NCBI RefSeq assembly: GCF_013388255.1
Contig: NZ_CP058215.1
Coordinates: 1,054,001-1,118,000, forward strand
DNA length: 64,000 bases
From: Methanolobus zinderi
Lineage (GTDB): Archaea > Halobacteriota > Methanosarcinia > Methanosarcinales > Methanosarcinaceae
Direction of reading: 5' to 3'
Shown here: positions 1 through 64,000 of the stretch, piece after piece
How positions within the stretch are numbered: position 1 is the stretch's first letter
How the letters are laid out: each line of letters starts with the position of its first letter
Notes under the pieces: model-generated
The model's input: the letters and a program-made list of their open reading frames with translations, nothing else
Database searches by the model: none
Told to the model about the DNA's origin: nothing
Translations under genes and position numbers: made by a program

Positions 1-1
1 A

Positions 2-835
2 TGTAGTTGTACGGTCCTGCCGCTGTTTGCAGGCATATACAAGAGAGGTGCGGGTATTGGTCCCGCCACAACCTTCCTGTTCTCGGCGCCTGCAATCAAC
101 ATACTCGCAATAGTCTATACAGCGAAGATACTTGGCTATGATCTGGGTATCGCAAGAGCACTTGCTGCCATAACCCTTTCTGTAGTTATAGGATTGTCAA
201 TGGCGCTCATATTTGAACGAAACAACGGCGAGCGGAAATCAATCAAAACCTTCGGTGAGGAAAAGCATGCTCACAGTGCATGGCTCTTCGTACTGTTGCT
301 TGCAATTCTTGTGGTGCCGGAAATACTCACTGCATGGTCAACCATGCTGCTTGTTGAGATTCCTCTTATACTTATCACAGTGTATGTATCTTTCAAATGG
401 TTCACCGCAGAAGAAAGGCAGAGCTGGATGAGCGAGACATGGTTCCTTGTCAAAATGATAACTCCCCTGTTGCTTGTGGGTGTCTTCTTTGCGGGAATCA
501 TCGTAGAACTTATCCCTGCGGAATATGTGGTAGAATATGTTGGCGGAGCGAATGCAGGCTCTTACATAATAGCATCTGTCTCTGCTGCTCTTATGTATTT
601 CTCAACCCTGACAGAGGTACCCATAATCAGCGCCCTTACGGTTCTTGGAATGGGCAAGGGTCCGGCTCTTGCAATGTTGCTTGCAGGCCCTGCCCTGAGC
701 CTCCCTAACATGATCGTAATAAGCCGGATAATGGGTCTGAAAAAAGGCATGACATACATTTTGCTTGTAGTGATAGTTGCAGCCTTCTCGGGAATAATGT
801 TTGCCTCCTATCTTGCTAACGGTATACAGGTGTAA
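2..835 (+). CDS. Permease of the DUF318/ArsP_1 (YraQ) type, 5'-truncated by window edge
   Basis: The frame is open from base 2, so the N-terminus lies outside the window. The protein is very hydrophobic, with about seven visible membrane segments. It carries the two internal pseudo-repeats of this family: CTVLPLFAGIYKRGAGIGPA near the left edge and EVPIISALTVLGMGKGPALA in the second half, each followed by a proline-containing helix (SAPAINI, AGPALSLPN). Members act in the cytoplasmic membrane and some export organoarsenicals. The substrate here is unknown. The gene ends three bases before a phosphoesterase gene and is followed by a small thioredoxin and a DGC protein, partners often seen with this family, so a thiol- or metalloid-linked transport role is an inference. 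Confidence 0.85.
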   Translation, partial: CSCTVLPLFAGIYKRGAGIGPATTFLFSAPAINILAIVYTAKILGYDLGIARALAAITLSVVIGLSMALIFERNNGERKSIKTFGEEKHAHSAWLFVLLLAILVVPEILTAWSTMLLVEIPLILITVYVSFKWFTAEERQSWMSETWFLVKMITPLLLVGVFFAGIIVELIPAEYVVEYVGGANAGSYIIASVSAALMYFSTLTEVPIISALTVLGMGKGPALAMLLAGPALSLPNMIVISRIMGLKKGMTYILLVVIVAAFSGIMFASYLANGIQV

Positions 836-838
836 AAA

Positions 839-1528
839 ATGAAATTATTACTGATATCTGATATCCATGGTAACAAAGAGGCACTTGATGCAGTGCTGAA
901 AGTGCCGCATGATGAAGTAATCTGCCTCGGGGATATTGCGGATTATGGACCATCACCTGCGGAATGTATTGACATCATCAGGAGCAGGAATATGGAAACA
1001 GTACTCGGTAACCACGATGCTGCAGTAGGAACAGGAATCGACTGTGGTTGCGGCTACAAATATAAGCATCTTTCTACATCCACCCGGGAGTATACATGGT
1101 CATGCCTGAAAGAAGACCATCTGACATTTCTGCGACAGCTTCCCTTCAAGGTTGAAAAGGTAGTTGACGGACACAGGCTATATTTTACACACGGGAGCCC
1201 GCGGTCCAATTTTGAGTATATATTGCCCGAGACATCTGATAAGGAAATACTTGAGATGCTTGAGGGGGTCAATGCGGATATTCTGTTTACCGGACACTCT
1301 CATAAAGCTATGATTCGGGAAGTAAACGATGTAATGCTCATCAATCCGGGCTCGGTAGGCCAGCCAAGGGATGGGAATCCTCTTGCCAGTTGTGCTGTTT
1401 TTGATACAGAAACCCTTGAAGCTAAGATCATAAGGTGTGAGTATGATCTTGAAAGTACGTGCAGATGTATAAGTGAAAAGATGTCTAATTCCGAAGAATT
1501 GGTTTCTATACTAAAGAGAGGATACTGA
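839..1528 (+). CDS. Metallophosphoesterase, YfcE/MJ0936-like
   Basis: This 229-residue protein has the full calcineurin-like metal-binding series: SDIHGN (Asp8, His10), GDIADYG, GNHD and a late GHSH. The length and the MKLLLISDIHGN start are typical of small archaeal and bacterial phosphodiesterases of the YfcE/MJ0936 group. Family members hydrolyse phosphodiesters with two divalent metal ions in the cytoplasm; the natural substrate is usually unknown. The start lies three bases after the permease stop, so the two are almost certainly co-transcribed. Confidence 0.88.
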   Translation: MKLLLISDIHGNKEALDAVLKVPHDEVICLGDIADYGPSPAECIDIIRSRNMETVLGNHDAAVGTGIDCGCGYKYKHLSTSTREYTWSCLKEDHLTFLRQLPFKVEKVVDGHRLYFTHGSPRSNFEYILPETSDKEILEMLEGVNADILFTGHSHKAMIREVNDVMLINPGSVGQPRDGNPLASCAVFDTETLEAKIIRCEYDLESTCRCISEKMSNSEELVSILKRGY

Positions 1529-1575
1529 TTATAATAGAGAACAAATACGGGAAATAAATGATTGGAGGCATAAAT

Positions 1576-1806
1576 ATGAAAATAGAAATTCTTGGATCAG
1601 GTTGTGCAAAGTGTAAGAAGACAAAGGAAATTGTTGAGCAGGCTGTTAATGAGGCCGGAGTGGATGCCGAGGTAGTTAAAGTCGAGGACATGGATACGAT
1701 CCTCTCCTATGGTGTGATGCTCACTCCCGGTGTTGTTGTGGATGGCGATGTCAAGATAGCCGGTAAGGTTCCCAGTATGGACAATGTCAAAAAATGGATT
1801 GCCTGA
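1576..1806 (+). CDS. Small redox-active thioredoxin (CxxC, thioredoxin_3 type)
   Basis: This 76-residue protein begins MKIEILGSGCAKCKK and has the CAKC active site at residues 10-13, as in the MTH895/TM0996 family of minimal thioredoxins. An upstream in-frame ATG at 1558 exists, but GGAGG at 1564-1568 sits seven bases before the ATG at 1576, which decides the start. Members work as dithiol carriers, often beside DUF318 permeases. Here the gene lies between the phosphoesterase and a DGC-type cysteine protein, in one rightward transcription unit. The redox partner is not known. Confidence 0.9.
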   Translation: MKIEILGSGCAKCKKTKEIVEQAVNEAGVDAEVVKVEDMDTILSYGVMLTPGVVVDGDVKIAGKVPSMDNVKKWIA

Positions 1807-1818
1807 GGAGATACCAGA

Positions 1819-2193
1819 ATGGCTGAAAAAATAAAATGTTCCTGTGAATCCGACAATGTGGGTATTTTCCCATGCGCCGGTGCATCGAATGTAGGCCAAC
1901 TGAGTAATGTCATAGCTGTGGAGTTACACAAAGCGGGTGTTGGCAATATGATGTGCACTGTTGGTATCGGTGGTCGCAGATCAGGGCTGCTGAAGTCAGC
2001 TGAAGGCTGTGAGAGGATCATAGTAATTGACGGCTGTCCTGTCAATTGCGCAAAGGAGACAATGGAGCAGGCGGGCATTAATGTTGATAAACATATACTA
2101 CTGACAGATCTTGGCATACAGAAGAACAAGGATCTGGACCTTGAAACTTCACAGGTGAAAGAGGTACTGTCAAAAGTTCAAAAAGAACTCTGA
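1819..2193 (+). CDS. DGC-domain putative zinc-binding protein
   Basis: This 124-residue protein has several paired cysteines: CSC near residue 7, FPCAGASNVGQLS, VIDGCPVNCAK. The last two are the signature of the DGC (PF08859) family, which is predicted to bind zinc or carry a persulfide-type cysteine. It starts eight bases after a GAGGAG ribosome site. It is the last gene of the permease-phosphoesterase-thioredoxin set, and genes of this family often accompany such permeases and thioredoxins. The biochemical role is unknown; handling of a sulfur, selenium or arsenic species is an inference from context. Confidence 0.8.
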   Translation: MAEKIKCSCESDNVGIFPCAGASNVGQLSNVIAVELHKAGVGNMMCTVGIGGRRSGLLKSAEGCERIIVIDGCPVNCAKETMEQAGINVDKHILLTDLGIQKNKDLDLETSQVKEVLSKVQKEL

Positions 2194-2237
2194 AAAATTC
2201 TGACATTTTTTTTGTGTACACCAATTTCGGGATCAAC

Positions 2238-2280
2238 GCAGGGTTGTAGAGTCAATTAAATTGAAACTACTTTTCCCTGC
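2238..2280. terminator. Stem-loop between convergent genes
   Basis: GCAGGG (2238-2243) pairs with CCCTGC (2275-2280). Inside it GTAG pairs with CTAC, and the loop holds a near palindrome around TCAATTAAATTGA. It lies between the stop of the rightward DGC gene and the stop of the leftward surface protein gene, where a bidirectional terminator is expected. Confidence 0.5.
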
Positions 2281-2319
2281 ATCATCTCGTTCTATGTAAT
2301 AATTATGCTCTCGAAAACT

Positions 2320-3585
2320 TCATTCTTTTCTTATTATCATTAGTAAAAACATAGATGCTATCAAAAGCAGTAATGAATTCTGGGCAAGCTGCTGGCCGCT
2401 GGTCTCTGTTTCTTTTTCAGGCTCTGTCTCTTCGCTTAGCTCTACTCCTTTTACTTCTTCATCAGTATCTGACAATTCATCCAGAGGAATGTTTTCATCC
2501 GTTGATACAGACGAACCGGATTTTTCCAGAGCAGTAATCGCAAAGGGAGAGAAACCGGGTGTCATGGATTTGAAGAATACCTGGTCGGAATTTTCATCGA
2601 CAACAGATGTCTGCAGATCGTTCCATTTACCGTTGCTGAAACGATTAAGCCTGATATCTTCAGCTTTTATTTCGTTATCTGACATCCATTCCTTTGGAAC
2701 ACTAAAACCGATAGAAATCTCTCCCATATTTTCCTCTGTGGCATATCCGTGTTTTCCAACCCAGATGTTAATATGTCTGTAGACCTTTCCGGCTGGCATT
2801 TCGGTCACTGTGGACGAAATGTCCTTCAGGACTTCAATTGTAGCTGTGATCTGCCCTGCGGTCTTGAGTGAATGGTAGGAAATTGAAGTAACAGGGTTGT
2901 TTTTTTCATTGAACTGGTAGGAGATATTCGTATCACTGAGTACATAGATACTTTTTACCTCTTTGAGATCAATGTTCTCAACGTCTTCCGATGTGTCAGA
3001 ACCACCTCCGCCTCCTCCACCGGAGCTTGCTCCTGAGCTCTCTTCCTGAGTATCCTCATTTTCGGCAGAAATTACAGTTATTCCTTCAGTCTCAATGCTA
3101 ACAGGGATTGCCTGTCCCTCTGAGTTACTTAATATCAGGTCCGATAGTCCCAGATCCGAATAACCAGTCTTATCCTGACTGATGAACTCGACCTCTACAA
3201 AGGTGCCACTGTCTGATACCTGATTTCCACCGAGGACAGCCGCATAGAGACCGCTGACTGTTCCGCTCTGGTTATCTATTGTACCATTGTTGAAGATATG
3301 CAGTGTCTGCTCGCCACCGAACAATTCACCTTCCGTAACAGCACCTGCCGTTATCAATGAACTGTCAAAGTCGATGTTTGTCTGTGCACCTACAAATGGA
3401 GATTCAGGCTCGATATTGACATAGACAGTGAAATTCTGGTTTGTCTGAACCGTTGGACTTGAAGGATAAATACTCACAACAGCCTGAGCTGAAACCGGAA
3501 AAGCACTATAAATGAGACAAAGAAGAGTTATGGCTATCAGGAAACATGTAGTCCTGACTGGTAATTTGTTTTTATATGTTCGCAT
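2320..3585 (-). CDS. Secreted, membrane-anchored surface protein with cohesin-like and PGF-pre-PGF-type domains
   Basis: A start at 3585 (MRTYKNKLPVRTT...) gives a classical signal peptide ending at VSAQA, with a GGTG ribosome site upstream; the longer frame to 3678 adds an unlikely basic leader. The 421-residue protein then shows a cohesin-type beta domain (SIYPSSPTVQTNQNFTVYV, roughly residues 40-170), a Ser/Gly-rich linker, a second beta domain ending FSPFAITALEKSG that resembles the PGF-pre-PGF domain of methanogen surface proteins, an acidic stalk, and a C-terminal membrane helix followed by RKE. It probably sits on the cell surface with the bulk outside. Binding partners are unknown. 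Confidence 0.75.
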   Translation of the reverse strand: MRTYKNKLPVRTTCFLIAITLLCLIYSAFPVSAQAVVSIYPSSPTVQTNQNFTVYVNIEPESPFVGAQTNIDFDSSLITAGAVTEGELFGGEQTLHIFNNGTIDNQSGTVSGLYAAVLGGNQVSDSGTFVEVEFISQDKTGYSDLGLSDLILSNSEGQAIPVSIETEGITVISAENEDTQEESSGASSGGGGGGGSDTSEDVENIDLKEVKSIYVLSDTNISYQFNEKNNPVTSISYHSLKTAGQITATIEVLKDISSTVTEMPAGKVYRHINIWVGKHGYATEENMGEISIGFSVPKEWMSDNEIKAEDIRLNRFSNGKWNDLQTSVVDENSDQVFFKSMTPGFSPFAITALEKSGSSVSTDENIPLDELSDTDEEVKGVELSEETEPEKETETSGQQLAQNSLLLLIASMFLLMIIRKE

Positions 3586-3701
3586 CTGCACACCTTTATA
3601 CGTTGCACTTATATTATGCAAACAATTATATTTATATATTTTTATTAGAATATGCTTTATAATATTGCGTATTTTCATTCCTGTCTGGCAGTCTCATGAT
3701 C

Positions 3702-4238
3702 TTATTTATCTCCAGACAGATATTCCTCCTGTGTCAGAAGGAAATGTTCGGCATCCCTTTCGTTCTGTCGTACCTGTCCCTTATATTTCAGGCCTATTTT
3801 CCTGGCAACCTTCGATGAGGCCGGATTTTCAGGAGAACAGTAAACAGCTATCCTGTCTATGTCAAGTACCAGAAACATATACTCGATAAGTTTTGCGGCA
3901 GCCTCGCTTGCGTACCCTTTCCCCTGGAATTCCGGCGAGATCGCGTAATATATCTGTGTCTCGGGAAGGAACTCGGCAGAAGCAAAACCACAGGAACCTA
4001 CCACCGCCCCATCATCGATTTTACAGATCGCCATGGCAAAGGTTGGCTCGTCGGAATCATAGGAATCTATAAGCATATCCAGGAATGCCTTAGTTTCCCC
4101 GTAGCTCTGGCTTGCAGGCATATCGGTATAACGTGTCACTTCTCTGTTGTTGAAAAATCGATAAAGCCCTTCGAGGTCTTCTGAATTATAACGTCTTATA
4201 AGAAGCCTGTCAGTTTTCAATGATGTCGGGATTTTCAT
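3702..4238 (-). CDS. GNAT N-acetyltransferase, RimJ/RimL type
   Basis: This 178-residue protein follows the RimJ/RimL pattern: an N-terminal TDRLLIRRYNSEDLEGLY, the acetyl-CoA pyrophosphate loop in YAISPEFQGKGYASEAAAKLI, and a late NPASSKVARKIGLKYKG strand-helix. Such enzymes acetylate protein N-termini or small amines; the acceptor cannot be read from the sequence. It lies 14 bases downstream of the amidotransferase gene in the same direction, so the two may be co-transcribed. Confidence 0.85.
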   Translation of the reverse strand: MKIPTSLKTDRLLIRRYNSEDLEGLYRFFNNREVTRYTDMPASQSYGETKAFLDMLIDSYDSDEPTFAMAICKIDDGAVVGSCGFASAEFLPETQIYYAISPEFQGKGYASEAAAKLIEYMFLVLDIDRIAVYCSPENPASSKVARKIGLKYKGQVRQNERDAEHFLLTQEEYLSGDK

Positions 4239-4252
4239 AACTTCCTCTGGTT

Positions 4253-4960
4253 TTAAATCAAGCCTGCTATATGAAGGAAATTACTAAATAAATTTTCTGC
4301 GTTTTTCCTGTAGCCTTCTTCTATTAACTGAAAATCCTTCCTGATTTTTTCACTATCAAGAGCTCTGAGCTCAGGGTCCTTTTCAAGCCACAGATTCAGC
4401 ATCTCAAAGTTAAGTTCAAGATGTCCCTGGATACCATATGCATTTCTCCCAACCTTGACTATCTGGTTCCTGCACAACTTTCCTCTCGCAAGCAGTTCCA
4501 TATCCTCATTCAGCTCGACCGTTTCTCCGTGAAGATGAAAAATGTTAAAATGATTCTTAAGCCCGGCCAGAAAAGTTTCATTTTCTTTTCCTTCACAGAT
4601 TTCCACCTCGAAATATTCACCATCAGGTCCTGTAAATCCAATTTCCTTCACATCACTTTTCAGGACCCTGCCACCTGCTGCTTTTACCAGGACCTGCATA
4701 CCAAGACATATGCCCATATATGGTATGTCGTTCTCAATAATTGTCCTGACCTTAGCAATTTCATCTTCCATCTTTTCTGTTCTGTCATTGGCACTATCAG
4801 GTCCTCCGAAAACAAAAACGGCATCATAATCCCTGGGATCCGGAAAGGTGTCGCCAGCTTCAAGGTCCGCAATATCATATTCTATTTTCCTGTTCTCCAG
4901 ACTATCCTTAAGAATGCCAGGACCTTCTCTTGATATGTTCTTGATAACCAGCACTTTCAT
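4253..4960 (-). CDS. Class I glutamine amidotransferase, GMP-synthase glutaminase-like
   Basis: This 235-residue protein has the complete class I triad: Cys85 in YMGICLGMQ, and His180 and Glu182 in GIQGHLEL. An oxyanion-type FGGPDS loop precedes these. The domain hydrolyses glutamine and delivers ammonia. No synthetase domain is attached, unlike true GuaA, and such stand-alone proteins can act on gamma-glutamyl compounds. The C-terminal helical tail (residues about 190-235) is similar to other archaeal stand-alone members. A structured RNA and a TATA box lie upstream at 5071-5260 and may form its leader. Confidence 0.82.
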   Translation of the reverse strand: MKVLVIKNISREGPGILKDSLENRKIEYDIADLEAGDTFPDPRDYDAVFVFGGPDSANDRTEKMEDEIAKVRTIIENDIPYMGICLGMQVLVKAAGGRVLKSDVKEIGFTGPDGEYFEVEICEGKENETFLAGLKNHFNIFHLHGETVELNEDMELLARGKLCRNQIVKVGRNAYGIQGHLELNFEMLNLWLEKDPELRALDSEKIRKDFQLIEEGYRKNAENLFSNFLHIAGLI

Positions 4961-5070
4961 GTAAACTAAAATAGGAGTTTTTCATAAATAGCTTATTATA
5001 AGTCCCTTCGAAAGATATTGACAATAAAATCCTGGTTTAAGTGTGCAATGAACCAAATGTTAAAAGAAGA

Positions 5071-5139
5071 CCCCGAAGGAATGCTACCACCTCAGCATTC
5101 GTGCCCATACTCCACCAGTAATGAACTGTATCTTCGGGG
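5071..5139 (-). ncRNA. Candidate structured RNA or leader upstream of the amidotransferase gene
   Basis: CCCCGAAG (5071-5078) pairs perfectly with CTTCGGGG (5132-5139). Inside it GAATGCT (5079-5085) pairs with AGCATTC (5094-5100), and CAGT (5116-5119) can pair with ACTG (5125-5128), giving a three-way junction. On the minus strand a TTTATATA box at 5253-5260 would start transcription about 25 bases further left, so the element would lie in a long leader of the amidotransferase gene. On the plus strand the closing stem is followed by GCTTGTTTTTT, which could be a terminator, so the strand is uncertain. It matches no riboswitch that I recognise. Confidence 0.5.
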
Positions 5140-5252
5140 CTTGTTTTTTATGGTCGGGTAGTTCCGTACCACCACCATGTTGTACCACGCCATCATATGG
5201 ATAATCTATATTCTGTGCATTTCCTGTGCAACCTATTTCATTACAGTTCTAC

Positions 5253-5260
5253 TATATAAA
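5253..5260 (-). promoter_or_regulatory. TATA box for the leftward amidotransferase transcript
   Basis: The minus strand reads TTTATATA, the archaeal consensus. The distance to the amidotransferase start (4960) implies a leader of about 260 bases that includes the structured element at 5071-5139. The rest of the 4961-5347 gap shows no coding potential. Confidence 0.45.
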
Positions 5261-5347
5261 TCTAGCGTCATTCTAAAAAATCAGATAATGCTCATAATGA
5301 TGATATAAAATTCACAGTGAGTGGAAAATATCTGAAAAAGCTGTTAA

Positions 5348-5875
5348 TCAGTCATTAAATATCCTGTCAACAGCACTTGAATAATTATCATATGCGTTCT
5401 GATTAAAGCAAACAAGCCTTATATCGGTCAGTAATTCAGTACCCTGAAGGAATTCCCTGATGGAGCTGACTGCGATAACAGATGCCCTGTCAACCGGGAA
5501 ACCATAGGCACCAATACTGATTCCGGGAAATGCGATACTCCTTATTTCATGTTCCATAGCAAGTTCAAGACAACTGCGGTAGGAGTCTGCAAGAAGCAGA
5601 TCTTCTCCTGCGTTACCTCCCTGCCAGACAGGTCCTACTGTATGGATTATATGTTTTGCAGGAAGACTGTATCCCCGGGTTATCCGTGCTTCTCCGGTTG
5701 GGCATCCACCAAGGCTCCTGCACTCTTCAAGAAGTTGAGGACCTGCAGCCATATGTATTGCACCATCAACACCTCCTCCGCCAAGCAGTGAATTATTTGC
5801 CGCATTTACTATGGCATCAACTTCCTGATCGACGATATCTCCCATGATTACACTTATTGTATTACAGCTGCTCAT
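5348..5875 (-). CDS. Macro-domain protein, ADP-ribose / O-acetyl-ADP-ribose hydrolase type
   Basis: This 175-residue protein is a single macro domain. It has the adenosine-ribose pocket [20 protein letters not shown], the distal-ribose loop in [10 protein letters not shown], and [12 protein letters not shown] near residue 130. The arrangement is that of the YmdB/MacroD group, which removes ADP-ribose from proteins or hydrolyses O-acetyl-ADP-ribose. It is cytoplasmic. It stands alone, leftward and divergent from the pepD gene, so context gives no clear partner. Confidence 0.9.
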
Positions 5876-6003
5876 GTTTCGCTCTATAATAGTATAAATC
5901 TAAGTACTTTTTTGCAGATATATGTTTTATTCGTTTATTTTCAGAAAAATCAGTAGACTATCAATTTACAGCTTGAATAAGACAGGACAAAGGATTTGAT
6001 CTT

Positions 6004-7449
6004 ATGGACCATATCACACAGGAAATACTTGACGTACTACAGGAGATCAATAGTATCCCCAGATGTTCGAAACATGAAGAAAGGATTGCGAACTGGCTGA
6101 AGGAGTGGTCCCTGTCCAATGGTTTTAATGTCAGGTATGACAGTGTCAACAATATTCTGATCACTGTGCCTGCTTCAAAGGGTTACGAGACAGCTCCTGT
6201 GGTGGTTATCCAGGGCCATATGGATATGGTATGTGAGAAGGATCCGGCCTCATCCCATGATTTCAGCAAAGACCCCGTGGATCAGTACATAGACGGAGAC
6301 TGGCTCAAAGCCCGGGGCACGACATTGGGTGCTGATAATGGTATCGCGATTGCGATGGCCCTGGTACTTGCAAAGGATAAGGACCTTCCACATCCTCCCC
6401 TTGAACTGCTTTTCACGGTGGACGAGGAAACCGGCCTGACAGGTGCCAACGCGCTGATGCCGGATTTTGTTTCAGGTAAGATATTGTTGAACCTTGATTC
6501 GGAGGATGAAGGCGTATTTATCATTGGCTGTGCAGGTGGCCTGAACATCACAATACGTATTCCGCTGGAATATGACACGCTTCCTGAAGGTCATATTATA
6601 TGCAGGCTTGCTGTCAACGGGCTTGCAGGTGGTCATTCCGGTATAGACATACACGAAAAAAGAGCTAATGCCAACAAAATCCTGGCAGGATGTCTTGAGG
6701 CTGTGTTCACAGACCTTAATGTTGGTCTTATCAGTATGCAGGGCGGCTCTGCACACAACGCGATCCCTCGCCAGGCAGAAGCCCTGATAGCAATCCCTCC
6801 TCATGAGTATGAGGATGCTCTTTCAATTGTCCGTGAGATGGAGGAAAATACGGCGAGCGAATATCAGGAGATGGATCCGACTTTATCCATCAGGCTTCTG
6901 GAACAGGGAGAGATCAATGAATGTCCTTTAATTAAAAGCAAGCTTGTCGGGGACATTATTGCTTTACTGAAACAATTGCCACACGGCGTTGCCAGGATGT
7001 CGGAGGATGTGCCCGGACTTGTGGAAACATCAAATAATCTTGCGACCATAACAACCTGTGATAATCATCTTGTGATCCTGTCCAGCCAGCGCAGCTCCAC
7101 TGATACTGGACTTACTGAAATGACAAAAAAAATAGAGGATATGTCAAAATCTGCAGGTGCAACCGTCTTGCACGATGGTGGTTATCCTGCATGGCAACCT
7201 GATCTGGATTCTGCTCTTTTGCAGCGGTCAAGGGAAATTTATGTGGAAACCTTCGGTGAGGAAACTGATATCGAGGTAATACATGCGGGTCTTGAATGTG
7301 CCGTCATCGGATCAAAATTTCAGGGTATGGATATGATCTCTTTCGGTCCTACTATCAAAAACCCTCATTCTCCCTATGAAAAGCTGTATATCCCCTCGGT
7401 TTTGAAAGTGTGGCAGTTCCTGACCGCTCTTTTATCTTCCTTTTCTTAG
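6004..7449 (+). CDS. pepD: Aminoacyl-histidine dipeptidase (PepD, M20 family)
   Basis: This 481-residue protein has the M20 metallopeptidase centre: GHMDMV (His72, Asp74), the bridging Asp111 in LGADNG, and the catalytic Glu pair in VDEETG (141-142). It also has the dimerisation-domain motif LAGGHSGIDIHEKRANAN that marks PepD rather than other M20 members. It cleaves Xaa-His dipeptides with two zinc ions in the cytoplasm. The length matches bacterial PepD. An AAGGA site precedes the ATG. It is uncommon but not unknown in methanogens and is probably an old acquisition. Confidence 0.9.
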   Translation: MDHITQEILDVLQEINSIPRCSKHEERIANWLKEWSLSNGFNVRYDSVNNILITVPASKGYETAPVVVIQGHMDMVCEKDPASSHDFSKDPVDQYIDGDWLKARGTTLGADNGIAIAMALVLAKDKDLPHPPLELLFTVDEETGLTGANALMPDFVSGKILLNLDSEDEGVFIIGCAGGLNITIRIPLEYDTLPEGHIICRLAVNGLAGGHSGIDIHEKRANANKILAGCLEAVFTDLNVGLISMQGGSAHNAIPRQAEALIAIPPHEYEDALSIVREMEENTASEYQEMDPTLSIRLLEQGEINECPLIKSKLVGDIIALLKQLPHGVARMSEDVPGLVETSNNLATITTCDNHLVILSSQRSSTDTGLTEMTKKIEDMSKSAGATVLHDGGYPAWQPDLDSALLQRSREIYVETFGEETDIEVIHAGLECAVIGSKFQGMDMISFGPTIKNPHSPYEKLYIPSVLKVWQFLTALLSSFS

Positions 7450-7495
7450 AACCATTTATTCGAATAAGGGAAATAAAAAGAAATCATATTTTGCT

Positions 7496-8497
7496 ATGGT
7501 AACAATGAAAGAACTGTCTGATTTCCCAAGACCGAGAATACTTGTTAGCAGATGCCTTGAATTTGACAATGTGCGCTATAACGGCCAGGTGATCCACTCA
7601 CAAATAGTCAGGGACCTAGAACCTATCGTTGATTTTATAAAAGTGTGTCCTGAGGTTGAGATCGGTCTCGGGGTTCCCAGAGAGCCTATACGAATAGTTA
7701 AAGAAAAAGGCAATTACCGCCTTGTTCAGCCAAAAACAGGCAGGGATGTCACCAGGGAAATGGATGATTTCACAGACAATTTCCTGTCCCGGCTTGAAGA
7801 TGTGGATGGTTTTATCTTCAAATCAGGTTCCCCGACCATAGGGATCAGGAATATCAAGGTATATTCAGGGGAAACGATGGCTCCGGTTGTCGAAAGAGGA
7901 TCGGGTTTCTTTACAAAGAAGATCCTGGATAAATATGCAGGCTATCCCATGGAAGAGGATGATCGTTTGCGAAATTACAGGATACGTCATCATTTCCTTA
8001 CACAACTGTATACCTTTGCCGATTTCAGACAGGTAAAGGATTCAGCTTTGTCTGACGAGATGTTGAAATTCAATAAAAAAAATGCTTTTCTGTTCTCTTT
8101 CTATAATGATAACACATACAGGAAAATGTGTGATCTGCTTGAGAATAAGCCAAATGGTGCAGCTTATGGAATAATTCCGGCTTATGAAGAGATGCTCAAG
8201 GAACTCATGCAAAAACCAGGAGACCCGGAATCGAAGGCTGCGGTTGCACAGAAAATCGTTTCTTCTTTTGACTCCTCCATGTCATCCTCTGAAAAAGAAT
8301 TCTTTAAGAATCATCTGCAAAACTATCTGGAAATGCGTATCGATGAAGATGCACTGACAGAGGTTCTCAGGCTTTATGTACATCGCTATGATGCTGAAAA
8401 TCTTGACAACTATACTATCCTTTATCCCTATCCTGATGTTCTGCGCATGCCCGGTGACAGCAAAAGAGATAAGGATTACTGGAGTGAAAATAAATAA
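7496..8497 (+). CDS. DUF523 + DUF1722 (YbgA-like) protein
   Basis: This 333-residue protein joins an N-terminal DUF523 domain (RILVSRCLEFDNVRYNG, CPEVEIGLGVPREPIR, residues about 10-155) to a C-terminal DUF1722/YbgA domain (about 190-315, RIRHHFLTQLYTFADFR). The fusion is widespread in bacteria and methanogens and is sometimes linked to DNA repair or 2-thiouracil-like chemistry, but its activity is not established. A second in-frame ATG lies nine bases downstream. The next gene starts 26 bases after its stop. Confidence 0.85.
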   Translation: MVTMKELSDFPRPRILVSRCLEFDNVRYNGQVIHSQIVRDLEPIVDFIKVCPEVEIGLGVPREPIRIVKEKGNYRLVQPKTGRDVTREMDDFTDNFLSRLEDVDGFIFKSGSPTIGIRNIKVYSGETMAPVVERGSGFFTKKILDKYAGYPMEEDDRLRNYRIRHHFLTQLYTFADFRQVKDSALSDEMLKFNKKNAFLFSFYNDNTYRKMCDLLENKPNGAAYGIIPAYEEMLKELMQKPGDPESKAAVAQKIVSSFDSSMSSSEKEFFKNHLQNYLEMRIDEDALTEVLRLYVHRYDAENLDNYTILYPYPDVLRMPGDSKRDKDYWSENK

Positions 8498-8522
8498 CCC
8501 ACTTCAGAACTCAGGTGATCAG

Positions 8523-9617
8523 GTGTATCGTTTCCAGGAAATAATAGATTCATGTATCGACTGTAAGAAATGCTGGGATGTCTGTCCTGTCAATATGGTG
8601 ACCGACGGGAACAGGTTCACGCCTCAGGGAAAGATCGAATCGCTTGCAAAGATAGTTGCCTGTGAGGAGCTCTCAAAAGATGAGTATGATAACATCTACC
8701 TTTCCACTCGCTGTGGCGCATGCGATGATGTCTGCCCTGTGGATATTCCGATAACAGATATCATCCAGTATGAGAGGCAATTGCTGGCACAGCAGGGTAG
8801 GGAGCCTGCAAAGACCACCGCCATCTCACAGAACATAATTGAGCACAACAGTCCCGGAGCCAAGGATCCGTCTAAGAGGTTTGACTGGGTAACAGATGAC
8901 CTTGACATTGCCGAAAGTTCTGAGATAGCTTACATGGCAGGCTGCTGGGTTTCATACAGCCAGCCGGATATTGCAAGGGCGACCATTCGTCTGCTAAATC
9001 ATGCAGGTATAAGACCCATGATTCTGAAGGATGAGAAATGCTGCGGACTTTTCCTCGTAGATAACGGCCATCTCGAGCAGCTTGCAGAGCACGCTAGGAA
9101 GTTCGTTGATTATATCGAGTCACTTGGAGTGAAGAAGGTAATAGCCTCATGTCCCGGTTGTTACATTGTACTTGGTAAGGAGTATCCGAAACTCTATCGT
9201 GAGCTGAACTTTGAGGTTGAGCATTCCCTTAAAGTGTTCAAAGATATGATAGCAGATGGAACACTCAAACCAAGGAAACTCGATCTGGCTGTTTCTGTCA
9301 GGGATGCATGCCCGATCAGAGGATCAAAGGATATCCCGCGCAGTATTCTTGAAAGCATGGGTGTTGAAGTAAAAGAGCTCTTTGAGGAAAAACAGGTGTG
9401 CTGTGGCGGCCCGGCGGGCCTTAAACCAAATTTCCCGGAGATTGCGAACAATATTGCCATGCTATCGGTTAAAGATTACAAGGATAAAGCTGACATGCTG
9501 GCCTCCTACTGTCCTTTCTGCATGCATCACATGGAGGGTGCGTGCAAGTCAAAGGATGAGGAAATGGAGATGAAGGATATTTCCGTGCTGCTTGCTGAAA
9601 GCGTGCTAGGAAAATGA
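8523..9617 (+). CDS. HdrD/GlpC-like iron-sulfur protein with two CCG domains
   Basis: The protein has two ferredoxin-type clusters (CIDCKKCWDVCP at residues 11-22 and CGACDDVCP about 40 residues later) and two cysteine-rich CCG domains (CCGLF...CPGC and CCGGP...CPFC). This is the layout of heterodisulfide reductase subunit D and GlpC. The long frame from 8376 overlaps the preceding gene in a different frame; GTG at 8523, four bases after GGTGA (8514-8518), is the better start and gives 364 residues; GTG at 8484 is an alternative. It probably takes part in disulfide or thiol electron transfer, with partner unknown. Lacking a neighbouring HdrE or HdrABC, it is an orphan paralog. Confidence 0.82.
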   Translation: MYRFQEIIDSCIDCKKCWDVCPVNMVTDGNRFTPQGKIESLAKIVACEELSKDEYDNIYLSTRCGACDDVCPVDIPITDIIQYERQLLAQQGREPAKTTAISQNIIEHNSPGAKDPSKRFDWVTDDLDIAESSEIAYMAGCWVSYSQPDIARATIRLLNHAGIRPMILKDEKCCGLFLVDNGHLEQLAEHARKFVDYIESLGVKKVIASCPGCYIVLGKEYPKLYRELNFEVEHSLKVFKDMIADGTLKPRKLDLAVSVRDACPIRGSKDIPRSILESMGVEVKELFEEKQVCCGGPAGLKPNFPEIANNIAMLSVKDYKDKADMLASYCPFCMHHMEGACKSKDEEMEMKDISVLLAESVLGK

Positions 9618-9633
9618 GGATTTGTATCCTCAT
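9614..9633 (+). terminator. Hairpin at the end of the HdrD-like gene
   Basis: ATGAGGAT (9614-9621) and ATCCTCAT (9626-9633) form a perfect eight-base stem with a four-base loop. It starts inside the stop codon of the iron-sulfur protein gene and lies just before the convergent lipoprotein gene. Confidence 0.5.
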
Positions 9634-9644
9634 TATACAATCAA

Positions 9645-10073
9645 TCAGGTAAGAGCATATGGGAATTCGGTGAACTTCCACTCATCTTCCTGTTTGACCA
9701 GTTCAATCTGTTTTACAACTTCTTCATGTTCCTATTCGACCTCGAAGAAATCCTTGAGTGAGAATTTTACAGCCACTGAGGATTCGTTAACCAGCACGTC
9801 TACAACTGCAGTATCTCCATCAACATACTCTTCACTAACTTCGATGAATTCATATTTCTCAGGATTTACATCCCTGGAGAGACTTATGAAATCGGCAAGC
9901 CCGGTTTCCTGTTTGTAAGCGGATGACATCATCTGGTAGCAGGTATCATAGTTTCCCTGGTCAAATTCCGATACAAAGTTTTCTACTGTATCTGACGGGC
10001 TGCTTCCAAGACCTGCACAACCGGCTGCAAGCAGAGAAATAAGCAGAATTGTCGTTATTATCATTTTTTTCAT
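9645..10073 (-). CDS. Lipoprotein with in-frame UAG, probable pyrrolysine-containing DUF4878-like protein
   Basis: The gene starts at 10073 with a lipoprotein signal peptide (MKKMIITTILLISLLAAGC, Cys19 as lipidation site). After 113 codons it meets TAG at 9732-9734, but the same frame continues for 28 codons to a TGA at 9645-9647. The extension (…VVKQIELVKQEDEWKFTEF…) is exactly the closing beta strand and Trp-containing end expected of DUF4878/NTF2-like lipoproteins, ending in the usual L-V-K-x-x-x-x-W-K pattern. In Methanosarcinaceae UAG is decoded as pyrrolysine, so the full product would be 142 residues with Pyl at 114. A plain truncated gene is the alternative. Confidence 0.72.
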
Positions 10074-10099
10074 GAAAACACCTGCAGTTAATTATTAGC

Positions 10100-11887
10100 C
10101 TACTCGATAAATATCTTTTTTTCATTTATTTGTATGTGTGTATCGGATTCAACTGGTTCCATCTTCTGTCCGGGAGCAATTTCTTTGATATATGGTCCAA
10201 GAATCATGTCTTTATAAGCCCCGCCTGCCGGTACCTTCGGATAAAGTATCTCTTCCCGGTCTGTACAGACTTCAAGGAAGCATGGTCCGTCTGCTTTAAG
10301 AAAAGCTTCCATTGCATCCTTCAGATCGTCTCTGTCGCTTATTCTTGTAGCATATTCGAAGCCGAATGATCCTGCAATCTCAGCGAAGCGTACATCTTTA
10401 GGTCTCTGAGTCCCGGTTCGGACTCCATCATAAGCAGCATCCTGCAGGTTCTGGACCATGCCATCACTCCGATTGTTGAGCATCAGTACCTTGATGGGAA
10501 GGTTCAGTGACGCAATGGTGTGTAACTCTCCAAGGTTCATCCGCAGACTGCCGTCACCATCAATGGCTATTACCCTTGCATCCGAGTTTGCATACTGTAC
10601 TCCAATGGATGTTGGCATGGAAAAGCCCATGGTGCCGAAGGAACCCGAGCTCATGAAGGACTTTGCCTTCTGCATTGGAAGATACTGGGCTGCAAGCATC
10701 TGCTGGTTACCGACGCCTGTGGTTATCATGGTATTGTCGTCAATGTAGCTTGAAAGCAAAGCCATAACCTCGCCAGACTGGATATGTTCGGATTTCCGAT
10801 TATAATCAAGAGGCCAGGACCTTTTCAGGAATCTGGCTCGCTCCTGCCATTCCCGGATATCCAGGGTGATGTCGTGCTTTACAGCGTAGTTGAGCAAGTC
10901 CCGGAGAGCCGTAGCAGCATCCCCGATGAATGTGAATTTAGGACCACGCTCGATCTTAATCTGGTGCATTTTCTCGGGATTGATATCAATGTATGCAATG
11001 TCGGTGCCTATTGCAAACCCGACCTTCTCAGCAACCCTGTCATCCCAGCGGACACCGATGGCGAAGAAGAAGTCGTTCTCCTGTATGAGCATGTTCGCAT
11101 AAGGTGTCCCGAACATCCCCAGCATCCCGAGGTTGAGCTCATCCCGGCCGTCAATAACTCCCTTTGCCATGAGCGTGTTAACTGAAGGTATCCTGAAATA
11201 GTCATTGAACTCCCTGATGGCCTGACTTCCTGCTTCCGAGTTTAGACCTCCTCCCAGATAGAGCAGCGGTCTCTTTGAGTTCAGGAACAACTTGAAGAAC
11301 TCCTCGCATTGTTCCTCGCACAGGTGCCTGTCATCATGGTAGCTCTCCTCAAAGCGCATGATATTGATGTCCTGGTATTCGTGCATCTTCTGTTGCTTAT
11401 CCAGAGGAATATCTATAACAACAGGTCCGGGCTTTCCTGACTTCGCAAAGTAATAGGCGTCCTTGATCATTGCTTCGAGATCATCGTCATTTGATACCTG
11501 TATGACCTTTTTGGCAGCTTCCCCGAAAATTCCCTTGACATTGATATGCTGGAATGAGTCGGTGCCTATCTTATGCTCCGGGACCTGCCCTGCAAATACA
11601 AGCAGCGGTATACTGTCTCCGTAGGCATCGGCAACGCTTGTGAGGGTGTTGGTGATGGCAGGTCCGGATGTGACTATGGCTACACCGACCTCGCTACTCG
11701 ACCGGGAATAGCCGGCTGCACTGAATGCTGCCGACTGCTCGTTTGAATTGATAACAATTCCGATGTCACTCTTCTCAAGGGCATGGAATACCGGAAGTAT
11801 TGCCGCTCCGGTGTAACCAAAGATGTGTCTGACCCCAAGGTCCTCAAGACATTTGACTAAAATTTCTGCTCCATTCATTTCTTCCAT
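10100..11887 (-). CDS. Acetolactate synthase large-subunit-like thiamine-pyrophosphate enzyme
   Basis: This 595-residue protein has the three domains of the ThDP decarboxylase/AHAS family: an N-terminal Pyr domain (IFGYTGAAILPVFHAL, NEQSAAFSAAGYSRSS with the catalytic Glu), a central domain, and a C-terminal PP domain with the thiamine motif GDGSLRMN...NNRSDGM. ATG at 11887, seven bases after GGAG, is preferred to the upstream 11929 start. No regulatory ilvN or other branched-chain gene is adjacent, and the C-terminal part is longer than typical IlvB, so the substrate may differ from pyruvate. The stop is TAG, but readthrough would add only three codons. A structured leader precedes it. Confidence 0.8.
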   Translation of the reverse strand: MEEMNGAEILVKCLEDLGVRHIFGYTGAAILPVFHALEKSDIGIVINSNEQSAAFSAAGYSRSSSEVGVAIVTSGPAITNTLTSVADAYGDSIPLLVFAGQVPEHKIGTDSFQHINVKGIFGEAAKKVIQVSNDDDLEAMIKDAYYFAKSGKPGPVVIDIPLDKQQKMHEYQDINIMRFEESYHDDRHLCEEQCEEFFKLFLNSKRPLLYLGGGLNSEAGSQAIREFNDYFRIPSVNTLMAKGVIDGRDELNLGMLGMFGTPYANMLIQENDFFFAIGVRWDDRVAEKVGFAIGTDIAYIDINPEKMHQIKIERGPKFTFIGDAATALRDLLNYAVKHDITLDIREWQERARFLKRSWPLDYNRKSEHIQSGEVMALLSSYIDDNTMITTGVGNQQMLAAQYLPMQKAKSFMSSGSFGTMGFSMPTSIGVQYANSDARVIAIDGDGSLRMNLGELHTIASLNLPIKVLMLNNRSDGMVQNLQDAAYDGVRTGTQRPKDVRFAEIAGSFGFEYATRISDRDDLKDAMEAFLKADGPCFLEVCTDREEILYPKVPAGGAYKDMILGPYIKEIAPGQKMEPVESDTHIQINEKKIFIE

Positions 11888-11959
11888 TTTCATTCTCCGT
11901 GAAAGAAACGATCCAGGCACAGGATACACTATTCAGTAAAGTAACCAGAAAACAGCTCA

Positions 11960-12053
11960 CTTGAGCCAGAAAAGTTTCTTTTGTTAGCTCAAGCGTTTAG
12001 CACTACCACTACTACGGACACATGTACATTGGGTACAGTGTGAGTTGTGGTAG
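11960..12053 (-). promoter_or_regulatory. Structured leader of the acetolactate-synthase-like gene
   Basis: The minus strand shows ACTTTTAAATAG near 12090-12100 as a TATA box, so the transcript would begin near 12065. Its leader has two hairpins. In the first, CTACCAC and GTGGTAG pair (12003-12009 with 12047-12053), with an inner stem around TGTAC/GTACA. In the second, CTTGAGC and GCTCAAG pair (11960-11966 with 11987-11993), with an inner AAAAG/CTTTT stem, followed by TGAGCTGTTTTC in the direction of transcription. This suits an attenuator or metabolite-sensing leader; the ligand is unknown. Confidence 0.45.
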
Positions 12054-12121
12054 GGTTTAACATTATTAGGAAAGAATGAGAAAGTGCTATTTAAAAGTAT
12101 TGCGGAAAACCTCATTCGCAA

Positions 12122-12682
12122 TCAATTCTGGATTTCTTTAGCACCCATGAAGGTTATCCATAGTACCCAGATAAGCTCTCCCACTGTGAAGTAATCAACA
12201 AATGCTGGCACAGATCCGATAAGGAAAAATGAGATCGTTGCTCCGAAGTATCCCAGGGATCCTATATATAAGAAATATCCTATCCATTTAGGGAACATTC
12301 CTGATTTGATAACCAGCGTACCGATTGGTATGAGCCACAGTCCCCAGAACACCTCTGCTAAGTGTATTGCATCAGGAATGAGTATTGCCATCAATGAGAA
12401 AGGTACCCCTAAAAGACCGAATATGGCTATCAAGGATGCCTGTTCTTTATCGGTTTCCATGAATAATTTATACAGCAATAAAGCAATCGCTATCTGGAAC
12501 AATTGTACAATTATCTGACCTAACTGACCAATTTTGAAAAGCGTGGATTCGCTGGCGAGTGTCGGTGCATATAACAATGAGAATATGCTTATGACCGTCC
12601 ATATTGGATAAAGGATCCTGAGCTTTGTTATGGTCTTCACAATAATAATTTTGCTGATTAAGCATATATATTTTTGTATCAT
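12122..12682 (-). CDS. DUF4386-like integral membrane protein
   Basis: This 186-residue protein has about six membrane segments and the segments AIALLLYKLF, FGLLGVPFSLMAI and FWGLWLIPIGTLVIKSGMFPKWIGYFL, typical of the DUF4386 family. The usual N-terminal part of that family (a first helix and an extracellular loop) is short or replaced, so the gene may be 5'-decayed. No function is known. It is leftward and upstream of the acetolactate-synthase-like gene, with its own start. Confidence 0.65.
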   Translation of the reverse strand: MIQKYICLISKIIIVKTITKLRILYPIWTVISIFSLLYAPTLASESTLFKIGQLGQIIVQLFQIAIALLLYKLFMETDKEQASLIAIFGLLGVPFSLMAILIPDAIHLAEVFWGLWLIPIGTLVIKSGMFPKWIGYFLYIGSLGYFGATISFFLIGSVPAFVDYFTVGELIWVLWITFMGAKEIQN

Positions 12683-12864
12683 ACTGAAATTGGTGTTATG
12701 AGTCAGGTAGGAGTTTGAATTTATGGCTATCTCGATGATCTCCTTTTTCTCATTGAAAGAAACGATTCTGACACAGGCATTAAGGTCAGATTATCGCTGA
12801 ATGAGCGCAGTAATTCACAATATTTTTTGTAACATCAATACAATATTATTTCAAGTGAAACTAA

Positions 12865-13566
12865 ATGGCAGAACAGACCAATACCTACACCATTACTCCC
12901 ATTCCCATGGGAAAATCCAATGCTTATCTTGTATCAAATCCTGATCTGGTTATTCTTGTCGATACCGGATCTTCTAAAAACATCAAGAATTTAGAATTAG
13001 CACTGAAGCAAAATGAGCTTGGTATTTCTGACATTGATTTTATTATCGTAACCCATGCCCATTCCGATCATGTCGGGCATCTTGCCGAGATCAAAGAGAA
13101 AAGCGATGCAAAGGTTTTAGCTCACAGGAGTGCAGTAAAATATTTGAAAAAAGGATATACTCCTTTTCCCGAAGGTACAATGCTGTTCTCCAGAATTATC
13201 AGTAAAATAGGAAACCGTTTCTTTTCCAGTGGTGGCAAGTTTATTTCTGTTGAACCGGATATCATTATAGATGAAGAATACGACCTTTCTACACCTGAAC
13301 TATCTGTCAGTATAATTCACACACCGGGTCATACTTCCGGCTCCATATGCGTAATAATAAATGATGAGTCGGCAATTGTGGGTGATACGCTCTTTAATGT
13401 TATTCCGGGAACTGTTTACCCGCCTTTTGCAGGTGACGAAGAGGAACTTATCATAAGCTGGGAAAAGCTGCTTTCAACCGGGTGCAGCACTTTTTATCCG
13501 GGTCATGGGAAGCCATTCTCACGTGAGGAGTTCAGCAAATGCTTTGAAAAAAGAAAAGGTAACTGA
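12865..13566 (+). CDS. Metallo-beta-lactamase-fold hydrolase
   Basis: This 233-residue protein has the full MBL metal site: THAHSDHVGH (His64, His66, Asp68, His69), HTPGHTSGS, GDTLF and the late YPGHGKP. It has no extra domain, so it resembles glyoxalase II-like or small-thioester hydrolases of archaea. The substrate cannot be told from the sequence. It stands alone on the plus strand between two leftward genes. Confidence 0.88.
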   Translation: MAEQTNTYTITPIPMGKSNAYLVSNPDLVILVDTGSSKNIKNLELALKQNELGISDIDFIIVTHAHSDHVGHLAEIKEKSDAKVLAHRSAVKYLKKGYTPFPEGTMLFSRIISKIGNRFFSSGGKFISVEPDIIIDEEYDLSTPELSVSIIHTPGHTSGSICVIINDESAIVGDTLFNVIPGTVYPPFAGDEEELIISWEKLLSTGCSTFYPGHGKPFSREEFSKCFEKRKGN

Positions 13567-13724
13567 GGCTCTGGCATTACGGATTAAAGATTACTGAGGA
13601 ACATAAGTGGCCTTATCATTGAGACTGCCATAAAGCCACGGTTAAGAGAGTATATCCTGAAAGAGGTTGTTTATGCCTGGAAGCCAACTGGTTTTCTTTT
13701 TCAGATATCAAAAACGAGTTATAA

Positions 13725-14405
13725 TTACTTATTCTTCTTTCTCGAAATTACCATGAATAGCTTTTTTGGCAGAATTCCTTCTTCAAATTCCTTTATTTCA
13801 ATAATTTCATATCCTTTGGAAAGTCTGGTAATCTTTTCCCTGCTCAGGAAATGTACGATAAAGCCACCCTGTATTTCCCACATATCCTCGCATCTATGAA
13901 TCCCCGTTCGATACTGTGGATCATCGGTGTGTCTTGTCGTGAATATGTTCAACCCTTCGGGTTTGAGCACCCGTCTGATCTCATTTGAAACAAACTCAAG
14001 CTCGGAAGTTGTGAGCGGCATACAGTAGAGCATATGAGAATAACATGCATCGAAAGTATTATCGTTAAAAGGAAGCGGCTTTCTGACATCATGCTGGAGA
14101 GCCTTTATCCTATCGGATAGTTGGTTCTCAGCGGCCTTTTGCTTTATATCCAGAACACCTGCTTTACAGTAATCAAGGGCACAGACCTCAAAATCCTCCT
14201 TTGCAAAAAACAATGTATCTCTTCCCTGCCCGGCTCCGAGTTCAAGGATTTTTGTTTTTCCCTCCTTCTTGAAGATATCAGCCGCCCACATAGCCGGTTG
14301 GCTTGCTTTTTCTCCGAACTTCGAAGGATTGCCAGAAAATATCTTTTCCCAGTGTTCCTGCTGTTTTTGAATGATTTCCCGGTTTGCACATGAATCTTCC
14401 TGCAT
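13725..14405 (-). CDS. Class I SAM-dependent methyltransferase
   Basis: This 226-residue protein has the SAM-binding motif ILELGAGQGRDTLFFA, an acidic strand end (VCALDYC), and a DACYSHMLYCMPL motif IV. ATG at 14405, eight bases after GGGAG, is preferred to the GTG at 14414. The acceptor is unknown; the charged N-terminus (QKQQEHWEKIFSGNPSKFGEKAS) is typical of small-molecule methyltransferases of the tellurite-resistance/thiopurine type. It is leftward and downstream of the FGE-type gene. Confidence 0.83.
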   Translation of the reverse strand: MQEDSCANREIIQKQQEHWEKIFSGNPSKFGEKASQPAMWAADIFKKEGKTKILELGAGQGRDTLFFAKEDFEVCALDYCKAGVLDIKQKAAENQLSDRIKALQHDVRKPLPFNDNTFDACYSHMLYCMPLTTSELEFVSNEIRRVLKPEGLNIFTTRHTDDPQYRTGIHRCEDMWEIQGGFIVHFLSREKITRLSKGYEIIEIKEFEEGILPKKLFMVISRKKNK

Positions 14406-14491
14406 TTGAATCACTCCCGTAGATTATAGATTATAATGCTCCTGATCTTCTCGCCTTCAAGCTTATGGTCTTACCTGTGTACTGGACAGGT

Positions 14492-15217
14492 TCATATTTC
14501 CCTAACAAGACGCAGACCGACACGGCTGCTTTTACGTCTGGCAAGCTGAGGCAGGAAGTAGCGGCTTGCAGACCGACATCCCACAGCAGACGTCTGCCAG
14601 CTTCCTCCGCGGACTACTCTCATGATTTTTCCATTATTATCTTCCCGGGCACTACCATCTGCAGGAGCACTTTCATAGCTGTCATGGTATACATCCTGCA
14701 TCCATTCCCATACATTCCCGTACATATCGTATAACCCCCACGGATTTGGCTTCTTAATTCCCACCGGATGGGAGCCTATATCCTGATTTCCATAAAACGC
14801 ATGATCATCAAGCTCAGATTCACTGTCACCGAAAGAATACTTTGTAGTGGTTCCGGCCCTGCATGCATACTCCCACTCGGCTTCAGAGGGCAGTCGGTAT
14901 GTTTTCGTTTCTTCCCTTTCGTTCAGCTTTTTAATGAATTCCTGTGCATCATTCCATGAGATCCTGTCAACGGGATTATCTTCTCCGGTAAACTTGGATG
15001 GATTTCGGTCCATAATTTCAAGCCATTGCTTTTGTGTTACCGGGAATTTACCGAGGTAGAATTCTTTCATTATGCTTACTTTATGAGGGGGATCTTCGTT
15101 CCTGAACCAGTTTATTTCCTTTTCAACCGATCCCATCTCAAACTCACCGGCAGGAACCCTTATGAATTGCATACCTATTGAGTTTGTATAAACATCTGAA
15201 TATCCGGTCTCGTCCAT
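14492..15217 (-). CDS. Formylglycine-generating-enzyme (SUMF1) fold protein
   Basis: This 241-residue single-domain protein has the family signature: FIRVPAGEFEMGS, the substrate-loop region VDRISWNDAQEFIKKLNE, LPSEAEWEYACRAG, GLYDMYGNVWEW and RVVRGGSW. True FGE oxidises a cysteine in sulfatases with a copper-binding Cys pair. Here that pair is not evident near the C-terminus (only VGCRSASRYF), so it more likely belongs to the broad non-oxidase group. No sulfatase is nearby. Confidence 0.82.
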   Translation of the reverse strand: MDETGYSDVYTNSIGMQFIRVPAGEFEMGSVEKEINWFRNEDPPHKVSIMKEFYLGKFPVTQKQWLEIMDRNPSKFTGEDNPVDRISWNDAQEFIKKLNEREETKTYRLPSEAEWEYACRAGTTTKYSFGDSESELDDHAFYGNQDIGSHPVGIKKPNPWGLYDMYGNVWEWMQDVYHDSYESAPADGSAREDNNGKIMRVVRGGSWQTSAVGCRSASRYFLPQLARRKSSRVGLRLVREI

Positions 15218-15345
15218 TCTAGTAACCTCTCTGCCTGATCTTTAATGTCAACCTCTGCTTGGAAAAAGTATCATGTCAAATGCAAAAGTGACAGGAGGTG
15301 ACAGACTGCCACTTTTGCTTTTAGCATTATTGTATCTGTGTTTAC

Positions 15346-17859
15346 TCAGTTTTGGGAATCTGTCCATTTCGGAAGTGTCACATGGAAAGTGCTTCCCTTC
15401 CCGACTTCACTTTCGATCCAGATATCTCCCTCATGAGCAACCACAGTATCCTTACATATATAGAGACTTGACTCAAGTCCCTGGTACATCCTTGATATGG
15501 TGTCGTCCACCTGATACATCTTGTAGAACAAGCGTGGTATGAGATTTTTCTCTATGCCCTTACCGGTATCCTTTATACTGATGTGTATATTGTCGCCTTC
15601 ATCGGACACTTCAACACCAATGCAATTACCTTTGGGTGTAACCGTGACAGCGTTATGGATAAGATAAAGGAACGTCTCTTCCAGTTTTTCCTTATCTCCC
15701 TTTACAGGAGGAAGACCGGTCGGGATATCCCTTTCCAGCTCCAGTTCCTTTTCATCTATCAGCAGGATCTGGTTGAGCAGCACGTCCGAGAGTACACTTC
15801 CTATGCTCAGAGGTGCAAAGGAATATTCCATTCTGCCTGATTGCTGCTTGTTGCTGTACAGGATGGCATCTATGAGAAGCTTTAATCTCTCCGAGTTCAT
15901 CAGTAAACTGGAAATCGCTTCCTTTTGCGAATCATCCAGAAGGTTAAGTGTTTCATCATCAAGCACATCATAATCATGCAGGACGTCGTGACCCTTTTTC
16001 AGACTGTCTTCAAGGAATTCCTCTTTCATCATGTTGACTGATCTGAGTTTATTGTTGGCCTTTGATAACTCCTCGGAATATTTGCTTAGTGAGCCTATCA
16101 GTTGCTTACTCTGGATGATCTTCCACATACCCTGCATAAGAAGAGTTAGCTGACGTACATCCGTTTCATCGTACTCTTCTTCTTTGTTTCCGACACCCAC
16201 AACAGCTACTATATGATCTCCGTCGAAAATAGGCACGTTCATGTGTCTTGTCAGTTTCACATGTCCTTCAGGATAACCCTTTTTCCAGGGACTTGGAGCA
16301 GAATAATCGTTGGTTATAATTGCTTTTCTCTGCTTTACAGCTTCTCCCCAGAGACCGGTGGTCTCAACAGGGTAGATGAACTGTTTGTCGCTGATGCCAC
16401 ATTCGGTCATAGCGGAGTTTGACCATGAATGCATGATAAGGTCTGTCTCGTCAGCGTTCATGAACGCAAGATATCCCAGTTTGCTTTCGGTAAGTCTGAC
16501 AGCCTCTTCCTTAACAAACTCAGCTATCTCATCAAGGGAAGCCGTTGTCATTTCATTGAGCTTTATAAGCGCCTCAAGACGGGATTCATTCAATTGCTTT
16601 GCTTTTTCAGCTTTTTTACGCTCGGTGATGTCACGTCCCACTGACAGGATAGTCTTTTTCCCATTGTAGTTGATCATCCGGGCATTGATCTCAAGGGGTA
16701 TTATCGACCCGTCTTTACGGATCGCTGCGGCTTCGTACATTGCCTTATTGTCTTTCTCGATCACTTTGATCAGTTCACTGGCACGCTGTACATACCAGGA
16801 AGGTACAATGTCCAATGGTGACGATTTAATTATGAACTCCTTTGAGTATCCAAGGTTATCCACAACAACCTGATTGACATCTATGAGATTTCCGTTAAGC
16901 TCGCTGACATAGATCTGGTCATTTATATTGTTGAATATCGTTTTGAACTTATGTTCGGATTCCCTGAACGTTTCATTGACTATCCTGTGTTCAATCTCAA
17001 TGGCTGCCAGGTCCGCGTTTGCTTTGAGATACTCATAGCATGCCTTTTTAGGTTTGTTCGGAAAATCGAAGTACATTATAAAGACACCGAGTATCTCGCC
17101 TGTTGAAGCCGTTATAAGCTCGGCCCAGCTGGCTTTGATACCTGCCTTCTTTGCAACATCCCTGTACAGTGCCCAGTAGGGATGCTCCTCTATGTTATCT
17201 ACTATTATCCTTTCTCCCATATACAGGGCAGTACCACCGGAGCAGACCCCATAGCCAATTTCAAGACCTTCCATTGCCTCTTTGTAGGATGAAGGAAGGT
17301 TTGGTGCTATAACCCGACAGATATGTTGCTTCTTTCTATCAAGTAGCATAACAGCACATGTCAGACCCGGGCGGACCCTTTCAGCATTAGTTACGAGAAG
17401 TCCCAGAACATCCCCGAGGGAGATCTCGGTAAGCGGTTTTCCGTCATTGGAATTGCGCTGGTCTGTTATCATCTCATGATGTTTGCGTTCGGTTATATCC
17501 AGAATGGTGCCTTCAAGATATACGCTTTTGTCATCGTATGTCTTTATACGTACCCTGTCCTCAATATAGCGTATCTCTCCGAAACGGGTCATAATCCTGT
17601 ATTCCTGGACAAATTCGCTGAGTTGTTTGTTCAGGTACTTGAAGGATTTCAGAACAACCTTCCGGTCTTCAGGATGTATCAGATCAGGGTATGTAACTTC
17701 CCCTGAATAGAAATCCTCGGGCGTATATCCGAATTGCCATATATTGTTGGACACGTACTTAACAGGAAAATCTTTTTCGACCTTCCTTGAAATGACAATA
17801 ATAGGACTATTATTGATTATTGATTCCATGCTGATCTGTGGGTGTGCTTGTTCAGTCAT
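15346..17859 (-). CDS. PAS/GAF sensor histidine kinase-like protein, MsmS/RdmS-like
   Basis: This 837-residue protein has no membrane segment. In order it shows a PAS domain (about 20-130), a GAF (about 150-300), a second PAS (about 305-430), a second GAF (about 440-600), and a kinase region. The ATPase N-box (YLIHNAV) and G1 (DTGKGI) are present, but the second glycine box is decayed to YQGLESSLYICKD and there is no canonical HExxTP H-box; GHDVLHDYD occupies its place. Methanosarcina MsmS/RdmS kinases have the same style and regulate methyltransferase genes with Msr regulators. It lies upstream-adjacent to ramA in reverse order (downstream of it), so it is probably co-regulated. Confidence 0.82.
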   Translation of the reverse strand: MTEQAHPQISMESIINNSPIIVISRKVEKDFPVKYVSNNIWQFGYTPEDFYSGEVTYPDLIHPEDRKVVLKSFKYLNKQLSEFVQEYRIMTRFGEIRYIEDRVRIKTYDDKSVYLEGTILDITERKHHEMITDQRNSNDGKPLTEISLGDVLGLLVTNAERVRPGLTCAVMLLDRKKQHICRVIAPNLPSSYKEAMEGLEIGYGVCSGGTALYMGERIIVDNIEEHPYWALYRDVAKKAGIKASWAELITASTGEILGVFIMYFDFPNKPKKACYEYLKANADLAAIEIEHRIVNETFRESEHKFKTIFNNINDQIYVSELNGNLIDVNQVVVDNLGYSKEFIIKSSPLDIVPSWYVQRASELIKVIEKDNKAMYEAAAIRKDGSIIPLEINARMINYNGKKTILSVGRDITERKKAEKAKQLNESRLEALIKLNEMTTASLDEIAEFVKEEAVRLTESKLGYLAFMNADETDLIMHSWSNSAMTECGISDKQFIYPVETTGLWGEAVKQRKAIITNDYSAPSPWKKGYPEGHVKLTRHMNVPIFDGDHIVAVVGVGNKEEEYDETDVRQLTLLMQGMWKIIQSKQLIGSLSKYSEELSKANNKLRSVNMMKEEFLEDSLKKGHDVLHDYDVLDDETLNLLDDSQKEAISSLLMNSERLKLLIDAILYSNKQQSGRMEYSFAPLSIGSVLSDVLLNQILLIDEKELELERDIPTGLPPVKGDKEKLEETFLYLIHNAVTVTPKGNCIGVEVSDEGDNIHISIKDTGKGIEKNLIPRLFYKMYQVDDTISRMYQGLESSLYICKDTVVAHEGDIWIESEVGKGSTFHVTLPKWTDSQN

Positions 17860-17915
17860 GTTTTTGCCAGTTTGTGATTTATTTCAGGGTCTGTTTAAAA
17901 GATAGCTACAGTAAA

Positions 17916-19568
17916 TTACGGGGATTGTACTGCAGATATTCCTTCGACAGAAATCGGCCTGATCTGTTTGTAATTTATGGCTTTCACAGGACATGCTCCA
18001 ACGCATCTCTTGCAGCTCATACCAAGACATAGATGTGCGGTGTAATCAACGTATATATCACCGTTTTTCGGAACTACCCGAAGTGCGTTCTCGGGACATT
18101 CACGCTCGCATATCCTGCACTGCATGCATCCTTTTGATTTTTCTTCTATGATCATGTCAAGGTCTTTTATGATGCTGATTCCTTCATATCCAGTGTCCTC
18201 GATATCCCTGCTAACTTTGCGTTCTATAAATGGCGGTTCTGTGATGTCCGGAAGACCCGGCATTCCATATGATTCAAGGAAGAAATTATACATTTCATCC
18301 TGCATTCCCTCGGTCCAGTAAGCAAGTTCGCATGCATAGATATTCTTGAATGTCTCGTTGGAAGCCAGCATTATATGGTCTGCCTTTATTCTCTCTGCGA
18401 GGTCCTCTATCTCTCTGAGCTCATACTTTCCGAGAATGATATCCCTGGCCAGTCCGAGGGAAGTGTTTCCAAACTGAACTATCTTCTTAGAGAATATCGG
18501 GGTAAGGCCGATCTTCCTCCCCTTTTCCGCATCAACGTAAGTACCAGATGCTCCTGACATATACATACATGTCAGATCTTCGTATTCTACACCTGATTCA
18601 ATTAACAATGTAAGGTGTGCAGCTCTGATGGCACCAATGGCTTTTCCTGCCTCTGCGATATCCCTGTTGGTCAGGCAGATATCTTCTCCGAGAATCAGTC
18701 TTCCGTTCGGTAACTCAGGCATTTGGCTGATAAGTCCCGTACTGACAGCCAGTGAAACTGCAGATATCACACCGGTTCCGGTGATACCGCGGGCTTTTAC
18801 ATCTCCCTTTTCTATGATGTCACCTGTTACCGGATCTATCAGATCACCTTTTCCGGCTCCCATATTCTCATCAAGAACGCTTATCCTCCAGTAACCATTT
18901 TCCTCATTGACATCGGAGATAGCACCCGGACTTGCAAGCATACCACATTTGATACCCTGTCCTTCAATGGCAGGCCCCGCTGCCGCACTGCAGGTAACTA
19001 TTCTGTCACCAACTTTCAGTGCCATTTCGGCGTTGGTACCGTAATCTGTAACAATGGAGACCTCTTCCTGCTCAATGAAGTCCGTCTTGACCATCATTGC
19101 AAGGGCATCTGCGCCGATTTCATGTTCGATCGACGGAAGTACAATGATCTCACACTCGTCCAGACCTGAATCAATGCCAAAGATCTCATAACCCTTGTAG
19201 ATCTCCAGTCCCCTTTTGACATTTTCAATTCCAAGCCTTTTCTGCATGTTCTTGCCTGCATATGCCAGGTCTCTTATCTCTATATTCTGGAAAAGGGAAA
19301 GCTGTATAGGGTTTCCGCATACGGCTATTTTGCTGATCATGCTGAGAGGAATATGTAGTTCATCAAACATCTTGCGGATAGTATGGGTGATTATCTCATG
19401 CACACTGTCCTCTCCCACCTGAATTGCAAAACCCAGATGATCGATCACATTTCCTCCGGGAAGAGGGTGCTTCATTGTCATTACTGTCTTGATAGCGTTT
19501 CCCGTTTCAAGTTTTAAAAGTTGCAGACGAAATCCACTTGTTCCCAGATCCAATGCAATTCCGTACAA
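17916..19568 (-). CDS. ramA: RamA-type reductive activator of corrinoid methyltransferase proteins
   Basis: This 550-residue protein has an ASKHA-like N-terminal part (MYGIALDLGTSGFRLQLLK, DYGTNAEMALKVGDRI, AGPAIEGQGI) and a C-terminal pair of [4Fe-4S] motifs (CMQCRICERECP and CLGMSCKRCVGACP). This is the layout of RamA, the ATP-dependent iron-sulfur protein that reduces inactive Co(II) corrinoid proteins to Co(I) for methyl transfer. The start codon is TTG at 19568, decided by GGAGG (complement of 19576-19580) seven bases upstream. The long leader ends in a control region shared with the corrinoid operon and the radical SAM operon, placing all three in one regulon. Confidence 0.92.
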   Translation of the reverse strand: MYGIALDLGTSGFRLQLLKLETGNAIKTVMTMKHPLPGGNVIDHLGFAIQVGEDSVHEIITHTIRKMFDELHIPLSMISKIAVCGNPIQLSLFQNIEIRDLAYAGKNMQKRLGIENVKRGLEIYKGYEIFGIDSGLDECEIIVLPSIEHEIGADALAMMVKTDFIEQEEVSIVTDYGTNAEMALKVGDRIVTCSAAAGPAIEGQGIKCGMLASPGAISDVNEENGYWRISVLDENMGAGKGDLIDPVTGDIIEKGDVKARGITGTGVISAVSLAVSTGLISQMPELPNGRLILGEDICLTNRDIAEAGKAIGAIRAAHLTLLIESGVEYEDLTCMYMSGASGTYVDAEKGRKIGLTPIFSKKIVQFGNTSLGLARDIILGKYELREIEDLAERIKADHIMLASNETFKNIYACELAYWTEGMQDEMYNFFLESYGMPGLPDITEPPFIERKVSRDIEDTGYEGISIIKDLDMIIEEKSKGCMQCRICERECPENALRVVPKNGDIYVDYTAHLCLGMSCKRCVGACPVKAINYKQIRPISVEGISAVQSP

Positions 19569-19848
19569 GTAATATCCTCCATAAGTTACGTGTAATTTAA
19601 TTATTGACGGCTGGCAAGCCTCGAATTATTCAATATATGAAATCTGTGGGATAAGTATAAATAACGAATTAGAACAAAAAATAAGAGGCGGCGATATAAT
19701 CGATACAGGTATCCAAAGTAATACAATTGATAAAACAATGCCTGGCAATAATAATAATGCAATTGATTAAATCGAAGCTATTTTTTTAGCCCGGGCAAGA
19801 AAAAATTAAATATTACTCAATTCCTGGCAAAAACTCAGAATGTACTTC

Positions 19849-19877
19849 GCAGGGTCGAGTTTGTGGAGAGACCCTGC
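19849..19877 (-). promoter_or_regulatory. Hairpin in the long ramA leader
   Basis: GCAGGGTC (19849-19856) pairs with GACCCTGC (19870-19877) over a 13-base loop. If transcription of ramA starts near 20030 (from the shared promoter box) this hairpin lies in a leader of about 450 bases. The rest of the 19569-20050 stretch is AT-rich with no convincing reading frame. Confidence 0.4.
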
Positions 19878-20050
19878 AAAGCAAAGTAGACCAATATGAA
19901 ATATGGCACAGAAATGATGAAAAATGTTATTTCTGAGAGTTGAATTGAATGTTGGAGGTAGGTTTTAGACCCATATCTGTGCAATCATATTCAGCATCTA
20001 CTTTTCCCCTGTCCCTAAGGCCAGAGGCAGTGGTCACTATTTGGTCAAAC

Positions 20051-20206
20051 CATATATAATAACCTGAGGTAATTTATCAATGGGTTTAATATTAGCAACT
20101 TGATGTATCAAAATCAAATTATGGATTTTGAGAAAAGGGAAAATAGAATCTTAAGCTTGCAGACAGACAAGGGCTGCAGAGTAATTAACGTCTTTGATTG
20201 TATCAA
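20051..20206 (-). promoter_or_regulatory. Shared control region, copy C (upstream of ramA)
   Basis: Reading leftward, it has a distal palindrome-like box (TTGATTGTATCAA on plus, 20194-20206), a middle half-site TTGCTAAT starting at 20098, and a proximal box TTGATAAATTACC starting at 20080. The proximal box runs into GTTATTATATAT as TATA box. The spacings from the proximal box (114 and 18 bases) are the same as in the copies before the corrinoid operon and the radical SAM operon, although the sequence between the boxes has diverged here. Confidence 0.75.
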
Positions 20207-20284
20207 GAGTATGAATCAGTCAATGAACAATTTATCGCTTATCTATAATCTATATAGTATATGGAAGAACAGGTATAAAAATAT

Positions 20285-21067
20285 TTATTGTACCTCTTCA
20301 GAAAACTCTTTATAATGCATGAAGAATTCACGACCCCATTCGCGTGCACTTTCTTCAAAGCTGATTACTTTTTTATGATCAAAGAATCCCTTTTTGTTGA
20401 AAAAAGAGAGCAATAGAAGATTGTCTGTGACAGATATTGCGCCAGGTGTAATTATGTTTTCATCACAAATGTACAAATGTGAATTTTGTGATTCCAGGAT
20501 TGCGTTGTATTGTTCAGTATATTCATCCCTTAAGCGCTCGTAGACAGGTTTTGTCAGTATAAGATTGTAATTAACTTCCTTTTTAGCCAGTTCCGAATAG
20601 TTATTCGGGCAGGTAGGACAGAAATATGAATAAAACGTACACACATTCTTTGTTTGCTTGAGACTTGTAAGTAGTTCTTTCGGTGGCTCGAAGAGATGGT
20701 TAAGATCAGGTTCGTGTATAATTACTTCTCCCAGATCACCTATTCTGTCCAGCAGATTTTCAGGTACCGCGGCAAGGTCCCTGCTGTCCCAGAACTCTTT
20801 GTTTCCCTCGACTACATTTAATGTTTCGATCAGAGGTTTTATTTTTTTCAAAACTATCTGGCCTATATAGGTCAGCCTGTACTCGTCATCCTCCTGTTCG
20901 ATCAGACCCTGCTCAAGAAGTATTTTTACCTGGGCCATTATCGCACTTGTAGTACCGTTGATAGACTGCTTTATTTCATCAATTGTTGCCGGCCCGTTCA
21001 GTAACATAATAAGGGTATTTTTCCTTTTTTCCGACAGGAATACAGTGCTAATCAATTCGGTTTTCAT
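20285..21067 (-). CDS. Msr-type winged-helix regulator with FilR1 (DUF1724) domain, copy 1
   Basis: The protein has an N-terminal winged helix (ISTVFLSEKRKNTLIML...LLEQGLIEQEDDEYRLT) and a C-terminal FilR1/DUF1724 domain with the conserved FYSYFCPTCPNNYSELAKKE segment. Regulators of this type (Msr) control methanol, methylsulfide and methylamine methyltransferase genes in Methanosarcina. ATG at 21067 follows GTGATC by five bases and matches the start of the paralog at 37161; an earlier ATG at 21103 has no ribosome site. It is a close paralog of the regulator at 36376-37161, and the two bracket the methyl-transfer island. Confidence 0.88.
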   Translation of the reverse strand: MKTELISTVFLSEKRKNTLIMLLNGPATIDEIKQSINGTTSAIMAQVKILLEQGLIEQEDDEYRLTYIGQIVLKKIKPLIETLNVVEGNKEFWDSRDLAAVPENLLDRIGDLGEVIIHEPDLNHLFEPPKELLTSLKQTKNVCTFYSYFCPTCPNNYSELAKKEVNYNLILTKPVYERLRDEYTEQYNAILESQNSHLYICDENIITPGAISVTDNLLLLSFFNKKGFFDHKKVISFEESAREWGREFFMHYKEFSEEVQ

Positions 21068-21183
21068 GGTAGGATCACTTACCTTCTCCTTGATACTATT
21101 CATTTGTTTTTACTGATGAACCAATTGTGTCTCACAGTCTGCATTGAATTTCTATCATTGCAAAATCCATGAGAACTGTAATA

Positions 21184-21525
21184 TTATTGTCCGGGTCTTT
21201 CCCCGAAAGTATCATGGTACCTTTTAACAATGGATTCAATGTAATTGGATGTTGTCCTGGTAGCCCTTTTGGACATATGGTTCCTTAAAGGGAATTCGGT
21301 ATGACAGTGTGTGCATCTGGCAAGTTCACATCCCCTGACCAAACTCGGACATCCTGCACAAAGTTTTGCTCTTGAATAGAACAGATTAAAAGATCTGCCA
21401 CATTCCGGGCAAAGCAGCACTTTATTTGCATCATAAAAGCTCTTGTTCACCCCTCTACGTTGAAGCTCAGAAGAATACCTCTCATTGCGTGTTAGATCAT
21501 CAACATATCTTTTTTCATATGACAT
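21184..21525 (-). CDS. Small zinc-ribbon protein
   Basis: This 113-residue protein has CPECGRSF, CAGCPSLVRGCELARC and CTHCHTEF, enough cysteines for two or three zinc sites, then a basic helix (NHMSKRATRTTSNYIESIVKRYHDTF). GGTGA precedes the ATG. It resembles small methanogen proteins encoded beside methylamine genes, but I do not recognise a characterised family. It lies between msr-type regulator 1 and the flavoenzyme, leftward. A DNA- or RNA-binding role is possible from the basic tail. Confidence 0.7.
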   Translation of the reverse strand: MSYEKRYVDDLTRNERYSSELQRRGVNKSFYDANKVLLCPECGRSFNLFYSRAKLCAGCPSLVRGCELARCTHCHTEFPLRNHMSKRATRTTSNYIESIVKRYHDTFGERPGQ

Positions 21526-21642
21526 ATCTGTTCACCTTTCTGACTACTGATATTAGGTTTAGGTTTGGGTATATATATAACGAATTATTGTGAGAAATCA
21601 ACAAATAAAAGGAAATCTTCGGCTGGAAGAAAAACAATGGCT

Positions 21643-21655
21643 TTGATATTATCAA
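21643..21655. promoter_or_regulatory. Extra copy of the TTGAT-type palindrome
   Basis: TTGATATTATCAA, flanked by GGCT and TGC, matches the distal box of the shared control regions (GCTTTTGATATAATCAATGC in copy B). It lies between the zinc-ribbon gene (leftward) and the flavoenzyme gene (rightward). No proximal box at 114 bases is seen on either side, only a loosely similar TTGAT...TATATATA stretch on the minus strand at 21570-21601. Confidence 0.4.
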
Positions 21656-21824
21656 TGCTATCTATCCAGAGCCAGGCTTAGATATAACTGTCTAATGTGT
21701 TCATATTCCTTTTCAGAAAAGACAGGAAAATCTGTACTCAAAAATGATCTTCTACCTGCAATCTTCTTCTTTTCCGCGGGTATGATCAATGCAATATGTA
21801 CAGTATAATTATAGTCGAGGGACA

Positions 21825-23993
21825 ATGGCATTTGAAAAATTGTTCGAACAGGACCACATTGGCGACTGCAAACTGAAAAACAGGATCATCATGGCTCCTG
21901 TTGGCAACATTAATATGGCTGATCCTTCCGGTCGTCCCATGAATAAGATGATCGATTATTTCATTGAGAGAGCAAAGGGTGGCACAGGTCTTCTGATAAC
22001 CGGTCTGGTGCCTGTTTCTTATGGTATCGATCCTACAATATCAGAGGAAAATGGTACAACTTATTTTCCCCGCATAGACGGCTCCTCAAGAACCCGTCTC
22101 AGTGGCTGGAGAGATCTGACAGCCGGGGTCAAACCCTATGGCTCAAAGATATTCATCCAGTTATCAGCTGGTCTCGGGAGGGTGGGATCTCCTGAGCCTG
22201 CTTTGAAAGGAAAGATTCTGAGATCATCTTCATGGAACAGTAATTTCTACATTCCTCAGGTTCCTCATTTGCCCCTTTCAGACCGCAAGATAAAGAAGAT
22301 CGTAAAGATGCTCGGACAGAGTGCAGCCAATGCAAAGTTATCCGGTTTTGATGGCATCCACTTGCACGGTCATGAAGGATACCTTATGGATCAGCTTACT
22401 TCTGCACCCTGGAATAGGAGAAGATTTGGCAGATACAAAAATAAGTTCCAGTTCGGGATCGATGTTGTCAGGGAAATTAAAAAACGCTGTGGAGAAGATT
22501 TTCCCGTTATATACAGGCTTGACCTGACCCAGGCACTGCAGGAAAGTTACGGGGAAACCATATTTAAAAAACAGTTTCGTGGAAAAGAGAGGACCATTGA
22601 AGAAGGCTTACGGTTCTGCACTGCTCTGTACGAGGCTGGCGTGGATGCATTTGATGTTGACAAAGGCTGTTACGATAACTGGTTCTGGCCACACCCTCCG
22701 TCTTATTTCGATGATGCTGTCTATGTCAGGGAAATTGCCGGTAGATTGAAGGACCATTTCAGGGAGAATGATATACCTGCAAAGGTAATAGCTGTCGGTA
22801 AACTTGGAAAACCAGAGGTTGCCGAAGAAGTGCTTGGAAACGGCTGGGCTGATTTTGTAATGCTTGGAAGGCCCCTGTTAGCCGATCCTTACTGGCCGGC
22901 GAAGGTCAAGGAAAACAGAAGCCTGGAAATAATCCATTGTATTGGTGATCATGAAGGCTGTATAGAATCCTTCAAGAAAGGGGGTCATCCATGCTGCTCG
23001 GTGAACCCTTACACAGGCTTTGAGGATACTAAAAGACTGGTCCGCTCAGATAAAATAAAGAAAGTCGCCATAGTTGGTGCGGGTCCCGCAGGCTGTGAAG
23101 CAGCAATCACGGCACACAAAAGAGGCCACCATGTAACCCTTTTTGAGAAAACGGACCGGATTGGCGGACAACTATGTCTTGCTGCTAAAATGGCAATAAA
23201 GCATGATGTTGAAAGATATCTGGATAATTTCCGCCACAGGCTTACTATTCTTCAAAGTGAAGGTCTGAAAATCGAGTTTAATAAGACCATAGGGATGGAT
23301 GATATCAAAGACAGTTTTGATGTGATCATCTGCTCCAACGGACTCAAAACCGATATGCCTGCCATAAAAGGCCTGGACAGGATCAGGCACGCTGAAGCAA
23401 GGGAGTTCCTGCAAAAGGATATGCAAGTACCGGAGGACTGCGAAAATATCCTTGTGGTCGGGGGTGGAACACTGGGTTGCGAGATTGCCTATACCCTGGC
23501 ATATGAAAAGGGACTCAATGTGACGCTGGTGGGAAGGAATAAGGAACTGATGCCTGAAAGTGTACTTGCCAACAGGGCCCAGATGCTCTGGATGATGATG
23601 GGAAGAGGCTCCCCCTCGGGAAAGAGAGCAGATTCATTGAAAAAACCTGTCATGGTCTACAACGCCTCAAAAGTAGTGGCTTTTACTGAAGGAAAAGCTC
23701 GTTTGCTGGCCAACAGGAACAGAAAAGACCCCTTTACTCCCTGGAGGGACCTGATCCCGGAGAATGTGAATAATCCTTTTGAAAAGAAGCTCGATCCTGA
23801 TAATGTGGAAGAAATAACGATTGATGCTGATCTTGTTATTTTTGCCGTGGGCGGGCAGGCGGATGATACACTATATTATACGTTGCTGGAGTCAAAGGCT
23901 GCAAAAGAGATTTACTGTGTGGGTGATGCCAGTAATCCTGGCAGGGTCTGGGAAGCGATAAATAGTGCGAATGAAATAGCAAGGAATATCTGA
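21825..23993 (+). CDS. TMADH/2,4-dienoyl-CoA-reductase-type flavin and iron-sulfur oxidoreductase
   Basis: This 722-residue protein has an N-terminal FMN TIM barrel of the old yellow enzyme family (PVGNINMADPSGRP, IHLHGHEGYLMDQL, MLGRPLLADPYWP), a cysteine segment for a [4Fe-4S] cluster, and a C-terminal FAD/NAD part (VAIVGAGPAGCEAA, NILVVGGGTLGCEIAYTLA). In the cluster motif the second Cys of the usual CxxC is Asp (CIGDHEGC), with CC later. ATG at 21825, three bases after GAGGG, is preferred to 21789. Homologs oxidise trimethylamine or reduce dienoyl thioesters. Its place between ramA/msr and the corrinoid operon suggests C1-amine or related chemistry, by inference. Confidence 0.82.
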   Translation: MAFEKLFEQDHIGDCKLKNRIIMAPVGNINMADPSGRPMNKMIDYFIERAKGGTGLLITGLVPVSYGIDPTISEENGTTYFPRIDGSSRTRLSGWRDLTAGVKPYGSKIFIQLSAGLGRVGSPEPALKGKILRSSSWNSNFYIPQVPHLPLSDRKIKKIVKMLGQSAANAKLSGFDGIHLHGHEGYLMDQLTSAPWNRRRFGRYKNKFQFGIDVVREIKKRCGEDFPVIYRLDLTQALQESYGETIFKKQFRGKERTIEEGLRFCTALYEAGVDAFDVDKGCYDNWFWPHPPSYFDDAVYVREIAGRLKDHFRENDIPAKVIAVGKLGKPEVAEEVLGNGWADFVMLGRPLLADPYWPAKVKENRSLEIIHCIGDHEGCIESFKKGGHPCCSVNPYTGFEDTKRLVRSDKIKKVAIVGAGPAGCEAAITAHKRGHHVTLFEKTDRIGGQLCLAAKMAIKHDVERYLDNFRHRLTILQSEGLKIEFNKTIGMDDIKDSFDVIICSNGLKTDMPAIKGLDRIRHAEAREFLQKDMQVPEDCENILVVGGGTLGCEIAYTLAYEKGLNVTLVGRNKELMPESVLANRAQMLWMMMGRGSPSGKRADSLKKPVMVYNASKVVAFTEGKARLLANRNRKDPFTPWRDLIPENVNNPFEKKLDPDNVEEITIDADLVIFAVGGQADDTLYYTLLESKAAKEIYCVGDASNPGRVWEAINSANEIARNI

Positions 23994-24056
23994 TCCGCCC
24001 ATTTTCGGCAGGATACAGCAACGATTCTTTTCTCTATCCTGCTGAAATTCAAGCTT

Positions 24057-24213
24057 TTGATATAATCAAAGCCTTTCTTTTTCTCTTTACCGGAGTTTTC
24101 CCGCAGGCCATAAATCCGGAATATCTGATTTTCAATATCCATATTCTGAACAGGGAATATCTTATTGATAATATGTGTACCATTGATTAATTACCATAAG
24201 TTATTATTTATAT
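24057..24213 (+). promoter_or_regulatory. Shared control region, copy A (upstream of the corrinoid operon)
   Basis: Distal box TTGATATAATCAA (24057-24069), middle half-site TTGATAAT (24165-24172) and proximal box TTGATTAATTACC from 24183, running into AAGTTATTATTTATA as TATA element. The predicted transcript starts near 24237, leaving a leader of about 125 bases. The sequence between the boxes is clearly related to copy B before the UroD-type gene (shared CTTTACC, GAGTTTTCC and TAAATCC segments). Confidence 0.8.
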
Positions 24214-24362
24214 TCATATCAGGTAATGGTAAATTGTCAATCATTGCAGATATCCAGATCTGTTCAGTTGACTAAAAAAATCACAGTCGGACCAACGGGA
24301 AAGAATGCAGGAAACGAAAATTAAGTTCTTGAACGTTGCTAACAAAAACTAGGAGGCATTCT

Positions 24363-25028
24363 ATGGAAGAAAATGAGATCATCAAAGGACTGACAGAAGC
24401 AGTAGTTAACGGAAAGAAAGACGATGCAGCGGAATTATCACAAAAGGCGCTGGACGAGGGTGTTGACCCGTATATCGCTGTAATAGACGGTCTTGCAAAG
24501 GGTATGGAGATCATGAGTGAAAGATACGAACAGAAGAAGGCATTCATGCCACATCTCCTGATGGCTTCCAATGCGATGTATGGAGGAATGGACGTACTTA
24601 TCCCTCATATCAAGACAGAAGGCTCCGGTAAGAGGAAGGTCCTGGTAATCGGTAGTGCAGAAGGAGATGTACACGACATAGGCAAGAACCTTGTCAAGAC
24701 CATGATGAGTGCTGTAGGATTTGAAGCTATAGACCTTGGTAAAGACGTACCTATCGAGACTTTTGTAAACGCAGTTGCTGAGAACAAGGCGGATGTCGTA
24801 TCAGTTAGTACACTTATGACATCAACAATGGACAACATGGCAAGTGTTGTAAGCGGTATCCAGAGCAAGGGAATCAGGGACAAGGTCAAGGTCATTGTCG
24901 GTGGAGCACCAATAACTGCAGACTTTGCAGAAGAGATCGGAGCAGATGCAACAAAGACCGATGCCATGGAAGCTGCAAGATGGGCAAAGGAAGCTGCTGA
25001 AACGCTTGATGCCGGCAGATGGGATTAA
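24363..25028 (+). CDS. Methyltransferase cognate corrinoid protein (MtbC/MttC/MtaC family)
   Basis: This 221-residue protein has the helical cap domain (residues about 1-88) and the B12-binding Rossmann domain with the base-off ligand motif GDVHDIGKN (Asp102, His104, Gly107), SVSTLMTST and VIVGGAPIT. Such proteins carry the methyl group on cobalt between a substrate-specific methyltransferase and a CoM methyltransferase. AGGAGG lies seven bases before the ATG. No substrate methyltransferase (MtmB, MtbB, MttB or MtaB) is adjacent, which is unusual; the next gene is the CoM methyltransferase. The native substrate is therefore open. Confidence 0.93.
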   Translation: MEENEIIKGLTEAVVNGKKDDAAELSQKALDEGVDPYIAVIDGLAKGMEIMSERYEQKKAFMPHLLMASNAMYGGMDVLIPHIKTEGSGKRKVLVIGSAEGDVHDIGKNLVKTMMSAVGFEAIDLGKDVPIETFVNAVAENKADVVSVSTLMTSTMDNMASVVSGIQSKGIRDKVKVIVGGAPITADFAEEIGADATKTDAMEAARWAKEAAETLDAGRWD

Positions 25029-25047
25029 TTAAAATGAAGATCTGCTG

Positions 25048-25203
25048 AAGACCCGTTATATGGATCACTGCTGTTCGTGCCATCATAGAAACCCGTCCAG
25101 CAGTAAGAACAGCAGTTATAACGGGTCTTTTGCAGAACTGGTGACCGGGACCACCTCAGATCAACAGGGAGGAATCTGAACTGTCACCCCGGTCCCGGTC
25201 ACC
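25048..25203 (+). ncRNA. Two large hairpins between the corrinoid protein and methyltransferase genes
   Basis: Hairpin 1: AAGACCCGTTATA (25048-25060) pairs with TATAACGGGTCTT (25117-25129), and directly inside ACTGCTGTTC (25067-25076) pairs with GAACAGCAGT (25107-25116), a composite 23-base-pair stem with one bulge. Hairpin 2: GGTGACCGGGACC (25140-25152) pairs with GGTCCCGGTCACC (25191-25203), with TCAGAT/ATCTGA inside. Such elements inside an operon may control processing, stability or readthrough of the two-gene transcript. The family is not known to me. Confidence 0.6.
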
Positions 25204-25253
25204 TTATATCACCTTTATCAAAAAAATTTAATTTATTGCAGGAGTTCACTTCA

Positions 25254-26273
25254 ATGGATGAATATACACCTAAAGAGAGACTGGCACGTGCATTAAAAGG
25301 AGAGTCAGTTGACAGAATGCCAGCAATCTCAGTTACGCAGACAGGAACTGTTGAACAGATGGAAGCCTGTGGTGCATTCTGGCCGGAAGCAAACGATGAC
25401 GCAGAAACCATGGCAAAGCTTGCCGAAGCAGGCCACACCGTTGTTGGCTTTGAAGCGGTACGCGTACCATTCGATATCAGTGCGGAAGCTGAATTTTTCG
25501 GATGTGGCATCAAGGAAGGCACAAAAGAACAACAGCCATCAGTCAGCAGTCATTGTGTAAAGGATATTTCCGATGTTGAGAAACTTAAGGACTTTGACCT
25601 GAGTGAGGGCAGAGTAGCCAAGGTATGCGATTCTATAAAGATCCTTGCAGACAAGTACGGAGACGAACTTCCTATCATGGCAAGTATGCTTGGTCCTTTC
25701 TCCCTCGCGCAGCACATGAACGGTGATGACTGGTTCATGGCGATCATGACAGACGAGGAATTCGCAACTGCACTTATGGACCTTGCAACGGAGTTCAATG
25801 TCCGGTACGCAAAAAAGATGGCCGAGAACGGTGCAGACACAATGGTCATCATCGATCCCACAGCAAGTGCAATGCTCATTGGTGACGAGTACTACAAACA
25901 GTATGTTGTTCCGGCACACAAGAAAATAGTCGACGCAATGCACGAGGTCGATGTACCTGTCGTACTGCACATCTGCGGTGATACGACAATGAGCCTTGAA
26001 CTTATGGAATCATCCGGTGTCGATGCGATCAGTGTAGACCAGAGTGTAGATGTAGCAACTGCAAAGGGCAAGGTTAACAACGCAGTTATCATCGGAAATC
26101 TGGATCCTGTTGCAACACTCTGGAAGGGAACCCCTGAATCCATCAAAGAAGCCTCACAGAAGGCCCTTGATGCAGGTGCTGACCTTCTTGCACCGGGATG
26201 CGGTATAGTCAGCAAGACACCAAATGCCAATCTTCAGGCAATGGTGGAGATGGCAAAGAGCCACAAATATTAA
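25254..26273 (+). CDS. Methylcobamide:coenzyme M methyltransferase (MtbA/MtaA family)
   Basis: This 339-residue UroD-fold protein has the zinc site of MtbA/MtaA: His239 and Cys241 in LHICGD, and Cys316 in APGCGI. It moves the methyl group from the corrinoid protein to coenzyme M, giving methyl-CoM for methanogenesis. The length is exactly that of MtbA/MtaA. GCAGGAG (25238-25244) precedes the ATG. I cannot tell whether it is of the methylamine (MtbA), methanol (MtaA) or methylsulfide type. It is the second gene of the corrinoid operon, after two long hairpins. Confidence 0.9.
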
Positions 26274-26283
26274 ATTCAAAGAT

Positions 26284-26401
26284 AATTTCTCCAGATAGTT
26301 ATCTTTCATGTTCAGATCACCTTCTGTCGGAGAAATTAATACTTTGGTATGGTGGAACCTGGATAACTAGATACAGGTTTTATCTGGAAATCTACCTCCA
26401 C
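26284..26401 (+). other. Structured 3' region of the methyltransferase transcript
   Basis: AATTTCTCC (26284-26292) pairs with GGAGAAATT (26329-26337), with AGATA/TATCT inside. Then GTGGA (26352-26356) can pair with TCCAC (26397-26401), enclosing ACCTG/CAGGT. No reading frame is convincing here. Confidence 0.4.
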
Positions 26402-26410
26402 ACTTCCCTA

Positions 26411-26431
26411 GCCAGTGAATATTTCACTGGC
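26411..26431 (+). terminator. Terminator of the corrinoid/methyltransferase operon
   Basis: GCCAGTGAA (26411-26419) and TTCACTGGC (26423-26431) form a perfect nine-base stem over TAT, followed by ACTTTTTATTTTTT. This closes the corrinoid protein/methyltransferase unit. Confidence 0.7.
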
Positions 26432-26523
26432 ACTTTTTATTTTTTGAGGCAAGCTCCGTAGAACCCTGAAATAGTGATCCGGTCTGCAAATTCAACCTGC
26501 AAAAATGAGAATAAAGTGATAAC

Positions 26524-27366
26524 ATGATATCTCAGCTAAGAGTGTTTTTAGGTAACAGGAATACTCAGAATCCAAATTCATTCAATTACATGAAACAATC
26601 ACTTGAAGAGAAAAGCAGGATTCTTCTTACTACTCCACATTACTTTTTCATTTTCATGCTTTCTGTGATCTTCGGTGTTCTTGTATATTACAGGACCACC
26701 GTTGATGAGATCATACCGACAATAGTACTTTCCCTGTTATGGATACTTTTCTGGAAGAACAGTGAACAGAAGGGCAGGATTTTCCTTGTGGTAGCATCTG
26801 TGTTCGGATACGTGCATGAACTGCTTGGTGTCAGATACGGATATTTCACATATCTCGGAGGATTCATAGGTGGCTCTCCCATATGGCTGATTCCCGGATA
26901 CGGAACGATATTCTGGTCGTCATATAATCTATGGAAAAGATTTGAGGAAAAATATTCCCGGAAGGAGTGGTTCAATCTTACAAGCTACTTCATTGCCATA
27001 AGCCTTGCTTTATTGCTGATTGCTGATTATTTGATATTCGATATGTCAGTAAATCCTGCAGGTATACTGATAAAGTTCACACTTGCATTCATGCTTTTCA
27101 GGACATTTGAAGGTGTAAGGCTTGCCTATTTTGTGGCCTTCTTCACGGTACTTACGGAGTTTACAGGCGAGATGCTCGGTACATGGTATCATCCCGATTT
27201 CTCGCTGCTGTCCCTTATGGCAGGCTATGTATTCCTGCTGTGGGTATGTCTTACACTAAACGACTTTACAAAAGGGAAAATCCCAGGATTCGGAAGAGAA
27301 GCAGCCGCAGCAGTTGTCCTGACGACTTTCTACATATTCCTGTTACTCGGGATCATCTCAGTATAA
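26524..27366 (+). CDS. Multi-pass membrane protein, weakly CruF/carotenoid-hydratase-like
   Basis: This 280-residue protein has about eight membrane helices. VFGYVHELLGVRYGYFTY and FTEFTGEMLGTWYHPD resemble the E-x2-G-x3-G-x-Y-x-Y pattern of the DUF422 family (CruF-type carotenoid hydratases), but I am not certain of the family. An AAGTGAT site precedes the ATG; an inner ATG at 26590 is an alternative. It is the first of a rightward series with an aldehyde dehydrogenase and a short-chain dehydrogenase, which would suit membrane-lipid or isoprenoid metabolism. Confidence 0.6.
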   Translation: MISQLRVFLGNRNTQNPNSFNYMKQSLEEKSRILLTTPHYFFIFMLSVIFGVLVYYRTTVDEIIPTIVLSLLWILFWKNSEQKGRIFLVVASVFGYVHELLGVRYGYFTYLGGFIGGSPIWLIPGYGTIFWSSYNLWKRFEEKYSRKEWFNLTSYFIAISLALLLIADYLIFDMSVNPAGILIKFTLAFMLFRTFEGVRLAYFVAFFTVLTEFTGEMLGTWYHPDFSLLSLMAGYVFLLWVCLTLNDFTKGKIPGFGREAAAAVVLTTFYIFLLLGIISV

Positions 27367-27395
27367 AATAAAAAATAAAGAAGTTGATAGTTTCG

Positions 27396-28805
27396 ATGCA
27401 ACCGGATATTGAAACAGTATTCAGGATCCAGAAGGAGAATTATCCAGTACTCGCACTGACGGATGCGAAGGAAAGGTTAGAACGCCTGCTTCGTGTCGAT
27501 AGTTATCTCCGGGACGAGGGGAATCTGGAAGAGTTGTTCGAAGCCCTGTACAAAGATCTGCGCAAACCGGAAGTAGAGGTCGTATCAACCGAGGTCGGCG
27601 TGGTTCAGTCCCAGATCGCCTATCTGAAAAAGAATCTGAAGGGCTGGATCAGGGATCATAAAGTCCCCACGCCTCTCCCCCTTGCAGGAACAAAATCCCA
27701 CATTCGCTATGAACCCAAGGGAGTGGTACTTATTATGTCTCCATGGAATTTTCCCCTAAATCTCTCCCTTGTTCCCCTTGTCCATGCAATTGCCGCGGGT
27801 AATGCGGTAATACTTAAACCCAGTGAGATTTCCTCGCATACTTCAACTTTTATCAAGAAGATGGTTGGCAGACTATTTGACTGGAAAGAGGTTGCAGTCA
27901 TCGAAGGTGATGCTTCGGTCGCTTCAAGATTGCTGGATATGCCGTTCAACCATATCTTTTTCACCGGCAGTCCGAGGGTAGGAAAGATCGTGATGGCCAG
28001 GGCTGCAGAACATCTTAGCAGTGTTACTCTGGAGCTGGGAGGCAAATCTCCGGCAATCGTGGATGAGACTGCAAATGTTCGGAAGATTGCAAGACGCCTT
28101 GCCTGGGCCAAATCGATAAACAGTGGCCAGACATGTGTTACTCCGGACTATCTTATCATTCATGAATCGGTAAAGGAATTATTCCTCAAAGAACTCGCTT
28201 CATCGGTGAAAGAATTCTATGACCGGCATGAAGAGGGTATGGAACATTCACCTGACTACTGCAGGATCATAAGTGATCATCATTTCAGGCGTCTGAAATC
28301 TTTGTACGAGGATGCTCTTGATAAAGGTGCCTGTGTTCTGAAAGGTGGTACTTTTGATGAAAACGATCGTTTCATGGAACCCACTATCCTTGACAATGTC
28401 TCGGAAGAAATGGACATTATGCAGGAAGAGATATTCGGTCCTTTACTTCCTGTTATCACCTATAGGAACAGGTCCGAAGTAAATCAGATAATCAGTCGTA
28501 ATCCGAATCCGCTGATGCTCTACATAGCCAGCGGTAACAAAGATAATATGCGTTATTTCATGGACTGGAACCCTTCAGGGGGTACTGTGATCAATGATTA
28601 CATGCTTGGCTACAGCAACCCCGAACTACCATTCGGAGGTAACAACAACAGCGGCATGGGAAGATCACTGGGCTTCCACTGTTTTATGGAGTTTTCCAAT
28701 AAAAGGAGTATCATCCATCGTAAATGGGGTTCTTTAGGGCTGATCTATCCACCCTACAACGAGCGCATCAAAAGACTGGTACAAATGATGTACAGGTGGG
28801 TGTAA
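27396..28805 (+). CDS. Aldehyde dehydrogenase, class 3 / fatty-aldehyde type
   Basis: The 469-residue protein has the ALDH catalytic set: MSPWNFPLNLSLVPLVHAIAAG, ILKPSEIS, the NAD loop FFTGSPRVGKIVM, the general base in ELGGKSP and the catalytic Cys in NSGQTCVTPDYLI. The short length and YIASGN region place it in the class 3 (fatty aldehyde) branch. ATG at 27396 is preferred to the TTG at 27384. The stop is two bases before the SDR gene, so they are certainly co-transcribed. It oxidises an aldehyde to an acid with NAD(P); the substrate is unknown. Confidence 0.88.
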   Translation: MQPDIETVFRIQKENYPVLALTDAKERLERLLRVDSYLRDEGNLEELFEALYKDLRKPEVEVVSTEVGVVQSQIAYLKKNLKGWIRDHKVPTPLPLAGTKSHIRYEPKGVVLIMSPWNFPLNLSLVPLVHAIAAGNAVILKPSEISSHTSTFIKKMVGRLFDWKEVAVIEGDASVASRLLDMPFNHIFFTGSPRVGKIVMARAAEHLSSVTLELGGKSPAIVDETANVRKIARRLAWAKSINSGQTCVTPDYLIIHESVKELFLKELASSVKEFYDRHEEGMEHSPDYCRIISDHHFRRLKSLYEDALDKGACVLKGGTFDENDRFMEPTILDNVSEEMDIMQEEIFGPLLPVITYRNRSEVNQIISRNPNPLMLYIASGNKDNMRYFMDWNPSGGTVINDYMLGYSNPELPFGGNNNSGMGRSLGFHCFMEFSNKRSIIHRKWGSLGLIYPPYNERIKRLVQMMYRWV

Positions 28806-28807
28806 AC

Positions 28808-29689
28808 ATGCCCGACAATAATCCTTCAAATTGCCACATTGATTCATGCAGAAAAAGTGTTCTAATTACCGGAGGAGCAGGCGGTATAGGACGGGAGCTG
28901 GCAGAACTTTTTGTACGAGACGCTTACGATATCATTTTAGTTGACAGGGATATCAGGGAGCTTGAAAATGCAAGGAATTCACTCAGTATCATCAATCCGG
29001 ATGTACGCATTTTAGTGATGGAGCAGGATCTTTGTATTTCTAAGGCTGCCGACCAGGTCTATGAATTCACCCGAAAACATGGTCCTCAGGTCGATGTGCT
29101 TGTGAACTGTGCGGGTTTTGGTACATATGGTTTTGTCAATGATATCGACCAGGACAGAGAACTCGATATGCTGCAACTTCATATACTGACACTGTACAGG
29201 CTGACACGCCTTTACCTGAAAGACATGATCGAACGTGATGAAGGACAGGTCATTAATTTCTCTTCCATATCGGCTTTCCAGCCAAATCCCTTTTTTGCCA
29301 CTTATGGTGCCAGCAAGAGTTTTGTATTGCAGTTTAGCAGGGCTTTGAATTTCGAACTGCGGGAGAAGAGAACTAATGTGAAGGTTCTGGCTGTCTGTCC
29401 CACGGCAGTTAAAGGGACCGGATTCCAGTCATCAGCCGGTATGGAGAGAACAAGGACCTTCAACTCATGGATGGCTGTCACGGCAGGTGAGGTTGCCCGT
29501 GATACATACAGGGCGATGCAATCAGGTAAGGATCTTGTGATTCCGGGCAGGGGATTTGGTCTGCTGCATTCACTGATAAGACGGCTGCCTGCAGGTTTGC
29601 TTATGAGGATATCACGATCACAGTTAAGAGAGGTCAGGGAAACCGGGCTAAAAAATGTGTCCGGCTCTTCTGTAGAAGAAAGAATGTAA
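28808..29689 (+). CDS. Short-chain dehydrogenase/reductase, DltE-like
   Basis: This 293-residue protein has the SDR nucleotide motif VLITGGAGGIGRELAELF, the NCAGFGTYG segment and the active-site YGASKSF (Tyr and Lys four apart) after FSSISA. The C-terminal tail suits the DltE-type group acting on lipids or thioesters. ATG at 28808 lies just after the ALDH stop. With the ALDH and the membrane protein upstream it may form a lipid or isoprenoid aldehyde/alcohol pathway, an inference. Confidence 0.87.
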   Translation: MPDNNPSNCHIDSCRKSVLITGGAGGIGRELAELFVRDAYDIILVDRDIRELENARNSLSIINPDVRILVMEQDLCISKAADQVYEFTRKHGPQVDVLVNCAGFGTYGFVNDIDQDRELDMLQLHILTLYRLTRLYLKDMIERDEGQVINFSSISAFQPNPFFATYGASKSFVLQFSRALNFELREKRTNVKVLAVCPTAVKGTGFQSSAGMERTRTFNSWMAVTAGEVARDTYRAMQSGKDLVIPGRGFGLLHSLIRRLPAGLLMRISRSQLREVRETGLKNVSGSSVEERM

Positions 29690-29711
29690 GTTGATATGTA
29701 GAGGTGCTAAA

Positions 29712-30497
29712 ATGGATATTGTTTGTAATGATAGGAAAGGCTGCGACATCTGCGACATAAAAACCAGCTCAAACTCCGATGCTTCTGTCCCTGGGACAGA
29801 GAACAGGACCGATTGTCTGGTATGTGGGGTCGAGGTGGAATATCTGGATGAAGCCATAAGCGGAAGATGCTACTATTGCGGAGTCGAGGAGGAAACATAC
29901 TTCGTTTGCAGAAACGGTCATTATGTATGCAACAGATGTCACTCAAAAGAAGCAATCGCTGTAATTGAGAATATCTGCCTGAGCAGCGACGAGAACCATC
30001 CACTTGTTATAGCTGAAAGGATCATGGAACACCCGGCTATCCATATGCACGGACCTGAACACCATGCTCTAGTACCCGCCGTACTCGTGGCAGCCTACAA
30101 AAATCGCAGGGGACTTAAAAAGGAAACCGCTGTACTTGAAGCCATCAAGCGAGGAAGAACCGTCCCCGGAGGCTACTGCGGACTCTACGGTGCCTGCGGT
30201 GCGGGAATAGGAGTGGGTATAGCCGTAAGTGTCCTGCTAAAAGCCACACCCCTGACACCTTCCGAACGCTCGGAAGCAAATCTTTCAACCTCGAAGACCC
30301 TGAGCTCAATTGCTGCTGCAGGCGGAGCCAGATGTTGCAAGAAGGCAACCCGCTTAGCTTTGGAAGACGGGATGAAGTATCTTTCTGACAGGTTTGACCT
30401 TGAATGGTATGAAAGGGCTGACTTTTCAGCTGAGTGTGACTATACTCAATTCAACAGGGAATGTGATAGTAATTGCAGGTACAGGAATGATGGTTGA
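29712..30497 (+). CDS. Cysteine-rich DUF5714-like protein
   Basis: This 261-residue protein is rich in cysteine. It has an N-terminal zinc-ribbon-like part (CDICDI, CLVCGVEVEYL, CYYCGVEEETYFVC, YVCNRCHSKEA) and a C-terminal part with HMHGPEHHALVPAVL, GGYCGLYGACGAGIGVGIAVS and GGARCCKKATRLAL, which recalls DUF5714 and the C_GCAxxG_C_C family. ATG at 29712 follows GAGGTG by five bases. It probably binds metal or an iron-sulfur cluster. I believe such proteins occur with the ligase/radical SAM/CxxC set encoded on the other strand here, so it may belong to the same system, from memory only. Confidence 0.7.
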   Translation: MDIVCNDRKGCDICDIKTSSNSDASVPGTENRTDCLVCGVEVEYLDEAISGRCYYCGVEEETYFVCRNGHYVCNRCHSKEAIAVIENICLSSDENHPLVIAERIMEHPAIHMHGPEHHALVPAVLVAAYKNRRGLKKETAVLEAIKRGRTVPGGYCGLYGACGAGIGVGIAVSVLLKATPLTPSERSEANLSTSKTLSSIAAAGGARCCKKATRLALEDGMKYLSDRFDLEWYERADFSAECDYTQFNRECDSNCRYRNDG

Positions 30498-30646
30498 ATT
30501 TTGATTATAATTTTTTTACTTTTTTATCTCCTTCTGTTGACATTGTTCTTCAGCCATTATCCTTAATATCTATCAAAACCATCATCAAACAATTTACCAA
30601 CTATCACACTTATTTGATAAACAATGAAATTAAAGGAGACATAAAA

Positions 30647-30844
30647 ATGGCAGATGATGAACAGAAAGTACTCTATGCACTTAAGGATGCAGCAAAACCA
30701 ATGAGACCTGGCGAGATTGCAGAGGCAACAGGTCTTGAGAGCAAAGAGGTCAGCAAGATACTCAAGAAACTCAAGAGTTCAGATGCGGTCTGTACTCCAA
30801 AAAGATGTTTTTATGCACACGCTGACTACGAAAAATCAGAATAA
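30647..30844 (+). CDS. Small winged-helix DNA-binding protein
   Basis: This 65-residue protein (ATG at 30647, AAAGGAG upstream; the longer frame begins in non-coding sequence) is one helix-turn-helix domain: KPMRPGEIAEATGLESKEVSKILKKLKSSDAV, then CTPKRCFYAH, a wing. It resembles small MarR/ArsR-like archaeal regulators. It ends convergently against the leftward aquaporin gene. Target unknown. Confidence 0.75.
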   Translation: MADDEQKVLYALKDAAKPMRPGEIAEATGLESKEVSKILKKLKSSDAVCTPKRCFYAHADYEKSE

Positions 30845-30902
30845 TTGAATTTTTTCTTTCTATTTCTTTTTTGTTTTTCCAGCAGCTGTTTCAGTTAAAA
30901 GA

Positions 30903-31616
30903 TCAAATCCCTTCAATGGCAGCATCCTTTTTCTCTTCGAGAACATTCTCGTTAATGAACACATTATCATACAGCAATGCTGCAAAAATACCGCCAGTTA
31001 TCGGACCGATCCAGTATACCAGATGATCTGTCCAGTAGCCAGCGATAAAAGCCGGGCCAAAGGATCTTGCGGGATTCATTGATGCACCTGTAAGAGGTCC
31101 CCCGAAAAGGATGGCGATAAGGACAAAGGCACCGATGGCAAAACCTGCCATTCCCGGCGGTGATCTGCTGTCAACTGCAGATCCGTAGATGACGAATACC
31201 AGCAGGAAAGTGAGGATTGCCTCTATGAGTATTCCAATCTCAGGTGCGATATTTGTCCCTAGACTTGTTGCACCGAAGTTCACACTGCTCAATGCGGAAG
31301 GGAAGATCTGCATGAGCATTATACTTGCAGCACAAGCTCCCGATATCTGTGATATAATGTAGACAAAACAATCTGTTTTACCTATCCTCCTGGTTGCTGC
31401 TATTGCTATTGTGACAGCGGGATTTATGTGAGCACCTGAAATATGTCCGAGAGCATAGATCATCACCATCACAGTAACTCCGGTGGCAATGGCCATACCG
31501 ATCATGCCAAGGGAGCCGTGTAACAGGTGATTAACAGCATTCGAACCCGCAGCTATGAATACGAGTGCGAATGTTCCAATAAACTCAGCCACATATTTCG
31601 GGAATGCTCCGGACAT
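30903..31616 (-). CDS. Aquaporin / glyceroporin (MIP family), copy 1
   Basis: This 237-residue protein has six membrane helices and both NPA boxes (ISGAHINPAVTIAIA and GASMNPARSFGPAFI), the second followed by Arg, as in AqpM. It passes water or small neutral solutes. The start lies nine bases after the stop of the adenylate-forming ligase gene, making it the last gene of the five-gene leftward operon. This suggests that a small neutral compound, substrate or product of that operon, may pass through it. Confidence 0.92.
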   Translation of the reverse strand: MSGAFPKYVAEFIGTFALVFIAAGSNAVNHLLHGSLGMIGMAIATGVTVMVMIYALGHISGAHINPAVTIAIAATRRIGKTDCFVYIISQISGACAASIMLMQIFPSALSSVNFGATSLGTNIAPEIGILIEAILTFLLVFVIYGSAVDSRSPPGMAGFAIGAFVLIAILFGGPLTGASMNPARSFGPAFIAGYWTDHLVYWIGPITGGIFAALLYDNVFINENVLEEKKDAAIEGI

Positions 31617-31625
31617 ATTTCAGCC

Positions 31626-32771
31626 TCAGTTATCGGTCCATCGTTCGATGTCACAGATTCTCTGGTCCACGCACGCACCACAATCACATGGCTCATCGAT
31701 GAGTGATGTTATATCCCTTGTTCTGTAGCGGATAAGAGGCATGCATTTTCGTCTGAGTGTGGTGACCACAAGTTCGCCCTTCTCACCCGGTGGCAGTATT
31801 TCCCCGGTCTTCGGGTCTATGACCTCAACCAGGAAATCCGGGTTGTTCAGGTGAAAACCATCCTGGTGATCACATTCTATTGCATTGGCAAGCCCGAGTT
31901 CTGTCATTCCCCACTGGCGGAGGGTCCTGCATCCCCATGCACTCTCGATCACTTCCCGCATTTCCTCGGTCAGGGGCTCTGAAGAACAGATTATTTTCCT
32001 GATCCCGAGTTCTCCAGGTTCTATAAGTTCACTGACCTGTTTTGAGAGCTCATAAAGGAAGGACGAAGTACCGATTATAATAGTCGTGCCGGCTTCCCTT
32101 ATTGTTTCTATCTGATCATGTGCACCCACCGAGTCATTGATAACAGAACTGAATCCGGCAAGGTCACATGCCTTGCTCAGGACAAGTCCCGGGTCCCAGG
32201 TGGCGGTTATTGTGGGATACATTATCTGCAGGGTGTCCTCCTTTGAATCCATACCTGCCATCTTTAGTCCGGAGATCACCGAGTCCACGATCTCGAGTAG
32301 CTCTCCCTGTGTATATGCCATTCTTTTGAGCATGTTTGTGGTACCCGAGCTTGTGAACTCACGTGCTATGTCCTTCCTTGAGACACACAGGAAATGGTAT
32401 GGCTTGTTAGCCAGCTCTTCCTGTTCTGTCAGCGGGAGCCTTTCAAGGTCCTCATAACTTTTTATCTCAGAAGGGTCGATGTCCTTATCCGCATAAAGGC
32501 TCTGGTAATAGGGGCTGTTCTCCATTACGTATGCAAGCAGTTCCCTGAATTTGAAAAGCTTGTATTCTTTGATAAGGTCCCGATCGATTTCTCTCTGACC
32601 AAATTCCTCTTTGAGTTCTTTATTGTTCTTGATATCGTTCCTTATCTTGGCAAGACCCCACTGTTCCAGAGGGTTCCCGTCCTGAAGATCTATTTTTCTG
32701 GATTCGAGTTTTCTTTTTGCCACGCTCATGCGGATAGATGTATTGATCTTTGAGGGAAGACTAAGACTCAT
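31626..32771 (-). CDS. Adenylate-forming, phenylacetate-CoA-ligase-like enzyme (DVU_1553-type)
   Basis: This 381-residue protein has ANL-superfamily motifs: FTSSGTTNMLKRMAYTQGEL, the WGMTELG signature, GEKGELVVTTLRRKCMPLIRYRTRDI, and an unusual C-terminal CDCGACVDQRICDIERW with four cysteines. AGGAGG precedes ATG 32771 by six bases; the longer start is unlikely. Relatives of the PaaK type activate carboxylates as CoA thioesters. The short length and cysteine tail suit the DVU_1553-like group, which I recall being encoded with radical SAM, CxxC and methyltransferase partners. Substrate unknown. Confidence 0.82.
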   Translation of the reverse strand: MSLSLPSKINTSIRMSVAKRKLESRKIDLQDGNPLEQWGLAKIRNDIKNNKELKEEFGQREIDRDLIKEYKLFKFRELLAYVMENSPYYQSLYADKDIDPSEIKSYEDLERLPLTEQEELANKPYHFLCVSRKDIAREFTSSGTTNMLKRMAYTQGELLEIVDSVISGLKMAGMDSKEDTLQIMYPTITATWDPGLVLSKACDLAGFSSVINDSVGAHDQIETIREAGTTIIIGTSSFLYELSKQVSELIEPGELGIRKIICSSEPLTEEMREVIESAWGCRTLRQWGMTELGLANAIECDHQDGFHLNNPDFLVEVIDPKTGEILPPGEKGELVVTTLRRKCMPLIRYRTRDITSLIDEPCDCGACVDQRICDIERWTDN

Positions 32772-32839
32772 TCTCTGCCTCCTGATGTTCTTTAAATTTA
32801 CGTATTTGGGAAACAAAAATAAAAAAATAAATAACAGCT

Positions 32840-34291
32840 TTAAGCGGCATTCCTGTAAAGGAAATCACCATTACAGCTGGTCATATTGTAGTTGCAGAAC
32901 GGAATGAACCTGCCGTCCTGTGTTACAACGTGTATGCAGCAGTTCTCAACACGGTCCTGCTCGTATGACCATACATCCTGGAATGCCATCGTGGATATCG
33001 TGAGATAATTGTTCTTGCTCATCTCGATAAAATCAGCCCATCCTCCCAGACTGGGTTTTGATTCACCAAGTACATCCGTTAACGGCTTTTCGCAACAAGA
33101 ACCCTTTACGGTGATGTCATTGAGTGGTTTTTCGCAGCATGAACTCTTGACAAGCAGATCACCACAGGCTGATTTTGGTTCTTCTTCCTTCTCCTTTTCA
33201 AGTCCCTTCCATCTGCCCATGATTGATTTCTTGGTCTTGCTCGCAACATCAGATGCGGACTTGACTGCACCCAGTGAAATGTTTGTCAATGGCAGGAATC
33301 CATGTTCATCTACAAGTGTAAGGCATGTGGCACCACAATGTGCATGTGGCATAAGGGATGGTGTGAAATTTGTGACCTTAAGGCCTCCGTCTGTCTGCTC
33401 CTCTATGGCTTCAAGCAATTCCAGTATAGTTACCCTGTTTTCCATCTCTTTCGGGGATCTTCCGGAATAGAATACGGGCTGGAAGTGCACGCCTCTGACC
33501 GCCGGAACCCTGCTGGCTGCGAAATCTATTATACTGCCGACTTCATGAAGGTTGTAATTCTTTGCAACCAGTGGTACGAGAACTACCCCGATACCTGCCT
33601 TTGCACACCTGTTGATCACCTTGGTCTTGACATCTATCAAGTTCCTTCCTGTCCTCTGCTGATAGATATCATCGGATACGCCGTCAAAGCCAAGATAGAT
33701 TGCATCCACACCTGCAGATGCTATTTTGTTAAAATAATCCTCATCTTTTGCGATCCTGATTCCATTGGTGTTCAACTCGATATGCTCGATACCGATTTCC
33801 TTTCCCATTCTGATTATTTCGGGAAGATCATCTCGTAAGGTTGGCTCCCCTCCAGATATCTGGATACAGGTAGGACTGTTCTGACATTTCTTCACGGTTT
33901 CGAACATCCCTCTTATGGTTTCCATATCAGGATCAAGACTTGCATCCATTGATGAATTGGCAAAACAATAAGTACATTTCATATTACATCTGTCAGTGAC
34001 CTCAACCACTGCCAGACATGTATCCTGCTTATGAGAGGGACACAGGCCACAATCAAATGGACAGCCTTTTTCCGTATCTGTAAGAGGCTCTCTGGCTTTT
34101 GCTCTGTCCACATCGAAACAGTCCCTCATCTGGAGATAATGGTTTACATCCTTGGAAACAAGGCTTGTAAAGTTCCCGTGTTCCGGACACTCCTTCTTTA
34201 TATATACTCCGCCGTTTTCGACATACTTGATGCCTTCAATACTTTTCAGGCATTCAGGACACAGACTTCTGACTGTTCCTATTTGTTCCAT
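32840..34291 (-). CDS. Radical SAM protein with extra cysteine clusters (TrsS-like)
   Basis: This 483-residue protein has the radical SAM motif CNMKCTYC (Cys102, 106, 109), ISGGEPTLRDD and LNTNGIR. An N-terminal zinc-ribbon-like part (CPEC at 11-14, Cys35) and CPFDCGLCPSHKQDTC (77-92) precede it. The C-terminal half holds two tandem SCCEKPL repeats 14 residues apart, then CNYNMTSC. The overall layout resembles methanogen radical SAM proteins of the Tes/TrsS kind. It sits between the CxxC protein and the ligase. Likely radical chemistry on a carbon centre; the substrate is unknown. Confidence 0.85.
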   Translation of the reverse strand: MEQIGTVRSLCPECLKSIEGIKYVENGGVYIKKECPEHGNFTSLVSKDVNHYLQMRDCFDVDRAKAREPLTDTEKGCPFDCGLCPSHKQDTCLAVVEVTDRCNMKCTYCFANSSMDASLDPDMETIRGMFETVKKCQNSPTCIQISGGEPTLRDDLPEIIRMGKEIGIEHIELNTNGIRIAKDEDYFNKIASAGVDAIYLGFDGVSDDIYQQRTGRNLIDVKTKVINRCAKAGIGVVLVPLVAKNYNLHEVGSIIDFAASRVPAVRGVHFQPVFYSGRSPKEMENRVTILELLEAIEEQTDGGLKVTNFTPSLMPHAHCGATCLTLVDEHGFLPLTNISLGAVKSASDVASKTKKSIMGRWKGLEKEKEEEPKSACGDLLVKSSCCEKPLNDITVKGSCCEKPLTDVLGESKPSLGGWADFIEMSKNNYLTISTMAFQDVWSYEQDRVENCCIHVVTQDGRFIPFCNYNMTSCNGDFLYRNAA

Positions 34292-34339
34292 TATATCCCT
34301 CTCATTTGTTTTTTTATCCCAGGGATTCTGAGAAATTAT

Positions 34340-34795
34340 TCAGGCTCTCTTTTCTTCCAGGATCGATTCAGCGGTCTTCAGGGTCTTTGCAACACCTGCT
34401 GAAACATAGTATTCATCACATTTTGGACATACAAGGCCAGGTCCTGGTCTTGTCACACCCATATATGTCATGTCTACATTCCTTTCCAGTGCGATCTCTC
34501 CGCATTTTGCACATTCCCATTCGCTCTCATCGTCATTTGCCACATCATCAATTTCTCCGCCGGTGACGCCGAGAATATTCATCTTGTGGGCGTATGCATC
34601 AACAAGTTCTGAAGGTGAATAGACAGCATACATTGTGAGGTTGTCAGAGACACCCTTTGCAATTGCAAGATCATCATCTCTGGCCTTCAGCTTTGTTCCG
34701 CTGGATTCCGCATTGTCGATCACTTCCTGGATCTCTTCCTGTTTGATACCGTTGTCCTTGAGTAAATTGTCCATTTCTTCACTTATTTTTACCAT
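34340..34795 (-). CDS. Small two-CxxC protein (DVU_1557-like redox/zinc protein)
   Basis: This 151-residue protein has an N-terminal helical part (MVKISEEMDNLLKDNGIKQEEIQEVI) and a late treble-clef-like pair CAKCGE...LVCPKCDEYY separated by about 20 residues. It has the look of the DVU_1557-like family that I recall from clusters with TrsS-type radical SAM proteins. It may bind zinc, or an iron-sulfur cluster as a redox partner. It lies between the UroD-type gene and the radical SAM gene, short gaps on both sides. Confidence 0.72.
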   Translation of the reverse strand: MVKISEEMDNLLKDNGIKQEEIQEVIDNAESSGTKLKARDDDLAIAKGVSDNLTMYAVYSPSELVDAYAHKMNILGVTGGEIDDVANDDESEWECAKCGEIALERNVDMTYMGVTRPGPGLVCPKCDEYYVSAGVAKTLKTAESILEEKRA

Positions 34796-34837
34796 GATTT
34801 ACCCTCTGTATTCTTATTTTCTAATTGCCGGTTTTCC

Positions 34838-35950
34838 TCAGAACTTTTCATATTTTCCGTGATCCTTTGCAGCCCTGACAAGTGCATGGACGTTTACAGG
34901 TGGGGCGTTGGTCGGACATTCACATGCTGTTCCTAAAATGAATCCTCTCGGACTGTCCTTTCCGGCAAGAACCTGTTCCTTTGCCTGCTCATATACCTGT
35001 GCTGGTGTGCCACGGTCTACAAGCTTTGTGTCAACTGTTCCGAAACAGGTACACCTGTCTCCGAAGGCTTCCACAAGCTTTGAGGTCGGGAAGATATCCT
35101 GTCCGTCATATCCGATCTGAACGATAGTGAACGGACTCATCGGAGCATCTCTCCACATCTGATAGTCATCAGTGTGGTTTCCACAAAGGTGGTAGTATAC
35201 ACCAGGACCGGCACCTGCATTCAGGACCTTCTTAACTGCACGGGAGACCGGCTTGTGGCTGAATCTCTTGATCTGCTCAACGTCCATGAGGTCACCACTG
35301 GCAATTACAGAACCGGTGATCATGACGTTTGCACCGTATCTTTCTGCAGTTGCTCTGCAGGCGTTTACCATGTGATCCCCTGCTTTTGTACAGAGCTTGT
35401 CGACAAGTTCAGGTTCTGTGATCATCCACATGAAGACATCCTCGATGGCAGCCCAGTTGGTTGCCACTTCCATTGTACCACCAAGCTGAGTGATAGGTGC
35501 GAACATCTGCGGATATTCTTCCAGAACAGTGTCCAGTGCCTTGTAGTGTGTTGTGAGGGTTGGTCCCTTTACAAGCTCATCGGTGTCCAGGACTTCGAAA
35601 TTATCGACATCTTCCGGGGTCTTTATAGGACGCTTTGTAATACCCGGTGGAGAGTTTGTCTGGACCTTAAGTTCAGCTCCGTAGTCTGCTCCCCAGTAGT
35701 CCGCGTAAAGATAGTGTCCTACCGGCGTTACATCATAAAGCTCACAGGCAGCACACACCATTCTTACCGCTTCTTCAGGATTCTGGTAAAAATATCCTGC
35801 ATTCTTCCTGAACACGGTCGCTGCATGAGACAGAATGATCGGATCGACAATAACCCTATCAGATGGTTTATCGACCCAAGGTGTAGTCCATAAGCTTCCT
35901 GCTTCTCCGAGCCAATCTTGATCTATTGGTATATAATCTTCTGCTGGCAT
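34838..35950 (-). CDS. UroD-family putative corrinoid-dependent methyltransferase
   Basis: This 370-residue UroD-fold protein has possible zinc ligands His254 and Cys256 in YHLCGNH and Cys343/Cys345 in GTACECP. These are the equivalent positions to the His-x-Cys and late Cys of MtbA/MtaA, but it is much diverged from the MtbA-like gene in this window. GGGTGAT precedes ATG 35950 by six bases. It is the first gene of the leftward operon and lies 147 bases downstream of control-region copy B. It is either a substrate:corrinoid methyltransferase or an additional CoM methyltransferase; the substrate is unknown. Confidence 0.83.
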
Positions 35951-36096
35951 GATTGAATCACCCATTTTTTTGTTTAGTTGACAGGAACAGGAAATGAATT
36001 CCTGACCTGCCGTCGATTTCACAAATAATATCTCATCGGCCAGAAAACAGATTCAGGAATCTGTATTTGTGACCAAAAAGAAATATCAGGTTAGAG

Positions 36097-36253
36097 TTAT
36101 ATATAATAACTTAAGGTAATTAATCAACAACTAAATTATTATCAATACTATATTCCTGGTTCAACTGGTGGTTATAGAAAATGTTGTGTTCAGGATTTAC
36201 AGCACACAGGAAAACTCAGGTAAAGGGATAGAAGAAAGCATTGATTATATCAA
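36097..36253 (-). promoter_or_regulatory. Shared control region, copy B (upstream of the UroD/radical SAM operon)
   Basis: Reading leftward: distal box (TTGATTATATCAA on plus, 36241-36253), middle half-site TTGATAAT starting at 36145, and proximal box TTGATTAATTACC starting at 36127, running into TTAAGTTATTATATATAA as TATA element. The predicted transcript begins near 36070, giving a leader of about 120 bases. Sequence between boxes is closely related to copy A. Confidence 0.8.
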
Positions 36254-36375
36254 AAGCATGAATTGTATCAGCTAGCTGTACGGAAAAATGAATGAAAGCC
36301 GAATGTAATAAATGCCTTAAAACAGAAATTGAATATTAAAACAAAAAAAGATTCAGAATTACTGAAGTTTAAATC

Positions 36376-37161
36376 CTATTTAACCTTCTCTGAATTTTCT
36401 TTGTAATATAAAAAGAGATCCTTACCCCATTCACGGGCACTCTTCTCAAAGCTTATAACTTTTTTGTGGTCAAACACACCTTCCTTATTGAAAAAGGCGA
36501 TCAACATCAGATCATCTGTGATGGAAAGTGCACCGAGTTTAATTGTTTCATCATTACATATGTATATATTGGAATTTCTGGATTCCATCATCGCATCATG
36601 TTGTTCTTTATATTCATCCCTGAGTCGTTCATAGACAGGTCTTGTCAGGACAAGGTCATAATGAACTTCCTTTTTTGCCAGTTCTGAATAATTATTCGGG
36701 CATGAAGGACAGAAATATGAATAAAAAGTGGATGCATTTCTTGTATTTTTGAGACTTGTAAGTAGTTCTTTCGGAGGCTCGAAGAGATGATTAAGATCGG
36801 GTTCGTAAATCATTAATTCTCCAAGGTCTCCTATTCTGTCAAGTAAAAACTCGGGGATTGAACTAAGGTCTCTGGTGTCCCAGTAATCTTTATTTTCTTC
36901 GAATACATTCAGCGTTTTGATCAAAGGCCTGATTTTCTTCATTATGATCCTGCCAACACTGGTTAGCCGGTATTCGTCCTCTTCCTGTTCGATGAGCCCC
37001 TGCTCAAGAAGGATTTTTACCTGAGCCATTATCGCACTGGTGGTTCCGGTCAGCGACTCTTTTATCTCATCGATAGTGGCTGGTCCTTCCATCAGCATAA
37101 GTAAAGTGTTTTTCCTTTTCTCAGAAAGAAAAACCGTGCTTATTAATTCAGCCTTCATCAT
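36376..37161 (-). CDS. Msr-type winged-helix regulator with FilR1 (DUF1724) domain, copy 2
   Basis: This 261-residue paralog of the regulator at 20285-21067 matches nearly throughout: ELISTVFLSEKRKNTLLML, LLEQGLIEQEEDEYRLTS, LDRIGDLGELMIYEPDLNH and FYSYFCPSCPNNYSELAKKE. It has the winged helix and FilR1/DUF1724 layout of Msr regulators of methanogen methyltransferase genes. It stands 123 bases upstream of control-region copy B. The stop is TAG, but the sequence behind it looks non-coding and the paralog ends at the same place with TAA, so pyrrolysine is not supported. Confidence 0.88.
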   Translation of the reverse strand: MMKAELISTVFLSEKRKNTLLMLMEGPATIDEIKESLTGTTSAIMAQVKILLEQGLIEQEEDEYRLTSVGRIIMKKIRPLIKTLNVFEENKDYWDTRDLSSIPEFLLDRIGDLGELMIYEPDLNHLFEPPKELLTSLKNTRNASTFYSYFCPSCPNNYSELAKKEVHYDLVLTRPVYERLRDEYKEQHDAMMESRNSNIYICNDETIKLGALSITDDLMLIAFFNKEGVFDHKKVISFEKSAREWGKDLFLYYKENSEKVK

Positions 37162-37309
37162 AATTTACCTTTTATAGTTGTTTTTGATTGTATAAAATTC
37201 TTTACTCACCGGAGTTAAAACTGATCCTGAGTAGAAATAATGTATAAATTTATATTTTTCATGATTTTGTGCGCACTTGTTTTTACATTCAATTATTTCT
37301 TAAACCAGT

Positions 37310-37324
37310 GTTAACGGCGTTAAC
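37310..37324. promoter_or_regulatory. 15-base palindrome upstream of msr-type regulator 2
   Basis: GTTAACG-G-CGTTAAC is a perfect seven-base inverted repeat around one G. It lies about 150 bases upstream of the regulator start, in the AT-rich gap 37162-37728, which otherwise holds no gene. It may be an operator of a dimeric regulator. Confidence 0.35.
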
Positions 37325-37504
37325 TTATTTATTCCACTAACCTTTCATAGCATTATATTTGACTCAATCTTAATATGTGCTTTTTCCAAGAGCTTATAAG
37401 ATTTACCATGCAAAATAGTACACTTGATACTTTTTTGCTTAAGTATCAACTTTATATTATTATGTGAACATCCGTTTTTCAGAATATAGGCCAAACCTCG
37501 AAAT

Positions 37505-37578
37505 ACTTATATATGCGCTACAATTCAACAACTATCAGGTTTGTGATATAACCATTGGAGCATAGCGTTTTTTTTTTC
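37505..37578 (+). other. TATA box and oligo-T tract in the 37.2-37.7 kb gap
   Basis: ACTTATATATGCG at about 37504-37516 is a good TATA box on the plus strand, and a run of ten T ends at 37578, so a very short transcript is possible. CTCAAAT and ATTTGAG then form a stem at about 37590-37612. The sense of this is not clear; it may be part of a leader for the small membrane protein gene. Confidence 0.25.
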
Positions 37579-37728
37579 TCGGTAAAAAACTCAAATATTT
37601 GATAATTTGAGATTTTATTAGTTTATCAGTGATATGTCAAACAAGAAAGTAATCGACTATAAATTATTTAAGATAACTTTTTATAATATTTAAATATAAT
37701 ATAAATTATTCGTAAAGAGGTTTTGTTT

Positions 37729-38022
37729 ATGGCAACACGATATCTTACAAAAATAGGAGTACTATCACTTGGAAAGATCTTTGGAGTAATCTACGCAATA
37801 ATGGGCCTTATAGCAGGAGCCATATTCAGTCTAATGTCACTTGGGATGGGTTCTGCTATGGGAAATGAAGGAGCGTTCGCAGGCATGCTATTTGGGGTTG
37901 GAGCAATTATAACTGTTCCTATATTCTACGGAATTATGGGTTTTGTAGGTGGTATCCTTACAGCATTAATATACAATGTTGTCACAGGATTTATCGGTGG
38001 CCTGGAAATAGAAGTGGAATAG
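37729..38022 (+). CDS. Small membrane protein, DUF3566-like
   Basis: This 97-residue protein has three hydrophobic stretches rich in Gly (IFGVIYAIMGLIAGAIFSLMS, AIITVPIFYGIMGFVGGI, LIYNVVTGFIGGLEIEVE). The pattern, including the GKIFGVIYAIMGLIAG start, is common among methanogen DUF3566-like proteins of unknown function. ATG at 37729 follows AAAGAGG; the TTG at 37723 is unlikely. The stop is TAG with no convincing continuation. Confidence 0.75.
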   Translation: MATRYLTKIGVLSLGKIFGVIYAIMGLIAGAIFSLMSLGMGSAMGNEGAFAGMLFGVGAIITVPIFYGIMGFVGGILTALIYNVVTGFIGGLEIEVE

Positions 38023-38083
38023 AATCTAAAGCAGATAAATCTGAAAAACGATATTTTTTTCTTTTCATATTTCAGAAATCAAT

Positions 38084-38326
38084 TCAGGGTTCGATCCACA
38101 CTTCAAGTACCCTTTCATGGATTGTATATTCTTTGACTGTTGTCAGTTTCATATCCTTCGGACTCTCCACCCAGCCCAGATCATAGCTTTTCTTCTCCCT
38201 TCCTCCACAGCAGACCTTCCTTGTGATATTAAGATTGATCTTTACCAGGTCAATATCATCCTCGTTGATCTCCTCAACTTCTTCCTTGTATCTTCTTTGT
38301 ATTTGAATCATGATTAATCCAATCAT
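38084..38326 (-). CDS. Small hypothetical protein
   Basis: An 80-residue charged protein with CCGG in its middle (ITRKVCCGGREKKSYDLGW) and a beta-rich C-terminus. An inner ATG at 38311 (MIQIQRRYKEE) could be the start. It lies 15 bases downstream of the potassium-channel-like gene and may share its transcript. I do not recognise a family. Confidence 0.5.
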   Translation of the reverse strand: MIGLIMIQIQRRYKEEVEEINEDDIDLVKINLNITRKVCCGGREKKSYDLGWVESPKDMKLTTVKEYTIHERVLEVWIEP

Positions 38327-38341
38327 CTTCCCATTAACTTT

Positions 38342-38689
38342 TTACTTTAGCCGTATTTTCTCCCTGCCCGGTCCACGTAGCCGTCGGATATGGTCATAGA
38401 GTGTGAATAAAATTGCTATTCCGTTCATTGCAAAAAATATTGTCAGAAACCTGGTTACTGGTGTTGTCGGGGTAAAATCACCATAGCCTATGGTTGTAAG
38501 CGTTATGACAACAAAATATACCGAATCAAAAAAACTCCATCCTTCAAGCCGGTTATAAAGAAAAGCTCCTATCAAGACATTAAATAATGCATAAATAAAG
38601 ATAGGACGGGCATCCTTATCCAAAATAAGATCAATAAGGAAAAGCTTAGAAAAAAAGCCAATAATCGGAGTTTTTCGCTGTCTTGTCAT
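38342..38689 (-). CDS. Two-helix potassium channel-like protein
   Basis: This 115-residue protein has a first membrane helix (IFIYALFNVLIGAFLY), a pore loop with the selectivity filter TTIGYGDF, and a second helix (FLTIFFAMNGIAILFTLYDHI). This is the minimal K+ channel core, probably working as a tetramer in the cytoplasmic membrane. No regulatory RCK domain follows, unlike many prokaryotic channels. Upstream of it lies a UPF0114 membrane protein in the same direction. Confidence 0.88.
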   Translation of the reverse strand: MTRQRKTPIIGFFSKLFLIDLILDKDARPIFIYALFNVLIGAFLYNRLEGWSFFDSVYFVVITLTTIGYGDFTPTTPVTRFLTIFFAMNGIAILFTLYDHIRRLRGPGREKIRLK

Positions 38690-38767
38690 ACTATCTTCCT
38701 TTTAGTCATTCGACGTTGTAAACCCGGATTTCAAGGAATATTTACGTAGTAGAATTCCTCAATTATC

Positions 38768-39295
38768 TTAACTTTCCTCCGTGTCTCCTGTAATTTCTGC
38801 AGACTCGCTTGTGACTATTTTTTCATGGATTGCACTTCTCTTTCCCCTCACATTAATATAAAGTGCCAGAGCAGCTATTGGAAGAGCTATTGCAGCTCCG
38901 TATTCCAGTATGTTTTCCGTGCGATTGAAAACAACTCCGAGGAAGTTGACTGCCAGTACGACGACGACCATTCCTATCAGATCTGTTTCCAGCTCTTCAA
39001 TATCATTTATCTGGAGCCATTTCGGCAGGGGCATCTGATGTATGAAAAGCTGGTAGAGTCCTATTGCTGTGATCCAGAGAACGGTGCCGATCAGGAACAG
39101 GTGTACGAATTCAACAATGCCGATCACTGAAACATCAGTTGGTACAGAGGATGGGTTTACAATAGCCATATACACCCCTTCCAGTAATTTAAGTCCGCCT
39201 ACAACGAACAACAATGCTGCGGCAATTATCAGTCCTATAACAGGAATAATCACAAGATACCGGGTTGCAGCAACTATTGCATATAAGGCACTCAT
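38768..39295 (-). CDS. UPF0114/YqhA-family membrane protein
   Basis: This 175-residue protein has four membrane segments and the family segments LVIIPVIGLIIAAALLFVVGG, FVHLFLIGTVLWITAIGLYQLF and LPKWLQINDIEELETDLIGMVVVVLAV. The function of this family is unknown. GGGGGATT lies upstream of the ATG. It is followed by the potassium channel gene, with a 78-base gap. Confidence 0.87.
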   Translation of the reverse strand: MSALYAIVAATRYLVIIPVIGLIIAAALLFVVGGLKLLEGVYMAIVNPSSVPTDVSVIGIVEFVHLFLIGTVLWITAIGLYQLFIHQMPLPKWLQINDIEELETDLIGMVVVVLAVNFLGVVFNRTENILEYGAAIALPIAALALYINVRGKRSAIHEKIVTSESAEITGDTEES

Positions 39296-39404
39296 AAGCC
39301 TTTAATCCCCCTAAAAAATTCATCTTTCCTGATACTAAATTATATGGTACCTGAGTGTCTGAAAAAAGTTACTTTTCCTGAAGTCAAATGGCAGCAAACG
39401 TCTA

Positions 39405-40121
39405 TTACATCAGTAATTTCACAAGTAACGGAGCAATAAACACTGTAACCAGTCCTGCAATACCAATCGCAAGCCCGCTCATGGCACCTTCGGTCTCTCC
39501 GATCTCCACGGCCTTTGTGGTTCCGAGCGCATGGGATGAAGTCCCGATTGCTACTCCCACTGCCACTTCATTATCTATCCTGAACAATTTGCAGATCATG
39601 GGTCCGAGCAGCACACCAGCTATTCCTGTGAAGACTATGGCTGCAACTGTTATTGAAGGCATACCTCCAAGCTGACTGGAGATTTCTATCCCAATGGGGG
39701 TTGTTACGGATTTTGGTATCATGGAAATGCTGACCAGCTCGTTCAGACCAAACATATTACACATGACTATGATGCTCACGATTCCTGCAAGTGACCCCAT
39801 GCTGATACCTGCAATTATGGGTACTACGTTTTCCCTGAGCAAACTTATCTTCCTGTAAAGGGGCACTGCCAGGATCACTGTTGCAGGACCAAGAAAGAAG
39901 GATATGAACTGACCGCCCCTGTTGTAGTCCTCGAAACTGATATGCAGACCCAGAAGTAGAGCAATTATCATCAACATGCTGAGTACCAGCGGATTCATGA
40001 GGGGGGAGCCTGTTCTTTTGTAGATTATGCTGCCTGCGTAAAATGTCAGCAGCGATATCCCTATACCAAAGACAGGAGACTCGATCAGAGCTGACACAAA
40101 AGAAGTTGTGTGATCAATCAC
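39405..40121 (-). CDS. LrgB/CidB-family membrane protein
   Basis: This 238-residue protein has many hydrophobic helices with the family motifs GSPLMNPLVLSMLMIIALL, FLGPATVILAVPLYRK, SMGSLAGIVSIIV, PKSVTTPIGIEIS and GTSSHALGTTKAVEIGE. LrgB works with LrgA in export of small metabolites or in control of murein hydrolases in bacteria; in a cell without murein a metabolite or carboxylate transport role is more likely. Its start overlaps the end of the lrgA-type gene by eight bases. Confidence 0.9.
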   Translation of the reverse strand: MIDHTTSFVSALIESPVFGIGISLLTFYAGSIIYKRTGSPLMNPLVLSMLMIIALLLGLHISFEDYNRGGQFISFFLGPATVILAVPLYRKISLLRENVVPIIAGISMGSLAGIVSIIVMCNMFGLNELVSISMIPKSVTTPIGIEISSQLGGMPSITVAAIVFTGIAGVLLGPMICKLFRIDNEVAVGVAIGTSSHALGTTKAVEIGETEGAMSGLAIGIAGLVTVFIAPLLVKLLM

Positions 40122-40491
40122 CTGTCTGTCTCCTTTTCATCAGGATCTGTACTGTTATTCCGGTCACAACTGCAATAATGAATGTCGAGACAATCGATAT
40201 GACCACCAGAGCTGTCCACTTTCCTTCAAGGACCGAGAAGCAGGTGATAAGTCCCACTGCTGCCGGTATAAAAAAGAAGGAGAGATGTTTCAGCATGAAG
40301 TTGCTGACTTCTTCTATCATGGAAAGTTTCAGGACTCCGGTAAGAAGGAAAAAAAGAAGCAAAAGCATGCCCACTACATTACCGGGTATCGGGAGATTCA
40401 TATGTGTGTAAAAAAAGTCTCCCAGCAGTGTTACAAGAAGAATGATGCCGAATTGAATTAGATAGCTGATAAAGGAACGATCTTGTATCAT
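40114..40491 (-). CDS. LrgA/CidA-family membrane protein
   Basis: This 125-residue protein has four hydrophobic helices and the holin-like family pattern NLPIPGNVVGMLLLLFFLLTG, then LSFFFIPAAVGLITCF. It is the upstream partner of the LrgB-type gene, and their reading frames overlap by eight bases, so translation may be coupled. No ribosome site is seen before the ATG, suggesting a leaderless transcript. Confidence 0.88.
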   Translation of the reverse strand: MIQDRSFISYLIQFGIILLVTLLGDFFYTHMNLPIPGNVVGMLLLLFFLLTGVLKLSMIEEVSNFMLKHLSFFFIPAAVGLITCFSVLEGKWTALVVISIVSTFIIAVVTGITVQILMKRRQTGD

Positions 40492-40747
40492 AAAAATATT
40501 TTATTTCTCAGGTTCTGCGGACTATACGCTTTTGTTGGTGGCTTCAACTGTTTCTTCAAAGCATTAAACTTTCGGTCAGGACAGAATATGTTCTTTGACC
40601 TGTCCGGATGCTCAGGACTGGTTGTTTATGTCTTTTTACGTACGCTGGATTAACAGCACTTGCTTTTGAATGTAAAAGTATATATATTTACAAACTAATC
40701 GAAATTGATGCTGGAATTATATCAAATTCATATACGGAGAAGCACCA

Positions 40748-42106
40748 ATGAGTAAAGTACAGGCAAGCACAGATACAGCCACACCACTGGCAACTGAATA
40801 TTCTGGAGGCAATGTACGCCGTTTCAAGGCTATTGGCTCGGATATTTTCAATGGTTCGGATAACAGGAAAAATCTTTTCAAGGCAATCGGACCGGGTATC
40901 CTGGTAGCATGTTCCGCGATCGGAGGATCACATCTTGTATGGTCCACACAGGCAGGAGCATATTATGGCTGGGGTCTGCTTGGATTGATCCTGCTTGCCA
41001 ATCTGTTCAAGTATCCTTTTTTCCTGTACGGTCAGCGCTATACTGCTGCCACGGGTGAGAGTCTTCTAGCAGGATACAGGCGACAGGGTGCTATATACGT
41101 GTACATTTTCCTTGGTATCAACATCCTGACAGGGATAATTAATACGGCAGGGGTGGCTATGTTAAGTGGTACACTGTTTGCAGGTTATGGTTTTACGGGT
41201 ATCAGTATTCCGGCCTTCACAGTAGGAATTCTGCTTATATGTGCTGTGGTCATTCTCGTTGGTCATTACAAGATGCTGGATAAAATGGCAAAGGCCGCCG
41301 TTATTCTGCTTACTCTGAGTACTGTGGTTGCATTGGGACTTGCATTTTCACACGGACCTGTTGCAGCACCGGACTTTGTGGGTCCGAGTCCGTGGACATG
41401 GGCAGCTTTCCCGTTCTTGATAATGCTTCTTGGATGGATGCCGGCACCTGTTGACCTTTCCGCCTGGTCGAGCCTGTGGATGTTCAGCCGTGAAGAAGAA
41501 ACAGGTCATTTTGCCACAACAAAGGAAACTTCAATCGACTTCTACCTTGGTTATGTAATGGCTGTGGTTATGGCCGTTGCTTTCCTGGCCCTTGGGAAAT
41601 TTATCATGTTCGGTTCAGGTCATGAGTTTGCCAGCGGAGGAATAGGATTCAGTCAGCAGCTTGTAAATCTTTACTCTGCCAACATAGGCGGCTGGTCAAA
41701 ACCTGTTATCCTGACAGCAGCGTTCGTAACAATGTTCAGTACTACAATGACATGCATCGACGGTTATCCCCGTTCATTGGCAGCAAGCTGTACATTGGTA
41801 AGTGAAAAATGTGCAAGTCGCTTCAAGCAGATCTTCCAGATATGGATTATACTATCGGTGATAGCAGCATGCCTGATCGTGGTGTTCTTTGTCAACAATC
41901 TTTTGCAACTCTTAAGTTTTGCAGCCATAATCAGCTTTGTAACCTCTCCGATCCTGGCATATATTAACTATAAGGTGATGAACGGTGACAATGTTCCAAA
42001 AGAAGAAAGACCGGGATCTTCCCTTAAGCTGCTGAGTCTGGCAGGTCTGCTCTTCTTCCTGGTGATGACCATTGGTTTTGTCTATGTGGAATTTATAAGG
42101 GTATAA
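40748..42106 (+). CDS. NRAMP-superfamily transporter with non-canonical metal site
   Basis: This 452-residue protein has about eleven membrane helices. The first helix reads GPGILVACSAIGGSHLVWSTQAGA, where classic NRAMP transporters have a DPGN metal-binding motif; sixth-helix MPH is also replaced (GWMPAPVDLSAWSSLW). It is therefore an NRAMP relative that may carry another ion, or couple differently, rather than a standard Mn/Fe transporter. CGGAGA precedes the ATG. It stands alone on the plus strand. Confidence 0.78.
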   Translation: MSKVQASTDTATPLATEYSGGNVRRFKAIGSDIFNGSDNRKNLFKAIGPGILVACSAIGGSHLVWSTQAGAYYGWGLLGLILLANLFKYPFFLYGQRYTAATGESLLAGYRRQGAIYVYIFLGINILTGIINTAGVAMLSGTLFAGYGFTGISIPAFTVGILLICAVVILVGHYKMLDKMAKAAVILLTLSTVVALGLAFSHGPVAAPDFVGPSPWTWAAFPFLIMLLGWMPAPVDLSAWSSLWMFSREEETGHFATTKETSIDFYLGYVMAVVMAVAFLALGKFIMFGSGHEFASGGIGFSQQLVNLYSANIGGWSKPVILTAAFVTMFSTTMTCIDGYPRSLAASCTLVSEKCASRFKQIFQIWIILSVIAACLIVVFFVNNLLQLLSFAAIISFVTSPILAYINYKVMNGDNVPKEERPGSSLKLLSLAGLLFFLVMTIGFVYVEFIRV

Positions 42107-42132
42107 AATACTTAAAAATAGACCTTAAAAAT

Positions 42133-42150
42133 AGACCGGGAAACCGGTCT
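42133..42150. terminator. Hairpin between convergent genes
   Basis: AGACCGG (42133-42139) and CCGGTCT (42144-42150) form a seven-base stem over GAAA, followed by AAATTTAATTTTT. It lies between the NRAMP-like gene and the convergent glycosyltransferase gene. Confidence 0.65.
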
Positions 42151-42154
42151 AAAT

Positions 42155-43378
42155 TTAATTTTTCACAATTTTTTGCAGGTCCTCTCTGATCCTCTCTTCG
42201 CCGGTAAAGGCCATTAACTGCTCCCATCTTTCCTGAAGGCGGATGAGATTATCAAAAGGATCAAAAGCAGGTACTGCATCTTTTTTGGAGATACTTATAT
42301 TTTTTACTGTCTCGGAAGCACCGTCAAGATCTCCATCTCTGCGGTAATCTGCCGAGAGCAGTGTACAGGTGTCTACGATCTTTTCATCAAGGTCGTCCAT
42401 AAGGAAAGCTCCGGGATAGTCTCCGAAATCATCAGCAGATATAAGCTCCATTGCTTCCTTTTTTTTCTGACTGCGTAATTTTTCCCTTTCAAAGACAAAA
42501 CGGTATATGTCCTCTCTCAGGCGCATCCATTGAGGATGGCTTTTTGCAGGTGGAAGGTGCTTGATATGTAATTCATTATCAAGGAAAAAACTGTAACCAA
42601 ACATTTTGGAATTCATTATGTAATCGATATCTTCTCCTCTTCTGACATTGGGATCAAAGGGAATCTTTGTGAAAAGCTCTCTGTGGATTGTCATATTCCC
42701 GCCGAATACAAAAGGGGTCTTCTTGATACGGGGTGGTGAAGCAATCACTGATCTGAAGGCTTTGTTCATCCGGATCTGCTTGCCCCAGTGACTGGCCCAT
42801 GTATCTTCAGGCTCCTTTACATAGAAATCCCCGTCCGGTTGAAGGTAGTAACCGGCCAGACCGTATATGGTTTCACCATCAATATCCTTTCCGATATTTT
42901 CCCTTATTTTACCGATAAACTGAGAGTCTTCAAAGACCTCATCATCGTCAATGAGAACCGCAGCATCGGATCCGAAGATATGCGGTATGAAAAGGCAAAG
43001 GTTTCGGATATTTGAGTATCCCCTGAGCTGCAGGAGGTCTTTGTACTCACCCTTTCCTTCCATATCCAGTATTTTATGAATACCTTTCAGATCAGAAGGT
43101 CCGAACACAGTAGTTTCAACTCCGGCACCAGGTGCGGTTTCGGAAACTATTCCGGAAACCTTCTCCTCAACCTCCATTTCAATATCCCGGGAAGTCGGTA
43201 CCGCAAGTATCACAAGTCTGAAATCCTTGTCTTCAAGGGCGCCCATGCTCTTGATTGCTCTGCCAAGCGTGCCTTCTTCATCCAAGGGAATAGGATGGTC
43301 ATAAATTGCATCTCCTTCCTGCCATCCGGTAGCCCTTTCCCGGCCCCAGTAACTGGGTATTACCATTGTAAGTTCCAA
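42155..43378 (-). CDS. GT-A-fold glycosyltransferase-like protein
   Basis: This 407-residue protein has a nucleotide-sugar-type beginning (ELTMVIPSYWGRER), the metal-binding DDDE in AVLIDDDEVFED, GGNMTIHRELF and RGEDIDYIMNSKMFGYSFFLDNELHIKHLPP, in the order of family 2-like glycosyltransferases acting on surface sugars. No membrane helix is seen. The start is a TTG at 43378, seven bases after GGAG. Sugar donor and acceptor are unknown. It lies leftward and downstream of the AsnB-Dph6 fusion gene. Confidence 0.75.
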   Translation of the reverse strand: MELTMVIPSYWGRERATGWQEGDAIYDHPIPLDEEGTLGRAIKSMGALEDKDFRLVILAVPTSRDIEMEVEEKVSGIVSETAPGAGVETTVFGPSDLKGIHKILDMEGKGEYKDLLQLRGYSNIRNLCLFIPHIFGSDAAVLIDDDEVFEDSQFIGKIRENIGKDIDGETIYGLAGYYLQPDGDFYVKEPEDTWASHWGKQIRMNKAFRSVIASPPRIKKTPFVFGGNMTIHRELFTKIPFDPNVRRGEDIDYIMNSKMFGYSFFLDNELHIKHLPPAKSHPQWMRLREDIYRFVFEREKLRSQKKKEAMELISADDFGDYPGAFLMDDLDEKIVDTCTLLSADYRRDGDLDGASETVKNISISKKDAVPAFDPFDNLIRLQERWEQLMAFTGEERIREDLQKIVKN

Positions 43379-43449
43379 TATACCACTCCTGTAACTCTAG
43401 TAACACTAATGAGGAGACAATATTTATATTCTTGGAATAGCCGGTGTAC

Positions 43450-45633
43450 TCAGTCCTTATCGACCAGCACAGCATCCTTTATCATTACTTTTGCCGTGTA
43501 CTCGTCAAGCTCGACAACATCCAGTTCCCGGATTTCTATCTTTTTATTATACATCGGTCCGTCAAGCACGAAGCTCTCAAACTCACCACCTTCACCTGCA
43601 ACATTGAGACCGATCTTTTCGTTGAGCCTGACAAGCCTTTCAATATCCTTTTCATCTATTGTGCGTCCGACCCAGCTCTTATCAAGGCCGTAAGCTGCAA
43701 TGCTGCTGAAAATGAACTCAAAACCGATCGACAATAATTGTTTCATCTCTTTTTCCTGGTCGATGTGCCAGAGTGGTGAAAAAGCTTTGAGACCAAGTTC
43801 GTCACAAACCCTTTCTATCCTTTCCCGCTGGTAATTGGAATACAGCGCTCCGGTGACGACACCTTCGATACCGAACTCATCTTTTGCTCTCTGGATGGCA
43901 TTCTTCATGTCCTCGAGTTCGATCTCTTTTTCGCCGGGAGTGATCTCCTCTATCAGAGGAATACCCATGGCTTCTGCCTGAAGCTGTGCAAGCTCGATAT
44001 TCGGGGTATGGAACATGTAAGAGTCCGGGTTCTGGCTCTTGATTGTGATTAGGCATTCAACTGCATAGTTCTGCTGCTGCATGATATGCATGGCATAATT
44101 GCTGTCCTTGCCAGAACTGAAAAGAACTCCGAGTTTCATAATGGGCTGCCCGTAGAACTGTTTCAGGTATTCGGTCTTTGTCCTGTAGCCTGTTTTTTTG
44201 GTGAGTTTGCCGATGGCCTTGTCAAACCTGCTTCCATACTGAGCAGCCTGCTTTCTACGCATGGAAACTTCATCCGGGAGCCCGATGTCCCTGGCGACCT
44301 CCCTCAGGATCAGTTTGTTCTGGTCCAGCTCGGTATTGATCTTGTACTGAGGGGGTATTTTGAGACAATAGTCAACAAAGCGTCTGTCAAGATAGGGCAC
44401 ACGCAGCTCTATGTTATTGTTCATGGCGACGACATCGTCCCTGTAGGTGTTCTTCTCGTATATCTTCAGTATATCAGCATAGCAATCCCTGCTGATATCA
44501 GTGGAGCGCTTATGGCGGTCATATCCTGCTAGCAGCTCATCAGCTCCCGATCCTGAGAACATGACCCTGATACCGTCTTCCCTGGCAGCAACACATGCAG
44601 CATACATGGTCATGGCAACTCCCACCTTGGGAACGTTCGTATCTTCAACCAGTGGAACAACCGCTTTCAGATATTCCTCAACACCCTCAAGGCTTATCTT
44701 CCTGACATTAAGATCAAGACCAAGATCTTCAGCAAGTCTTAGGGAATGCTCTATATCCGGCGGCAGATTAACATCCTCAAGGCCAGCAGTATAGCAGGTA
44801 AAATCAATTCCCGGCTCTTTACCGAGCATTTTGCACAGGTATGCGATAACCGTTGAGTCAAGCCCGCCGGAAAAGAGGATACCGAACTTTTCATCAGGAA
44901 TACGTACGGATACCGCATTTTCCAGCAATTTCAGAAAATCTTCCTTTATGGTCTCAAAGGGTCTGCTGTCCTCCGGGACTATAGAAAAGAACTTCCTGTT
45001 AAAACGCTGCAAGGATCTGTCACTGAGGTCATAGACCAGGATCTCTCTAGGGTTTAGTTCCTTAATGTCTGAAAACCCTGTTCTTGCTAGAGCTTTCTTT
45101 TCCGATGCAAATGCAAAGCCATCAGATATTGTATACCAGAATGGCTTGATACCGATTATGTCCCTTGCTACGTAGACCTTATTATCTTTCCAGTAAGCAA
45201 ATGCATACACTCCTATGATCTCGGCAAGCAGATCGTCCATTGCCTGAAGTATAGTTTCATCAGAGGTATCGTTTAAGTTCTGCAATTTCAACTCTATCAG
45301 TTCTATAAGCAGCTCGGAATCATTTCTTGCTGTGATGCCGTACTTTTCTGCGAGCTCTTTCCAGTTGTATATCTCGCAGTTGGTGCTGATCTTTCCTTTA
45401 AGGGTAATGGGCTGTCTGACAAAATCAACCATTGAATGCAGGCAATGCCCAAGTATATTATCTATGTCTTCACTTTCAGGCAGATCCAGCTCATCCGCAT
45501 CCTTTGAGAAACCGAACCAGTCATGTCCGCATATTCCCATACAGTCAAGTCCACGGTCCTTCATGATCTTGAGGGACTGCTGGGTCAGTTCGAATGCATT
45601 CTCATTGTTAAAAAAACCTGTAATTCCGCACAT
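43450..45633 (-). CDS. asnB: Asparagine synthetase (glutamine-hydrolysing) fused to a Dph6/MJ0570-like ATP-pyrophosphatase
   Basis: The 727-residue protein starts MCGITGF with the Ntn nucleophile Cys2, has a class II glutaminase domain (about 1-200) and an AsnB synthetase domain with PP-loop LFSGGLDSTVIAYL (about 225-475). From about residue 500 a second ATP-pyrophosphatase follows with LFSSGKDSNYAMHIM, GEGGEFESFVLDGP and a C-terminal ELDV...DAVLVDKD, as in diphthine-ammonia ligase (Dph6/MJ0570). Asparagine synthetase makes Asn from Asp and Gln-derived ammonia; Dph6 amidates diphthine on elongation factor 2. The two are normally separate. One glutaminase could feed ammonia to both, an inference. 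Confidence 0.88.
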   Translation of the reverse strand: MCGITGFFNNENAFELTQQSLKIMKDRGLDCMGICGHDWFGFSKDADELDLPESEDIDNILGHCLHSMVDFVRQPITLKGKISTNCEIYNWKELAEKYGITARNDSELLIELIELKLQNLNDTSDETILQAMDDLLAEIIGVYAFAYWKDNKVYVARDIIGIKPFWYTISDGFAFASEKKALARTGFSDIKELNPREILVYDLSDRSLQRFNRKFFSIVPEDSRPFETIKEDFLKLLENAVSVRIPDEKFGILFSGGLDSTVIAYLCKMLGKEPGIDFTCYTAGLEDVNLPPDIEHSLRLAEDLGLDLNVRKISLEGVEEYLKAVVPLVEDTNVPKVGVAMTMYAACVAAREDGIRVMFSGSGADELLAGYDRHKRSTDISRDCYADILKIYEKNTYRDDVVAMNNNIELRVPYLDRRFVDYCLKIPPQYKINTELDQNKLILREVARDIGLPDEVSMRRKQAAQYGSRFDKAIGKLTKKTGYRTKTEYLKQFYGQPIMKLGVLFSSGKDSNYAMHIMQQQNYAVECLITIKSQNPDSYMFHTPNIELAQLQAEAMGIPLIEEITPGEKEIELEDMKNAIQRAKDEFGIEGVVTGALYSNYQRERIERVCDELGLKAFSPLWHIDQEKEMKQLLSIGFEFIFSSIAAYGLDKSWVGRTIDEKDIERLVRLNEKIGLNVAGEGGEFESFVLDGPMYNKKIEIRELDVVELDEYTAKVMIKDAVLVDKD

Positions 45634-45827
45634 TTTCCCGGTTTTAAGATGTTGTTGTTTCGATTAGATTTCCGGATTACTAAAAGTATACTGCCAGATA
45701 AAAGTTTTGAATAGAATAACGGGAACTGCAAAAAAAAGCGATTGGAAAAGAATGGATTACCGGCTTTTTGAGTTTGCCGGGAATCTGATTTTTGAATCTA
45801 TTAAGCTCAGGTTTGTGTATTGCAGGA

Positions 45828-46211
45828 CTACGGCTTGCAGCTGAGGGCTACCCTTTCTTCGGGTGTTAGCGATATATAGAACCTGAGAATCTCTTCCGGG
45901 TTCATTTCAACCCCGAGATTAAAACCCCGTCTCTGGCCCGCTTTTAAGAACTTCTCTTCCTTCTCATGCTTTTTGTGCATCAGGCGGTTCACTTCTTCTT
46001 CAGTCAGCCTGGACATGTCGATCCTTTTGAGCAGGCCGATCAGCAGGAAATTTTTTTCTACACGCTCGTAGTAGCTCTCTTTTTTTTCCTTCTTCTTGTC
46101 CTGATCAAACAGGTAGAAATGCTTCCCATTTTCATCCTTACCTGAGAGTAATACCTTCTTCAGAACCAGCTTGCCGTTTTCTGATACAATGACCTTACGT
46201 TCGGGCTTCAT
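45828..46211 (-). CDS. Hypothetical charged protein
   Basis: A 127-residue cytoplasmic protein with an N-terminal beta hairpin (KVIVSENGKLVLKKVLLSG), a lysine-rich middle (DKKKEKKESYYERVEKNFL) and helices (MSRLTEEEVNRLMHKKHEKEEKFL). No motif that I recognise. The stop is TAG, and the frame behind it runs only six more codons, so pyrrolysine is not supported. It is divergent from the CDP-alcohol phosphotransferase gene. Confidence 0.6.
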   Translation of the reverse strand: MKPERKVIVSENGKLVLKKVLLSGKDENGKHFYLFDQDKKKEKKESYYERVEKNFLLIGLLKRIDMSRLTEEEVNRLMHKKHEKEEKFLKAGQRRGFNLGVEMNPEEILRFYISLTPEERVALSCKP

Positions 46212-46465
46212 TTCCTTGCCTCTGTTTAAATCTGATTAAATGACAGTACTCCTTGCAACTATCTGATCACAGGATCTTTTTGGTTTAACTTAGTACAATT
46301 TCAGCTTTCTCAAATTCATATATAAAATTGTCTATACTTTAGAATATAATCACCATCATCATCATATAGTCTCTCAGACATGAAAACCCGATTAGCAGAT
46401 AACTAAAATACTAAAAACACTATAAAATATAATAAAATCCTGAGAATACCTGCGGATGGAAATAA

Positions 46466-47053
46466 ATGTTTGGCGAACTAAAATCTAATATCAGGGCATC
46501 GATCCTGCCGATGGCAAAAAAAATACCCCTGTCTCCTAACTCATTGACTTTGATAGGTCTTCTTGTAAGCGTTTATGCCGCAGTCCAGTTTGCAAGGGGT
46601 TTTCTTATAATCGGCGCTCTGCTAATACTGATAAGTGGGCTCTTTGATGTCTTTGATGGTGCAGTGGCCAGGGCGAACGGATGTACTTCAGCCTTTGGCG
46701 CAGTCTTTGATTCGGTATGTGACAGGTATGCCGATGCAGTGGTGTTTGCAGGCATCATCTATGGTCTTATAACAGGCAGCATTCCTCAGGTTAATATATT
46801 GTCAATGCCTCTCTGGTTCTGGACCGTTATGGCGATAATAGGTTCGTATCTTGTCAGCTATACCCGTTCAAGAGCTGAAGCCATGGGTGCCAGTGAAATG
46901 GATGTCGGGATTGCCGAGAGGCCTGAAAGGATGCTTGTGCTGATGGGCGGTGCGGTGACAGGGATGCTTGGAATAGCACTTTTTATTATAGTCATCATCA
47001 CCCATGTGACTGTTGTACAACGCCTGATACATGCCAGGAAATCACTTGCATAA
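46466..47053 (+). CDS. CDP-alcohol phosphatidyltransferase (archaetidylinositol-phosphate-synthase-like)
   Basis: This 195-residue membrane protein has the catalytic pattern D-G-x2-A-R-x8-G-x3-D-x3-D in FDGAVARANGCTSAFGAVFD followed by SVCDRYAD, with metal-binding Asp residues. Several hydrophobic helices surround it. Similar archaeal enzymes join CDP-archaeol and inositol-1-phosphate for membrane lipid headgroups. GERPER-like segment IAERPERMLVLMGG is also typical of that group. It probably is in the cytoplasmic membrane. It lies just upstream of purSQ but with a gap of 93 bases. Confidence 0.87.
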   Translation: MFGELKSNIRASILPMAKKIPLSPNSLTLIGLLVSVYAAVQFARGFLIIGALLILISGLFDVFDGAVARANGCTSAFGAVFDSVCDRYADAVVFAGIIYGLITGSIPQVNILSMPLWFWTVMAIIGSYLVSYTRSRAEAMGASEMDVGIAERPERMLVLMGGAVTGMLGIALFIIVIITHVTVVQRLIHARKSLA

Positions 47054-47146
47054 CCCCGGGCATAGGCAAAGATTATAATATAGAGCGTCTATTTAAGCCT
47101 GATATCTACTAATAATTCTTATTCAAAGAGAGCTGAGGATGCAAAG

Positions 47147-47398
47147 ATGCAGTATCAAGCTGATGTAACCATTGAACTTAAGGCAGGTATGCTTGACCCG
47201 GAAGGCACAACGATAAAAAGAGCTCTTGAACACCTCGGTTATGAGACCGATAGTGTCAGGACAGCAAAGAAATACACTATCACCCTTGAAGCGGAAAGTA
47301 TACACGATGCAAGGGAAAACGTAGAAGAGATGTGCCAGAAACTGATAGCAAACCCGATCATCCATAACTATGCGATATCCCTGAGGGAAACAGAATGA
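47147..47398 (+). CDS. purS: Phosphoribosylformylglycinamidine synthase subunit PurS
   Basis: This 83-residue protein shows the PurS pattern (YQADVTIELKAGMLDPEGTT, then ALEHLGYE and MCQKLIANPIIHNYAI). PurS bridges PurL and PurQ in the fourth step of purine synthesis. GAGGATG lies before the ATG, and its stop overlaps the purQ start by ATGA, a typical arrangement. Confidence 0.94.
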   Translation: MQYQADVTIELKAGMLDPEGTTIKRALEHLGYETDSVRTAKKYTITLEAESIHDARENVEEMCQKLIANPIIHNYAISLRETE

Positions 47399-48090
47399 GC
47401 ATTGCCATTGTCCAGTTTGGTGGCAGCAACTGCGACCTTGATGTCCTTCATGTTCTCAAGGATGTCGTGGGTGTTGATGCCGAGCTTGTATGGTATAAGG
47501 AAGAGAATCTGGACCGGTTTGACGGAATCGTAATACCCGGTGGTTTCTCCTATGGTGACTATCTCAGGGCCGGTGCAATAGCCGCACGTACCCCTATTAT
47601 GAACTCGGTGAAAAAACAGGCCGAAGCCGGCAAACCCGTGATCGGCATATGCAATGGTTTCCAGGTACTCACGGAATCCGGTCTGCTCGATGGTGCACTG
47701 ACCACAAATAACTATCCGAAGTTCAGGTGCGAATCCACATTCCTCAGAGTCGAGACTACTGATACGCCATTTACTTCAGCCTTCAGAAAAGGTGATATCC
47801 TGAGTATCCCAATAGCTCACATGGAAGGAAATTTCTATGCGGATGAGCCAACTCTTGCAAGAATGGAAGATAACAGCCAGGTGGCCTTCAGGTATGTGGA
47901 TAAGAACGGTAAAGTGACTGATGAAGTAAATCCCAATGGTTCACAGGAGAACATTGCCGGAATCGTCAGCACTCAGAAGAATGTGCTTGGTATGATGCCA
48001 CATCCCGAGAGGGCATCCGAGGATGTGCTGGGATCTTCCGATGGATTGAAGATTTTTAAGTCAATGGCGGAGTATATCTCTGGCCGTTGA
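47395..48090 (+). CDS. purQ: Phosphoribosylformylglycinamidine synthase subunit PurQ (glutaminase)
   Basis: This 231-residue class I amidotransferase has VQFGGSNCDLDVLHVL, the nucleophile in GICNGFQVL and the His/Glu in MMPHPERASE. It supplies ammonia to PurL for FGAM synthesis. The start overlaps the purS stop by four bases. purL is not in the window. Confidence 0.95.
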   Translation: MSIAIVQFGGSNCDLDVLHVLKDVVGVDAELVWYKEENLDRFDGIVIPGGFSYGDYLRAGAIAARTPIMNSVKKQAEAGKPVIGICNGFQVLTESGLLDGALTTNNYPKFRCESTFLRVETTDTPFTSAFRKGDILSIPIAHMEGNFYADEPTLARMEDNSQVAFRYVDKNGKVTDEVNPNGSQENIAGIVSTQKNVLGMMPHPERASEDVLGSSDGLKIFKSMAEYISGR

Positions 48091-48314
48091 ATAATTTTAT
48101 TTCTAATTCACGGGTAGCAAGAATTACTATTTGGTAATTCCTGTACTCTATTTACTTTCCTTTGTTTTAAGTCACTTACAATTTATATTCTTAATGATCA
48201 TATTAGTTCAGTAAAACTAATTGTATTGAAAATCCTTTTCTTTACAAGAATATATTTTTCATTTTTGTAGGATTATTTAGAAACATTTTTATCTAGCTAA
48301 CGTCCTTATATTAA

Positions 48315-49634
48315 TTGAGTGGTGGTAATATAATAAAAATTAAACTAGTTACTACAATGTTAATTTTATCGTTTTTATGCATAGGTATCGTAAATGCTGC
48401 AGATGACACGACCGAAACTCCAGTTGCTTCATTCTCTGCAGATGTAACAGAAGGCAAAGTGCCTTTGGAAGTCCAGTTCACTGATACTTCAAGCGGAGAT
48501 CCTACTTCATGGGAGTGGGACTTTGGTGACGGTGAGACCTCAGATTCGCAGAATGCATCGCATGTTTATACCGAGGCCGGTGCTTTTGATGTGAGTCTGA
48601 CGGTAAGTAATGCTAATGAATCAAATTCTGTGACAGAGGTCGGTTATATCTCAACAAATACTATTCCTGTAGTTGATATTGATTATATCCGTCCGAATCC
48701 TGCCATTGAGGGCGATACTGTTAGCTTAGTTGGTATATACGTTTACAATTATACTGCAATCACACGTGGTAATCATGAATGGTACTCCTATTTGGAAGAG
48801 CGTGTAATATGTCCTGGAAGAACATTATATACAGGAAATCTGGAAGTGGGGAATCACACTATAAGCTTCAGGGCTAAGGATAGTGAAGATCAGTGGTCAG
48901 ATCCGGTTTATGGCTCAGTGCTCATTCTCGAAAATAATCCTCCAGAAGCTAGCATTGATTCTATAACACCGAACCATGCACTTAAGGGTGAGGAAGTTAC
49001 GTTCATTGGGTCAGGCACCGATGATGATGGGGTAGTCAACGGCTCGATAATTCATGAGTATAAGTGGGAGTCAAGTATAGATGGTATGCTCAGCACTAGC
49101 AATCAGTCAAGTTTTTCCAGTTCAAACATGTCTGTTGGAACTCATACAATAACCTTAAAAGTAAAGGATCATATGTCAAGTTCTCTGCCAGTGAGCGCGA
49201 CTTTAATAGTTAAAGGTGACACTGAATACATACAGGTAAGTTCCGAGAAGGCCATAAGTGCTAACAACCCGGTAAATATAGTGTTCGATGTTAATGACAC
49301 CAATCTTACATCACTGGAATTTTCAATAACAGATAGCAATGATGCTGTTATTCTGACAAAGGATATAACTGATGAGCTGGACTCCGGTATTTATTCATTT
49401 GAATGGGATGCAACTGACTCACAGGGCGAACCACTCCAGAGTGGAGCGTATAAACTTAGCTTGCTAGGTACTGACTCATTCGGTGATTCAATCTCAGAGG
49501 GAATGATTCTGAATGTTGACCATACACCTCCTGTTATTGTTATAGATGATATCACTGGTGTAATTACACATGAAGATATAGTTTATGCCAGTTCGGATTT
49601 GACTGTTACCATATCCGGATCGGGATATATATAA
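48315..49634 (+). CDS. Secreted PKD-domain surface protein, possibly truncated
   Basis: The 439-residue frame has a hydrophobic signal-like start (TTMLILSFLCIGIVNA), a complete PKD domain (PVASFSADVTEGKVPLEVQF, WEWDFGDGETSDSQNASHVY), two Ig-like segments starting NTIPVVDIDYI and NPPEASIDSI, and a FlgD-like Ig segment. It stops abruptly within VTISGSG without an anchor domain, so it may have lost a C-terminal part. The start is unclear: TTG at 48315 lies before the GGTGG site, whereas ATG 48357 leaves a short signal peptide. It is probably a cell-surface protein. Confidence 0.7.
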   Translation: MSGGNIIKIKLVTTMLILSFLCIGIVNAADDTTETPVASFSADVTEGKVPLEVQFTDTSSGDPTSWEWDFGDGETSDSQNASHVYTEAGAFDVSLTVSNANESNSVTEVGYISTNTIPVVDIDYIRPNPAIEGDTVSLVGIYVYNYTAITRGNHEWYSYLEERVICPGRTLYTGNLEVGNHTISFRAKDSEDQWSDPVYGSVLILENNPPEASIDSITPNHALKGEEVTFIGSGTDDDGVVNGSIIHEYKWESSIDGMLSTSNQSSFSSSNMSVGTHTITLKVKDHMSSSLPVSATLIVKGDTEYIQVSSEKAISANNPVNIVFDVNDTNLTSLEFSITDSNDAVILTKDITDELDSGIYSFEWDATDSQGEPLQSGAYKLSLLGTDSFGDSISEGMILNVDHTPPVIVIDDITGVITHEDIVYASSDLTVTISGSGYI

Positions 49635-50046
49635 CGCGAAAAAAGTGTACGCTTTGAAATTTTGACTTTTTTATGAGTTCGAATATTATTCCCCTCAAGA
49701 TCATTCGGGGTAATAGGTATCTAGAACAATGGATACTCAGAATTTTAGGAAGTTTTGGATTTGTAGTTCGAATTTACTTCCTTGAACATCACGTGGGGGA
49801 TATAGTTAACAAGAAAAAACATTACGCTTTTGTAAGTGTTCTGAACAAACTCATTAGAATAAATTGAATTTTTCTAAGCTGATGAGGTTTAAGTTCAAAT
49901 TATGTCAAAGAATAAGCTGCCTAAATTTTAGATTCAAGTTAGTTGGAAAAAGGAAATATAAAACAGAGGATGTATTACATGCTATTGGATATAATCTTAA
50001 TTCAACCCATATATGTTGATTTAAATAGATTTTCTACAGAACTTTT
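49635..50046. other. Gene-free stretch downstream of the PKD protein
   Basis: This 412-base AT-rich stretch shows no convincing gene. GAAAAAA...TACGCTTT occurs twice, at about 49638-49657 and 49812-49830, in the same direction, as if a segment had been duplicated or lost around a former 3' end of the PKD gene. One 64-codon frame (49673-49867) looks non-coding. Confidence 0.35.
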
Positions 50047-50424
50047 TCAATCCTTTATGCCCAATATTTCTTTGGTCAGCTCATAGCTATGTTCTGTACA
50101 TTCAGAAGTAGATTCATCAATACATTCTTTATAAGCGAATCCTGAGATCTCATAAAGCAGTTTATTTAAATTCCTACCTTTACTTGTTAGGTGATATTCT
50201 ATAGTTAAAGGCGTCTTGGAAACAATTACTTTTTCTATCAGCTCATCTTGTTCTAACTGGCGCAATTTCTCAGATAGGACCTTGCTGCTGAGTTTTGGAT
50301 TGTTCTTCAAGAAATCATTGAAGTGTGTGCTTCCACAGAACATATCCCTGATAATATTAAGGGTCCATTTTTTGCTTATTATTTTGATCGCTTTGTCTAT
50401 AGGGCTGCGTTTCAGTTGACCCAT
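50047..50424 (-). CDS. HxlR-family winged-helix transcriptional regulator
   Basis: This 125-residue protein has the HxlR pattern: PIDKAIKIISKKWTLNIIRDMFCGSTHFNDFLKNNPKLSSKVLSEK in order (winged helix, residues about 8-60), then a wing with TPLTIEYHLTSKGRNL. An AGGTGA site precedes the ATG. HxlR members often sense aldehydes or redox state; the divergently placed fae gene for formaldehyde conversion is a natural target, an inference. The 184-base gap upstream is AT-rich with a candidate operator. Confidence 0.87.
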   Translation of the reverse strand: MGQLKRSPIDKAIKIISKKWTLNIIRDMFCGSTHFNDFLKNNPKLSSKVLSEKLRQLEQDELIEKVIVSKTPLTIEYHLTSKGRNLNKLLYEISGFAYKECIDESTSECTEHSYELTKEILGIKD

Positions 50425-50438
50425 GATATCTCACCTGA

Positions 50439-50484
50439 TTACTAATTGGTTAGCTTAAGTATTTATATTACTTTTGGTAATTAG
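50439..50484. promoter_or_regulatory. Candidate operator between hxlR-type gene and fae
   Basis: CTAATT and AATTAG lie as inverted half-sites in ACTAATTGGTTAGC and TTTTGGTAATTAGG around a minus-strand TATA-like AATATAAATAC. This is the promoter of the HxlR gene; autoregulation is plausible. Confidence 0.35.
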
Positions 50485-50608
50485 GGATTGTAACATGGCA
50501 TTGTAGAAAGCCTTCAAAATTTACTACAAAAAACAAGAATGTTTCAAATCATCTAAATTTGAATATTCAACATGGGCATTTCTACAAAGTTCAAATGGAG
50601 AAATAAAT

Positions 50609-51112
50609 ATGGCAAAAATAACACAAAGTATGATTGGCGAAGCATTGGTAGGAGAAGGACCTGAAGTTGCACACATCGATCTTGTTATCGGTACAAAGGG
50701 AAGTGCAGTTGAGAATGCATTCATGAATGCACTTGCAAACCCACAGCAGGGTCATTCCCCACTGCTTGCAGTCCTTGAACCAAACGTTATGCCAAAACCA
50801 GCAACACTTCTGGTGAACAAGGTTACCATCAAGAACGTAACCCAGGCTTCCCTGATGTTCGGCCCTGCACAGGCAGCTATTGCAAAAGCTGTAATGGACA
50901 GTGTAGCTGACGGCGTTATTCCAAAAGAAGAAGCAGAGAACCTTCTTGTCATTGTTTCAGTATTCCTCGAATGGGATGCAACAGACAAGGAAAAGATCTA
51001 CGAGTTCAACTACGAAGCAACAAAGCTTGCAATAAAGCGCGCTATCGACGGAACACCAACAGTTGATGAGGCACTTGCAAAGAAGGACTCTGCAGAGCAC
51101 CCATTTGCTTAA
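50609..51112 (+). CDS. fae: Formaldehyde-activating enzyme
   Basis: This 167-residue protein starts MAKITQSMIGEALVGEGPEVAHIDL, containing the active-site His of Fae, and has NPQQGHSPLLAVLEPNVMPKPATL-type segments that identify the family (positions about 47-70). Fae condenses formaldehyde with tetrahydromethanopterin to methylene-H4MPT in the cytoplasm. GGAGAAA lies before the ATG. The codons are strongly biased, suggesting high expression. A terminator follows at once, so it is transcribed alone. Confidence 0.94.
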   Translation: MAKITQSMIGEALVGEGPEVAHIDLVIGTKGSAVENAFMNALANPQQGHSPLLAVLEPNVMPKPATLLVNKVTIKNVTQASLMFGPAQAAIAKAVMDSVADGVIPKEEAENLLVIVSVFLEWDATDKEKIYEFNYEATKLAIKRAIDGTPTVDEALAKKDSAEHPFA

Positions 51113-51120
51113 AAAAGACT

Positions 51121-51142
51121 TCCTGCGAGCAAAATCGCAGGA
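51121..51142 (+). terminator. Terminator of fae
   Basis: TCCTGCGA (51121-51128) pairs with TCGCAGGA (51135-51142) over six bases, followed by a T-rich stretch (TATATTTTTAAA), nine bases after the fae stop. Confidence 0.65.
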
Positions 51143-51203
51143 TGCTTATATTTTTAAATTCAATCAACAAATCAATTTTCTAATTAGTAATTAAGGAGCT
51201 ATC

Positions 51204-51719
51204 ATGAAAATTAACAATCAAATTTCTTATGGAATTTATGCCAGATTGGTTTTTTATGTAGTGATATTTGCGCTTTCAGGGTACGTTATATCCTATAGCG
51301 GATTGCTTAATGGTTCTTTAATAACCAATGATGTTTGGTATTGGTTTTTTAGTTCAGTAGCGCAGAGTTTTGTAGCAATAGTTAGTGTTCTGGTGGTTGT
51401 TTATACTTTCAATAAAGATAATATCAAGTATTCACATCAAAAAAATTATCTTGAAACAGTTTTTTCATTTTCAATGTTGGTTGGATTTTTCATAATCTTT
51501 TTCTCGCTTATGTTAATTCCTTTTGCATCGATTCCATTTGGCAATACTTACAACATAACAATAAAATTGATTATAATCCATGGATTTTTAGGTCTATGTT
51601 TTTTTGATTTAATCTATACATTAAAATTTATTCACAGTCTTTGTACAACTTCTCAAGAAACAGAATGCCTTACAGAAACAAATGAGAATTTTTCTGATGA
51701 AATTATATCTGATGAGTAA
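51204..51719 (+). CDS. Hypothetical four-helix membrane protein
   Basis: This 171-residue protein has four hydrophobic helices (FYVVIFALSGYVISY, AQSFVAIVSVLVVVYTF, FSMLVGFFIIFFSLMLI, IIHGFLGLCFFDLIYTL) and an acidic cytoplasmic tail. AAGGAG precedes the ATG. The base composition is clearly more AT-rich than fae beside it, a sign of possible transfer. I do not recognise a family. A casposase 3' remnant begins 15 bases after its stop. Confidence 0.6.
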   Translation: MKINNQISYGIYARLVFYVVIFALSGYVISYSGLLNGSLITNDVWYWFFSSVAQSFVAIVSVLVVVYTFNKDNIKYSHQKNYLETVFSFSMLVGFFIIFFSLMLIPFASIPFGNTYNITIKLIIIHGFLGLCFFDLIYTLKFIHSLCTTSQETECLTETNENFSDEIISDE

Positions 51720-51733
51720 GAGTTTTGATTCAT

Positions 51734-51913
51734 TCAGCCCCTCCCCAACTCTTCTAACCTCTCCCTTACATGAGCATGAGAGCAAACGACTGCCACTTCT
51801 TGCCTCCGCTTCATATAATGCAACGTACCCTTAGAGAACCCCATCTTCTTCCATTTGGAACCATTAATGATGGAGCAGTTGGTACACGTGGAACACTTGC
51901 TTGATGTACACTG
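51734..51913 (-). pseudogene. Remnant of a casposase (Cas1) gene, C-terminal end (copy C)
   Basis: The minus frame encodes WKKMGFSKGTLHYMKRRQ, then HAHVRERLEELGRG and a stop. The intact casposase at 59577-60791 ends WKKLGFSKGTLHYMKKNA...NAHVRERLNQWEKL. The match covers the C-terminal helix-turn-helix of the casposase (its residues about 360-397). The preceding part differs: it holds a cysteine cluster CTSSKCSTCTNC instead of the KRHDSSDIRQK region. Nothing of the catalytic Cas1 domain remains. Same orientation as the intact element. Confidence 0.75.
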
Positions 51914-52035
51914 GTAAAAAAGTGAAATTCAAGGTATTAATACACAATCTTGACAGTATGTTAAGATTGTATATTTTGTATTATTGAAAATTTCTACAAA
52001 GCCAAAAATAGAAAAAATTAAGAAATCCCTTCGGA

Positions 52036-52698
52036 TCATAGGCCATCTTTCGTATGGTTTTCCTGATACTCGGAAATATATTTGGATACAAGCTTCCTCT
52101 TAGCCCACTTTAGATGATGGTGAGCAGTGGATTTAGAGATTCCTAGAGCTTTACCTACATCTTCAATTGAGACCCTATGGCCATCATCAAAATAGCCCAT
52201 TCCTTTTGCAGTAAACAATATCTTCCTCTGCATCTCAGTAAGGTTGTCACTAGAAGTGTCCTTATCGAGATTATATACCTCATCTATTGACCATTTGCCC
52301 AGCTTTTTTAGTTTGCTATAAGCCTGGTTCAAATGTTTCAGGTCAGTTGCAAGAATTGTGTAATATTTATTGCCGTTCTTTATGAGAATAGGATGTTTTA
52401 TGAAACAGTGAGATTCTTCAAAAGCGTGAATTGCACTCGCATCATCAATTGCGGCCATGAAAAGGGTCTTTTCAGGAGAAATCTGGAGAACCTCAAAGGA
52501 CACCGTGGATTCATGCCCCTCAATCTCCATCAAATGTCTGGGCGTTGCACTTTCCCGCTTTTTTTCCTGCACAAGGAATAGAATCCGATCCTCAGATACG
52601 GGAATATGTGACAGTATCTCCAGCTCAAGACCTTTTTCTTTAGTAATAGTGGCAAGAGAACAGTGATGCTGTTCTACAGAAATTTTCGCTTCAAGCAT
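52036..52698 (-). CDS. Bat-type HTH-10 transcriptional regulator
   Basis: The protein has an N-terminal sensor part of unknown fold and a C-terminal HTH-10 (Bat) domain: LTEMQRKILFTAKGMGYFDDGHRVSIEDVGKALGISKSTAHHHLKWAKRKL in order, residues about 160-212. ATG 52698 follows GGGGATT; ATG 52710 is an alternative. Such regulators are archaeal and control divergent or distant genes. It is divergent from the DUF2193 gene, with a 16-base perfect palindrome between them, so it probably controls that gene. Confidence 0.83.
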   Translation of the reverse strand: MLEAKISVEQHHCSLATITKEKGLELEILSHIPVSEDRILFLVQEKKRESATPRHLMEIEGHESTVSFEVLQISPEKTLFMAAIDDASAIHAFEESHCFIKHPILIKNGNKYYTILATDLKHLNQAYSKLKKLGKWSIDEVYNLDKDTSSDNLTEMQRKILFTAKGMGYFDDGHRVSIEDVGKALGISKSTAHHHLKWAKRKLVSKYISEYQENHTKDGL

Positions 52699-52806
52699 TT
52701 TAATCCCCATTTTTTAGAAAACATTCATTGTGATAAGATTGATTTTGCACCGCAGGCCGTTAAAAGATTAGTCTTTATTATGCATTAATTCAATTTATAG
52801 AATTCA

Positions 52807-52822
52807 TAGGACATGTCCTATT
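52807..52822. promoter_or_regulatory. 16-base palindromic operator before the DUF2193 gene
   Basis: ATAGGACATGTCCTAT is perfectly self-complementary. It is followed by TATTATATAACTATACC, a TATA-like element for the rightward DUF2193 gene. The Bat-type regulator gene is divergent on the other side. Confidence 0.55.
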
Positions 52823-52932
52823 ATATAACTATACCATGTTCGTATGTTTCGTTTACTCATGTCTTAGATAGAACAACAAACAGGTCTTAAACAAATTATA
52901 TGCGAACTCAAGCTCATCTTTAATCGATTAAC

Positions 52933-54411
52933 ATGACGAACGTCTACGATAAAATGATAAAAGAAGCTCTCGCAGCTCAATGGGCAGATGTAGAAACAAT
53001 TAAGGCAAAACGCGGAACCGAATTCAAGATCAGTGATGCTAAGCCATACGTGGATGCAGTGAACCAAATGACTGCTATCGAAGGACAGTCCCAGACTGTT
53101 ATCGACCTGCATGTCAATTCAGTCAATGCACACTATGACATTTTAAGCGATCTGGCAACCACTGTAAGATCTGAAGACGATCCTTTCGTAGAACATTACC
53201 AAACACCTCCTATAATGGAAATATTGTACGAAGAGGATCCTTCATTCAGAGAATCCGTAGATGTCTTCGTGAATGCCATTGCAGAGAATGAGCATCTTAT
53301 TGGAAAAGAATCTGTCAGAAGATACGGTGGATTCTACGGTCCTACCTGTGTAGTTGACTTTGCATTCTCCCCCGGCTCCACAAGCAATGTAGTGAACAGG
53401 ATACTAACAGATCTGAAGATCAGCGATGATCACAAGCAGGCAATCCTATCTTCCAAATCATGGGGTATGGACACATCCTACGGAATAGGTGCTGCATTCC
53501 AGACATCCCTCGAAGCAGGAAATACAGTGGCACAAGCCGTAGAAGATGAGATTGCCATGCTGCAGATGGTCTATGACAAACCTGTAGATACACAGGTAAA
53601 ACTCATGGAAGATGCAGGTCATACCTCCTTTAACACAAGAGAATATATGAACAAGTACAAGGACAGGATGAAAGGTACCATCAAAGCCGCAATGGATGAA
53701 GGTGTCCATTATGGAAATATAGTTACAGTACCGGCATATTGTGTTGGTGACGTAGCACACCACATATCCCAATCCATGTTCAACATGTGTAAGGACGATG
53801 TGACAATGGCGATCATCGAGGCCGAAACACAGGTACTCGAAAACACTCTGAAAGCAGGACTTGCCAAGGGATTCAAGAGTCCAGCCTCAGTGCTTAACCT
53901 TGCAACCGGAGCAACAGCAGCAGGTGCAACACACATTCTCCAGAAAGATGGTTTCACCGCATCCATGGTCACCGATCTGCTGACAAAACGCTACAGCAAC
54001 TACGTTCCACTCAACCCTACAAGGGGACCGGCTGCTGAACTCCATAACGTGGACTTTATGGACATGATCCAGCGTGGCTTCAACTTACTTGAGGTTAAGC
54101 CTATCGGAAAAGGTGGCTATATCGGTGGTGTGAAGATCGACCTCAGTCCTATTGACAACAATGAAGTTCTTAGCAACCCACAAAGATACACATATCCTGC
54201 CTGTGCAATCACTGTCAGGTTCTCCTCACTGATGAGACTGGCTGATTTCCCATGTCTGCTGACCAGTGAGCCTGTGACTGCAACCCTGATGACCAATATC
54301 ATTGCTATGAATCCGGAAAACCCAGGTTCACCAGCAAGAGGTTGCAAGTCCTGTGCAACATCAGACCTCATCAAGACACACCACTACTGCCAATGGAGTC
54401 AGGCAGTATAA
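52933..54411 (+). CDS. DUF2193 protein, methanogen-specific
   Basis: This 492-residue soluble protein has no known catalytic motif. Conserved-looking parts are RRYGGFYGPTCVVDFAFSPG, SKSWGMDTSYGIGAAFQ, a middle with YCVGDVAHHISQSMFNMC and a C-terminal CxxC (GCKSCATSD) and HHYCQW. It fits DUF2193, a family that I know only from methanogens. Cys and His placement suggests a metal or cofactor site. A hairpin then separates it from the aquaporin gene. Its control by a Bat-type regulator and closeness to fae suggest C1 metabolism. Confidence 0.75.
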   Translation: MTNVYDKMIKEALAAQWADVETIKAKRGTEFKISDAKPYVDAVNQMTAIEGQSQTVIDLHVNSVNAHYDILSDLATTVRSEDDPFVEHYQTPPIMEILYEEDPSFRESVDVFVNAIAENEHLIGKESVRRYGGFYGPTCVVDFAFSPGSTSNVVNRILTDLKISDDHKQAILSSKSWGMDTSYGIGAAFQTSLEAGNTVAQAVEDEIAMLQMVYDKPVDTQVKLMEDAGHTSFNTREYMNKYKDRMKGTIKAAMDEGVHYGNIVTVPAYCVGDVAHHISQSMFNMCKDDVTMAIIEAETQVLENTLKAGLAKGFKSPASVLNLATGATAAGATHILQKDGFTASMVTDLLTKRYSNYVPLNPTRGPAAELHNVDFMDMIQRGFNLLEVKPIGKGGYIGGVKIDLSPIDNNEVLSNPQRYTYPACAITVRFSSLMRLADFPCLLTSEPVTATLMTNIIAMNPENPGSPARGCKSCATSDLIKTHHYCQWSQAV

Positions 54412-54430
54412 GGTCTAAGGAACCACGAAT

Positions 54431-54450
54431 GGAAGGAAGATATTCCTTCC
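54431..54450 (+). terminator. Hairpin after the DUF2193 gene
   Basis: GGAAGGAA (54431-54438) and TTCCTTCC (54443-54450) form a perfect eight-base stem over GATA, followed by CTTTGTTTTTTT. It lies between the DUF2193 and aquaporin genes, as terminator or attenuator. Confidence 0.65.
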
Positions 54451-54475
54451 CTTTGTTTTTTTAAGAGGTTAAACT

Positions 54476-55204
54476 ATGACTGACTCAAACAAAGAAAGTA
54501 CAGCACCGTACTGTGAGCCCTATAGATTGTGCTTTACGGAATCAACTAAAAAATATATAGCTGAGTTTGTAGGTACCTTTGCCCTGGTATTTATCGGTGC
54601 CGGATCGGTGGCGACTAATTATGTTTCTGATGGAGCACTAGGTCTTGTAGGAATTGCCGCTGCATTCGGCTTGATCGTCATGGCCATGATATATGCTACC
54701 GGACATATTTCAGGTACACACATTAATCCAGCTGTTACAATTCCCCTGCTTATCAGTAAAAAAATAGGGGCAAAGGATGCAGCAGGATATATTGTCGCTC
54801 AACTTGCAGGTGCAACCACAGCAGGATTTGTGCTAAAGGCAATTTTCCCGACGGCCGTTGCAGCTGTGAACCTGGGAACAACAGGTCTTGGAGCAGACGT
54901 AACATTTGGAACAGGAATCCTTATTGAAGCTATACTTACCTTCCTGCTGGTGTTTACCATATACGGTGCAGCAGTAGACAGCAGAGCTTCACCGGAATTA
55001 GCAGGATTTGCCATAGGAATGGTCGTATTGTTGGATATTCTCGTAGGCGGACCCTTAACTGGTGCATCAATGAACCCTGCAAGGACCTTTGGACCTGCCC
55101 TTGCATCAGGTTACTGGGCCAATCACTTGGTCTACTGGATCGGACCTATCGTTGGAGGAGTTGTTGCAGGACTTACCTATGAAGGCATTTTTGCTGAAAG
55201 GTAA
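54476..55204 (+). CDS. Aquaporin / glyceroporin (MIP family), copy 2
   Basis: This 242-residue protein has six helices and both NPA boxes (ISGTHINPAVTIPLL and GASMNPARTFGPALA), preceded by an about 20-residue cytoplasmic N-terminus (TDSNKESTAPYCEPYRLCF). It closely resembles the aquaporin at 30903-31616. AAGAGG lies upstream. It follows DUF2193 and precedes the FrhB-like gene, so again an aquaporin sits inside a C1-type gene set. Confidence 0.92.
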   Translation: MTDSNKESTAPYCEPYRLCFTESTKKYIAEFVGTFALVFIGAGSVATNYVSDGALGLVGIAAAFGLIVMAMIYATGHISGTHINPAVTIPLLISKKIGAKDAAGYIVAQLAGATTAGFVLKAIFPTAVAAVNLGTTGLGADVTFGTGILIEAILTFLLVFTIYGAAVDSRASPELAGFAIGMVVLLDILVGGPLTGASMNPARTFGPALASGYWANHLVYWIGPIVGGVVAGLTYEGIFAER

Positions 55205-55407
55205 ACTGGTTCCTATCGAGGCTTTAAATAGCCTTATCCTCCTTTTTTCACCCAACCACAACTTTACTCCTAAATATACAAAGGTCTCTAATCTGTACAA
55301 AATATGCAGACATAGGTACGATGTCACTCTGGATTTGGGTGGCTACCATTCAGGTAGTTTTGATAAAAATAAAAAACTTTCACCAGTATATAGTAGGTGA
55401 AGCAATA

Positions 55408-56448
55408 ATGCCAATGAAAAGTATCATTCGTCTAAAGAAATCAATTAGCAATAATGAGCGTATTGCTTTTGGAAAATTAAGGAAAGATGTTATCAAGCCG
55501 GGTATTTGTACTCTCTGCGGGGCATGTGCCTCCACATGTGAATCCATATCAATTGTAGACAAGTTACCAAAATTAATTGATAAGTGTGATGGCTGCGGGG
55601 TCTGTTATAATCAGTGTCCCAGAACGATTACCACAGAAGAGGATCTTATCGGGAAAATACGGCATGCTTACTGTGCAAAAACAACAATACCCGAACTAAA
55701 GGGCCAGGATGGGGGTATTATCACATCTGTACTTGCCTATGCCCTCGAAGAGGGACTTATCGATTGTGCCATAGTGACTACTAGGTCTGAAGAAGAACCA
55801 TGGAAACCAGTGCCCATTGTTGCTAAAACATATGAAGATTTGTTAAGTTCATCCGGTAGTATATATAGTCATAGTATGACGATGGAAGCTCTTATGAGTG
55901 CAATTAAACAAGATATGCGGAGCATTGCTTTTGTTGGTCCTAGCTGTAATATTGATGCTGTCACCAAGATGCAAAAAAGCCCATACGGATTTCTTCGCCT
56001 TTTCATGAGGGCAAATATAGTGAAGATGGGATTGTTCTGCATGGATACCTTTTACTATGAAGGTATCAAAGAATTTGTTGAATCTAAAAACATAAAACTT
56101 GAAGATATTGACGCAATGAAAATACGCAAAGGTAAATTCGAATTTTATATGAATAATGAAATTCGAGACTTCAGTTTAAACGAATTTGATAGTTATCGTA
56201 GTAGTTCCTGTAAATTCTGTACAGATATGGCAGCTGAAAAATCAGATATTTCTTTTGGTGGTATAGGAACTCCAAATGGTTGGACAACCGTCTTAGCCCG
56301 TTCAGGAATCGGATATGAGATTTTCAACGAAGCTGTGGACAGTGGGTATATTAAATCCAGAGTCTTAGAGAAAAATGAGATGGAAAAAGTACTCAACCTT
56401 GCAAAAATGAAAAAGGTTCAGATGTACCCAATCACTAAGAGGAAATAA
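55408..56448 (+). CDS. FrhB/FpoF-family F420-binding iron-sulfur flavoprotein
   Basis: This 346-residue protein has two [4Fe-4S] motifs (CTLCGACASTCESI and CDGCGVCYNQCPR), then the FrhB/FdhB domain (GQDGGIITSVLAYALEEGLIDCAI, FVGPSCNIDAV, CKFCTDMAAEKSDISFGGIG). The length is that of FpoF. Such proteins pass electrons between coenzyme F420 and an iron-sulfur or flavin partner. GGTGA precedes ATG 55408; the long frame from 55321 is unlikely. With the DUF2193 and aquaporin genes upstream it forms a rightward group; its partner is not evident. Confidence 0.85.
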   Translation: MPMKSIIRLKKSISNNERIAFGKLRKDVIKPGICTLCGACASTCESISIVDKLPKLIDKCDGCGVCYNQCPRTITTEEDLIGKIRHAYCAKTTIPELKGQDGGIITSVLAYALEEGLIDCAIVTTRSEEEPWKPVPIVAKTYEDLLSSSGSIYSHSMTMEALMSAIKQDMRSIAFVGPSCNIDAVTKMQKSPYGFLRLFMRANIVKMGLFCMDTFYYEGIKEFVESKNIKLEDIDAMKIRKGKFEFYMNNEIRDFSLNEFDSYRSSSCKFCTDMAAEKSDISFGGIGTPNGWTTVLARSGIGYEIFNEAVDSGYIKSRVLEKNEMEKVLNLAKMKKVQMYPITKRK

Positions 56449-56486
56449 CACAAATAAATAAAGAGAGCATTTTGACAACTCCCCAT

Positions 56487-56554
56487 CCCCCTCATTTCAC
56501 AGATTGTTTTACAACTTCCTATTTCATCACCTTTCTGAAAAACGAGATGAGGGG
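56487..56554 (+). terminator. Possible long stem-loop after the FrhB-like gene
   Basis: CCCCCTCAT (56487-56495) can pair with ATGAGGGG (56547-56554), with TTTTATT following. The loop is over 50 bases, so this is only a possible terminator. Confidence 0.3.
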
Positions 56555-56568
56555 TTTTATTCATTGTT

Positions 56569-56618
56569 CCAAACGTACCCAGTATGAATAATAAAAGTAA
56601 ATGCCTTATCACTTTTTG
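56569..56618 (-). pseudogene. Weak casposase 3' remnant (copy D)
   Basis: The minus frame reads KSDKAFTFIIHTGYVW, resembling KSDKPFTLITQVRGRL in the remnant at 59372-59455 and AEADKPFTLNAHVRERL in the intact casposase. On DNA level AGTAAA.GCCTTATCACT matches AGTAAACGGCTTATCACT at 59399-59416. It is too short to be sure. Confidence 0.35.
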
Positions 56619-56727
56619 GTTATAATATAGATCTTATGTTCACGCCGTTAACAACCCATAAGTAATAGAACGTACCTTAAATGGTTTGGAAAATATAAAT
56701 TTAATACAATCCGATGTAATTCGAGAG

Positions 56728-59208
56728 ATGTTCATGAGTGGTTTTTCTATAGATGGAGATAAATCTCCAACAAAAGTTGTTACAAAGGATGTGGAAATTC
56801 CAGATGAAATCGTTGCTAAGTGGCAACGAATCGTAGACCAGATGGCTAAGGTTATCGGTGTACCTGCTGGATTGATCATGAAGGTTGACCCTCCGCAGAT
56901 AGAGGTATTTCTATCGAGTGCAACGGAGGAAAATCCATATGATAAAGGGGAAAGAGCAGACCTCAATACTGGACTTTACTGTGAAACTGTTATGAAGCAG
57001 CGTAGACAACTTTTGATTACTGACGCCTTAAAGGATCCCGAATGGGATCACAATCCGGATATTGAATTGGGGATGATCTACTATCTTGGTTTTCCACTCG
57101 AGTGGCCCGACGGTGAAATATTCGGTACGATCTGTGTGCTAGATGTTAAGGATAATCCAAAAGCTACATCTTATGCAGAATTAATATTTGAATTCAAGGA
57201 AGCAGTTGAAACCGATCTGCATGTTGTTCTCCAATTAGCCGAACGTGAACAGCTCATCGAAAGATTACAAGATCAAAGCAAACATCTCCAGCAGATGGTT
57301 ACAGAGCAGACCGCTGAATTACAACAGGCAAATGAAGACTTAAAAATAGCTTATGAAGAACTTAAAGAATCTGAAAACAAGTTCAGAACCTTATTTAACC
57401 ATTCCAGTGATGCAATTGGCATATATGACCTTGAGGGTCAATTTATGGAAGTAAATCAGACAGTTTGCAAAGTCCTTGGTTACGATCGAGCTGAAATGTT
57501 ACGAATGGCTCCCATGGAAGTGGACGTTCCAGAATATGCAGTAAAGATACCAGCGTTAATTAAAGAAGTATCACAGAATGGACATAAGATATCTGAGACG
57601 ATTATTTCTCGCAAGGATGGTTCTACTTTCCCAGCTGAAATAAGCAGCTGTCTGATTGATTATGGAGGCATTCCAGCAATTCTCAGCAGTATTCGCGATA
57701 TCACCGAGCGTAAGAAGACAGAAAAAACTTTACAGGATAGCGAAGAAAAGTTTCGTTCCATGTTCCAGCATTCTGCTGCTGGAATGGCCGTATTCTCATC
57801 TGATGGAGATATCCTTCAAGTAAACTCATCCTTATGGCAATTCCTTGGTTACTCTAAAGATGAACTTTTACAACTAAGTGCATTTGATCCAATTCATCCT
57901 GATGATCGGGAAGATGTACGGCTTTTCTTTGAAGAACTTGTTTTAGGGAAACGACAGTTTTTCCATTTTGAAAAGCGTTTTGTCCGCAAGGATGGTTCGA
58001 TTGTCTGGGGACATGCATCTGCTGTTTTGCTACATAGTTCTAGGAATAATTTTTGTGTAATGGCCTTGGTGCAGGACATTACTGAGCGTAAGAATGCAGA
58101 AGTGGCTTTAAAAGCATCGGAGAAAAAATACTCTACTATTGTGGAAAAAGGAAACGATGGAATTACTATTGTCCAGGATGGTCTGATACGATATGTGAAT
58201 TCAAAATCAGCGGAAAACATCGGCTATACGAAAGAGGAACTTATTGGAAAATCACCTATTGAATACGTCGCTAAGGAAGACAAGAAACGGGCACTGGAAT
58301 TCGCTACAAAATTAATAATTGAGGGAAAAAATCCAGGTAAATTTGAATTTTATGCAATCTCCAAGGATGGCAGAAAGGTTCCAATTGAAGCAAGCTATTC
58401 ATTAATTGAATACGAAGGCAGGCCTGCGGTGATGTCGATTGGTAGAGACATAACCGAGCGTAAAATCAATGAAAAAATACTTATAGAAAAAACAAAGGCT
58501 GAAGCTTCCAACCGTGCCAAAAGTGAATTATTAGCCACTATGAGTCATGAAATGCGTACACCTCTAACTGTTATTATTGGATACTCAGATTTGCTTGACA
58601 TGCAGGACATTGGAGCACTCAATCAGAAACAGGCAAGTTATGTAGAGCATATTTTAGAAAGTGGAAAACACCTTTTGTCGCTCATAAACGATACACTGGA
58701 TCTTTCTAAAGCTGAAGCCCATAAGATGGAACTTTATATTGAAGAGTTCTCTATACCTGATGCTATTGATGGCGTAAGAACTACATTGATGCCCCTGACA
58801 TCAAGCAAAAACATTGGTTTACTGGCAAATGTCAGCACCGATATTGTCACAATAAAAGCGGATAAGATGAAATTTAAACAAATACTCTACAATTTTGTAA
58901 GCAATGCTCTAAAGTTTACACCAGAAAAAGGCACGATTACTATCGAAACTCGTCCCGTGAACAACATGTTACAAATTGATGTTATTGATACTGGTATTGG
59001 AATATCTGAAGAGAACATGAATGAATTATTCCAACCATTTAAACAAGTTAATAATCTTGAAACAAGAAAACAACAGGGAACCGGACTAGGACTTACTTTA
59101 GTCAAAAAGTTTGTAGAATTGCATGGTGGTGAGGTTTGGGTCGAAAGTGAACTTGGAAAAGGAAGTATCTTCACATTTACAATTCCTATTGAGGGCAAAG
59201 TGCAATAA
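56728..59208 (+). CDS. GAF-PAS-PAS-PAS sensor histidine kinase
   Basis: The 826-residue protein has a GAF domain (about 30-180), a coiled coil (LAEREQLIERLQDQSKHLQQ and on), three PAS domains (starting SENKFRTLF, SEEKFRSMF and SEKKYSTIV), and a complete kinase: H-box SHEMRTPLTV, N-box NFVSNALKF, G1 DTGIGI, G2 GTGLGLTLVKKF. No membrane helix, so a cytoplasmic sensor. The frame opens at a TTG (56686); ATG 56728 or 56734 is more likely. No response regulator is adjacent. It lies between two casposase remnants. Confidence 0.88.
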   Translation: MFMSGFSIDGDKSPTKVVTKDVEIPDEIVAKWQRIVDQMAKVIGVPAGLIMKVDPPQIEVFLSSATEENPYDKGERADLNTGLYCETVMKQRRQLLITDALKDPEWDHNPDIELGMIYYLGFPLEWPDGEIFGTICVLDVKDNPKATSYAELIFEFKEAVETDLHVVLQLAEREQLIERLQDQSKHLQQMVTEQTAELQQANEDLKIAYEELKESENKFRTLFNHSSDAIGIYDLEGQFMEVNQTVCKVLGYDRAEMLRMAPMEVDVPEYAVKIPALIKEVSQNGHKISETIISRKDGSTFPAEISSCLIDYGGIPAILSSIRDITERKKTEKTLQDSEEKFRSMFQHSAAGMAVFSSDGDILQVNSSLWQFLGYSKDELLQLSAFDPIHPDDREDVRLFFEELVLGKRQFFHFEKRFVRKDGSIVWGHASAVLLHSSRNNFCVMALVQDITERKNAEVALKASEKKYSTIVEKGNDGITIVQDGLIRYVNSKSAENIGYTKEELIGKSPIEYVAKEDKKRALEFATKLIIEGKNPGKFEFYAISKDGRKVPIEASYSLIEYEGRPAVMSIGRDITERKINEKILIEKTKAEASNRAKSELLATMSHEMRTPLTVIIGYSDLLDMQDIGALNQKQASYVEHILESGKHLLSLINDTLDLSKAEAHKMELYIEEFSIPDAIDGVRTTLMPLTSSKNIGLLANVSTDIVTIKADKMKFKQILYNFVSNALKFTPEKGTITIETRPVNNMLQIDVIDTGIGISEENMNELFQPFKQVNNLETRKQQGTGLGLTLVKKFVELHGGEVWVESELGKGSIFTFTIPIEGKVQ

Positions 59209-59371
59209 AATATTATTTAGGAGTATTAGTGATAGTACTGATTATCACCGGTTATAAAACACCCTCATATTAACATTAGTAATATCACTAAATCTGCTAT
59301 TGCTATCGATATTACCTTTAGCTATGTAAAAATTGTTAAGTGTGCCATTTTAACCGTTAGATCCACATCTC

Positions 59372-59455
59372 CAACCTCCCCCTTACCTGAGTAATGAGAG
59401 TAAACGGCTTATCACTCTTAGCATTCTGCTTCATTCAATAGAGAACACTCTTGGA
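59372..59455 (-). pseudogene. Casposase 3' remnant (copy A), with internal stop
   Basis: The minus frame reads KSVLY-stop-MKQNAKSDKPFTLITQVRGRL. The intact casposase has KGTLHYMKKNAEADKPFTLNAHVRERL at its residues 368-394. The similarity runs on at DNA level towards 59515, including repeated TGTCGC words, and TTTTAACCGTT at 59348-59358 matches ATTTAACCGTT at the intact stop. A decayed older copy lying directly before the intact gene's 3' end. Confidence 0.7.
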
Positions 59456-59483
59456 AATCTGATCATCTTCATTTATCTCTTTT

Positions 59484-59561
59484 CATGTCGCTTTTCACTT
59501 GTCGTCTTGTCGCCTGAAATTGTCGCTTAATTTCTACCAAAAAGCGACAGGAAAACGACAA
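59484..59561. repeat. Clustered TGTCGC repeats with nested inverted repeats at the casposon left side
   Basis: TGTCGC occurs at 59486, 59509 and 59521, and again inside the casposase gene near 59749, 59761 and 59767; CATGTCGCTTT occurs both at 59484 and 59759. TGTCGCTT (59521-59528) pairs with AAGCGACA (59542-59549), and TTGTCGT (59499-59505) with ACGACAA (59555-59561). It could be a terminator for the leftward casposase gene or a binding site of the transposase. Confidence 0.5.
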
Positions 59562-59576
59562 CTAAAATCCATAAAT

Positions 59577-60791
59577 TTAACCGTTTGTGACAAGTTTTTC
59601 CCATTGATTCAAGCGTTCTCTTACATGAGCATTCAAAGTAAAAGGCTTATCAGCTTCAGCATTTTTCTTCATATAATGCAATGTACCTTTTGAAAATCCT
59701 AGCTTTTTCCAATCAGAATATGATATACTAAGTATCTTCTGTCGTATGTCGCTTGAGTCATGTCGCTTTGTCGCATATTGTGGTTCCAAAAAGTCAATCT
59801 CTTTTCGCTTACCAGTTAGATAATATGCTAATTCCCTAGCTTTCAGGAGAATAACATAATTCCACATTGGACTTTTACTTTGATACTTGACCCGTTTGTT
59901 GAACCACCAATTGATCTCTTCAGTCAGTTTCTTAGCTCCACTGGGCCTGAGCCTCAAGGAAAAATTCTCTGTCCTAATGAAGTCCTTCTTGTCTATGCCA
60001 TTTGTTTCTATCAGGTTAAGGACAGCAAGATCAATAAGGAATCTAAAAGGTTCCTGAAGATCATAAGCTAAACTATTCTTACTAGGATTCATTTCATGCA
60101 AGAAGCCCACGTGAGGATCTAGGCCCACAGAATTAATGGCTCTCAGGCACTCTGCCTCTAACAATGCGTTGCCGTAGTTAAGCATGGCATTTACCATATC
60201 CCCTGCGCCTATGGCCCTCCCGCTCTGGTTAAGTCGAGATTCAAAATTGTATTTTTCAGGTACAGCTTTAGAGAATTCATTCCAGTACTTAGAGGCGACA
60301 CCACCCTCAACACCCATAATATCTCTGATTGAGTTGATGTTGTTTAGTTTATCAATATCCTCTGAAAAATCAAAATCAACCGTAGGATATCGTTGATTTA
60401 GGAAATCAAGGACAACTGTTGATTTATCAACTTTCGCCTCAACAAAGCCTCTTGCTATCTTAATTCTACTTTCTTGATTCTCAAATGCATGATATTGAGC
60501 AAACTTGGTTTTTATATTGGTACTTTCAGGAGGAAGCATTGTTGTCAACAGTTTTCCGTCCCAATTGAGAATTGAAATTTGGACATTGTGCTTAATCAAC
60601 CATCTGATAGCATCCAACGTCATATTACCAGTTTGTCCATAGACTACTATACTATCGACATCAATTCTCTTTGGAGAGAATACGTATTCTTCTGGCTCTT
60701 CAGTAGCTGAAAATCTCCCATCCTTGATGTGAAGTTTAGCACCATCAACACGCATGTTGATTCCATTACCATTTAAAAGTAGAAGCTTCAT
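59577..60791 (-). CDS. cas1: Cas1-family casposase (integrase of a casposon)
   Basis: This 404-residue Cas1 has an N-terminal beta part (VYGQTGNMTLDAIRWLIKHN), the catalytic Glu162 in MGVEGGVASKYW, His232 in FLHEMNPSKNS and the acidic DLQEPFR (Asp244/Glu247). The C-terminus carries an added HTH (WKKLGFSKGTLHYMKKNA, about 360-400), which CRISPR Cas1 lacks but casposases have. No cas2 or CRISPR array is nearby. It joins casposon ends to a target with a target-site duplication. A linker KRHDSSDIRQK between the domains is encoded by TGTCGC repeats. GGAGG precedes the start, which overlaps the next gene's end. Confidence 0.93.
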   Translation of the reverse strand: MKLLLLNGNGINMRVDGAKLHIKDGRFSATEEPEEYVFSPKRIDVDSIVVYGQTGNMTLDAIRWLIKHNVQISILNWDGKLLTTMLPPESTNIKTKFAQYHAFENQESRIKIARGFVEAKVDKSTVVLDFLNQRYPTVDFDFSEDIDKLNNINSIRDIMGVEGGVASKYWNEFSKAVPEKYNFESRLNQSGRAIGAGDMVNAMLNYGNALLEAECLRAINSVGLDPHVGFLHEMNPSKNSLAYDLQEPFRFLIDLAVLNLIETNGIDKKDFIRTENFSLRLRPSGAKKLTEEINWWFNKRVKYQSKSPMWNYVILLKARELAYYLTGKRKEIDFLEPQYATKRHDSSDIRQKILSISYSDWKKLGFSKGTLHYMKKNAEADKPFTLNAHVRERLNQWEKLVTNG

Positions 60792-61717
60792 TTCTTTAGC
60801 CTCCTGAATCCAGTAGTTGGAACAGTGGTTTTTGTCCCTTCAATAGCTTCCAATGGGCTGCAAAGCTTCAAGGGCTTGTCTGCATTTATCTCAGCTTCAT
60901 CTCTTATTTTTGATATGATCTCAGCAGTATTCTTATCATCGTTTTTCCTCAGCTTATTTTCCAGATTAAACAGTTCGGCCCTTCCCTCTTCAATAACTTT
61001 AGCAGTAAAAACAGTCATATAATCATTTTGGAAAGCTGATAACTTTCTTGATCGAATGTCTTTTTTCAGTTGTTCGAGAACAGTTTTATCCTTGTAATAA
61101 CCCAAGAGTTTTATGATATGATTTCTCAGCTTCAAGTATTTATCATGGCCTTCTGGATACTTTTCCAATAGTGCCTTTAATGCTTCCAACAAATTAGTTT
61201 TATTTCTAGGTTTTATCTCTTTATTCACAATACTCTCGTAAAGAATACTTAGAACACCATCTATAATTTCGGCATCTCCACTTGTTAGATTATTTACCAA
61301 AACATCCAGTTGACTTGGATTGAGGATATATTTGTTTTTATAACGCTTGATCTCAGCAATTACCATCTTCTTATCAATATCATCCCCTGTTTTGAGGAGT
61401 TCAAACACATCATCAAGGTGTTTTTTTCTATCCGCGGCATCTTTGACAAATATATATGAGGCGTTCCCATCTTCTTTTTCTACACCATACTTTTCGAGTT
61501 CTTCAGGTTCTTTTAAAGTTATTATTAAACCTACTTTATGCATATTTGCCAGTTTTTTGTCAATAGTCTTCGGACTATATCCTCGATCCTCTGGATTTGT
61601 ATCTGGATTTGGATGAAGACTCCTTATATATGCTATGAGTTGCCGCCTTCTAGAATACCCATTTTCAGATAGATAATTGACAACCTCTACCTCAAAACTT
61701 ACCTTATTATTAGACAT
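60788..61717 (-). CDS. Casposon-encoded HTH/helical-repeat protein
   Basis: This 309-residue protein has an N-terminal winged-helix-like part (FEVEVVNYLSENGYSRRRQLIAYI...TIDKKLANMHKVGLIITL) followed by helical repeat-like sequence (residues about 120-290). The basic C-terminus ends FRRLKK. It is upstream of the casposase and overlaps its start by four bases, so both are co-translated. A role in regulation or in end recognition is likely by context; no catalytic motif is seen. Confidence 0.65.
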   Translation of the reverse strand: MSNNKVSFEVEVVNYLSENGYSRRRQLIAYIRSLHPNPDTNPEDRGYSPKTIDKKLANMHKVGLIITLKEPEELEKYGVEKEDGNASYIFVKDAADRKKHLDDVFELLKTGDDIDKKMVIAEIKRYKNKYILNPSQLDVLVNNLTSGDAEIIDGVLSILYESIVNKEIKPRNKTNLLEALKALLEKYPEGHDKYLKLRNHIIKLLGYYKDKTVLEQLKKDIRSRKLSAFQNDYMTVFTAKVIEEGRAELFNLENKLRKNDDKNTAEIISKIRDEAEINADKPLKLCSPLEAIEGTKTTVPTTGFRRLKK

Positions 61718-61741
61718 TATTACCTCATAACTTCAACTAAC

Positions 61742-61787
61742 ATATATCATAACTACTATCAAAATATGCCTCAAATATGTATATAAA
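61742..61787. promoter_or_regulatory. Divergent promoters of the casposon
   Basis: On the plus strand TATATAAA (61780-61787) lies 25 bases before the RHH gene ATG, so that transcript is nearly leaderless. On the minus strand ATATATG near 61742-61747 would serve the leftward HTH/casposase unit, whose start has GAGGTAATA upstream. The gap between 61718 and 61811 is very AT-rich. Confidence 0.55.
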
Positions 61788-61811
61788 TTTTATTGCTAAT
61801 TCGAATTTTGT

Positions 61812-61952
61812 ATGAAATCAACTGCTAGAATCTTAGTAACTTTGCCTCCTTATCTCAAGGAGAAGTTAGAGCAGAAAGCAAAAGAATATGGGTGCTCTCA
61901 GGCCGAGGTCCTCAGGACATCGTTTATTAGGCTCTTGGAGGCTGAAAAATGA
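61812..61952 (+). CDS. Ribbon-helix-helix regulator, 46 residues
   Basis: This small protein (MKSTARILVTLPPYLKEKLE...) is an RHH DNA-binding domain: a beta strand ARILVTLP, helix YLKEKLEQKAKEYG, turn CSQAEV, helix LRTSFIRLLEAE. It is too short for many gene finders. Its TATA box lies about 25 bases upstream, and its stop overlaps the next gene start (ATGA). It probably regulates the divergent casposon promoters. Confidence 0.78.
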   Translation: MKSTARILVTLPPYLKEKLEQKAKEYGCSQAEVLRTSFIRLLEAEK

Positions 61953-62593
61953 GCCGAATGCAATTTTCTGAAAAGTATCGGACCTATGGCGAATGGCTAA
62001 AGGCTCAACCAAGAGATACTAGGTATGCAAAAGAGATCATCAGGAAACACAACCTGAACCCATCAGCTACACTCAGTACCCTCCGTAAAATGAGAGTATC
62101 TGATATTGCACCTGCTTTTAGTCCTTTTAACAAGCTTTCTCCTGAACAGCGAGAAATGAGAACTAGAGCACTCTACACATTGAATGATATGAGGAAAGGC
62201 AAATCCCTTACTTCAGCAGCAAAAGAGCAAGGAATCAATGTGCAGGATGCTCTAAAGCATCTTGGAAATGCCGTCTCTAAAAAGAATGGTCGTTGGGTTG
62301 CAACAAAAACAGACAGCATAGAGAGAAGTAGATGGCTCTACTCTAATGGCAAAAGGATTAGTGTTGTAATCAAAAGCTCAAGAGATGCATCTCTTATCAG
62401 CAAGTACCTCAATGCTGTCAGGATTGCTGTAATAACAGGACCTGCAACAAAACTTGAAGCGTTCAAAGGTGTCACAATAAAGGGAGTAGATGGAAAAGAT
62501 TACCCATTTGAAACCGATCTTGAGAAGTTGTATGAGTTAAAACTGCAGATCGAAAATCCTGAGCTTTTACCAATATACGACGACAGAAGCTAA
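61949..62593 (+). CDS. Casposon-encoded HTH protein
   Basis: This 214-residue basic protein has a possible HTH (LTSAAKEQGINVQDALKHLG, residues about 89-109) and a C-terminal beta part (RISVVIKSSRDASLISKYLNAVRIAV, GVTIKGVDGKDYPFETDLEKLYEL). It has no catalytic motif that I recognise. Its start overlaps the RHH stop, and it lies upstream of the HNH gene. DNA binding as part of the casposon is likely. Confidence 0.65.
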   Translation: MSRMQFSEKYRTYGEWLKAQPRDTRYAKEIIRKHNLNPSATLSTLRKMRVSDIAPAFSPFNKLSPEQREMRTRALYTLNDMRKGKSLTSAAKEQGINVQDALKHLGNAVSKKNGRWVATKTDSIERSRWLYSNGKRISVVIKSSRDASLISKYLNAVRIAVITGPATKLEAFKGVTIKGVDGKDYPFETDLEKLYELKLQIENPELLPIYDDRS

Positions 62594-62620
62594 ACAACTC
62601 TAGTTCAATGAGGGAGCGGT

Positions 62621-62965
62621 TTGTCCAACGAGGATTTTATTTCACAGATAAAACAACAGGCTAAGACTGAACAGCTTGTTAAAAATGGCATCTGTGAAAT
62701 TTGTGGAGAAACCAATCCTTATGCTTTGAAGATTTTTGAAAATCATCACATTTCCACAAGAGGCTTTTCGGATGAAACTAGAGTTCTCTGTCTGAACTGT
62801 CATGCTGCTGTCACGCATTTTCAGAATAATTTACCGCCTAAATTCCGATCAAGCAAATTACCACTAGAAGAGAGAATAGAATACATTCTCCTTTCACATG
62901 CAGCATTAAGAAAACGGATGGATGAAGTTGAAATTGATTTAATAAACCAAAAGTATGGGGGTTGA
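62621..62965 (+). CDS. HNH-type nuclease of the casposon
   Basis: This 114-residue protein has a zinc-finger HNH fold: CEICGE at about 25-30, NHHISTRGFSDETRVLCLNCHAAVTHF with the HH pair and CxxC. The start is a TTG at 62621 with GGGAG four bases upstream; no in-frame ATG fits. Casposons often encode HNH nucleases, whose role in transposition is not known. It ends three bases before polB. Confidence 0.82.
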   Translation: MSNEDFISQIKQQAKTEQLVKNGICEICGETNPYALKIFENHHISTRGFSDETRVLCLNCHAAVTHFQNNLPPKFRSSKLPLEERIEYILLSHAALRKRMDEVEIDLINQKYGG

Positions 62966-62968
62966 AAT

Positions 62969-64000
62969 ATGAATAACGTTGCCTTAAGGACATTCTCAAC
63001 AAAAAAAGAAGAGAAGAAACAATCAACTTTCAGATATAAGCAGGATACTCCAGAATTTTCCAGAGTTTTTACTTTTGATACAGAAACAACAGCAGATGAG
63101 TATCTTAACTTGAAATTTGGGTCTTTTAATGTACATGAAAATGATGTATATCATTACGGTGGGCTATTCTGGGATGAAAGGCATGTTTCAGAGAAAGAGC
63201 ATAAAGTCCTGAAGGAGTATGCAGAAAAACACAACATACGCTTATTCTCCCTTAAAGAGTTCATCAAACTCTTTTATCTGGAAGTCTATGAAAAGAAAGT
63301 GCTCTGCATTGGCTATAATATCAACTTCGATCTATCAAGGATTATTCTTGATTATGGTCATGGCAGATATTCGGGCAAGGATGGTTTTTCCCTCGTACTT
63401 AGTGAAGATACGACTTACCCAAGACTACGCATAAAGCATCTGACTGGGAGATCATATAATGTTGAGTTTACCAGAGCAAAGGGCAAGTACAGAAAGAAGA
63501 AAACCTTCAAAGGACATTTTCTGGATGTAAGTAACTTAGCTTGTACTTTAACTGACAACAAATCTCTTACACTTGAAAAAGCCTGTGAGATATTTGATAC
63601 TCCAATTAAGAAAAAAGCAACAGATGAACATGGAAAGATTACTCCAAAGTACATTGATTACAACATAAAAGATGTAAAGTCCACTTATCAGCTATTCAAA
63701 AAAGTAAGACTGGAGTATGAAAAGTATCAGTTGGGCATTCCAATGACTGATATTTATTCTGCTGCTTCTCTTGGTAAACAGGCACTTAATCAATTCAACT
63801 TAACTCCCTTTATGCAACAAAATCCAGAATTTCCTCCTGAAATTCTTGGAAATCTGATGAGCGCCTACTATGGAGGGAGATGCGAATGCAGGGAAAGAAA
63901 GATTCCTGTTAAAGTCACAGTACTAGATTTTTTCAGCATGTATCCAACAGTAACACTACTTCTTGATCTTTGGAAATATGTCATAGCAGATAAGGTTCAT
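62969..64000 (+). CDS. polB: Family B DNA polymerase of the casposon, 3'-truncated by window edge
   Basis: 344 codons are seen, open to the window end. The 3'-5' exonuclease motifs are FTFDTETT (Exo I), GYNINFDLSR (Exo II) and YNIKDVKSTYQL (Exo III). Then SAYYGGRCECR (the YxGG-type motif between exonuclease and polymerase parts) and polymerase motif A in VLDFFSMYPTVTLL. It probably replicates the casposon DNA. ATG follows GGGGG by six bases. Separate from the cellular polymerase in style. Confidence 0.9.
   Translation, partial: MNNVALRTFSTKKEEKKQSTFRYKQDTPEFSRVFTFDTETTADEYLNLKFGSFNVHENDVYHYGGLFWDERHVSEKEHKVLKEYAEKHNIRLFSLKEFIKLFYLEVYEKKVLCIGYNINFDLSRIILDYGHGRYSGKDGFSLVLSEDTTYPRLRIKHLTGRSYNVEFTRAKGKYRKKKTFKGHFLDVSNLACTLTDNKSLTLEKACEIFDTPIKKKATDEHGKITPKYIDYNIKDVKSTYQLFKKVRLEYEKYQLGIPMTDIYSAASLGKQALNQFNLTPFMQQNPEFPPEILGNLMSAYYGGRCECRERKIPVKVTVLDFFSMYPTVTLLLDLWKYVIADKVH

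Follow-up and report, generated by a model that had tools for sequence, protein, structure and literature searches.

The window analysed here, a stretch of 64,000 nucleotides of the Methanolobus zinderi genome (contig NZ_CP058215.1), contains on its minus strand a short lipoprotein gene with an in-frame TAG. The ORF up to the first stop (10073..9732) starts with ATG and comprises 113 codons. Beyond the TAG (9734..9732) the same frame is open for exactly 28 codons and is then closed by TGA (9647..9645). A convergent ORF on the plus strand ends at 9617, and the 28-codon tail overlaps no other gene. The features of the locus are as follows:

9648..10073, minus strand: 142-codon lipoprotein gene containing an in-frame TAG, coding for a DUF4878-like, predicted NTF2-like domain (ORF, Pfam, AlphaFold)
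10017..10073, minus strand: signal peptide with the probable lipobox Cys19 (sequence; Gly18-Cys19 invariant in 22 aligned sequences)
9732..9734, minus strand: in-frame TAG as codon 114 (the nearest relative has Glu, encoded by GAG; other relatives have Pro, His or Ser)
9648..9731, minus strand: conserved 28-codon tail, which in the predicted domain forms strand four and the greater part of strand three (alignment, AlphaFold)
9645..9647, minus strand: TGA terminator (at the same place in the 16 full-length relatives, TGA in 14/16 and TAA in 2/16)

The full protein matched the Pfam family DUF4878 (PF12870) over residues 23–133, across the TAG, with E = 2e-4 and a score of 22.0 bits, which falls just below the curated cut-off of 24.1 bits; hence the protein is named DUF4878-like. 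When the protein was cut at the TAG, the match shrank to residues 23–57. The AlphaFold model of the full-length protein (pLDDT 82) showed helices followed by strands at residues 74–85, 88–103, 111–128 and 131–134, with residue 114 where strand three begins, beside the least certain loop. Foldseek retrieved, at E about 2e-4 and a moderate TM of about 0.5, PBP2a chains (matched range unreported) and NTF2-like proteins, and a weak sequence match to the NTF2-like MecA_N domain was found. The predicted fold of the domain is NTF2-like, and in this model a stop at the UAG would cost strands 111–128 and 131–134, leaving two of the four.

The first-pass annotation had claimed a lipoprotein gene with a TAG at 9732–9734, 28 further open codons and a TGA, and this arrangement was confirmed on the minus strand. 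The lipoprotein identity was upheld by the N-terminus (MKKMIITTILLISLLAAGC), judged from its sequence to resemble a lipoprotein signal peptide, and by the invariant Gly18-Cys19 pair. The assignment of the tail to the DUF4878-like domain likewise held, since the PF12870 match spans the TAG and AlphaFold places strands in the tail.

Conservation of the frame across the TAG

Across 112 genomes of the family, 16 full-length relatives of the lipoprotein were recovered, 15 from the same genus (59–90% identity) and one from another genus (51%). The alignment of homologues across the UAG, proposed in the first-pass annotation as a check, showed that all 16 read on through the TAG place and carry the same tail, and no intact relative ending at this position was found among the relatives aligned. 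The counterpart of the TAG is Glu, Pro, His or Ser in these proteins, and Thr or Ser in two more distant homologues. Thus, among full-length relatives the TAG at codon 114 is private to this genome.

Within the tail, Leu125, Trp132, Phe137-Pro-Tyr, Leu141 and Thr142 are invariant in the 16 relatives. These residues, together with the continuation of the frame in every full-length relative, indicate that the open tail is more than a product of chance. Codon differences in the tail were more frequent at third than at first and second positions in nearly all comparisons, as expected of coding sequence. Over its 28 codons only, the tail differs from that of the nearest relative by two synonymous and two amino-acid codon differences; at both of the latter sites this genome has the residue prevalent in the remaining relatives and it is the nearest relative that deviates, so the tail shows no trace of decay.

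Some homologues are damaged: that in genome G023 (L025) is interrupted by an in-frame TAA and the copy in G050 (L022) is frameshifted, so loss of individual copies is possible. A distant homologue in G026, a genome of another genus with pylS (L026 from position 1501), has its own in-frame TAG in place of the Gln of its relatives; this TAG falls in the same loop, ahead of the last strands.

Pyrrolysine machinery and UAG usage in the genome

The presence of pyl genes, another of the checks proposed, was established, so neither of the conditions that the first-pass annotation had named as refuting was encountered. The pylS gene matched both NCBI models above the cut-off, and downstream of it lie a radical SAM protein gene assigned as pylB by domain and position, a probable pylC, assigned by position and sequence with no Pfam match, and pylD (Pfam). 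A tRNA-Pyl with a CTA anticodon is present, and mtbB of this genome contains its own UAG and a PYLIS_2 element. Among 13 relatives checked, pylS was above the cut-off in 12, the exception being a genome 76% complete. The tRNA-Pyl gene (L060:1465-1536, minus strand) lies about 17 kb from pylS (L035:9486-13788, plus strand) on the opposite strand, and a distance of about 11–29 kb was also seen in other Methanolobus genomes with both genes on one contig, whereas for the family a pylTSBCD cluster without interruption has been described (PMC9499178).

UAG usage was surveyed in stretches amounting to 884 kb (33% of the genome), in which 807 ORFs were picked. TAG ends 108 of them (about 13%), which makes active release at UAG probable. 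An excess of back-up stops behind TAG was not found in the survey (p = 0.48), which gives no evidence that read-through is avoided. TAG acts as a terminator elsewhere: in the gene upstream of the lipoprotein, it occupies in one relative the site of an ordinary stop in another. Only three of the 108 TAG-ended ORFs, namely mtbB, the lipoprotein and a Yip1 membrane protein, have a coding-like tail and an alignment or domain that spans the stop; no Pfam domain across the stop was found among the 10 TAA- or TGA-ended candidates scanned. The other UAG codons of this genome appear to remain terminators. Archaea that read all their TAG codons as pyrrolysine were reportedly described in 2025.

The Yip1 gene (L082:2933-3559, minus strand; G000:C1:467933-468559) has a private in-frame TAG at residue 163, followed by a conserved 46-codon tail. 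The UAG replaces the Trp of the motif LFLL[W]SANIW, which is kept in nine aligned relatives and encoded by TGG in the nearest one. Like the lipoprotein, this is a probable pyrrolysine protein, the second such case in the genome. The Yip1 gene of the nearest relative, from a draft metagenome assembly, holds a TAA, so non-amber lesions occur too.

Several candidates were rejected. A two-sided coding-score scan for TAG over the first 484 kb gave 12 matches, mostly antisense to longer ORFs. Long in-frame extensions after TAG, for example in L045 and L055, appear to be adjacent genes. The best TGA-interrupted candidate (L054:1-369) is probably not a real frame, since most relatives show assorted stops in it. 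Separately, two identical stretches (L045:14915-16660 and L046:16554-18299) contain phosphate-type ABC transporter genes parted by an in-frame TAG, where amber read-through would fuse both permeases.

Probable decoding of the lipoprotein UAG

The UAG of the lipoprotein is probably decoded, at least in part, as pyrrolysine, the 22nd amino acid, a reading drawn from sequence data. The first-pass annotation had proposed a probable pyrrolysine near the C-terminus, and the codon, the conserved frame on both of its sides and the machinery support this proposal. The amber looks like a recent, harmless mutation tolerated by the cell, with no new system involved. A recent single-base change of GAG to TAG would have occurred at a variable position of a short exported lipoprotein, and the suppressor machinery would have made it tolerable. 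Since both pyrrolysine and its CUA tRNA should be available in the cell, ribosomes would insert pyrrolysine at this codon, in competition with the release factor. The products would be the full-length lipoprotein of 142 residues and some truncated form of 113 residues, which would be unable to complete the beta-sheet. Pyrrolysine at residue 114 is probably neutral and without a catalytic role, because the position accepts Glu, Pro, His and Ser. Translation of this UAG, the efficiency of its decoding and its neutrality are what we infer from these comparisons.

No Rfam match for PYLIS was found after the lipoprotein UAG, and no unusual RNA fold was predicted downstream of it (z = −1.08). Pyrrolysine insertion is thought to be a competition of tRNA-Pyl with the release factor, for which an mRNA element is not required (PMC9499178; PMC8211752). 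In archaea with pyl genes UAG is both sense and stop, and an amber codon in the foreign uidA gene was read through at 20–30% in M. acetivorans (PMC2933860).

Among the alternatives, an unlikely one is a very recent pseudogene, in which the TAG would be an ordinary nonsense mutation, the tail would have yet to decay and any read-through would be incidental and useless. The profile search found no full-length copy in 8 of 27 Methanolobus genomes, so the gene looks dispensable at the genus level; the damaged copies in G050 and G023 point the same way, and TAG would in any case account for roughly one in three random nonsense mutations. However, the start, the upstream frame and the tail are intact here, with no second lesion, and the same filter applied to the 884 kb gave two private TAG codons and no confirmed TAA or TGA, a statistically weak contrast. 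A base-call or assembly error of a true GAG is very unlikely: although a single base separates the TAG from the codon of the nearest relative, the assembly is one contig and 99.96% complete, and random errors would equally give frameshifts or TAA and TGA codons, none of which was confirmed in the 884-kb sample.

It is highly improbable that the codon has a selected role, either for pyrrolysine itself or for a ratio of products, for example with the full-length form produced chiefly during growth on methylamines, while the pyl genes are active. The TAG in the same loop of the distant homologue of the pylS-bearing genome G026 would agree with such a role, but none of the 16 full-length relatives has the codon, the residues found in its place exchange freely and no insertion element accompanies it. 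Least probable of all is a growth-dependent switch, with full-length protein only on methylamine-induced pyrrolysine, whose reactive ring would act at the cell surface.

The tolerated amber read as pyrrolysine has a precedent in Thg1 of Methanosarcina acetivorans. According to a review (PMC2933860), its amber is readable as non-essential pyrrolysine and, like that of the lipoprotein, is private, in frame, replaced by sense codons in relatives and outside methylamine metabolism; it was ascribed there to neutral evolution. Thg1 is cytoplasmic and, in the same account, its amber can be translated as pyrrolysine, whereas the lipoprotein is exported and known from sequence. On present comparisons the lipoprotein fits this pattern of neutral amber substitution. 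The methyltransferases MtmB, MtbB and MttB share with it an in-frame UAG, the machinery and the genome, but their pyrrolysine has a catalytic role and is conserved, and mtbB here has a PYLIS; the lipoprotein codon is confined to this genome, occupies a variable position and lacks a PYLIS element. The amber-containing transposases of Methanosarcina also have an in-frame UAG outside methyltransferases; these are mobile-element genes with an amber conserved among copies, in contrast to the single-copy chromosomal lipoprotein gene.

Beyond the methylamine methyltransferases, a 2021 review gives transposases and Thg1 only (PMC8211752). Similar neutral amber cases were proposed in a 2013 screen (PMC3639795), and no proteome-wide pyrrolysine data were found in the literature searched. 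The few candidate pyrrolysine proteins from outside methylamine metabolism are joined by the exported lipoprotein and the Yip1 membrane protein, whose genes define precise peptides to look for. These results suggest that in a pyl-bearing cell amber codons are free to drift into ordinary genes, in which case standard annotation cuts such proteins short.
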